From: Candidatus Zambryskibacteria bacterium RIFCSPLOWO2_12_FULL_39_16
GTDB lineage: Bacteria > Patescibacteriota > Minisyncoccia > Phycocordibacterales > WO2-35-19
NCBI GenBank assembly: GCA_001824215.1
Contig: MHWS01000002.1
Location: 1-37,797, forward strand
Direction: 5' to 3'
Length of the DNA: 37,797 nt
Shown: one piece after another, positions 1-37,797 of the stretch
How positions within the stretch are numbered: position 1 is the first letter of the stretch
How the letters are laid out: the number at the start of each line of letters is the position of its first letter
Position numbers and translations under genes: made by a program
The notes under the pieces: model-generated
Seen by the model: the letters and a program-made list of their open reading frames with translations, nothing else
Told to the model about the DNA's origin: nothing
The model's database searches: none

Positions 1-14
1 ATACAAAATAAAAG

Positions 15-46
15 AGCGAGAGGTTTTATGCCTCTCGCTTTTTTAT
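15..46 (+). terminator. Rho-independent terminator (gene upstream of window)
   Basis: AGCGAGAGG-TTTTATG-CCTCTCGCT stem-loop followed by TTTTTT. Confidence 0.8.
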
Positions 47-67
47 TTTAATCTAGTTTGCTAGAAT

Positions 68-337
68 ATGGATATGACAATAAATGTTCTCTTGGGGAAA
101 ATAGCTACTTTGATTTTAAACCCACTGATTATATTAGGTTTTACGGTCGCCACCATATTTTTGTTTTACTGTATAGCTGAAATGATATGGAAAGCGGACG
201 ATAGCGGTGGTTTGGAAAAAAGTAAAGATAATGTAAAATACGGAGTCATAGGTATTTTTGTAATGTTTTCTGTTTACGGTATATTAAGAGTTATCCTTGC
301 TACTTTTGGTATCACCCCACCTAGTTTTTTTCCTTAA
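68..337 (+). CDS. Small membrane protein, two predicted TM segments, VirB2/TrbC pilin-like topology
   Basis: ORF of 89 aa with two hydrophobic helices separated by a charged loop; topology only. Confidence 0.55.
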   Translation: MDMTINVLLGKIATLILNPLIILGFTVATIFLFYCIAEMIWKADDSGGLEKSKDNVKYGVIGIFVMFSVYGILRVILATFGITPPSFFP

Positions 338-369
338 AAAATTTTCTGTCTCTAACGATATAAAAAATA

Positions 370-398
370 GGGGGAGCGCGTTACTTGCGCTCTCCCCT
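370..398. terminator. Strong GC-rich hairpin between convergent genes
   Basis: GGGGGAGCGC...GCGCTCTCCCC inverted repeat. Confidence 0.6.
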
Positions 399-1341
399 AG
401 AATGGCTCCTCTGAGAATTTCACTGTGACCCCAATCGGTTCATCAAGTTCTCTTGATTTGACCTGAAACGCGTAAACACGTTCAGGAGTTTCTGTCGGTT
501 TGACATCCTCTTGTGGGGAACATTCTATAAATCTCGCGTCCCACCTGACGCAGAATTTCTTCCCTCCACCGTCTAGAAGGACATGAGGTTTGTCTTTAGG
601 GATAAAAATCACACCGCTCCAATTATCTGCTGGAGCTGTTATGACTCTATCCCCGTTTTCTTGTTGTTGGTGTTGTACAACATGTTGTGAAGAGTCCATC
701 AAACCCTTCAATTGGTTCATTGGGCCCATAACTTCCGAATACGTACCCGGTCTTATGGAAATTACTTCATTGTTTGGCATAGTGATAGGCGTTTTGTTTG
801 TGGCGCTGCTCCTATCTTTTGCGCCTAAGTCATACTTTTGAATCCAAGCCGCGACAATTATGAGAGCAAGTACTGTCGCTACTACTGTGGCCGCCTTACT
901 TTCCTCAAAATACAGATATACGAACAAGATGATTCCTATGTTCGTCATCCAGAAAAGGCTGCCCGTGTTGTAGATCTCTTTCCACCCTTCATAAAGGAGG
1001 ATGTAGGCGACGGCATTTAGCACGATGAGACCAAGGAAGGTCATAGTGGCATTATTTTTTAATACCTTATGCCACTTGTCCGCCTTATCCTTGTGTTCGC
1101 GATAGACCCACCATGCGATAATAATCAGCACAGCGATAACTATCATGAAGGCAAAGATTTCTCCAGAGATTGGTGGATGCATACTCCCATCCATTACCCT
1201 CGCTGCAGATGGGGTAGTTGTCCCAAGCGCAGACGATACTGGTGTCAAAGGAGGTATTGGCCATGAGTCGATGATTGCTCTGGTGATGAAAAACGCAGCG
1301 ACCAAACTGATCGCTATCACAACAACACCGATTTTCTTCAT
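397..1341 (-). CDS. Uncharacterised multi-pass membrane protein with soluble C-terminal domain
   Basis: ORF of 314 aa, several hydrophobic segments, downstream of the SPFH gene on the same strand. Confidence 0.75.
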   Translation of the reverse strand: MKKIGVVVIAISLVAAFFITRAIIDSWPIPPLTPVSSALGTTTPSAARVMDGSMHPPISGEIFAFMIVIAVLIIIAWWVYREHKDKADKWHKVLKNNATMTFLGLIVLNAVAYILLYEGWKEIYNTGSLFWMTNIGIILFVYLYFEESKAATVVATVLALIIVAAWIQKYDLGAKDRSSATNKTPITMPNNEVISIRPGTYSEVMGPMNQLKGLMDSSQHVVQHQQQENGDRVITAPADNWSGVIFIPKDKPHVLLDGGGKKFCVRWDARFIECSPQEDVKPTETPERVYAFQVKSRELDEPIGVTVKFSEEPF

Positions 1342-1394
1342 TTTTCACCTTTCTTTCAAGTTACAAATCCGCCTGTATTATAGCATATTCAGTT

Positions 1395-1432
1395 TAAAAA
1401 GCAACCCCCTGAAGGACGAATCCTAAAGGGGG
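1395..1432 (-). terminator. Terminator/attenuator hairpin between the SPFH gene and the downstream membrane gene
   Basis: CCCCCT..AGGA-CGAA-TCCT..AGGGGG hairpin; T-rich tract follows on the minus strand. Confidence 0.6.
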
Positions 1433-1474
1433 CTGTGAATGTGAAGAACAAGGGGAGATGTAGAAACATACAGA

Positions 1475-2680
1475 TTACTTTGGAGATTTACTTCCTGTGG
1501 TCTCTACTTTTTCTGGCTCTGGTGGTCTTGGTGGAGCTGGCGGCAAGGGCAGGGTGACTTTGACATCGCTGTTTCCTTCAACCCATGTTGAAACTGAAGA
1601 ATCTTTACTCGCTACCTGACTAGCCGCAAACATTCTGCCACCATCAGGAAGCGAAGCAAAGTAACCGGCGTTTTGCTCGTTGAGCGTCCTTTGGGCTGAT
1701 GCATCATGTTGTGCAGCATCCATTCTGCCCTGAGCCGCAACAATTAACGTTCTGGCAGCTTTTTCTGCTGCCGCGATGTTTGCATCACCCCTCAACTCTG
1801 CCAGGCGCTTTGCTTCCAACGCGTCTGCAGTATCACCGACTGCTTCAACCTGGACAATTTCTGCCCGGATTATTATTTGTCCAAGCTTACTGAAAATTCC
1901 AAATGTATCTTCGCTGTCATAGTCCGGTTTACTTTTCTCATCCGTTGTAAGGCCGTTTAGGTTTTTGAAGATGTTCCAAAGTTCTGTATCTTGGTTACCT
2001 TTACTTGCGTTGGCTACCATCTCCTTGACCTGGTCAAATGTTTTCTTGCTGATGTACGACCTGATCGCCGACTTCACTATGGCAGCGAAAAGGCCTGTTG
2101 GGTCCTTGTTCAGAAAGAAAGCTCGAGTGGGGTGCAGATTTAGCACAGTGATAAGAGTCACAACGTTGACTCGGATATTTCCATCTATTTCAACATCATC
2201 GATGACAACCGGGTGAGAAAATTGGAAGAAGAACTCGGGAACATCTGCAGGTCCTCTAGGGACAATTTCGTATTTTAATACTCTTTGTCCCCGTTCCTCC
2301 CTTTCTACTTGCTGGAATTCAGTCCACCTCCACTCTTTGAATATCTTGATTGTTTCGAAGAGACCAATCCACCTTACGCCGAGAGTTTTTTCCCAAAAAC
2401 CTGGGTCTCTATGATCCGGGACAAAATGTTTCTCACTTTTGGTGCCTTCGGGTTTGGTGTCTTCGAGCATCCATCCGACGACATTTTCAATGATGTCGAC
2501 CACTCTTCCTTCTAGCATGACAAAACTGAAACTGCCTGGGCGGGGGACTGGCGCAAAAAACCGCTTTACTGGTTTGTTTGCTTGCCACTTGATGGCTATA
2601 CCGATGCCATAAATGGCGCCGGCAAGCAATCCTGCAATTCCCAAGAAAATCACCGTGAAAATCACTGCAAATGACAGCAT
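1475..2680 (-). CDS. SPFH/Band 7 (flotillin/stomatin-like) membrane protein
   Basis: N-terminal TM, SPFH-like core, Ala/Glu-rich 'AKRLAELRGDANIAAAEKAARTLIVAAQGRMDAA' helical segment typical of the family. Confidence 0.75.
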   Translation of the reverse strand: MLSFAVIFTVIFLGIAGLLAGAIYGIGIAIKWQANKPVKRFFAPVPRPGSFSFVMLEGRVVDIIENVVGWMLEDTKPEGTKSEKHFVPDHRDPGFWEKTLGVRWIGLFETIKIFKEWRWTEFQQVEREERGQRVLKYEIVPRGPADVPEFFFQFSHPVVIDDVEIDGNIRVNVVTLITVLNLHPTRAFFLNKDPTGLFAAIVKSAIRSYISKKTFDQVKEMVANASKGNQDTELWNIFKNLNGLTTDEKSKPDYDSEDTFGIFSKLGQIIIRAEIVQVEAVGDTADALEAKRLAELRGDANIAAAEKAARTLIVAAQGRMDAAQHDASAQRTLNEQNAGYFASLPDGGRMFAASQVASKDSSVSTWVEGNSDVKVTLPLPPAPPRPPEPEKVETTGSKSPK

Positions 2681-2763
2681 GTTTCCTCCTTCTTATTCTA
2701 TTGTTTTAGATCAAATTCCACCTTTACTTATATCACATCTATCAAAAAAATGCAAGGAAGAAG

Positions 2764-2791
2764 TTGCAAGATTGAAAAACTATGATAAAAT
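2764..2791 (+). promoter_or_regulatory. Putative sigma70-type promoter for rnpB
   Basis: TTGCAA - 16 nt - TAAAAT just upstream of the predicted rnpB 5' end. Confidence 0.5.
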
Positions 2792-2799
2792 GGGTCAAG

Positions 2800-3130
2800 A
2801 TTCTCATTCCGGGCAGTAGCTCCGATTTTTTAGTCGGGGAGGAAAGTCCGAACACGGTCCCGATATTTATCGGGAAAAATAGTAGTGGGTAACGCCCATC
2901 TGGAGCAATCCAAGAGATGCGAACAGTGACGTCCAGATTTGAAAGAATTTGGATATCCCTTTGGGATAAATCTTTATGGCAACATAAAGAGTGCAACGGC
3001 AAAATTCTTACTTCTGTGCAAGGCCGTGTCCGCCGATAAGGCGGAAGTGCCGCTTGATCTCTCTGGTAACAGACGAGACAGATAAATTACTGCAATCAAA
3101 ACAGAATTCGGCTTACGAGAATGAGAACCT
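2800..3130 (+). ncRNA. rnpB: RNase P RNA
   Basis: P4 strands GAGGAAAGTCCGAAC and ACAGAATTCGGCTTAC; TTCTCATTC/GAATGAGAA as P1; GCAGTA/TACTGC as P2; GGGTAACGCCC P8-like hairpin. Confidence 0.92.
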
Positions 3131-3176
3131 GCCCGACTCAATTTGCAATGCAAATTGGGCGGGTCATAAAATGCAA

Positions 3177-3206
3177 AATCCGCCCTTACCGGCGGATTTT
3201 GCTTTT
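3177..3206 (+). terminator. Terminator-like hairpin after rnpB
   Basis: AAATCCGCC-CTTACC-GGCGGATTT followed by TGCTTTT. Confidence 0.6.
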
Positions 3207-3208
3207 AG

Positions 3209-3289
3209 TGGGCAGGGGGAGACTTGAACTCCCATGCCTTGCGGCGCCAGCTCCTAAAGCTGGTGTGTCTGCCATTTCACCACCTGCCC
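3209..3289 (-). tRNA. tRNA-Leu (anticodon UAG)
   Basis: GGGCAGG/CCTGCCC acceptor, loop TTTAGGA, long variable arm, A73. Confidence 0.95.
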
Positions 3290-3302
3290 AAATTTTCCCG
3301 AG

Positions 3303-3375
3303 TCCGCTCACCAGGAATCGAACCTGGGACCATCTCCTTAAGAGGGAGTTGCTCTACCATCTGAGCTATGAGCGG
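3303..3375 (-). tRNA. tRNA-Lys (anticodon CUU)
   Basis: CCGCTCA/TGAGCGG acceptor, loop CTCTTAA, TTCGATTC T-loop, A73. Confidence 0.93.
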
Positions 3376-3404
3376 ATACCTGATTATCTTAATAAGATAA
3401 TTTG

Positions 3405-3487
3405 TGCTCGGGGTGGGAGTTGAACCCACAAGGCCTTACGGCCAAAGGATTTTAAGTCCTTCGTGTATACCATTCCACCACCCGAGC
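3405..3487 (-). tRNA. tRNA-Leu (anticodon UAA)
   Basis: GCTCGGG/CCCGAGC acceptor, loop CTTAAAA, long variable arm. Confidence 0.95.
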
Positions 3488-3502
3488 ATCTTAAAAAACT
3501 GG

Positions 3503-3574
3503 AGGCCTAGGGCGGAATTGAACCGCCGTATAAGAGTTTTGCAGACTCTTGCCTTACCACTTGGCGACTAGGCC
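3503..3574 (-). tRNA. tRNA-Cys (anticodon GCA)
   Basis: GGCCTAG/CTAGGCC acceptor, loop CTGCAAA, U73 as expected for Cys. Confidence 0.95.
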
Positions 3575-3597
3575 GTAAATTGTAATCTCATATTAGT

Positions 3598-3933
3598 TTA
3601 CGATTCATTTGAGAGTTCGTCAATTCTTTGGCGATTATGTTCGCCTTCATCAATACAAAAATCTATTCTCGGAACAAACCCAAAAGATTTTTTACCCATT
3701 ATAAATTGACGAAAATCTCTCTTGCGCCTTTTGGCAAATTCCAAAACCGCTGCTTCTTTTTCTTTTGGCAGGGCAGTAAAATATACCAAAGCTCTTCTGC
3801 CTCGATCAAGCACGTCCGTCCTAGTGACGGTTATAAGAGAATCCTTGTTTGATTCTAAATTAAAATATTCAGCAGCAAATCTAGAAATGAGAGAAACCAT
3901 CTTTTCATCTTTATGTCTGCTTATATTTTTCAT
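3598..3933 (-). CDS. rbfA: Ribosome-binding factor A
   Basis: C-terminal 'RIDFCIDEGEHNRQRIDEL' resembles the RbfA C-terminus; directly downstream of infB. Confidence 0.85.
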   Translation of the reverse strand: MKNISRHKDEKMVSLISRFAAEYFNLESNKDSLITVTRTDVLDRGRRALVYFTALPKEKEAAVLEFAKRRKRDFRQFIMGKKSFGFVPRIDFCIDEGEHNRQRIDELSNES

Positions 3934-3954
3934 CTTGTTAAGATAAATAATTTA

Positions 3955-5463
3955 CTATTGTTTTACCAAAGATGTAGCGGTCAAAATATCTTTTGGTACT
4001 AGCTCTATTTTTGATTCTACCATCATACCAAATTCTTGCCCTTCTTTTACGATATCAGCCTTAATTTTTTGGGTCTGGAGTTCTCTTATTTTTCCATTGC
4101 CGATAATAATATTTTTGCGCAATATTTTTACTGTCCCACCGGATTTGATTTCTCCCTCTTCTACTCGCCCGCCTATTACTTGTTTGTCTTTAGTTTTACT
4201 GAAGATTCTGAGTATTGTCGCAGAACCGGTCGTCTTTTCTATTGTCTCTACCGGAGTGGCTTCTTTTATTTTTTCCTTTACGTAGTCAACCAACTCATAT
4301 ATCAATTTATAAGTTTTTATTTCTATATTGTTTCGCATGGCCAGCATTTCAGCGCTTTTGTCGCTACTTACATTAAATCCCAGCACCAGACTGTTTTTTA
4401 TATTTGCCGTTTTTAAGTCCTTTTCTGTGATACTTCCCACACCTTTTGAAATTATTTTAATAGTGATTTTATCGTTCCCTAATTTTTGAAGTTCATGTTC
4501 TACCGCATCTAAGGAGCCAAAAGTGTCTGTTTTTATGACTACTCCCAGAGTTGCGCCTCCGCTTGGAGTATCTTTTTGTTTTTCCTCCACTCTTTCATCA
4601 ATATTTTTAGAAATGAACGCCAGAGCTTCCTCTTTTTTTGAAAAAATTTTAAAATCACTGCCAACGTTTGGTTGGACATTCCAGCCGACTATTCTGACCG
4701 GACTGGAAGAACTCGCCTCTGGCAGATTTTCTCCTTTGTAATTTTCTATGGATCGAATCGGGGCATAAGCGCTTCCACTTGCGATAAACTGACCAATTTT
4801 AAGTGAACCATTTTTTATTATTAAAGTGGCGGAAATACCCTGTTTTGGGTTTAGATCGCTTTCTATTATAAAACCTTCAGCAGGGAGGGAAGAATCACTC
4901 TTCAAATCTTCAAGGTCCGACTGCAGAGCTATCATTTCCAAAAGATCAGGGACGCCTTCACCGGTTTTGGCTGAAATAGGCACGATAGGAACATTACCAC
5001 CCCAACCCTCAACCAAAACTCCATTTTCTGCAAGGTTTTGTTTTACTTTATCTATATTGGCTTTGGCTTTGTCAATTTTATTTAAGGCTACAATAAAAGG
5101 CGTAGAATCTTTATTAATACAACCTAATGCTTCAATAGTTTGTGGTTTTACTCCGTCTTCCGCGGATATTACCAAGACCGCAATATCTGCCACTTTTGTA
5201 CTTCGAGCTCTGATGGAACTAAAAGCTTCATGTCCTGGGGTATCCAAAAAAGTCATTTTTCGCCTTTGATTGCCGATTTCCACTTCAACTTCATAAGCGG
5301 ACACGTGCTGAGTGATACTGCCCGCCTCTTTTTCAGTGGTATTTGTTTTCCTTATATAATCAAGCAGGGTGGATTTACCATGGTCAATATGTCCCATGAT
5401 GACTACCACTGGAGGGCGAGCTGACCAGCTTGCTTTTTCTGTCTTATTTTTTTGATTTTTCAT
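3955..5463 (-). CDS. infB: Translation initiation factor IF-2 (short form)
   Basis: GTPase motifs GHIDHGKST, DTPGHEAF, NKID; IF-2 C-terminal domains. Confidence 0.98.
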   Translation of the reverse strand: MKNQKNKTEKASWSARPPVVVIMGHIDHGKSTLLDYIRKTNTTEKEAGSITQHVSAYEVEVEIGNQRRKMTFLDTPGHEAFSSIRARSTKVADIAVLVISAEDGVKPQTIEALGCINKDSTPFIVALNKIDKAKANIDKVKQNLAENGVLVEGWGGNVPIVPISAKTGEGVPDLLEMIALQSDLEDLKSDSSLPAEGFIIESDLNPKQGISATLIIKNGSLKIGQFIASGSAYAPIRSIENYKGENLPEASSSSPVRIVGWNVQPNVGSDFKIFSKKEEALAFISKNIDERVEEKQKDTPSGGATLGVVIKTDTFGSLDAVEHELQKLGNDKITIKIISKGVGSITEKDLKTANIKNSLVLGFNVSSDKSAEMLAMRNNIEIKTYKLIYELVDYVKEKIKEATPVETIEKTTGSATILRIFSKTKDKQVIGGRVEEGEIKSGGTVKILRKNIIIGNGKIRELQTQKIKADIVKEGQEFGMMVESKIELVPKDILTATSLVKQ

Positions 5464-5521
5464 CTGTCAGAAATTCATTTAATATCGCGCATTATACACT
5501 AATTGTGGTATTATCCCAAAC

Positions 5522-6736
5522 ATGAAAAATAAGAGAAAAAGCAATAAAAAAAGAGTGTTTTTGGATTATGCCTCTATAACACCAGTTGATTCTGGGGTTG
5601 AAAAAGAGATGATAAAAATTCAAAAAAAAATTTGGGCCAATCCTTCTTCTTTACATACGGAAGGAGAAAATGCTAAAAACGTTTTAGATGAAGCAAGGAT
5701 AAGGATTGCTCGTATCTTGCATTGCCGGGGAAATGAAATATTTTTTACTAGCGGGGGAACAGAATCCTTAAACTTGGCTATTTTTGGAACAATTAAATCA
5801 GTGATAAAAAACGGAATCACTCCACATATAATAGTTTCAACCATTGAACATCCGGGAGTCTTGGAACCGATTAAATCTTTACTCAAAGAAAACGTGACAG
5901 AAGTTTCTTTTGTTATGCCGAATAAAAAAGGGATTATAAATCCGGAATCGATAATAAAAGAAATAAAAGAAAACACTATTTTGGTGATAGTTCAGCATGC
6001 AAACAATGAAATAGGGACAATACAACCTATTTCAAAAATTGCCGGGAAAATCAAAGAATACAGAAAAAATAAAAATAATCCCTATCCATATTTTTTAGTT
6101 GATGCCAGCCAGAGTGTTCTTTACGAAAATGTCTCTATGGAAAAACTAGGAGCGGATTTGCTTGTTTTGGATGGTATTAAAATGTATGGTCCGAGAGGAG
6201 CGGGAATCTTGGTAGTCAAACACGGAGTCAAAATCTCTCCGATTCTTTTTGGCGGGGGACAAGAAAAAGGACTCCGCTCTGGAACTGAAAATGTAGTAAA
6301 TAGCGTGGGTTTTGCTCTAGCTCTTGAGATAGCCGCCAAAATTAGAGAAAAAGAATCATTGCGTCTAACGCAATTACGCAACTATACTGTTGTTAAGATT
6401 CTTAAACCCGCCCGCCATGCTTCGCAAGGCGATGCGGGCGGGGGAATCTCCAACCCTTCTTTGAATGGCGATCTGGAAAATAGATTGCCTAACAATATAA
6501 ATATTTGCTTTCCTGGACAAGATTCAGAATTACTCGTTATAAAGTTAGATATTTTAGGATTTGCCGTTTCCGCCGCTTCCGCTTGCCATACCCTCTCGTT
6601 TGAAAACGGTTCTTATGTCATTGACTCCATCGGTAAACCCGAATGTTCTTCTTCGTCTCTGCGCATAACCCTAGGCCGAGATACTAAGAAATCCGACTTG
6701 GACAAATTAGTATTTGCTCTCAGAAAGATACTTTGA
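5522..6736 (+). CDS. Cysteine desulfurase (NifS/IscS family) carrying an in-frame palindromic insert
   Basis: 'FLDYASITPVD', 'FTSGGTESLNLAI', 'HANNEIGTIQPI', 'SAASACHT' motifs. Confidence 0.95.
   Translation: MKNKRKSNKKRVFLDYASITPVDSGVEKEMIKIQKKIWANPSSLHTEGENAKNVLDEARIRIARILHCRGNEIFFTSGGTESLNLAIFGTIKSVIKNGITPHIIVSTIEHPGVLEPIKSLLKENVTEVSFVMPNKKGIINPESIIKEIKENTILVIVQHANNEIGTIQPISKIAGKIKEYRKNKNNPYPYFLVDASQSVLYENVSMEKLGADLLVLDGIKMYGPRGAGILVVKHGVKISPILFGGGQEKGLRSGTENVVNSVGFALALEIAAKIREKESLRLTQLRNYTVVKILKPARHASQGDAGGGISNPSLNGDLENRLPNNINICFPGQDSELLVIKLDILGFAVSAASACHTLSFENGSYVIDSIGKPECSSSSLRITLGRDTKKSDLDKLVFALRKIL
6407..6442 (+). repeat. Palindromic in-frame repeat copy A (encodes PARHASQGDAGG)
   Basis: CCCGCCCGCCATGCTTCGCAAGGCGATGCGGGCGGG; 35/36 identity with 25037-25072 (minus). 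Confidence 0.9.
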
Positions 6737-7572
6737 TAAAATATATGGAAATGGAAGATTTAACTAAACATCAACTTATACTTATAACTTTGCTTATCAC
6801 TTTTGTGACTTCAATTGCTACAGGCATTATTACTTTTACCCTGCTTTCGGAAGCGCCGGTGGAAGTAACTCAAACTATAAACAGAGTGGTTGAAAGAACT
6901 ATTCAGCAAGTGGTACCAGCGGAAGGCCAGCCGGCAAAAGTTATTACTACTACTGTTGTGGTGAGTGAAGAAGATCAAGTGCTCGAATCCATTTCTAAAA
7001 ATGAGAAATCTATAGTGAGGATTGGAACTATAGTGGTTGACGGTTCTCAAATGGTTTCTGGTCTTGGTCTTGTTGTATCGGCTGACGGTACTATTGTCTC
7101 TGATCTGCGAAGCTATAATGCAGCTTCTTCTTATTCGGTTTTATTCTACGATGGTAAAACATATCCTTCCGGAAGAGTTCATGTTGATAACGAAAAAGGT
7201 TTGGTTTTCATGCAAACGAATCTTCCACAAAACGAGAGCCCTAAGTATACTTTTTACCCGGCGGTATTGGGTGACTCGGACGGGCTTAAGATAGGCCAAA
7301 CTTTGATTGCTATAAGCGGGAAAGATTCAAATGCAGCATCTATTGGCAGAATATTTCAACTTAACTTCGGAGATGATAAAAAGACGGTACAAAATATCCT
7401 TTCTGACATAAAAATCTCAAAGACCCATTTCGGTAGTCCGGCTCTTAATCTTTCCGGTGAAGTGATGGGACTTGAGGCGGCATTCGGCGAATTAGACACT
7501 GAATATTCATACATTCCAATAAATGTTATAAAGGCAGCTACTCCAAAAGCCCTAGAAGCATTGGCTAATTAG
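6733..7572 (+). CDS. Membrane-anchored trypsin-like (HtrA-type) fold protein, probably inactive
   Basis: N-terminal TM, 'GLGLVVSADGTIVSDLRSYN' and 'HFGSPALNLSGEVMGL' align with HtrA motifs but lack the His and GNSGGP. Confidence 0.6.
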   Translation: MIKYMEMEDLTKHQLILITLLITFVTSIATGIITFTLLSEAPVEVTQTINRVVERTIQQVVPAEGQPAKVITTTVVVSEEDQVLESISKNEKSIVRIGTIVVDGSQMVSGLGLVVSADGTIVSDLRSYNAASSYSVLFYDGKTYPSGRVHVDNEKGLVFMQTNLPQNESPKYTFYPAVLGDSDGLKIGQTLIAISGKDSNAASIGRIFQLNFGDDKKTVQNILSDIKISKTHFGSPALNLSGEVMGLEAAFGELDTEYSYIPINVIKAATPKALEALAN

Positions 7573-7646
7573 CCTGTCTGCCGTGTAGGTTGGTTTTCTC
7601 TCTCTTTTTCTGCTACAATACGGTCGTAATTTAAGTTTTTTATTTT

Positions 7647-10340
7647 ATGACGCCATTTAACCATTTCACAACTAAAGCTAAGGAGGTTATAAGAAAAGCT
7701 CACGAGCTGGTCATTGAACGTGGCCAAAATCATGTTGGGCCTTTGCATCTTTTAGCGGCTCTTATTTTACAAGAAGAGAGCATGGTTGCCTCAATTCTTG
7801 ATAAAATGACGATAGACACCATACTTCTGACTGACTCTCTTTTTGAAGCGATGGAGGACATTTCTTCTAGTAATACTATGACACCTTCCTATCAAATTTT
7901 TCTCACTCCGGAGCTAGCTCATATCATTGAGCATTCGTCAAAAGTAGCTTCCGGGATGAATGATGAATTTGTTTCTACCGAGCATCTTTTTATCGCATGC
8001 CTTGATGTCCCAAGCCCAGCCAAAGATATACTTTCTAAATTTAAAATCGAAAAGGAAAAAATACTATTTTTAATTCAGGAAATAAAGCAAGGAAGAGTTC
8101 CTGAAACGAAAACTTCACAGAAAAATAAAACTCTAATAAAATACACTCGTTCTCTTACAAAACTTGCTCGTGAAAATAAACTTGACCCGGTTATCGGTCG
8201 AGACGAAGAAATTTCTCGTATCATTCAAATACTTTCTCGTCGCACCAAAAATAATCCAATACTTATTGGAGAGGCTGGTGTTGGTAAGACTGCCATTGCT
8301 GAAGGCCTGGCCATGAGGGTTGCTTCCGGTAATGCGCCCGAATCTTTAAAAGATAAAGAGATAGTTTCTCTTGATTTGGGACTTTTGGTTGCTGGTACGA
8401 AATACAGAGGTGAATTTGAAGAAAGACTTAAAAATATAATAAAAGAAATAGAAAAATCAGAAGGCAAGATTATACTATTTATCGACGAAATTCATTCTAT
8501 TGTAGGAGCCGGATCTGCTGAAGGGTCACTTGACGCTTCCAATATGTTGAAACCTTCTCTTTCTCGGGGAGAGCTTCGTGCTATCGGTGCTACTACCATA
8601 AAAGAATATCAAAAATATATAGAAAAAGATCCAGCCTTAACTCGTCGTTTTCAGCCGGTGTTTATCAGTGAGCCCTCGATAGATGATGCCATAACAATAT
8701 TGCGTGGGCTTAAAGAAAAATATGAACTGTACCATGGGGTACATATTACAGACGATGCCATCAAAGCGGCGGTTAATCTTTCTTCCAGGTACATTGCTGA
8801 CAGATTTTTACCGGATAAGGCAGTTGACCTTATTGACGAAGCGGCCTCACATCTCAAAATTTCACTTGAAAATATGCCGCCTGTTCTGCAGGAGACTAAT
8901 TCAAGAATAATGAAACTCGAAATTGAAAAGGAAGCTTTGAAAAAGGAAACCGGAGGCAAAAACAATAAAGTTAAGAATCGTTTGCAGAATATTGAAAAAG
9001 AGATTGCCGATCTTAAGGAAAAAACATCCGAAATTAGTCTGAAATGGAAAAATGAAAAAGAAAGCCTGGGAGAAATGAAGAGAATAAAGAAAGAGTTGGA
9101 AAAAGCTCGTTTGGAAGCAGAAGCTGCCGAAAATCTTTTTGATCTCGGTAAAGCTGCCGAAGTTCGTTATGGCGTAATCCCGACTTTAGAAAAGGAACTT
9201 GACGTTAATATGAAAAAATTGAAAAAACTGCAAAGTTCCCGCAGGATTTTGAAAGAAGAAATTACTGAAAACGACATTGCCAATATCGTGGCCAAATGGA
9301 CAGGAATACCTGTTTCTAGAATGCTTGAAGAAGAAGCGGAGAAACTTTCTAGAATGGAAGGAGATTTAAGGAAATGTATAATTGGTCAAGATGAAGCAGT
9401 GAAAAAAATATCGGATACTATCAAACGCTCTCGCGCCGGCATTTCCGACCCCAATCGTCCAATCGGTTCGTTTATTTTCTTAGGACCGACTGGCGTGGGT
9501 AAAACCGAACTCACTAAAGCTTTGGCAGAATTTATGTTTAACGATGAAAAAGCTCTTATAAGAGTGGATATGTCCGAATTTATGGAAAGGCACTCCGTCT
9601 CTAAACTTATTGGAGCTCCTCCCGGTTATGTTGGTTTTGACGAAGGAGGGGGACTGACCGAAATGGTGCGACACAGACCATATTCTATAGTGTTGTTTGA
9701 TGAAATTGAGAAAGCTCACCCAGAAGTTTTCAACGTGCTTCTGCAGGTATTGGATAATGGCAGGCTTACAGATTCAAAGGGTAGGACGGTCAACTTCAAA
9801 AACACTATTATCATAATGACTTCAAACATTGGTGCCAATTATATAGATAAGATGGAAAAAATGGGTTTTGGCGAGAGAGATAAAAGTGGTGGAGATTATG
9901 CAAATGTGAAAGAAAAAGTGATGGAAGCTATGAAAGACTTTTTCCGTCCGGAATTCTTGAATAGAATTGATGATGTTGTTATCTTCGATATTTTGTCTAT
10001 GGTGGCTATACGAGAAATAGTTAAAATTCAAATTGATTTGGTTAGAGAGAGGCTCTCTTCCAAAGAAATTTCTTTGGAGCTTACTGACGAAGCTTACGAA
10101 TATCTGGCTAAAGAAGGATACAATCCTCAATATGGAGCAAGGCCCCTAAAACGCCTTATCCAAAATAAAATACTAAACCAAGTGGCTTCTTTTATAATTT
10201 CCAAGGGTATTTTAAAGGGTGGCACAGTGTCTGTCTCTGTAAAAAATAATGATCTTGTCTTTGATATCAAAAAGGGCCGCCGTGGCGCTATTATAGAATC
10301 TTCTATGCTTGATACTGCTTCTGCCGAAACGACTGTCTAA
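7647..10340 (+). CDS. ClpC/ClpB-type AAA+ ATPase
   Basis: Clp N domain, two intact Walker A motifs ([18 protein letters not shown]), C-terminal D2-small domain. Confidence 0.97.
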
Positions 10341-10389
10341 TTACTGGTAATAAGTAAAAATTTTTGCTAAACTCCTTCTATTAAGTTTT

Positions 10390-10472
10390 GCGTCGGTGGT
10401 AGAGTGGTCAATTACAACAGACTGTAAATCTGTCGCCTTCGGGCTACGAAGGTTCGAATCCTTCCCGACGCA
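10390..10472 (+). tRNA. tRNA-Tyr (anticodon GUA)
   Basis: GCGTCGG/CCGACGC acceptor, loop CTGTAAA, long variable arm. Confidence 0.95.
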
Positions 10473-10477
10473 CAATT

Positions 10478-10510
10478 AAAAAAGACTGGAGTTTTTCCAG
10501 TCTTTTTTAA
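10478..10510 (+). terminator. Rho-independent terminator after tRNA-Tyr
   Basis: AAAAAGACTGGA-GTTTT-TCCAGTCTTTTTT. Confidence 0.85.
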
Positions 10511-10555
10511 TTTATATTTACATCTTATTTATATCACATATGATATGATATTTTT

Positions 10556-11878
10556 ATGATAAAAGCCGACTCTGTTGATTTTAAAATCTTTGGCGGCAGA
10601 AAACTCAAAGGATTTATAAAAACAAATCATTCTAAAAATGGAGCTACCGGTTTATTATGCGCTTCTCTTCTGAACAAAAACACAACGATTCTCCATGGTA
10701 TACCAAGAATTGAAGAAGTTAACAGGATGCTTGAAATATTCTCTTCTTTAGGAGTAAAAACTAGATGGACCGATAAACAGACTATTGAAATAAATCCTCC
10801 GAAAAAATTTAATAAAAAAGGTCTTCTTCATTCATCAGTTGCCAGCGTAAGATCAAGCTTAATGCTCATCCCTGCTATGGTTCATCATCTTAAAAATTTT
10901 TCACTGCTTCATAGTGGAGGATGCAAAATGGGCGAAAGGACCATATCGGCCCATCGCTATATGTTTGAAGATTTCAATATTTCTATAAAAACTTCTAATG
11001 ATGAATATCTTATTAGGACCAAATCTACCAAGGCAGCAAATATAGTGATGTATGAGGCTAGCGACACTGCAGCCGAAAATGCCATCATGACAGCCGCCTT
11101 AATCCCCGGAGTAACGAAGATTTCTTTTGCTCCACCAAATTATCAAGTGCAGGAGGTATGTTTTTTCTTAGAAAAGCTTGGGGTTAAAATAGAAGGTGTT
11201 GGTACTACCAACCTCAAAGTTTTCGGTGTCAAAGAAATAAATCAGAAAATAGAATATCACAACAGCGAAGATCCGATTGAATCAATGATGTTTATGACTG
11301 CTGCTATTATGACCGGGTCTAAACTGGAAGTTAAAAGGTGCCCAATAGATTTTTTGTCGCTTGAACTAACCAAACTTAAAGTCATGGGACTTAAGTTTAA
11401 AATTTCCAAAGAATATCTTGCTTTAAACGGAAATACAAAACTAGTAGATATAACATTGTTTCCCTCAAAATTAAAAGCTCTGAAAGATAAAATCCATGCA
11501 CAACCTTACCCTGGTATTAATTCGGACAACTTACCATTTTTTGTTCCTATCGCGACTAAAGCTAGAGGGACGACTTTGATTCATGATTGGATGTGGGAAA
11601 ACAGAGCCATATATTTTACTGAACTTAATAAGCTTGGGGCAAATATAACTTTGGTTGATCCGCATCGGGTCTTTATAAATGGTCCAACCAAACTAAAACC
11701 GGCTCAAGTAGTTTGCCCGTCAGCCCTGCGTCCTGCCATGATTATTCTTATTGCCATGTTAGCAGCTCCAGGTATTTCAATATTACGAAATATTTATTCA
11801 ATAAATCGCGGTTATGAAGATGTCGCTCTGCGTCTAAACAGCATTGGTGCTTCTATTGAGAAAATCACAAGTTCCTAA
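10556..11878 (+). CDS. murA: UDP-N-acetylglucosamine 1-carboxyvinyltransferase
   Basis: EPSP synthase-like fold protein; 'KNGATGLLCASLL', 'SGGCKMGERTISAH' around the catalytic Cys. Confidence 0.9.
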   Translation: MIKADSVDFKIFGGRKLKGFIKTNHSKNGATGLLCASLLNKNTTILHGIPRIEEVNRMLEIFSSLGVKTRWTDKQTIEINPPKKFNKKGLLHSSVASVRSSLMLIPAMVHHLKNFSLLHSGGCKMGERTISAHRYMFEDFNISIKTSNDEYLIRTKSTKAANIVMYEASDTAAENAIMTAALIPGVTKISFAPPNYQVQEVCFFLEKLGVKIEGVGTTNLKVFGVKEINQKIEYHNSEDPIESMMFMTAAIMTGSKLEVKRCPIDFLSLELTKLKVMGLKFKISKEYLALNGNTKLVDITLFPSKLKALKDKIHAQPYPGINSDNLPFFVPIATKARGTTLIHDWMWENRAIYFTELNKLGANITLVDPHRVFINGPTKLKPAQVVCPSALRPAMIILIAMLAAPGISILRNIYSINRGYEDVALRLNSIGASIEKITSS

Positions 11879-11887
11879 TTGACCATA

Positions 11888-11903
11888 TATCGCATATGTG
11901 ATA
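11888..11903. promoter_or_regulatory. Operator-like near-palindrome upstream of the 82-aa ORF
   Basis: TATCGCATATGTGATA; related TATCACATATG at 10532-10542 upstream of murA. Confidence 0.3.
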
Positions 11904-11925
11904 AATATATGTTGGAGGTGCTCTC

Positions 11926-12174
11926 TTGAATACAACAACAGGAATAGAAATTGGGTCACTTGTGGGGTTGAAAAAATTTGATACAAATCCCGATACTCAA
12001 CTTCTGTTGAATAGGTGGATTGGGGCGTACGGGCGAGGTCCTTTCGAGGTTTTTGGGATGGTTGATGATGGTCATGTTTCTTTAAAATATCCGGGTCCTG
12101 GCGGAAAGGAAATACATTTCGGAAGTACGGCCAATCTGTCACTTCACATTGGCTTCGTTGAATTGTGGAAATAA
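11926..12174 (+). CDS. Small hypothetical protein (82 aa), TTG start
   Basis: GGAGG Shine-Dalgarno at about 11913 precedes the TTG; bounded by a terminator. Confidence 0.6.
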   Translation: MNTTTGIEIGSLVGLKKFDTNPDTQLLLNRWIGAYGRGPFEVFGMVDDGHVSLKYPGPGGKEIHFGSTANLSLHIGFVELWK

Positions 12175-12205
12175 AGAGAGGTATCTTTTTTCCTTTCCAT
12201 GTTTG

Positions 12206-12247
12206 AATCGCCACAGGCTTGCCGCTGTGGCGATTTCTCTTTTTTTG
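12206..12247 (+). terminator. Rho-independent terminator
   Basis: AATCGCCACAG-GCTTGCCG-CTGTGGCGATT followed by a T-rich run. Confidence 0.85.
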
Positions 12248-12267
12248 ATGTAAAATCGATTTATAAT

Positions 12268-13713
12268 ATGGAAATAAAGGGTAAAAAAGTATTGCTCATG
12301 GGCCTGGGTATCTTGGGAGGCGGTATGTCTACTGCCAGATGGTTAGTTTCAAAAGGTGCCAAACTCACTATTACTGATTTGAAAAGTGAAGAATACTTGA
12401 AGTCTTCTCTTGAGAGACTTTCTGATCTTAAAGGCAAAATTCGTTTTATACTTGGAGAACATCGAGGAAAAGATTTTTTGGAAAACGAAATAATAGTTGT
12501 AAATCCGGACGTACCGATAACAAGTCCATTTTTAGAGATTGCCAAAAAAAATAAAAAGCAAATAGAAAATGAGCTGACTCTTTTTTATAAATTTTGCCCA
12601 AGCCTCAACATAATTGCGGTTACTGGTACAAGAGGAAAAACAACCACTGTTAATTGGACTGGACACTTTATTAAAAATAAAAGGCCATATTGTCTTATTG
12701 TCGGCAATTCTCCAGAAAAGCCACTAATTGATATTTTGGGCAAAATTAAAAAAGATACTCCAATTATTATAGAAGAACCATCATTCCTTCTAGAAAACGT
12801 GAAGGATAGCAACGCTCCGCATATCGCAGTTATTACAAATTTGTACAGAGACCATATAAATAGGCACCAAACAATGGAAAAGTATGCTTTAACTAAGTCC
12901 AACATTTTCAAAAACCAAAATAAAGATGATTTTCTTATTCTTAACTATAATGATAAATGGACCGGCTTTTTTTTAAAACAGAACCCTATTTCCAAAGTTT
13001 TATTTTTTTCCAGAAATGAATTGCCAAAATCAAAGGATGGGATTTTTGTAAATAAAAAAATGGAGGTACTCATCCGTTTCAGAGGTCACGAAGAAAAAAT
13101 GCTACAAGTAAAAGATTTTGTAGCCAATCATGGTGTTCATAATATGGAAAACTTTTTGGTAGCATGCCTTGCTTCTTTCATATCAAACAATTTTCCGAAA
13201 GATATAAGTAAAATTATCGCAACTCTCCCACAGATAAAGTTTAGGGAAGAGAAAGTCTATGAGGATAAATTTCTTGAAATATATAATGACAGCACAGCCA
13301 CTTCTCCAGAAGCTACTGTCGCAGCTTTGCAAAGATTTGGCAATGGCAAAATAAATTTGATTCTTATATCTGGAGGGACAGACAAAGAATTAGAATTTAA
13401 CAATTGGGCGAAAAATGTAAAGAAATTTATTCTTCCAGGCAACCTTATATTACTTAAAGGTAGTGCTACAGAAAAGATGAAAAAACTTCTTGGAAATTAT
13501 AACTTTGAAGAGTATGGTTCTCTTGAGAAATGTCTTAAAAAGGCCATTATTAGAGCCAAAGAATTTGAAGAAAAAAGGACAATAATCATTTTTTCTCCGG
13601 CTTCCAAAAGTTTTGAGAAATTTAAAAATGAATTTGACCGTGGTGAAAAATTTAATTTGATTTTAAAAGGATTATTAGCTAAAGTTAGCAGAAGATTATG
13701 GTACAAGAATTAG
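12268..13713 (+). CDS. murD: UDP-N-acetylmuramoyl-alanine--D-glutamate ligase (Mur ligase)
   Basis: 'VLLMGLGILGGGMSTARWL', P-loop GTRGKTT, 'YNDSTATSPEATVAAL'; ORF-track start 12199 lies before the terminator, so 12268 preferred. Confidence 0.9.
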   Translation: MEIKGKKVLLMGLGILGGGMSTARWLVSKGAKLTITDLKSEEYLKSSLERLSDLKGKIRFILGEHRGKDFLENEIIVVNPDVPITSPFLEIAKKNKKQIENELTLFYKFCPSLNIIAVTGTRGKTTTVNWTGHFIKNKRPYCLIVGNSPEKPLIDILGKIKKDTPIIIEEPSFLLENVKDSNAPHIAVITNLYRDHINRHQTMEKYALTKSNIFKNQNKDDFLILNYNDKWTGFFLKQNPISKVLFFSRNELPKSKDGIFVNKKMEVLIRFRGHEEKMLQVKDFVANHGVHNMENFLVACLASFISNNFPKDISKIIATLPQIKFREEKVYEDKFLEIYNDSTATSPEATVAALQRFGNGKINLILISGGTDKELEFNNWAKNVKKFILPGNLILLKGSATEKMKKLLGNYNFEEYGSLEKCLKKAIIRAKEFEEKRTIIIFSPASKSFEKFKNEFDRGEKFNLILKGLLAKVSRRLWYKN

Positions 13714-14036
13714 AGGAAGCATATAAAAAAATATTTAACAAAGAACCAGGAAATTTGGAAAATTGGGAAATTGCCAAAGATTTAATGAATAATTGGAATG
13801 TTCCAATCCTTGGGGAAGATTTGGCAAAGAGAGTAATTTTTAAAGTTGTAAATCATGTTATTTTCCCGTCAGATGAAATTACCAAAGAAGTTGTTTTAAA
13901 AGCTGAAAATAAAGCAACAGAGTTATTTAATGAATTAAAAACAGACGAGCCTCACATGGATCAGATTGCTATACTAGAGCGGGAGTATTATGAGAAAAAA
14001 AGGAAGGAAGAGAATAATCCATTAAAACTGATATGA
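13698..14036 (+). CDS. Hypothetical protein (112 aa), overlaps the murD 3' end
   Basis: ORF overlapping murD by 16 nt and the next gene by 4 nt, suggesting translational coupling. Confidence 0.65.
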   Translation: MVQELEEAYKKIFNKEPGNLENWEIAKDLMNNWNVPILGEDLAKRVIFKVVNHVIFPSDEITKEVVLKAENKATELFNELKTDEPHMDQIAILEREYYEKKRKEENNPLKLI

Positions 14037-14866
14037 ATCAATATTGTTTTTTGAATGGAAAAATTTTGCCTTTGGCAGAAGCAAAAGTTGGGATTGAAGA
14101 CATTGGTCTCTTGCGCGGATATGGTATTTATGACGGGATAGCCTCTTTTAACGGCAAACCTTTCCGTTTTTCTGATCATTGGAACAGATTTCTTTCTGGC
14201 GTTCATATTCTTAGTTTAAACGTGCCAATTACTGAAGAAAAAGCTGAGAGAGTGATTGAAGAAATACTTCTAAAAAATGGATTTAGCAAAAGAGCCAATG
14301 TTAGGATGATTTTGACCGGTGGTAAAACTTTGAATGGTATTGAATATGATTTTGAACACCCAACATTTTATATTTTGGCTGAGAAATGGGAGCCATTATC
14401 CCAAGATTTTTATGAAAAAGGAGTGAGGCTCATTACTTATGAGCATATGAGAGAATTGCCTAAATATAAAACTGTAAATTATATAAGGGCGGTTAATCTC
14501 CAAAATTGGAGAAAAGAAGAAAAGGCTCTTGAAATACTTTATACTTACGGGGGTGAAGTTTTGGAATGCGCTACTTCTAATATTTTTATCGTTAAAAATA
14601 AAACTTTGATTACTCCTGATGAAAATATTTTAAAAGGTATCACAAGAAAAGTTGTATTAGAACTCGCTTTAAATAAATATAAGATTGAAGAGAGACCAGT
14701 CGAAGAAGAAGAACTAAAAACAGCCGATGAAGTTTTTATCACCTCGTCTTTTAAAGATATTGTGCCGATTGTAAGGATAAACGATTTTGAAGTGGCAAAT
14801 GGTCAAGTCGGACTTGTCACAAAAAAGTTGATGGAGGAGTTTGCAAAAGTTGTGAATATAGGTTAG
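14033..14866 (+). CDS. Class IV PLP aminotransferase (branched-chain or D-amino-acid aminotransferase)
   Basis: 'RGYGIYDGIASFNGKPFRFSDHWNR', 'KTVNYIRAVNLQ', 'ECATSNIFIVKN'. Confidence 0.88.
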   Translation: MNQYCFLNGKILPLAEAKVGIEDIGLLRGYGIYDGIASFNGKPFRFSDHWNRFLSGVHILSLNVPITEEKAERVIEEILLKNGFSKRANVRMILTGGKTLNGIEYDFEHPTFYILAEKWEPLSQDFYEKGVRLITYEHMRELPKYKTVNYIRAVNLQNWRKEEKALEILYTYGGEVLECATSNIFIVKNKTLITPDENILKGITRKVVLELALNKYKIEERPVEEEELKTADEVFITSSFKDIVPIVRINDFEVANGQVGLVTKKLMEEFAKVVNIG

Positions 14867-14877
14867 GATAAAGCCAT

Positions 14878-15033
14878 ATGTCGCAGAATCAACTTATAAG
14901 ATTGGTAAGTAAGGGAACAGGAGAGGTCTATTGGACACGCAAAAATAAGCGTAAAGTTGAACGCAAAATAGAACTTAAAAAGTATTCAAAAAAGCTTCGT
15001 AAAAGAGTGATTTTCAAAGAAGCTAAAAAATAA
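14878..15033 (+). CDS. rpmG: 50S ribosomal protein L33 (51 aa; absent from supplied ORF track)
   Basis: Translated by eye: MSQNQLIRLVSKGTGEVYWTRKNKRKVERKIELKKYSKKLRKRVIFKEAKK*. Confidence 0.88.
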   Translation: MSQNQLIRLVSKGTGEVYWTRKNKRKVERKIELKKYSKKLRKRVIFKEAKK

Positions 15034-15040
15034 TTTTTTA

Positions 15041-15115
15041 TGGCGGGTCCACCCCGACTCGAACGGGGAACCTTCCTTTTGGAGAGGAATGTTTTACCAT
15101 TGAAACTATAGACCC
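15041..15115 (-). tRNA. tRNA-Trp (anticodon CCA), 3' CCA encoded
   Basis: GGGTCTA/TGGACCC acceptor, loop CTCCAAA, G73 plus encoded CCA. Confidence 0.93.
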
Positions 15116-15138
15116 TTGAGAGCCAGTATAACAGAAAA

Positions 15139-16044
15139 CTATTTTTTCAAAAACCTCTTTACTTCTTTTTCTATCAGACTTATTTTTGGTGGGAGCCAAA
15201 TAGTGTTTTTGTCGCGTTTGAACCAAGTCATTTGGCGCTTAGCATACTGATGGGTTTCTATCTGCATTCTTTTTATCATCTCTTCTTTAGATAGTTTATT
15301 TTGTAAAAATAGGGAAACGATTTTATATTCCAAACCTATTTCGGACATTCTTTTCCAAGACAGACTTTTTTTATGTAAATTTAAAACTTCTTTCAAGAGT
15401 CCTCCTTTAAACCATTTTTCTATTCTTTTGTTTATCCTATTTTTTAATTCTATTTCTGGAATATTTATTCCTATTTTTAATACTTCATATTTTGCTTGCC
15501 CCGCGGAGCCTTGGCGAAGTGGGGGCACTTTCCCCAAAGCTTTACATATTTCAATCGCTCTTATCAGCCGTCTAGTATTTTGCTTATCAATAGTTTTTGC
15601 TCTTTCTGGGTCTAATTTTTTTAAAATTTCAAACAATTCGTCCACTGATTTTTTCTCCAATTTTTCTCGAAGTTTCTGATTTGGCGGGGCTTCTGGTATT
15701 TGCTTGTCTCCCAAAAGCGCGTCAATATAAAAACCGGTACCGCCGCAGACAATCGGCAATTTACCTCTCTTAATGATTTGTGCGATTGCACGATTTGCTA
15801 AGTTTATATATTCAGAGACCGTGAAGCGTTTTTTAGGGTTGGTGACATCAAGTAAATGATGCTTCATTCCCCGCATTTCTTTTTTTGTTATTTTGCCGGT
15901 GCCTATATTAAGCCCTTTATAGACTTGCCGCGAATCGGCTGAAATAATCTCACCATTAAATTTTTTAGCTAAAGCGGTGGCAATACCACTTTTGCCGCTT
16001 GCAGTCGGTCCTAATACAATTAAAATTTTACTTTTTTCTGGCAT
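15139..16044 (-). CDS. miaA: tRNA dimethylallyltransferase
   Basis: 'LIVLGPTASGKSGIATALAKKFNGEIISADSRQVYKGLNIGTGK', 'QIETHQYAKRQMTWFKRD'. Confidence 0.97.
   Translation of the reverse strand: MPEKSKILIVLGPTASGKSGIATALAKKFNGEIISADSRQVYKGLNIGTGKITKKEMRGMKHHLLDVTNPKKRFTVSEYINLANRAIAQIIKRGKLPIVCGGTGFYIDALLGDKQIPEAPPNQKLREKLEKKSVDELFEILKKLDPERAKTIDKQNTRRLIRAIEICKALGKVPPLRQGSAGQAKYEVLKIGINIPEIELKNRINKRIEKWFKGGLLKEVLNLHKKSLSWKRMSEIGLEYKIVSLFLQNKLSKEEMIKRMQIETHQYAKRQMTWFKRDKNTIWLPPKISLIEKEVKRFLKK
15494..15524 (-). repeat. In-frame palindromic repeat copy D inside miaA (encodes PLRQGSAGQA)
   Basis: Coding strand CCCCACTTCGCCAAGGCTCCGCGGGGCAAGC; 25/31 ungapped identity to copy E in parB. Confidence 0.75.
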
Positions 16045-16174
16045 AAACCGAATTTTACCTGTTTTTCTGCACTTATCAATATTTTTAGTAATATAAGCTT
16101 GATTTTCATGTCCGTTAGCAGAATACCTATAAATTTAGTATAATCGCCAAATAGAACGACTATAATAAAAATAT

Positions 16175-17653
16175 ATGCCAACATTTTTTAATAAAATATC
16201 AAGTCTTCTAAAATCCAAGTGGGTACTTTGGATAATCATCTTGATTGTCCTTGGGGTTGGCGGGTACTTCCTATTTTTTTATCGTAGTCAAACATATCAA
16301 TTTGTCACGGTGGAGCGCGGATCTATTGATGAGTCGGTTTCTATTACCGGCAATACTACACCTGCAGAAAGCGTTTCTCTGACGTTTGGCAGTAGTGGCA
16401 TCATCTCCCGCACTTACTCTGATCTTGGAAAACAGGTGTGGGCTGGACAGGTACTGGCAGAACTTAATACAAACGATCTTGTGGCAGGACTTCATCAAGC
16501 GCAGGCTAGTGTTCTAGAGCAACAAGCAAAACTTCAGGCACTCCAAAATGGTACGAAACCTATAGATGCTTCCTTAGCATTCATTATCGCCATGCGCGAT
16601 GCATATCTAGAAACAGAGACCGCTGTATTTCGATATGCTGACACTATTTTTACCAATGGTGTCTCGGTTAATCCTGTTATTAAAATCAGGACTCAAAATC
16701 AAGACGAGGAGAGATCTATAGAGACAGAGCGTCTTATCGTCGGAGAAAAACTCAAAAAATGGAAAGATAATTTGGCGAATCTCAATATCTTATCAGATAG
16801 TAAAACAATAAACTATACCAAAGAGATCGGGAACGATGCTATTATTTCTATCGCTATCTTTCTTGATAATCTTGGTACCATAACTGCAAATTTGAACCCG
16901 AATAATTCTGGATCATCGCAGAGTGAAATAGATACGGACAGGACAACCATCAATACCGCAGCGCAGGCAGTGAGTACATCTGCATCAGCGCTGCAGACCG
17001 CTTACACCGCGTGGACTTCAGCTCCGGAAGATTTGAATGCTCAAGAAGCTGCGGTCAAAGCAGTAGAGGCCAGTGTTGAGAGTGCCCAAGCCAAAATACA
17101 TAACGCTCAAATAGTTGCACCTATTAGTGGGGCAATTACCCAATTTGATGCCAAAATAGGACAGCTTGCTTCTCCAAATACGCCACTTATTTCTATAATG
17201 TCGGATACGGGTTATGAAGTAGATGCTGGTGTTTCTGAAATCGATATAGGGAAAATATTACTCAATAATATCGTCAGCATAACCCTTGATGCTTTCCCCA
17301 ATGAAATATTTTCAGGAGCAGTATTTTACGTTGCGCCGGCCGAGACAAACGTTCAGGGAGTCATAAGTTACCAAATCAAAATTTCATTTGACAAACCCGA
17401 TTCGAGACTCAAAAGTGGTCTCACCGCAAATATTGATATACAAACAAAGCATAAAGATAACGTGCTCATTCTCCCACAATATGCCATCTTACAAAATGAT
17501 TCCGGAACGTTTGTAGAAATTCTCGAAAACAATATAATCAAACAAAATTCGGTGGTACTTGGTATTACCGATCAAAAAGGAAATGTTGAGGTAATCTCTG
17601 GAGTTACAGAAGGGGAGCAGGTTTTCAATATCGGACTTAAAGTAACCCAGTAG
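16175..17653 (+). CDS. Periplasmic adaptor / HlyD-MacA-type membrane fusion protein
   Basis: N-terminal TM, lipoyl-like 'GKQVWAGQVLAELNTNDL', coiled coil, 'IVAPISGAITQFDAKIGQLASPNTPLISI'. Confidence 0.92.
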   Translation: MPTFFNKISSLLKSKWVLWIIILIVLGVGGYFLFFYRSQTYQFVTVERGSIDESVSITGNTTPAESVSLTFGSSGIISRTYSDLGKQVWAGQVLAELNTNDLVAGLHQAQASVLEQQAKLQALQNGTKPIDASLAFIIAMRDAYLETETAVFRYADTIFTNGVSVNPVIKIRTQNQDEERSIETERLIVGEKLKKWKDNLANLNILSDSKTINYTKEIGNDAIISIAIFLDNLGTITANLNPNNSGSSQSEIDTDRTTINTAAQAVSTSASALQTAYTAWTSAPEDLNAQEAAVKAVEASVESAQAKIHNAQIVAPISGAITQFDAKIGQLASPNTPLISIMSDTGYEVDAGVSEIDIGKILLNNIVSITLDAFPNEIFSGAVFYVAPAETNVQGVISYQIKISFDKPDSRLKSGLTANIDIQTKHKDNVLILPQYAILQNDSGTFVEILENNIIKQNSVVLGITDQKGNVEVISGVTEGEQVFNIGLKVTQ

Positions 17654-17671
17654 GTGATTCTGCTGAATCAA

Positions 17672-18382
17672 ATGATTGATGTACGTGAATTAAAAAAGGA
17701 TTATGTTGAGGAAGAAGAAATTCCAACACGAGCCCTACGTGGCGTAACTTTTTCTATTAATAAAGGTGAGTTCGTTTCCATTATGGGACCATCTGGTTCA
17801 GGCAAATCTACACTACTCCATATATTGAGTTTCCTTGACCGGCCCACTGAGGGGTCTTATAAGTTTCAAGGTAAAAGTATCGATGAGATGACAGACCAAG
17901 AACTTGCGCATGTGCGAAACAAAGATATGGGTTTTGTATTCCAATCATTCAATCTACTTTCTAGATTGACGGTGTATGACAATGTTGAAATTCCTCTTTT
18001 ATATTCAGACATTTCTCCATTAAAGCGTCGAGAATGCATAGAAAATGCAGTTAAATCAGTCGGTCTTCCCGAAAAATTGTATACTGAGGCTGGCAAACTT
18101 TCCGGTGGTCAAAAACAGCGTATAGCTATCGCTAGGGCCTTAGTCATCGATCCAAATGTTATTTTTGCTGATGAACCGACTGGCAATCTTGATTCTGAGT
18201 CGGGTCTGCAGGTTATGAAAATACTCGAATCTCTTCACGATAAGGGACGTACAATAATATTAGTCACTCACGAAACTCAAACAGCTGAATTTGCAAATAG
18301 AGTTATTAAAATAAAAGATGGAATGATAGAAAGTGATAAGACGATTAATACAAATCGTTACTACAACGGCAATTTAAAATAA
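17672..18382 (+). CDS. ABC transporter ATP-binding protein (MacB/LolD type)
   Basis: Walker A GPSGSGKST, signature LSGGQKQR, Walker B VIFADEPT; start taken at ATG 17672 (ORF track uses 17654). Confidence 0.95.
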   Translation: MIDVRELKKDYVEEEEIPTRALRGVTFSINKGEFVSIMGPSGSGKSTLLHILSFLDRPTEGSYKFQGKSIDEMTDQELAHVRNKDMGFVFQSFNLLSRLTVYDNVEIPLLYSDISPLKRRECIENAVKSVGLPEKLYTEAGKLSGGQKQRIAIARALVIDPNVIFADEPTGNLDSESGLQVMKILESLHDKGRTIILVTHETQTAEFANRVIKIKDGMIESDKTINTNRYYNGNLK

Positions 18383-18397
18383 TAAGATAAAATAGTT

Positions 18398-19627
18398 ATG
18401 ACTTTTAGAGATGCATTCAAAACCGCTACTCGCAGTCTGACGCAAGGCAAAATGCGTTCTACCCTCACGGTGCTCGGTATCGTTATTGGTATCGCGTCTG
18501 TGATCACTCTTATGTCGCTTGGGGCATCGGCCCAGAAGTATATCTTGGACCAGGTACAGTCGTTTGGCACGGACCTTATCAGCATTAATCCCGGAGCGCC
18601 AACTAAAGGTCCTCCGGCGGCGGTGCAAGGTATCATCATCAAAACCCTCAATGAGCGTGACGTACATTCTCTGGAAAACGAGCCATCGATACTGAATGTA
18701 GCGGCTCGCGTGAGTGGGCAGGCGATTATTTCCAACGGCGATACGAATCGCTCAGTCATTTGGCATGCGTTTTCTCCCGTCGGGTTTACAATGTTCAATA
18801 TGAGCCTCTCAGGTGGCACTGTGTTCACGGAGGCAGGTGGCGAGGCGTACCGAAAGGTCGTGATACTCGGGTCCCAAGTCGCCGAAGACTTGTTCGGAGA
18901 TGTCAACCCGGTCGGCAAGAATGTACGCTTGAAGGACCTCACCTTCCGCGTTGTGGGTGTGTTCGCACCAAAGGGCGTTGGCATCTTGAGTTTCGACGAT
19001 TACGTGGTGTTGCCGCTTTCCGTAGGACAAAAACAAATGCTTGGTATAGATTACTACCACGAGATGAATGTCCAGATCGACCCACGCTACGACACCGAAT
19101 TCGTCAAAAGCCGCATTTCTTCAGTGCTACGGCAGAACCATCATATTACTGACCCGGATAAAGACGATTTTATGATTACGTCTATGGAAGAGGCGTTGAG
19201 TATCGTAGAGAGCATAACGTCTGCGCTCACGTTATTTCTCTCCGCGATTGCGGCGATATCTCTCGTCGTTGGCGGTATCGGTATTATGAATATAATGCTT
19301 GTGGCTGTCACCGAAAGAACCCGTGAGATTGGGCTTCGTAAAGCAGTTGGCGCGACAGACAAAGATATCTTAAAACAATTTTTAATTGAATCAGTTTTAC
19401 TGACTCTTATTGGTGGTATAATAGGGGTTGCAATAGGTGCAGGTGTTGTAGGTCTTATATATTTCGTTCTCTCAACTTTCTTTTCTATCGGCTGGGTTTT
19501 TGCTTTTCCTATTTCATCTGTAATCCTCGGACTTGCCGTATCGGGCATTGCCGGTATTGTTTTCGGCATCTACCCGGCGCGTCAAGCTGCCCGCAAAAAT
19601 CCTATCGATGCGTTAAGATACGAATAA
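18398..19627 (+). CDS. ABC transporter permease (MacB/FtsX family)
   Basis: N-terminal TM, periplasmic MacB-PCD-like domain, 'GGIGIMNIMLVAVTERTREIGLRKAVGATDKDIL'. Confidence 0.95.
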   Translation: MTFRDAFKTATRSLTQGKMRSTLTVLGIVIGIASVITLMSLGASAQKYILDQVQSFGTDLISINPGAPTKGPPAAVQGIIIKTLNERDVHSLENEPSILNVAARVSGQAIISNGDTNRSVIWHAFSPVGFTMFNMSLSGGTVFTEAGGEAYRKVVILGSQVAEDLFGDVNPVGKNVRLKDLTFRVVGVFAPKGVGILSFDDYVVLPLSVGQKQMLGIDYYHEMNVQIDPRYDTEFVKSRISSVLRQNHHITDPDKDDFMITSMEEALSIVESITSALTLFLSAIAAISLVVGGIGIMNIMLVAVTERTREIGLRKAVGATDKDILKQFLIESVLLTLIGGIIGVAIGAGVVGLIYFVLSTFFSIGWVFAFPISSVILGLAVSGIAGIVFGIYPARQAARKNPIDALRYE

Positions 19628-19681
19628 CAAAAATTTTGTATCCTAATTGAACTACGATACAAAAATTGCTAACATCTGACT

Positions 19682-21505
19682 ATGTGCGGAATCATTGGAT
19701 ATTTTGGAAAAGAGGAGGCTTTACCAATTCTGGTAAATGGATTGGAAGCTCTTGAATATCGCGGATATGATTCGGCTGGTGTCGCAGTATTTTTAGAAGG
19801 TGAAGTTAAAGTCAAAAAAAGTGTCGGAAAAGTTGAAATATTAAAAAAATCACTAAAAAACAATTTTTGCTCTGGTAGTCATCTTGGTATAGGCCACACT
19901 CGCTGGGCAACGCATGGAATCCCCAATAAATCCAATGCACATCCTCACAGCGACTGTCAGGGTCGTATATTTGTTGTTCATAACGGCATAATTGAGAATT
20001 ATAAGGAGTTAAAATCGTATTTACAAAAACAAGGACATAATTTTAAATCCGAGACTGATACTGAAGTTGTTCCCCATCTTATCGAAAATTTTTTGAACAG
20101 TGGCAAAGATTTTGATATTGCACTTTTCGATACTCTTAGAATGATCAAAGGAGCATATGCTCTGGTAATAATAGATAAAGAAAATCCAAAAATTTTATAT
20201 GCCGCAAGGTTATCAAGCCCTCTGGTTATAGGTGTGGGCAAAAATGAAAATTTTTTGGCTTCAGATCCGTCTGCTTTAATAGGTAAGACAAAAAATGTTG
20301 TATATCTTAACGATGGGGAAATAGCTAAAATAAGTCAGAATGATATTAATATCATCAATCTTAAAAAGAAAAAAACTCCATACGAAATTGTTCATTTGGG
20401 ATGGGATTTAGAACAAGCTCAGAAAGGCGATTTTCCGCATTTTATGCTCAAAGAGATATTTGAAGGACCTGAGGTTGTAAGGGCTGCGTTTCGTGGCAGG
20501 ATAAAGAGCAAAGAAAATCTTGTTAAACTTGGCGGATTAGAAAAAGTTGCCGACCAACTTAAAGAAGTAAAAAGATTATTAATACTGGCTTGTGGTACAT
20601 CTTATTATGCTGGTCTTGTGGGAGAATATCTTTTTGAAGAGATTTCAAGATTACCCACAGAGACACACTTTGCTTCGGAATTTCGTTATCGCGATGAACC
20701 CTTTGATAAAAATACGGCAGTTATAGCAATTTCCCAATCAGGAGAGACAGCCGATACTCTGGCAGCTATCCAAAAAGCAAAAAAACACGGTTTAATGACG
20801 CTTGGCATTGTAAATACAGTTGGTTCAACCGTTGCAAGGGAAACAGATGCTGGTGTTTATAATCACGCTGGTCCAGAAATTGGGGTAGCGTCAACCAAGG
20901 CATTTCTATCGCAATTGACGGTTCTTATTATGATGGCAGTTTATCTCTCAAAAAATAAAAATTCTTCAAAAAAATTATTGGAAGAACTTGAAAAAATTCC
21001 AAAAAAAATAGAAATAATTTTGGCTCAATCTGCTAAATTGGAGAAACTGGCAGAAAAATACAAGAATTATAAAAATTTTCTTTTTCTTGGACGGCGATAC
21101 AACTACCCGGTAGCTTTGGAGGGAGCTCTTAAACTAAAAGAAATATCTTATATACATGCCGAGGGTTATGGTGCCGGTGAAATGAAGCACGGTCCTATTG
21201 CGATGATTACTGAAAATTTTCCAACGATGGCTATTATTCCTCAAAATAGTGTTTCCGAAAAAATGATTTCTAATCTTGAAGAAATAAAAGCAAGGAAGGG
21301 ACCAATATTTGCGATTACAACGGAGGAAAATAAAGAGATTTCCTCATTAACCAAAGATATTTTTTATATACCAAAAACAATAGAACCGCTTGAACCTCTT
21401 TTGACTATTGTTCCACTTCAGCTTTTTGCTTACTACATTGGGACCAAAAAAGGATTTGATGTAGACAAACCAAGAAACTTAGCTAAATCCGTAACCGTTG
21501 AATGA
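19682..21505 (+). CDS. glmS: Glutamine--fructose-6-phosphate aminotransferase
   Basis: N-terminal MCGIIGYFG; 'LACGTSYYAGLVGEY', 'ISQSGETADTLAA'; C-terminal 'DVDKPRNLAKSVTVE'. Confidence 0.98.
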   Translation: MCGIIGYFGKEEALPILVNGLEALEYRGYDSAGVAVFLEGEVKVKKSVGKVEILKKSLKNNFCSGSHLGIGHTRWATHGIPNKSNAHPHSDCQGRIFVVHNGIIENYKELKSYLQKQGHNFKSETDTEVVPHLIENFLNSGKDFDIALFDTLRMIKGAYALVIIDKENPKILYAARLSSPLVIGVGKNENFLASDPSALIGKTKNVVYLNDGEIAKISQNDINIINLKKKKTPYEIVHLGWDLEQAQKGDFPHFMLKEIFEGPEVVRAAFRGRIKSKENLVKLGGLEKVADQLKEVKRLLILACGTSYYAGLVGEYLFEEISRLPTETHFASEFRYRDEPFDKNTAVIAISQSGETADTLAAIQKAKKHGLMTLGIVNTVGSTVARETDAGVYNHAGPEIGVASTKAFLSQLTVLIMMAVYLSKNKNSSKKLLEELEKIPKKIEIILAQSAKLEKLAEKYKNYKNFLFLGRRYNYPVALEGALKLKEISYIHAEGYGAGEMKHGPIAMITENFPTMAIIPQNSVSEKMISNLEEIKARKGPIFAITTEENKEISSLTKDIFYIPKTIEPLEPLLTIVPLQLFAYYIGTKKGFDVDKPRNLAKSVTVE

Positions 21506-21542
21506 GACACTATTTATTTATCTCAATAACGATTTTGCCATT

Positions 21543-22382
21543 TTATTTTCCGTAAACTCCTTTTAGCAAATCAAGATCTTTTTTACTTTTCTGGAGGAGA
21601 GACTTATTTGTCTCTTCCATACTTTTAATTACATTTATTCCATTCTTATCCCTCACAACCTTACTATATGTGAGGCTCAATGCCGCCATATCTTTTATAA
21701 AACAGTGTCCACCGGCCCCTCGGCCACTTTTATGAACAGGCGAAGCATATCTGTTAGGTATAAGCGGGTCAGCTTTTAGAGCATCCTCGACATTTTTCCA
21801 GTTTGCTTTGAGTTTGTTCGCTAAATCATACATAAGATTGAAAAATATAATTTGAGTGTAGCCACTGCAATTATGGGAATATTTTATTAGTTCAGCTTCA
21901 TCACTGGATACTATTTTGCTAAACGGTGCTTTTGGCAATATAGAACGAACTAACCTCGCTGCTTTTTTGTGTTTGGATGTGTTTTGGGCAATACCAACAA
22001 TATTCATAAAAGGATGTGCTGCATCAAAAGCGGCTGTTGCTTCACTTAGAAATTCCGGAGAATACATAATGGTACGATTAGAGAATTCTTTTTGAAATTT
22101 CTTTGTAAGACCGGGTAGTATGGTAGATTTTAAGACAATAATTGAACCAACTCGAGTTAGTGGTATGACTTTTTTGATAATACTGGCATCGTAGCCTTTT
22201 GGGGTTGTTGGAGTAGGCACTGCAATAAAAACAACATCACATTTTTTGATTGAATCTTTATTAATATCATATGGCTTTTCTTTTGCATACCGAATGACTC
22301 TGTGACCACGAGCTTCAAAATCATCGGCATAATTTTTACCAATGTATCCTTGGCCAATAAACCCGATTTGAATTTTATGCAT
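21543..22382 (-). CDS. UDP-glucose/GDP-mannose dehydrogenase-family protein, short form
   Basis: GQGYIGKNYADDF Rossmann motif, 'VPTPTTPKGYD', 'GAGGHCFIKD' with catalytic Cys; no C-terminal UDP-binding domain. Confidence 0.8.
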   Translation of the reverse strand: MHKIQIGFIGQGYIGKNYADDFEARGHRVIRYAKEKPYDINKDSIKKCDVVFIAVPTPTTPKGYDASIIKKVIPLTRVGSIIVLKSTILPGLTKKFQKEFSNRTIMYSPEFLSEATAAFDAAHPFMNIVGIAQNTSKHKKAARLVRSILPKAPFSKIVSSDEAELIKYSHNCSGYTQIIFFNLMYDLANKLKANWKNVEDALKADPLIPNRYASPVHKSGRGAGGHCFIKDMAALSLTYSKVVRDKNGINVIKSMEETNKSLLQKSKKDLDLLKGVYGK

Positions 22383-22387
22383 ATATT

Positions 22388-22468
22388 TGTGCCGGAGGAG
22401 AGACTTGAACTCTCACCCCTTGCGAGACACGATTTTGAGTCGTGCGCGTCTACCATTCCGCCACTCCG
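22388..22468 (-). tRNA. tRNA-Leu (anticodon CAA)
   Basis: GCCGGAG/CTCCGGC acceptor, loop CTCAAAA, long variable arm. Confidence 0.95.
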
Positions 22469-22500
22469 GCATCGCCTTGCCAAAGCTTTACGCGTAGGCA
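22468..22500 (-). repeat. Intergenic palindrome-family relic (copy C)
   Basis: GCATCGCCTTGC shared exactly with copy B (plus strand), abutting the 5' end of tRNA-Leu. Confidence 0.55.
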
Positions 22501-22549
22501 GGCATGAAGTAGAATATACCTTAAATATCCACCAAAATCAAAATATTCA

Positions 22550-22567
22550 TCCCTGCCTGCGCAGGCA
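22550..22567. repeat. Perfect 18-bp palindrome
   Basis: CCTGCCTGCGCAGGCAGG between tRNA-Leu and parB. Confidence 0.8.
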
Positions 22568-22604
22568 GGTTTTATTTTTGGTATGTTTAATGTAAAATAT
22601 AACC

Positions 22605-23615
22605 ATGCCCAATACTTCAAATTTTTATCAAGATTCCATATTTTGGGTTGATGTAAATAAGATAAAGCCAAACCCATTTCAGCCAAGGCACGAATTTGAT
22701 GAAGACTCTATGAGAGCCTTAGCTGACTCTATAAAGCAATACGGAGTACTTCAAGCACTGGTGGTGACACGAAAAGAAATTATTAAAGATGATGGTTTGG
22801 GTGTGGAGTACGAGCTTATAGCCGGAGAGCGTCGTTTGCGAGCTTCAAAGATAGCTGGTCTCTCTCAAGTACCGGTAATCATCAGGGTGGGAGAAGGAGA
22901 TGACAACAAAGACGACCTTATGAAGTTAGAGCTTGCCATTATTGAAAATGTCCAAAGAGAAGATTTGAATCCGGTAGAAAGGGCCAGAGCATTCAAAAAG
23001 TTGACAGAGCAATTTGGATTCAAACATCATCAAATAGCCCAAAAAATCGGCAAGAGCAGAGTTTATGTAAGCAACACTATGCGCATTTTGGACTTGCCTG
23101 AAGAAATTTTGATTGCTGTTTCGGAAGGTAAAATAAACGAAGGCCATACCAGACCTTTGCTTATGCTTATAGACAGGCCAGAAGAGCAGAGAGTGCTTTT
23201 CCAAGATATTATTTTGCGAAAAATGAACGTGCGCGATGCCGAGCTTGCCGCCAGAAAAATCGCCATAGAAAGAGTCAGAAAGTTTAATGCTTCGGTTGAT
23301 CCGGAAATTTGCGCGCTTGAAGAGAAGTTTACCGAGTCACTAGGTACTAGAGTAAAGATAGAAAAAAAGGAAAACGGCAGCAAACTTATAATTGAATTTT
23401 TTTCAAATAACGATTTGGAAGATATCTTGAATATGCTTAAAAATGGAAGTCCGAGTGCTGAAGAAGCCGCCTCCGCTGGGGGCTCCCAACTTCGTCAAGA
23501 CTACGATGGGCAAGCCAGCGCGCCAATGGATGACAGGACTCCGGAAGAAATCAAAAAAGCCGACGATACTCCAATTGAAGAAGACCTATATTCAATCAAA
23601 AACTTTAGTATCTGA
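22605..23615 (+). CDS. parB: Chromosome partitioning protein ParB
   Basis: 'IKPNPFQPRHEFDEDSMRALADSIKQYGVLQALVV', 'YELIAGERRLRASKIAGL', 'VQREDLNPVERARAF', HTH. Confidence 0.96.
   Translation: MPNTSNFYQDSIFWVDVNKIKPNPFQPRHEFDEDSMRALADSIKQYGVLQALVVTRKEIIKDDGLGVEYELIAGERRLRASKIAGLSQVPVIIRVGEGDDNKDDLMKLELAIIENVQREDLNPVERARAFKKLTEQFGFKHHQIAQKIGKSRVYVSNTMRILDLPEEILIAVSEGKINEGHTRPLLMLIDRPEEQRVLFQDIILRKMNVRDAELAARKIAIERVRKFNASVDPEICALEEKFTESLGTRVKIEKKENGSKLIIEFFSNNDLEDILNMLKNGSPSAEEAASAGGSQLRQDYDGQASAPMDDRTPEEIKKADDTPIEEDLYSIKNFSI
23485..23515 (+). repeat. In-frame palindromic repeat copy E inside parB (encodes QLRQDYDGQA)
   Basis: CCCAACTTCGTCAAGACTACGATGGGCAAGC; CCCA..TCGT..ACGA.TGGG hairpin. Confidence 0.7.
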
Positions 23616-23616
23616 T

Positions 23617-24999
23617 TTATAAATTTTTTATATGTTTTTTGGCGAAGGTGGTTTTGACGTGTTCAAGCCACTTGCGGTTTGGTCTGGCGTTTTTGCTGGT
23701 TATGATTTCTACTATTTCGCCGCCTTTTAGAATGGTACTAATAGGTGAAAGTTTTCCGTTAATTTTCACTCCTGACATTTTATTGCCAATATCGGTATGG
23801 ATACTGTAAGCAAAATCAATGGCAGAAGAGCCGGTAGGCAAATCAATCACATCTCCTTTTGGTGTGAATATAAATATTCTTTCACTTAAAAAATCTTTTT
23901 TTATATCGCTTACAGAGTAGGGAAGCATGGCGTCTATCCAATGTATTATTTGCTTCTTATTTTTCTCTCCTTCTTTATAAAGAGAATGTGAGGCAACCCC
24001 GTACTCCGCTTCCTTGTGCATTTCTTTTGTTCGTATTTGTATTTCCACCAAATCCCCATCTCCAGTAAAGACGGTAGTATGAAGGCTTTGGTAACCATTG
24101 AATTTTGGGAAAGCTATATAATCTTTGATTCTGCCTGGCAGAGGTTTCCGTGTCGCATGTATGATGCCGAGCAATTTGTAACAATCTTCTGTTTTTTCAA
24201 CGATGATCCTCATTGCCATTAGGTCATATATTTTATCAATGTCTTTTTTACTTTTCAGATATTTTTTGTAAAGACTATATAAACCTTTAACTCTGTAATC
24301 AGAATGAAAATTAATGAAACCGGATTTTGCCAATTCTTTCATGACTGATTTTCTGAATTTTTCCAAATTTTCCAATTTTTCATCATAACTTTTTTTGAAT
24401 ATGGAAGATATTTCGTCATAACCCTCTTTGTGGGCAAAAGGAAAAGATAAGTCTTCTAATTCGCGGGAAAGCTTTCTGATACCTAACCGGTTGGCGATAG
24501 AAGCATAGATTTCTAATGTTTCCATGGCTATACGTTTCTGTTTTTCCGGTGGAACAAAAGACAAGGTTTGCATGTTATGCAGCCTGTCACAAAGTTTTAC
24601 AATTAACACTCTCAAATCTTTTGAAGTAGCCAACAATAACTTACGCAGAGATTCGTTGTGGCGATCCGCCCCGTGGTATTTGAGTGTGCCAAGTTTAGAG
24701 ACTCCTTCAACTATAAATAATATTTCTTTGCCAAATTTTTTCTCAATTATTTGGGCGTCTATTTTTGTTTCTTCCAAAATATCATGTAAGAAGCCCGCGG
24801 CTACCGATACTGGGTCCATACCAAGTTCAGCTATGTTTTTAGCGGTCTCATATAAATGATTAAAATACAGCTCGCCGCTGTTTCTTTTTTGCTCCCCATG
24901 AGCTACTTTAGCAAAATCGTAAGCTTTTCTGATAAGCTCTTTTTCTTCTTCGCTTGCTTTCGTCAGAAGCGATATTATCTTTTCTACATCATTTTCCAT
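23617..24999 (-). CDS. RelA/SpoT-family (p)ppGpp synthetase/hydrolase (HD, synthetase, TGS)
   Basis: 'FLHDILEET', 'DLMAMRIIVE', 'PKFNGYQSLHTTV', TGS 'IFIFTPKGDVIDLPTGSSAIDFAYSIHTDIG'; start at MENDVEK preferred over ORF-track 25062. Confidence 0.95.
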   Translation of the reverse strand: MENDVEKIISLLTKASEEEKELIRKAYDFAKVAHGEQKRNSGELYFNHLYETAKNIAELGMDPVSVAAGFLHDILEETKIDAQIIEKKFGKEILFIVEGVSKLGTLKYHGADRHNESLRKLLLATSKDLRVLIVKLCDRLHNMQTLSFVPPEKQKRIAMETLEIYASIANRLGIRKLSRELEDLSFPFAHKEGYDEISSIFKKSYDEKLENLEKFRKSVMKELAKSGFINFHSDYRVKGLYSLYKKYLKSKKDIDKIYDLMAMRIIVEKTEDCYKLLGIIHATRKPLPGRIKDYIAFPKFNGYQSLHTTVFTGDGDLVEIQIRTKEMHKEAEYGVASHSLYKEGEKNKKQIIHWIDAMLPYSVSDIKKDFLSERIFIFTPKGDVIDLPTGSSAIDFAYSIHTDIGNKMSGVKINGKLSPISTILKGGEIVEIITSKNARPNRKWLEHVKTTFAKKHIKNL

Positions 25000-25021
25000 G
25001 ACGCAAAATATAGCATAATTT

Positions 25022-27268
25022 TTACTTTTTATTTTTCCCGCCCGCATCGCCTTGCGAAGCATGGCGGGCAGGCCATCGCCCTCGGCGACCTACTTTTTTG
25101 GGTTCTTTCAAAATTTCGAGGGCGCGCTCAAAAGTAATATCATAAACATCATCTTGTTTAAGAGAACGGAAATCTTTTTGATGCACTATGTAAGGACCGA
25201 AGCGACCAATATTAGCGCTTATCATTTCTTTGGTCTCCGGGTGCGACCCGAGCTCTCTTGGTAGACTCAAATATTTTAAAGCTTCTTCTAGGGTTACACT
25301 TTTTGGGTCTTTTTCTTTTGGTATTGAAGACCTTCTTGGTTTTTTATTTTTTTCATCTTTGACTCCAAGTTGTACATAAGGTCCAAATCTTCCATCCATA
25401 ACAAAGACCGAAAGTCCGGTTGCTGTGTCAACCCCGATTGCTTCCGCCTCCTTTATTTCGGAGCCATCTATGTTTCTCATGCCTTTGCATTTAGGAAATT
25501 TCTCGCAGCTTAAAAACTTACCGCTCCGGCCGAGTTTAATTATCATATCTCCACCGCAAACAGGACATTTAAATTTGGGGTCAGCATCTCCAAGATTGGT
25601 CAGTTTGGCTGTCTTTTCTTTTTCTTTTACATCTTTTGAGAATGGTTTGTAAAATTCTCGCAGAGTCGGTTCATACTCTCTCTTACCGTCTGCGATTTGG
25701 TCAAGCTCATCTTCCATCTCGGCCGTGAAAGTATCACTGATATAGTTTCCAAAATTATTTTCCAAAAATGTAGAAACCACATCACCGGTATCAGTCGGTT
25801 TGAGTGTCCGCCCGTCTTTTTCAACATAACCTCTCTCCACAATAGTATTAATGATAGAGGCGTAAGTAGAAGGCCTGCCGATGCCTCGTTTTTCAAGTTC
25901 TTTAATAAGCCCGGCCTCACTATATCTATTTGGCGGCTCCGTTTGTTTTTCTTCATTAGTTAGATTAAATAGAGATAACGGGTCGCTTGCTTTGACTTTT
26001 GGAAGCAAAACATCTTCGCCTTTGGCGGCAGGGTCAGCTAAAAGCCAGCCGCTTTTTATTACTCGCGAGCCATTGGCGAAAAAATCCGGTATGGATTTTC
26101 TGGCTCCGACCGGAGCGTCGGAGCCAGAAACTTCAGCAACAATTTTAGTCCGCATCATTTCGGCGTCTTTCATTTGGCTAGCGACCGCTCTTTGCCAAAT
26201 CAAGCCGTATAACTTTTTTTGGTCATCGTTTGCGCCAACACTTTCTTTATTAAAATGAGTAGGACGGATAGCTCCATGTGCTTCCTGCGCATTTTTTGAT
26301 TTTGTTTTATAAACGCGCGGCTGATGGAGATCTTTGCCGAATTTACTTTCCACAACACCTTTGATTTGTCCCAGAGCTACTTCGGCCATATTCAAACTGT
26401 CGGTGCGCATATAAGTAATGTGCCCGGCTTCATAAAGTTTTTGAGCGACCATCATAGTGCGCTTGGGAGAAAAACCAAACCGAGTAGAAGCTGTTTGCTG
26501 CAAGGTAGAAGTTGTAAATGGCGGTTTTGGCGCTCTCTTTGCTTCAGTTTCCACCACTTCTTTGACAGACCAACTTCCTTCTTTAGCGGTATTATAAATT
26601 TTATCAGCCTCAACTTTTGTTTTAGGTTCCTCTTCGCAAAAGGCAGTGAAATGTTCTTTGACGCTTGTTTCCAAATCTGCGGAAATGACAAAAAATGTTT
26701 CAGGTTTGAAACTTCTAATTTCCCTTTCTCTTTCCATGAGTATCCGCAAAGCGGGGGACTGGACTCTGCCGGCTGAAAGCCCATATCTCACTTTTTTCCA
26801 AATTAAACCGGAGAGGTCGTAGCCCACTAGCCTATCCAGCACCCTTCTAGCTTCTTGAGCCTTCCTCAAATTCTGGTCGATACTTCTGGGATGCTCAAGA
26901 GCTTCTTCAATAGCTTCTTTGGTGATCTCTTGATAAGTGACTCTGCTTATTTTAAGATCTTTAATTTTTGATTTTTTGATTTCTTCGACAATATGCCAAG
27001 CTATAGCTTCGCCTTCTCGGTCGGGGTCTGTCGCCAATATCACCTCATCCGCTCGGCTGGCCAGTCTTTTTATTTCTTCCATCACTTTTTCTTTGCCTTT
27101 TGAAATTTCATAATGGGGAATAAAGCCACCTTCTATATCGATGGCCTTTTTGTTTGATTTTGGCAAATCACGGATGTGTCCGATACTGGCCACTACTTCA
27201 TAATCGCTTCCTATATATTTGCCGATTGTCTTTGCTTTTGCCGGCGATTCTACTATTAAAAGCTTCAT
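25022..27268 (-). CDS. topA: DNA topoisomerase I with two in-frame palindromic inserts
   Basis: 'MKLLIVESPAKAKTI', 'ATDPDREGEAIAWHI', 'YMRTDS', 4-Cys zinc finger 'CPVCGGDMIIKLGRSGKFLSCEKFPKC'. Confidence 0.98.
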   Translation of the reverse strand: MKLLIVESPAKAKTIGKYIGSDYEVVASIGHIRDLPKSNKKAIDIEGGFIPHYEISKGKEKVMEEIKRLASRADEVILATDPDREGEAIAWHIVEEIKKSKIKDLKISRVTYQEITKEAIEEALEHPRSIDQNLRKAQEARRVLDRLVGYDLSGLIWKKVRYGLSAGRVQSPALRILMEREREIRSFKPETFFVISADLETSVKEHFTAFCEEEPKTKVEADKIYNTAKEGSWSVKEVVETEAKRAPKPPFTTSTLQQTASTRFGFSPKRTMMVAQKLYEAGHITYMRTDSLNMAEVALGQIKGVVESKFGKDLHQPRVYKTKSKNAQEAHGAIRPTHFNKESVGANDDQKKLYGLIWQRAVASQMKDAEMMRTKIVAEVSGSDAPVGARKSIPDFFANGSRVIKSGWLLADPAAKGEDVLLPKVKASDPLSLFNLTNEEKQTEPPNRYSEAGLIKELEKRGIGRPSTYASIINTIVERGYVEKDGRTLKPTDTGDVVSTFLENNFGNYISDTFTAEMEDELDQIADGKREYEPTLREFYKPFSKDVKEKEKTAKLTNLGDADPKFKCPVCGGDMIIKLGRSGKFLSCEKFPKCKGMRNIDGSEIKEAEAIGVDTATGLSVFVMDGRFGPYVQLGVKDEKNKKPRRSSIPKEKDPKSVTLEEALKYLSLPRELGSHPETKEMISANIGRFGPYIVHQKDFRSLKQDDVYDITFERALEILKEPKKVGRRGRWPARHASQGDAGGKNKK
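25037..25072 (-). repeat. In-frame palindromic repeat copy B in the topA C-terminus (encodes PARHASQGDAGG)
   Basis: Minus strand CCTGCCCGCCATGCTTCGCAAGGCGATGCGGGCGGG; one mismatch to copy A. Confidence 0.9.
26099..26130 (-). repeat. Perfect inverted repeat inside topA
   Basis: TTCTGGCTCCGAC-CGGAGC-GTCGGAGCCAGAA, 13-bp arms. Confidence 0.85.
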
Positions 27269-27320
27269 AATAAATTAAGGATAAAGAAAAAATCTATAAT
27301 TAGCAAATTTTAATCAAAAT

Positions 27321-28202
27321 TTATGAGAGGCGGATTTCGCCGAGGGTTTCTTTTATAAGACCTTTCAGTTCTAAGAGAGAGAGGAGAGTTTGAGTTTCGC
27401 CAACGGGGATTTGATGCTCCAAATTTGCTTGCCTTAAAATCTCATCACGTGGTAGCGGTTCAACCAAAAGCTTAATGATAATCATTTCTTTTTCCGAACA
27501 ATCAAAATATTTCGTTTCGTCCCGCGAAGCTTCAGCGGAGTGGGATTCCAAATGCAAAGCTTCCAAAATATCATCACTGTCGCGGATGGGAGTAGCGCCG
27601 AGGCGGATGAGCATATGAGGCCCAGAGCTTGTGGTATTGAAAATACTTCCGGGCAAAGCCAAGACATCTCTGTTGTATTCGGTCGCTAACCTCCCAGTGA
27701 TAAGAGTGCCGGATTTTTTCTCTGCCTCTATGATTAAAGTGGCATTGCTCATACCGGCCATTATTCTGTTCCTTTGAGGAAAACTATAATAGACAGCTTT
27801 AAATTCAGGATCAAATTCATTCATAAGCATTCCGCCTCTCTCTACAATCTCTTGGGCGAGGCGAGTATGAGATTGCGGATGCAAAACTTCAAGCGAAAGG
27901 CCGGAGCCAGGCACGGCGATGGTGGGCAAATTGTTTTTAAGCGCTGCTCGATGAGCGATTGAGTCAATGCCTAAAGCAAGGCCTGAAACGATTGTTATGG
28001 GGTAACCTTTCAAACCTTCTATAAGAGTCTCTACCGCTTCTTTACCATAACTTGTGTTCTTACGGGCGCCGACAACGCAAAGAAGCTTCCGGCTCCAATC
28101 CGCCACTTTACCTGTATAAAACAATCTTTCCGGCAGTTGATTGATTTCTTCTAGGAGTGGTGGCCAATCTCTCCTTTCCAGTTTTTTGATCTTGTATGGC
28201 AT
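27321..28202 (-). CDS. dprA: DNA-processing protein DprA (start at MPYKIKKL)
   Basis: 'VVGARKNTSYGKEAVE', 'IVSGLALGIDSIAHRAAL', 'FPQRNRIMAGMSNATLIIEAEKKSGTLITGRLA'. Confidence 0.96.
   Translation of the reverse strand: MPYKIKKLERRDWPPLLEEINQLPERLFYTGKVADWSRKLLCVVGARKNTSYGKEAVETLIEGLKGYPITIVSGLALGIDSIAHRAALKNNLPTIAVPGSGLSLEVLHPQSHTRLAQEIVERGGMLMNEFDPEFKAVYYSFPQRNRIMAGMSNATLIIEAEKKSGTLITGRLATEYNRDVLALPGSIFNTTSSGPHMLIRLGATPIRDSDDILEALHLESHSAEASRDETKYFDCSEKEMIIIKLLVEPLPRDEILRQANLEHQIPVGETQTLLSLLELKGLIKETLGEIRLS
27520..27545 (-). repeat. In-frame palindromic repeat copy F inside dprA
   Basis: Coding strand TCCCACTCCGCTGAAGCTTCGCGGGA; about 21/28 match to copy D but read in a different frame. Confidence 0.65.
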
Positions 28203-28238
28203 ATTTATTTTTATTGTAGCAAATGATAATATAAGTGG

Positions 28239-29513
28239 GTGCTTGATATCAAGTTTATAAGAGAAAACGCAGAGCTCGTGCAAGAAGGCGCCAAGAAAAA
28301 GCGCATAGACTTTGATGTTAAAAAGCTTCTTCTGGTTGATGATAAGAGAAAAGCTATAAACCAAGATATTGAAGTTAAACGGGCCAAACAAAATGAAGTA
28401 AGCCAGAAAATCCCAAAAGCAGATTCAATACAAAGAGAAGCTCTCATAAAAGAAATGCAACCTTTGAAAGAGGAAATGCAAAAACTTGAAGAAGAGTTGA
28501 AAGGGGTGATGGTAGAATGGCAAAAACTCATGGTCACCGTGCCAAATATTCCTGATATGTCAGTACCGGAAGGTGATAGCGATAAAGATAACAAAGAAGT
28601 CAAAATGTGGGGGAAAATTCCAAAATTTGATTTTACTCCAAAAGACCACGTAGAGCTTATGACAAATCTTGGAATGTTAGACCTTGACCGTGGTGCCAAA
28701 GTGGCTGGTTTTCGCGGGTACTTTTTGACGGGTGATGGCGCCAGACTACAATTTGCTCTGTGGCAATTTATCAATGATTTTTTTCAAAAAAAGGCGAAAA
28801 AAGATAATAAATGGATTCCGATGATTGTGCCGTCGCTCCTCCGGCGAGAGCCGTTTATAGGTACGGGATATTTGCCACAAGGTGAAGAAGATTTATATAA
28901 AACTCAAGACGGTCAGTATCTCTCCGGCACGGCTGAAGTGGCTATGATGAGTTATTTTATGGATGAGGTCTTGGATAAAAAAGATTTGCCAAAAAAAATG
29001 CTTGGATTTTCCAATGCATATCGTCGTGAAGCGGGGGCGCATGGCAAAGACACAAAAGGCATCTTGCGCGTCCATGAGTTTTTCAAATTTGAACAAGTTA
29101 TTTTATGCGAAGCCAACCATGAGACTTCTGTGAAGCTCCATGAAGAAATACAGTCAAACACCGAAGAAATCACACAGGCCCTCGGGCTTCCATATCGTGT
29201 GGTGATCAATTGCGCTGGTGATTTGGGGCTGGGTCAGGTTAAGAAGTATGATATTGAAGTTTGGTTGCCTTCAGAAAATGTGTACAAAGAGACGGGTTCC
29301 GCCTCCTATTTTCATGATTTTCAGACTCGTCGCTTAAATATTCGTTATCGCGACGAAGATGGCAAAATGAAATTTGCCCACTCTCTAAACAACACTGCTC
29401 TTTCCGGGAGGCCTCTTATGATGATAGTTGAAAATAACCAACAAGTTGATGGATCAATAATCATACCGGAAGTGCTCCGTCCATATATGGAGGGTAGAGA
29501 AAAAATAAAATAG
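28239..29513 (+). CDS. serS: Seryl-tRNA synthetase (GTG start)
   Basis: N-terminal coiled coil; class II motifs 'FSNAYRREAGAHGKDTKGILRVHEFFKFE', 'NNTALSGRPLMMIVENNQ'. Confidence 0.97.
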   Translation: MLDIKFIRENAELVQEGAKKKRIDFDVKKLLLVDDKRKAINQDIEVKRAKQNEVSQKIPKADSIQREALIKEMQPLKEEMQKLEEELKGVMVEWQKLMVTVPNIPDMSVPEGDSDKDNKEVKMWGKIPKFDFTPKDHVELMTNLGMLDLDRGAKVAGFRGYFLTGDGARLQFALWQFINDFFQKKAKKDNKWIPMIVPSLLRREPFIGTGYLPQGEEDLYKTQDGQYLSGTAEVAMMSYFMDEVLDKKDLPKKMLGFSNAYRREAGAHGKDTKGILRVHEFFKFEQVILCEANHETSVKLHEEIQSNTEEITQALGLPYRVVINCAGDLGLGQVKKYDIEVWLPSENVYKETGSASYFHDFQTRRLNIRYRDEDGKMKFAHSLNNTALSGRPLMMIVENNQQVDGSIIIPEVLRPYMEGREKIK

Positions 29514-29545
29514 GGAATATATATTATAATTAAAAAGATATAATT

Positions 29546-29568
29546 CCCCCTCTTAAGGTAAGAGGGGG
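29546..29568. repeat. Perfect inverted repeat between serS and ftsQ-like gene
   Basis: CCCCCTCTTA-AGG-TAAGAGGGGG. Confidence 0.8.
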
Positions 29569-29580
29569 TAAGGGGGAGTT

Positions 29581-30384
29581 ATGAAAAATAATAGATACAA
29601 AAAAACTTCTTCTATAATTGCTAAAAGACGAAAAGCTAGAAGATATGTCGGTATATTTTTGAAAATAAGCTTGCCAGTGGCTTTTTTTATTGGACTCGTT
29701 TTTCTTTTGCGGGCAGATTTTTTGCAAGTAAAAAGTTTTGAAGTTTTGAGTGCAGAAACTGTACAGACAGAAAGTATAAAAAATGCCGCTTCTGATTTTA
29801 TTTCTGGCACAAATTTTTTCCTCTTACCAAGGTCAAATATACTGTTTTTAAGCAAAGCTAACTTAGCGGCTGCTTTGCTGTCAAAATTTGGAAGATTAGA
29901 AAATGTTGAGGTCAACAAACAATTTTTCAGCCGAAGCATTAAATTGTCTGTTTCAGAAAGGAAAGAAGACTTTTTGTGGTGCTCCGACCAAGGTAAATGC
30001 TTTTTTATGACAAAGGATGGGTTTATTTTTGACTTGGCCAGCTTCGTTGTAGCGGACAAAGTAATTTTTAGAGGTCTTTTAAATGGAAATCCGTTAATGA
30101 AAAATTTCTCTACTCCAGAAAAAATGCAAAACTATTCAGGTTTTATTGAAATCTTAAAAAATGCCGATTTCCAAATTAGTTCCATAAATATCGAGTCAAA
30201 TGATAAAGCAACTGCCAAGTCAAACACGGGCGACATAATATTTAGCCCAGATGAAGAGGATCTTTCCACCGTCGCTCAAAACGTCATTCTTTTAATAAAT
30301 AATATAAAAAGCAAGACTCCATCTGCTCAATTTAGCTATGTTGATGCTCGCTTCGGCAATAAGATTTTCTATAAACTCTATTGA
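29581..30384 (+). CDS. FtsQ/DivIB-like cell division protein (POTRA-type)
   Basis: Basic N-terminus, single TM, 'LQVKSFEVLSAETVQTESIKNAASDFISGTNFFLLP' POTRA-like. Confidence 0.75.
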   Translation: MKNNRYKKTSSIIAKRRKARRYVGIFLKISLPVAFFIGLVFLLRADFLQVKSFEVLSAETVQTESIKNAASDFISGTNFFLLPRSNILFLSKANLAAALLSKFGRLENVEVNKQFFSRSIKLSVSERKEDFLWCSDQGKCFFMTKDGFIFDLASFVVADKVIFRGLLNGNPLMKNFSTPEKMQNYSGFIEILKNADFQISSINIESNDKATAKSNTGDIIFSPDEEDLSTVAQNVILLINNIKSKTPSAQFSYVDARFGNKIFYKLY

Positions 30385-30418
30385 TAATTTCTAAAATTAA
30401 TTTGCTATAATATAAGAT

Positions 30419-30820
30419 ATGTCTGAAGCTTATGAGAGAGACCCGTTTCTTTTGGCTTATGTGAAATGGCATTATGGTCAAGGCTTACGTGAATTTTTTG
30501 GCGTGGCTGGAAATTTTTTGTGGTTTGTTTTTCATTTCTTCTCATTCAAACTGCTTCTTAAGACTTTACTTGCTCCTTGGAAAAGGTTGGGTGAAAATTA
30601 TGAGGGCGGTTTGGATTTAAAAGCTTTTGCTTCTTCTTTGGTCATTAACACTTTGATGAGAGCCGTTGGTTTTGTCACCAAAGTTTTAGTATTGTCGGTT
30701 GGCCTGGTCTCTTATGTCTTGACTCTTATTTTTTCCTTCTTTATTTTTGTTATATGGATTTTGGCGCCTGTAATACTTTTGGGCAGTATCCTGTTGTCAG
30801 TCGCCTTTTTTATAATTTAA
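30419..30820 (+). CDS. Hypothetical multi-pass membrane protein (133 aa)
   Basis: Hydrophobic segments; 31 nt upstream of the membrane Clp ATPase gene. Confidence 0.65.
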   Translation: MSEAYERDPFLLAYVKWHYGQGLREFFGVAGNFLWFVFHFFSFKLLLKTLLAPWKRLGENYEGGLDLKAFASSLVINTLMRAVGFVTKVLVLSVGLVSYVLTLIFSFFIFVIWILAPVILLGSILLSVAFFII

Positions 30821-30848
30821 TCCCCAAAATCTTTTTCGTATTTTTATC

Positions 30849-33266
30849 ATGACCTTTAAAAAACTTAAAAAAATATCGGAGCCACATTTCTACTGCTTGT
30901 TTTTGGACAAGTTTTTTCCTAAGACTATCCGCAACATTTTAAGAAAAGGAGCAGCTCTGGCTTCTCTTGTTTCCTTTGCCCTTTCCTTTGATTCTCTGCC
31001 GCTTTATTTCAGCAAAGCAGACGGCTTATTTTTCTTTTTTATTTTTATCTACCTCACTCTTTCTTTCTTAGAATTTTTTTACCAATCAATGCGAGATGAA
31101 GGTTTGCGGGTAAGGGTAAGAGAAAGCATCATAAATAAAGATAAAATCATTGATTATGCTCTGTCTAGTATATTGTTTGTTACAAATGAAATTGATGTTA
31201 CCTTGGCTTTGTTTGACAGTAAAATTGGTGCAGAAATTCTTATAAGGTCAGGCATATCTCCAGAAAATTTTAAAAATTTTATTTATTCCGAAAGGCCGTC
31301 TATTATGGCCTCATCTTTAAATTTTAGAGATGAATCTGCCAACTTACTTTCATATCTGGATGTTATTTATGATACTGATAAAGCCTTCCAGTCCTTTCTT
31401 TCTCAAAATTCTGTAAATAAAGATGAGTTTATGGGGACTGCAAATTGGATAATGAATACAGAAGACAAAAAATGTAGACAAGGGAGATTTTGGAGCAGAG
31501 AAAATCTGGGAGCCATGCCATCAATTGGCACCAGCTGGTCATATGGAGAATCGGCAGATTTGGGGGAATATGGGGTACCTTTTGAAAACGTCACAAACAT
31601 TTCTTTGTTTGATATTGAAAACGGTTACCGAGACAGGGAAGTGAGGGCTCTCGAAGTAATACTTGAAAGAAGAGAAGAAGCTAATGCCATAATAATAGAC
31701 GACGACGAAAGAGTGGCAAGAGATATTGTTGGCAGGCTTTTAAAAAAGATTAAACTGGGAGTGACTCTGCCGTCTATTGAGCATAAAAATATTATTGAAC
31801 TTGATTCAAATTCCTTAATCGCTTCCTATAAAAATAAAGGCGAGTTTGAGGCGGAACTTTTAAAAATTTTGAACCAATCTGTTTCTGCCGGAAACATCAT
31901 TCTTTACATAAGAGATCTTTCAGGATTTTTGGGGAGCGCCAAAAACTTGGGGGTAAATTTGGCCTCTCTTCTTTCTCCATATCTTGCCTCCAAAAATCTT
32001 CAAATGATTGCTTCTGCGACCAATGCCGATTTTCACTTTTTTATTGAGACCAGTCCCACCCTTCTGGAAAAATTTGAAAGGATTATTCCTGATTCTGTTG
32101 GGGTGGAGGCCTCCGTCGGTGTTATTCTTGAACAAATTCCTTCCCTTGAAAAACAATACGGATTGGTTTTTTCATATCCTTGCATCTTAACTTTAGTCAG
32201 TACCGCCGATCGTTTTGTCACTTATGGAGAAATGCCGGGTAAAGCTCTCAGTCTGCTCACAGAAGTGGCCCCTTGGGCAGTAGAGCGGAAAATACATATA
32301 ATCAGAGAAAACGATGTAAATATTTTTGTTTCTGAAAAAACAGGCATCGTTACGGGAGCAATAAAAGAAAAGGAAGCGGAGAAAATAGAGCACTTGGAAG
32401 AACTTTTGCATAAAAGAGTTATTGGGCAGGACGAAGCGGTAAATGGCATCGCTGACGCTATCAGGCGATCGCGTTCGGGAATAGGCAATCCCAAAAAACC
32501 TCTGGCCTCTTTTCTTTTTATCGGGCCGACCGGAGTGGGCAAGACCGAAGTTTCAAAAGCTCTAGCCGAAAGTTTTTTTGGCGATGAGAAAAAGATGATT
32601 CGTTTTGATATGTCCGAATACAATGGGCCGGAAGCCATATCTCAGCTTATCGGAGATTTCACGGAGAACCGTAGCGGTCTTTTAGCGAGCAGAGTCAGAG
32701 ACAATCCATACAGCATCCTTTTGCTTGATGAATTTGAAAAAGCGGCACCGGATGTTTTGGATTTGTTTTTGCAGATTTTGGATGAGGGTATATTTACCGA
32801 TGCTTTAGGTAAGCAAGTGGGATGTCGCAACCTTATCATCATCGCCACTTCAAATGCCGGCAGCTCACTTATTTGGGATACAATCAAATCAGGCAAGAGT
32901 TTAATGAACTCAAAAGATTCAATCGTGAACTCAATCATAAAAGACAAAATTTTCCGACCGGAACTTTTGAATCGTTTTGATGGGGTTATATTTTTCCACC
33001 CATTGCAAAACAAAGAACTTGAAAATATTGCTAGGCTTGAACTTCAAAAATTGGGAAGGAGATTAAAAGAACAAAATATTGAACTGGTTATAAATGAAGA
33101 GATTATTAATTTTTTGGTAGAGAAGGGAAGTGACCCAGAGTTTGGTGGGCGCTCTATCAACCGAGCTATCCAAAACCAAATAGAAAATATTATTTCACGC
33201 AAAATAGTGAGTGGGCAGGCTAAACCCGGAAGTAAGATTGAAATAAAAAAAGAGGAGCTTCTATAA
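30849..33266 (+). CDS. Membrane-anchored Clp-family ATPase with degenerate D1 and intact D2
   Basis: N-terminal hydrophobic segments; D2 '[24 protein letters not shown]', 'ILLLDEFEKAAPDVLDLFLQILDEG'; no Walker A in the D1 region. Confidence 0.88.
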   Translation: MTFKKLKKISEPHFYCLFLDKFFPKTIRNILRKGAALASLVSFALSFDSLPLYFSKADGLFFFFIFIYLTLSFLEFFYQSMRDEGLRVRVRESIINKDKIIDYALSSILFVTNEIDVTLALFDSKIGAEILIRSGISPENFKNFIYSERPSIMASSLNFRDESANLLSYLDVIYDTDKAFQSFLSQNSVNKDEFMGTANWIMNTEDKKCRQGRFWSRENLGAMPSIGTSWSYGESADLGEYGVPFENVTNISLFDIENGYRDREVRALEVILERREEANAIIIDDDERVARDIVGRLLKKIKLGVTLPSIEHKNIIELDSNSLIASYKNKGEFEAELLKILNQSVSAGNIILYIRDLSGFLGSAKNLGVNLASLLSPYLASKNLQMIASATNADFHFFIETSPTLLEKFERIIPDSVGVEASVGVILEQIPSLEKQYGLVFSYPCILTLVSTADRFVTYGEMPGKALSLLTEVAPWAVERKIHIIRENDVNIFVSEKTGIVTGAIKEKEAEKIEHLEELLHKRVIGQDEAVNGIADAIRRSRSGIGNPKKPLASFLFIGPTGVGKTEVSKALAESFFGDEKKMIRFDMSEYNGPEAISQLIGDFTENRSGLLASRVRDNPYSILLLDEFEKAAPDVLDLFLQILDEGIFTDALGKQVGCRNLIIIATSNAGSSLIWDTIKSGKSLMNSKDSIVNSIIKDKIFRPELLNRFDGVIFFHPLQNKELENIARLELQKLGRRLKEQNIELVINEEIINFLVEKGSDPEFGGRSINRAIQNQIENIISRKIVSGQAKPGSKIEIKKEELL

Positions 33267-33331
33267 AATGGCTCAGTTAAGCTATTTTTAGGAAATAAGC
33301 GGGACAAAATCATATTCTTATGTCAAAAACA

Positions 33332-33359
33332 TTGACATATTTTTTAGCTGTGCTATACT
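33332..33359 (+). promoter_or_regulatory. Sigma70-type promoter
   Basis: TTGACA - 16 nt - TATACT. Confidence 0.75.
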
Positions 33360-33438
33360 GCTTAGGTAACTGATCTTTTCGTTAGTTCTACAGTGAGGTT
33401 GAGAGGTTTTTTAAGCTTGACCCCACAAGGAGTCAGCC

Positions 33439-33498
33439 ATGACCTATTCCCCGCCCAATGGGGTGAAGAGCATTTCCTTTATCGTTGAATCGGACTGA
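33439..33498 (+). CDS. Putative 19-aa small ORF MTYSPPNGVKSISFIVESD
   Basis: AAGGAG upstream of ATG; enclosed by promoter 33332-33359 and terminator 33539-33578. Confidence 0.45.
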   Translation: MTYSPPNGVKSISFIVESD

Positions 33499-33538
33499 CG
33501 ACGCCGGCGGCCGCGGCCATATGGCCCCGCCTGTAAGA

Positions 33539-33578
33539 CCCCCCTCAGCAGAGTATCGCTGAGGGGGTTTTGTTTTTT
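33539..33578 (+). terminator. Strong Rho-independent terminator
   Basis: CCCCCTCAGC-AGAGTATC-GCTGAGGGGG followed by TTTTGTTTTTT. Confidence 0.9.
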
Positions 33579-33594
33579 ATGTTAGGATAAAAAG

Positions 33595-34710
33595 ATGTCT
33601 AATTTTTGGAATGAAATGAAAAAGCCGATACTTTGTCTCGCGCCCATGGCTGATGTCACCGACGCGGCTTTTCGTCACATTATCGCAAAGTATTCAAAAA
33701 ATTCTCACAGCTATGTTACTTATACGGAATTTGTTTCTGCTGATGGATTGGTTTTAGCTCCGGAAAAAGGAAGAAAAAAGCTTTTGAAAGGTTTGGAATA
33801 TTCAGAAATTGAGAGACCTATTGTGGCCCAGTTTTTTACTAGCAGGCCGGAGATAATGGAAAAAGTGGCTGAGCTTGCGGTTATGCTTGGTTTTGATGGA
33901 ATAGATATAAATATGGGATGTCCGGATAAAAGTATAGAAAAACAGGGAGCTGGAGCGGCACTTATAAAGAATCTGCCCCTTGCTCGCGAGCTTATCAAAG
34001 CCGCGAAAAAAGGTGTAGCAGAAGCGGCCAAAAGATTAAATAAAGAAGAAATACCGGTCTCCGTAAAAACAAGGCTAGGTTATAACAAAGATGAACTGGA
34101 GACTTGGCTTCTTCTACTTTTAGCTGAAAATCCGGCGGCTATCATAATCCATGCCCGCACCAGAGAGGAGATGTCAAAAGTGCCAGCCAAGTGGGAGAGA
34201 ATCAAGAGAGCTGTTGAAATTAGAGATGAAATTCAGCCGTCTTCTTCACCAAAAGATCAAAAATGCACGGATATTTTCTTGCTAGAAAATTCCTCGTGCT
34301 CGGCTCAGTCAGCCTCGCAAGGCATTTTTGATTCTTTTAGTTCGAAGACTCGCACTCTTATTATTGGAAATGGTGATGTTGCAGACACTGACGACGCTAT
34401 AAAGAAGTGTCAAGAAACGGGGGCAGATGGAGCCATGCTTGGCAGAGCAATTTTTGGAAATCCGTTTCTTTTTTCTGAACAGACTCCGACTAATGAAGAA
34501 AAAATAAAAGTCTTGCTGGAACATACCAAACTTTTTGAAGAAAAATTCAGGGGGATAAAAAGTTTTGCTGTAATGAAAAAGCATTTCAAGGAATATTTGA
34601 AAGATCTTAGTGCGAGAGACCTTCGTTTCAAACTGATGAGGGCTGAAAATGCAGAAGAAGTGGAGGAAATGATAAAGGATTATTTACCCACATTGCTCTC
34701 TGTGAAGTAA
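33595..34710 (+). CDS. dus: tRNA-dihydrouridine synthase with an in-frame palindromic insert
   Basis: 'LAPMADVTDAAFRHII', 'GIDINMGCPDKSIEKQGAGAALIKN', 'VKTRLGY', 'IIHARTREE', 'IIGNGDV', 'GAMLGRAIFGNP'. Confidence 0.95.
   Translation: MSNFWNEMKKPILCLAPMADVTDAAFRHIIAKYSKNSHSYVTYTEFVSADGLVLAPEKGRKKLLKGLEYSEIERPIVAQFFTSRPEIMEKVAELAVMLGFDGIDINMGCPDKSIEKQGAGAALIKNLPLARELIKAAKKGVAEAAKRLNKEEIPVSVKTRLGYNKDELETWLLLLLAENPAAIIIHARTREEMSKVPAKWERIKRAVEIRDEIQPSSSPKDQKCTDIFLLENSSCSAQSASQGIFDSFSSKTRTLIIGNGDVADTDDAIKKCQETGADGAMLGRAIFGNPFLFSEQTPTNEEKIKVLLEHTKLFEEKFRGIKSFAVMKKHFKEYLKDLSARDLRFKLMRAENAEEVEEMIKDYLPTLLSVK
34251..34338 (+). repeat. Large in-frame composite palindrome in dus (copy G)
   Basis: Outer stem AAAAGATCAAAAATGC / GCATTTTTGATTCTTTT; inner hairpins CACGGATATTTTC/GAAAATTCCTCGTG and GGCT/AGCC. 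Confidence 0.8.
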
Positions 34711-35247
34711 ATATTTATGCAATTTAATGCTTATAAAAAGCCAAACAAAACCTATAATATAACCGGCCAAAACATCAGAAAAATAATGCACCCCAAGATA
34801 CAATCTACTTATTCCAACCAGGGTAATTAAAATAAAAAGAAATATCATGAAAGGTTTTTTTAGATAATGTTTATCGTGTTTCCATATGGTATAGAGAAAA
34901 AATCCGTATAAAGCCACAGCAGCTACGGCATGATAACTAGGGAAAGAAGAAGAAAATTCAGTGTATAAGCCTAGAGCTGGCCTTGGTCTGTTGATGATGT
35001 TCTTAAGTATATATACAGTTATAGAACTGCCGCCTACCGAAAATAGAAGCGGTAAAATTCTGGCGGTGTGCTTGTGGATATAAAAAGAAGCTGCTGACAA
35101 AGCTGTCAATACGCCAATCATCACAGTATTTCCTAAATAGGTGATTGTGAGCATTACAAAAATGAGCCACTCAACCCTATTTGCCACAAAAAAATTTACA
35201 ACAGCTTGGTCTATAAAGTTCATACAAGCAATTATACAATATTGCAT
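34684..35247 (-). CDS. PAP2-family phosphatase (lipid phosphatase-like)
   Basis: 'KNIINRPRP', 'SFPSYHA', 'SRLYLGVHYFSDVLAG' PAP2 motifs; multiple TMs. Confidence 0.9.
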   Translation of the reverse strand: MQYCIIACMNFIDQAVVNFFVANRVEWLIFVMLTITYLGNTVMIGVLTALSAASFYIHKHTARILPLLFSVGGSSITVYILKNIINRPRPALGLYTEFSSSFPSYHAVAAVALYGFFLYTIWKHDKHYLKKPFMIFLFILITLVGISRLYLGVHYFSDVLAGYIIGFVWLFISIKLHKYLLHREQCG

Positions 35248-35270
35248 TAAATATATAAAAACATATACTT

Positions 35271-36365
35271 TTGGCAGATCAGTACAGGTTAAAAAATCAA
35301 AATGAGGAGACGTTAAATTTGAAAGTCGACAAAGAAAGAGCGGAACTGGTGTTTGGACGCTTACTGGACTCTTTTTTTAGAAAGGAATATCCATTTAATC
35401 TACCAAAAGCTAAGGCTCCCCAAGTGATGGAAAATCTTCGGGATTTGTTTGTACTTGGCTCTAGGGAACATGCTTGCTTCTTATTCGCATTGTGTTATTG
35501 GATGAGGGGCGGTATTGATAGTCAAACAGCCACTAAACAACTCGCTCAGTTGTATAGGAATAATCCGGAAATGTTTTTGCCTGAAAAAGTCTATAAATTT
35601 CAGCGGCAAATGATATTGCCGGGTTTGGAACGCCGTTTCGCTCCTATTTTCTTGTCGTCTGAGTTCAAGGCAATAGGATTGGGTTTTAATGTCGAAGAAA
35701 TTGCTGATATTTGGGTGGAGAATTGGCTTAGGATAAAAGATCTTTGGGCCGGCGATCCGCGTGATATATTCAAAGGCGTTTCAACCTATGAAGAAGCATG
35801 TAAGCGTGTCCAAAACAAAAGCAAACGTGGCTTCCATGGATTTCAGGAGAAGATGGTAAGCATGCTCATCTACTTCTATATGGATGCCGATATTTTAGAC
35901 CGTTGGCATTTTCCGATCCCAGTTGATTTTCATGTTTTAAGGATAGTTTTCTCTAACTGTATAATTGTGGCCAAGCCAGCAGAATCAAATGGCAATGGTT
36001 TTTACACCAAATCAGTCCTGATGTCTGTCCGAAAACTTTGTCAAAACTATTGTGTAAAACACAATGTAGACCCGCTTCATCTTTGTGAAGCGATCTGGTT
36101 GTACTCAAGGCTTATGTGCAATCAACACCCAGGCAATCAGAGTGTTGTTGGTGGGAGACATGGTAGAAAAACCGAGCTTCTTCCTGTAAGTCGTTGGAGT
36201 TTAGCACAAATAAGAAATTACAGTAACACTTGTGCTATATGTAGTATCAACGACACATGTAAGTGGTGCATACCATCGGCAGAATATTACATAAGAGGCA
36301 AGCTTGTCCTCAGAGAAGAAAGAGGCAGTCCACCTCAACTGAACTTTTTTCTTTCATCTACTTGA
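35271..36365 (+). CDS. Putative HhH-GPD-like (DNA glycosylase superfamily) protein with C-terminal Cys cluster
   Basis: 'GFQEKMVSMLIYFYMDADILDRWHFPIPVDFHVLRI' resembles HhH plus catalytic Asp; 'CAICSINDTCKWC'; TTG start. Confidence 0.45.
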   Translation: MADQYRLKNQNEETLNLKVDKERAELVFGRLLDSFFRKEYPFNLPKAKAPQVMENLRDLFVLGSREHACFLFALCYWMRGGIDSQTATKQLAQLYRNNPEMFLPEKVYKFQRQMILPGLERRFAPIFLSSEFKAIGLGFNVEEIADIWVENWLRIKDLWAGDPRDIFKGVSTYEEACKRVQNKSKRGFHGFQEKMVSMLIYFYMDADILDRWHFPIPVDFHVLRIVFSNCIIVAKPAESNGNGFYTKSVLMSVRKLCQNYCVKHNVDPLHLCEAIWLYSRLMCNQHPGNQSVVGGRHGRKTELLPVSRWSLAQIRNYSNTCAICSINDTCKWCIPSAEYYIRGKLVLREERGSPPQLNFFLSST

Positions 36366-36402
36366 TGCGCTATGATGATAAACTCTCATAGCGCATTTGT
36401 TT
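36365..36402 (+). terminator. Rho-independent terminator
   Basis: TGCGCTATGA...TCATAGCGCA followed by TTTGTTTT. Confidence 0.75.
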
Positions 36403-36421
36403 TATTTATTATAAAAAATCA

Positions 36422-36444
36422 CTCCCCGCAAAGATCTGCGGGGA
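36422..36444 (-). terminator. Terminator hairpin for the minus-strand gene
   Basis: CTCCCCGCA-AAGATC-TGCGGGGAG. Confidence 0.65.
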
Positions 36445-36447
36445 GCA

Positions 36448-37248
36448 TCAGTCTAGGGTTTTCTTTACAACACCATTGAGATGTCGAAGAAGCCTGACCT
36501 TTAGACTGTTAGGCAAAAGGATAAAGAACTTAAATTTGACTGGATGACCGTCAATTACGGTTTCTACCATACGAGTTGGGATGGATTTTGCCCCGGGCGG
36601 CAGCCAACGAGATATTTCATCAGAAAGATTGAGATTGAACAATGACCCCCTTGTATCTTTGATGGCCAGTTTTAAATCGGTCCTTTTGATTGATATTATA
36701 TCTGTATCTTTATTATTTCTTAAATCGTGGTGATTGGCGGTACCTTTTTTTCTTCTTATTCCATCAAGGAATGTGTGATGAATTACATATACCATGTTGG
36801 TTTGTTTGGTCAAAAATTCAAAAATTTCATTTTGAGATTTGTGATTTTTGAGCAGTCTCTCTCGTTTGTTTTTTCCATGTCTGTTCTCTCTGTTTATGTA
36901 GCTGAAAATCCAAGTGGCCTGGTCATTTATTGGAAATCCTAGCATTTTCAAGAGAGAGTCAAACTGATCCTCAGATATTATAAGGGTATTCATGTTGCTT
37001 GACCCCTTGATTTCAAAGTGACAGCGAAGATTGTGATCTTCGATATCAGGGTTGGTATTTCTGTTATCGAGCCAGTATTCCAAAGAGATCGAACTTTTTT
37101 TGAGCAGATGCCGCGCAATCCTATCAAAAGAATATCCTATGATATAAGGCAAACGAACTTTTTCTCCTAGATCCCAAAACCAATGTGTTTCTGGTGGATC
37201 AAACTGGTGTTCATCTCCTATGTAAGGAGAAAAATTATCATCGTCCAC
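36448..37248 (-). CDS. Hypothetical protein, possible PD-(D/E)XK nuclease-like
   Basis: 'NPDIEDHNLRCHFEIKGSSNMNTLIISEDQFDSLL' shows D...ExK pattern; no clear family recognised. Confidence 0.4.
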   Translation of the reverse strand: MDDDNFSPYIGDEHQFDPPETHWFWDLGEKVRLPYIIGYSFDRIARHLLKKSSISLEYWLDNRNTNPDIEDHNLRCHFEIKGSSNMNTLIISEDQFDSLLKMLGFPINDQATWIFSYINRENRHGKNKRERLLKNHKSQNEIFEFLTKQTNMVYVIHHTFLDGIRRKKGTANHHDLRNNKDTDIISIKRTDLKLAIKDTRGSLFNLNLSDEISRWLPPGAKSIPTRMVETVIDGHPVKFKFFILLPNSLKVRLLRHLNGVVKKTLD

Positions 37249-37403
37249 GTCATCACCCCCTTCTCTTTTTAGAATTTAAGTCAAAGTACTAGCATCTAAT
37301 TAGAAGATATCACAATCAAATTTAAATCTACCTCTATAACCTGTGGACATTTATTGCTCTGGACAAAAAAGTTAAATTATGGTAGCACTATGGGGTTCTA
37401 GAT

Positions 37404-37551
37404 GAACGCTTTGGCCCCTTAAAAGGCCAAAAGTTCGTTGACAAATATGGGTAGATTAGCAAAAGCGCTTATTAGAGTGCCATTACTTCTTCTAACCCAT
37501 CAAAAAAAGAGAGGCATTCGCGAGGAGACTATGAAATTCTTGCGGAGTCTC
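37404..37551 (+). promoter_or_regulatory. Structured 5' leader with three consecutive hairpins
   Basis: GAACGCTTTGGCC/GGCCAAAAGTTC; GGGTAGA/TCTAACCC; GAGACT/AGTCTC. Confidence 0.4.
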
Positions 37552-37567
37552 TCAGAAAGGAAAAGGA

Positions 37568-37797
37568 ATGACACCAAGAAAGTCTAAAAAACGTTCAGGT
37601 TCAGCAGATTCAGTTCTATTAGTTCCTATTGAACCAGTACGTCTGGATCCGTCGGTAACTGTTACGCCGGTAAGTCCAGAGCCAGTGACAGATCAAGTTC
37701 TGCCAGTAAGCTCTGCTCCACCGGTACATACAGATTTGCCGGGAGATCCACCAGATTCATCAGCCGATCGACATTACTTCACCTGGTTTGATGTGTC
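37568..37797 (+). CDS. Pro/Ser/Val-rich hypothetical protein, truncated by window end
   Basis: ATG with AAGGAAAAGGA upstream; open to the end: MTPRKSKKRSGSADSVLLVPIEPVRLDPS... Confidence 0.55.
   Translation, partial: MTPRKSKKRSGSADSVLLVPIEPVRLDPSVTVTPVSPEPVTDQVLPVSSAPPVHTDLPGDPPDSSADRHYFTWFDV

What the first reader, a model, noticed from the sequence alone, without database searches (positions are those of the whole stretch)
33332..33578. Isolated promoter-sORF-hairpin-terminator unit before dus
A near-consensus promoter (TTGACA-16-TATACT), SD AAGGAG, a 19-codon ORF (MTYSPPNGVKSISFIVESD), a GC-rich post-stop hairpin GGCGG(CCGC)GGCC-ATAT-GGCC-CCGCC and a strong terminator occupy about 250 nt, ending 16 nt before dus. 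This could be an sRNA, a microprotein gene or an attenuating leader for dus.
Basis: partly seen in the sequence, partly recalled or inferred. Interest (0 to 1): 0.62.

Follow-up and report, generated by a model that had tools for sequence, protein, structure and literature searches.

The report
Short orphan peptide gene before dus
A real, self-contained mini-gene (strong promoter, ribosome site, 19-codon reading frame, terminator) sits before the dus gene of a tiny-genome bacterium; its layout is kept in sister species while its sequence changes almost completely, so it looks like one of many fast-evolving small genes rather than a switch for dus.

Summary
Window 33332-33578 carries an 11/12 sigma-70 promoter with extended -10 (the only 11/12 site in the window), SD AAGGAG, a 19-codon ORF, a GC-rich inverted repeat and an intrinsic terminator, 16 nt before dus. 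The genome is a Zambryskibacteria-type Patescibacterium. The unit occurs at the same clp-dus junction in four other species of the genus (a fifth shows the promoter before its contig ends). All five readable copies keep the order SD, ATG, short ORF (13-35 codons), stop, GCCGGC, terminator. The peptides do not align, and folds from SD to terminator score z about 0 to -3. SD-led ORFs occur in 0.5-1.6% of shuffles per copy, so translation starts seem selected although the peptide is not conserved. The unit is absent from two congeners and from nearly all other dus loci; dus has its own -10-like element; no antiterminator was found. The same genome has at least six more promoter-SD-small-ORF-terminator units (58-115 aa) against 0-2 in controls. 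Five such small genes were tested and four have no relative in 30 genomes. Best reading: an independent, fast-turnover orphan small-gene transcription unit, not a dus attenuator. The product is unproven. New member of a known kind.

The parts
33265..33289 (+). hairpin with T tail after the clp-like ATPase gene (its likely terminator), separating clp from the unit
   Evidence: the same AAAATGGCT..AGCCATTTT sequence in G003 and G004
33332..33359 (+). promoter TTGACA-16-TATACT with extended -10
   Evidence: conserved at the same place in G003, G004, G006, G007
33393..33426 (+). 5'UTR hairpin GTGAGGTTGAG / CTTGACCCCAC just before the SD; a G003 counterpart has one compensatory pair by eye
   Evidence: fold; z = -0.39 in G000, so weak on its own
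33427..33432 (+). Shine-Dalgarno AAGGAG, 6 nt before ATG
   Evidence: SD-ATG in 5 of 5 congeneric units
33439..33498 (+). 19-codon ORF MTYSPPNGVKSISFIVESD, GC 48%, GC3 65%
   Evidence: peptide not alignable to the congeneric ones
33503..33532 (+). GC-rich post-stop segment containing GCCGGC (33503-33508) and the hairpin GGCGG-CCGC-GGCC-ATAT-GGCC-CCGCC
   Evidence: GCCGGC follows the stop codon in 5 of 5 units
33540..33578 (+). intrinsic terminator, 10-pair stem and T tract
33580..33588 (+). TGTTAGGAT, extended -10-like element of dus itself
   Evidence: position conserved in G003 and G004
33595..34710 (+). dus (tRNA-dihydrouridine synthase, PF01207), the downstream neighbour, not part of the unit

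Best explanation
An independent, constitutively strong, monocistronic transcription unit whose mRNA of about 210 nt is translated into a very short orphan peptide and ends at its own terminator. It is the shortest of a set of promoter-SD-small-ORF-terminator cassettes in the intergenic gaps of this Zambryskibacteria genome. These cassettes gain, lose and rewrite their sequence quickly while promoter, start signal and terminator persist. Shown here: anatomy, synteny, conserved start signals, lack of peptide conservation, recurrence of the cassette type. Inferred: actual transcription, translation, and any function of the peptide.
For: Same clp-dus position and same order of parts in G000, G003, G004, G005, G006 (the G006 copy is split over two contigs); promoter also in G007. 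SD-ATG-ORF present in 5 of 5, shuffle frequency 0.0045-0.0155 each; genome background 0.5% of 180-nt windows. Seven such cassettes in the genome against 0-2 in controls. Five other small cassette genes tested: four have no relative in 30 related genomes, none has a Pfam match. The groEL-lemA gap shows the same turnover of short strong-promoter units.
Against: The peptides (19, 13, 24, 18 and 35 aa) share no alignable sequence. In G004 and G005 homologous DNA around the stop codon is read in different frames, so the C-terminus is under no visible constraint. No transcript or proteome data exist here. The five units are related by descent, so the shuffle frequencies are not independent tests. 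The motif choice was partly post hoc.
Confidence: 0.55

Rival explanations
1. A trans-acting or structural small RNA; the short ORF is incidental or makes it a dual-function RNA.
For: Size (about 210 nt), strong promoter and terminator; whole-transcript folds with terminators have z -2.5, -2.6, -3.3. Similar strong-promoter transcripts without an SD-led ORF lie before lemA and at C20:12930. A pre-SD hairpin has one compensatory pair between G000 and G003.
Against: Without the terminator the SD-to-terminator part folds like shuffles in most copies (z -0.15, 0.0, -0.85, -1.74, -2.99). No Rfam match. No alignable interior between most copies. SD-ATG is kept in 5 of 5.
Confidence: 0.24
2. A decayed or neutral remnant of a former small-gene cassette: the promoter still fires but the product does nothing.
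For: Interior sequence is essentially unconstrained between congeners and the reading frame has shifted. It is the shortest of the cassettes. Absent in G001 and G002.
Against: A remnant should lose SD, ATG, -10 or terminator independently; these are kept in five species, although the neighbouring Clp ATPase is only 73-75% identical where compared (G003, G004, G005).
Confidence: 0.14
3. A cis-acting leader of dus in which translation of the short ORF sets read-through of the terminator (attenuation).
For: Leader-like order and 16-nt distance to dus; retained before dus in 5 of 8 congeneric genomes.
Against: No antiterminator pairing with the terminator arm clearly better than shuffles in any copy. 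dus has an adjacent extended -10-like element. In G004, G005 and G006 about 150 nt of other sequence separates terminator and dus. No amino acid is enriched in the peptides. Nearly absent before dus elsewhere: 5 of 80 loci gave any hit, one of them G003 itself.
Confidence: 0.07

Closest known systems
Orphan small-protein (sORF) genes as found by bacterial Ribo-seq (e.g. PMC11955535, PMC10117765; only the abstract openings shown by the search were read)
   Same: independent promoter, SD, ORF under 50 codons, terminator, no known family
   Different: here inferred from sequence only; no peptide conservation even within the genus
Dual-function sRNAs (e.g. RyhB/RyhP, PMC5331693; only title and abstract opening read)
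   Same: a short transcript that could be both RNA regulator and mRNA
   Different: no conserved RNA segment or target found here
Leader-peptide attenuators (trp/his type, from general knowledge)
   Same: promoter, short ORF, hairpin, terminator, then a gene
   Different: no regulatory codons, no antiterminator, downstream gene has its own -10-like element
Phage morons (from general knowledge)
   Same: self-contained promoter-gene-terminator cassette of deviating GC between conserved genes
   Different: chromosomal housekeeping context; the only phage matches cover the GC-rich/terminator end

Membership tests
independent small-ORF transcription unit | own promoter and own terminator | tested here: met
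   (by sequence)
independent small-ORF transcription unit | translation initiation signal more than chance and kept in relatives | tested here: met
   5 of 5 copies, 0.5-1.6% in shuffles
independent small-ORF transcription unit | conserved peptide or synonymous-biased substitutions (supporting, not required for an orphan gene) | tested here: not met
   peptides unalignable; no close strains available for a dN/dS test
independent small-ORF transcription unit | transcript and peptide detected | not testable with these tools
   no RNA-seq, Ribo-seq or MS data
leader-peptide attenuator of dus | mutually exclusive antiterminator/terminator pairing | tested here: not met
leader-peptide attenuator of dus | linkage of leader and regulated gene across relatives | tested here: not met
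   (linked in 5 of 8 congeneric genomes only)
leader-peptide attenuator of dus | downstream gene depends on the leader promoter | tested here: inconclusive
   own -10-like element at 33580-33588, but no transcript data
structured sRNA | known family or conserved fold | tested here: not met
   Rfam; no interior alignment, mostly weak z
tmRNA | match to the tmRNA model | tested here: not met
   tmRNA lies elsewhere, C5:7505-7912

The most novel reading that the evidence does not exclude
In this Patescibacteria genus, selection maintains short intergenic units for the act of strong transcription plus translation initiation, with promoter, SD-ATG, GCCGGC and terminator kept but peptide and RNA sequence free to change: a class of units whose function does not depend on product sequence, or whose product is under very rapid diversifying selection.
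Probability: 0.15. Interest if true: 0.62.

Novelty: new member of a known kind. Interest (0 to 1): 0.3.

Why it matters
Patescibacteria have very small genomes, yet this one keeps several isolated, strongly promoted small-gene units with no relatives. If they are expressed, they are a reservoir of orphan peptides or RNAs in uncultured, probably host-dependent cells. The clp-dus site gives a clean comparative system of fixed flanks and changing interior in which to ask what is selected. For annotation, it warns that the unit should not be read as a dus regulator.

Tried and rejected
Rfam at gathering and relaxed thresholds: nothing relevant. Plasmids: no match; phages: a weak match over the GC-rich/terminator end only. 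The GCCGGC palindrome as a general cassette end or recombination site: the other three CGCCGGCG sites in the genome are not such cassettes. A shared 5' hairpin with the DEAD-box helicase gene on C4 (TAACTGA..TAGTT): one other such copy before a gene and not in congeners, probably chance. Antiterminator search: negative. tmRNA identity: excluded. Type I toxin-antitoxin: the peptide is not hydrophobic and no strong antisense promoter was found. Literature searches on Patescibacteria small RNAs or transcription starts gave nothing usable.

Full report
Observation. The sequence at 33332-33578 is as described. The promoter scores 11 of 12 with an extended -10 and is the only site of that quality in the window. 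Genome-wide there are four TTGAC-TGnTATAnT sites. The ORF, SD and terminator are real, and the composite is rare by chance: 7 in 530 kb against 0, 2 and 0 in Markov-model genomes. The interior is 53% GC in a 39% GC window.

Context. The unit lies between a Clp-type AAA ATPase gene (30849-33266) and dus (33595-34710; PF01207). The unit is single copy in its genome.

Comparison inside the genus. Of the eight congeneric genomes, five show a readable unit at the clp-dus junction: G000 (window), G003, G004, G005, G006. The G006 copy is split over two contigs, and no promoter matching the pattern was found in G005. G007 shows the promoter and its upstream hairpin just before its contig ends. G001 and G002 run from clp straight into dus. 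The clp terminator hairpin, the promoter and the dus start are well conserved, but the transcribed interior is not. The peptides are MTYSPPNGVKSISFIVESD, MTHCTHSASTAKN, MHARNRGAPMATIGTARANSNYRV, MMNYTRGAPTGMSVGDVL and MICFSLARRIVRAHSPPVVSRAPALSQAHYLAIKT. Still, every copy has an SD-led ATG, a stop codon, a GCCGGC soon after it and a terminator. SD-led ORFs of at least 12 codons occur in only 0.45-1.55% of dinucleotide shuffles per copy. The copies share ancestry, so these figures should not simply be multiplied. GCCGGC alone is weak evidence (2.7-17.7% in shuffles). Residual homology is visible for G004-G005 and G003-G006 at the 3' ends and weakly for G000 with G004 and G005. In G004 and G005 the homologous TTATAGAGT is read in different frames, so the peptide end is unconstrained.

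RNA reading. Whole transcripts fold somewhat better than shuffles (z -2.5 to -3.3), which their terminators largely explain: SD-to-terminator segments give z from 0.0 to -3.0, with G000 at -0.15. A hairpin just upstream of the SD occurs in G000 and G003 with one compensatory pair by eye; this is suggestive only. No Rfam family matches.

Leader reading. dus has its own extended -10-like element TGTTAGGAT at 33580-33588, and most relatives have their best -10-like hexamer about 10-23 nt before the dus start, although the excess over control windows is modest (14% against 6% at score 5.5 or more). About 150 nt of inserted sequence separates terminator and dus in G004, G005 and G006. No pairing of the terminator 5' arm with the leader clearly beats shuffles (G003 is the best at 22 of 300). 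Outside the genus, 80 dus loci show an SD-ORF-terminator pattern within 700 nt in only five, one being G003 itself. I reject the leader as the main function but cannot exclude partial read-through.

A class of small-gene units. The same genome has other stand-alone units with near-consensus promoters, good SDs, short ORFs of 58-115 aa and terminators. Of five small cassette genes tested, four have no relative in 30 related genomes and one has a 49% identical relative in G004; none matches Pfam. The groEL-lemA gap also carries different short strong-promoter units in G000, G003 and G004 and none in G002, G005 and G006. The dus-proximal unit therefore fits a pattern of fast-turnover small transcription units, of which it is the shortest found.

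An extra hint. Two of the six genomes with the unit or its promoter have contig breaks inside the unit (G006 and G007). This could mean population variation at the site or hairpin-related coverage loss. It was not tested.

Verdict. A genuine, ordinary-looking orphan small-gene transcription unit with unusual turnover. Transcription, translation and function remain unproven.

Noticed in passing
window 34251-34337 (inside dus): In-frame palindromic insertion in dus: arms AAAAGATCAAAAATGC / GCATTTTTGATTCTTT around a core GTGCTCGGCTCAGTCAGCCTCGCAAGGC. Three other core copies in the genome have different arms that look self-complementary. G003 dus carries another in-frame inverted repeat (L007 about 729-787).
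   Followed up: partly
L041 / L223 (G000 C1:20986-21696, minus strand): Two tandem strong-promoter transcripts without an evident SD-led ATG ORF between groEL and lemA; replaced by different units in G003 and G004 and absent in G002, G005, G006.
   Followed up: partly
L044 1501-1800 (G000 C20:12930, plus strand): Strong-promoter transcript with long complementary ends (TACAAATCTCTAAGCGGC / GCCGCTTAGAGATTTGTA), no Rfam match: candidate structured RNA.
   Followed up: no
L212 (G004 C9:15159, minus strand): Strong-promoter, apparently untranslated transcript with a boxA-like CAGCTCTTTAAC upstream of a Clp-like gene; a similar motif lies in the leader of the 76-aa gene at G000 C19:12833.
   Followed up: no
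G006 C15/C30 and G007 C14 (L210, L045, L209): Contigs end inside the clp-dus unit in two of the six genomes that have the unit or its promoter.
   Followed up: no
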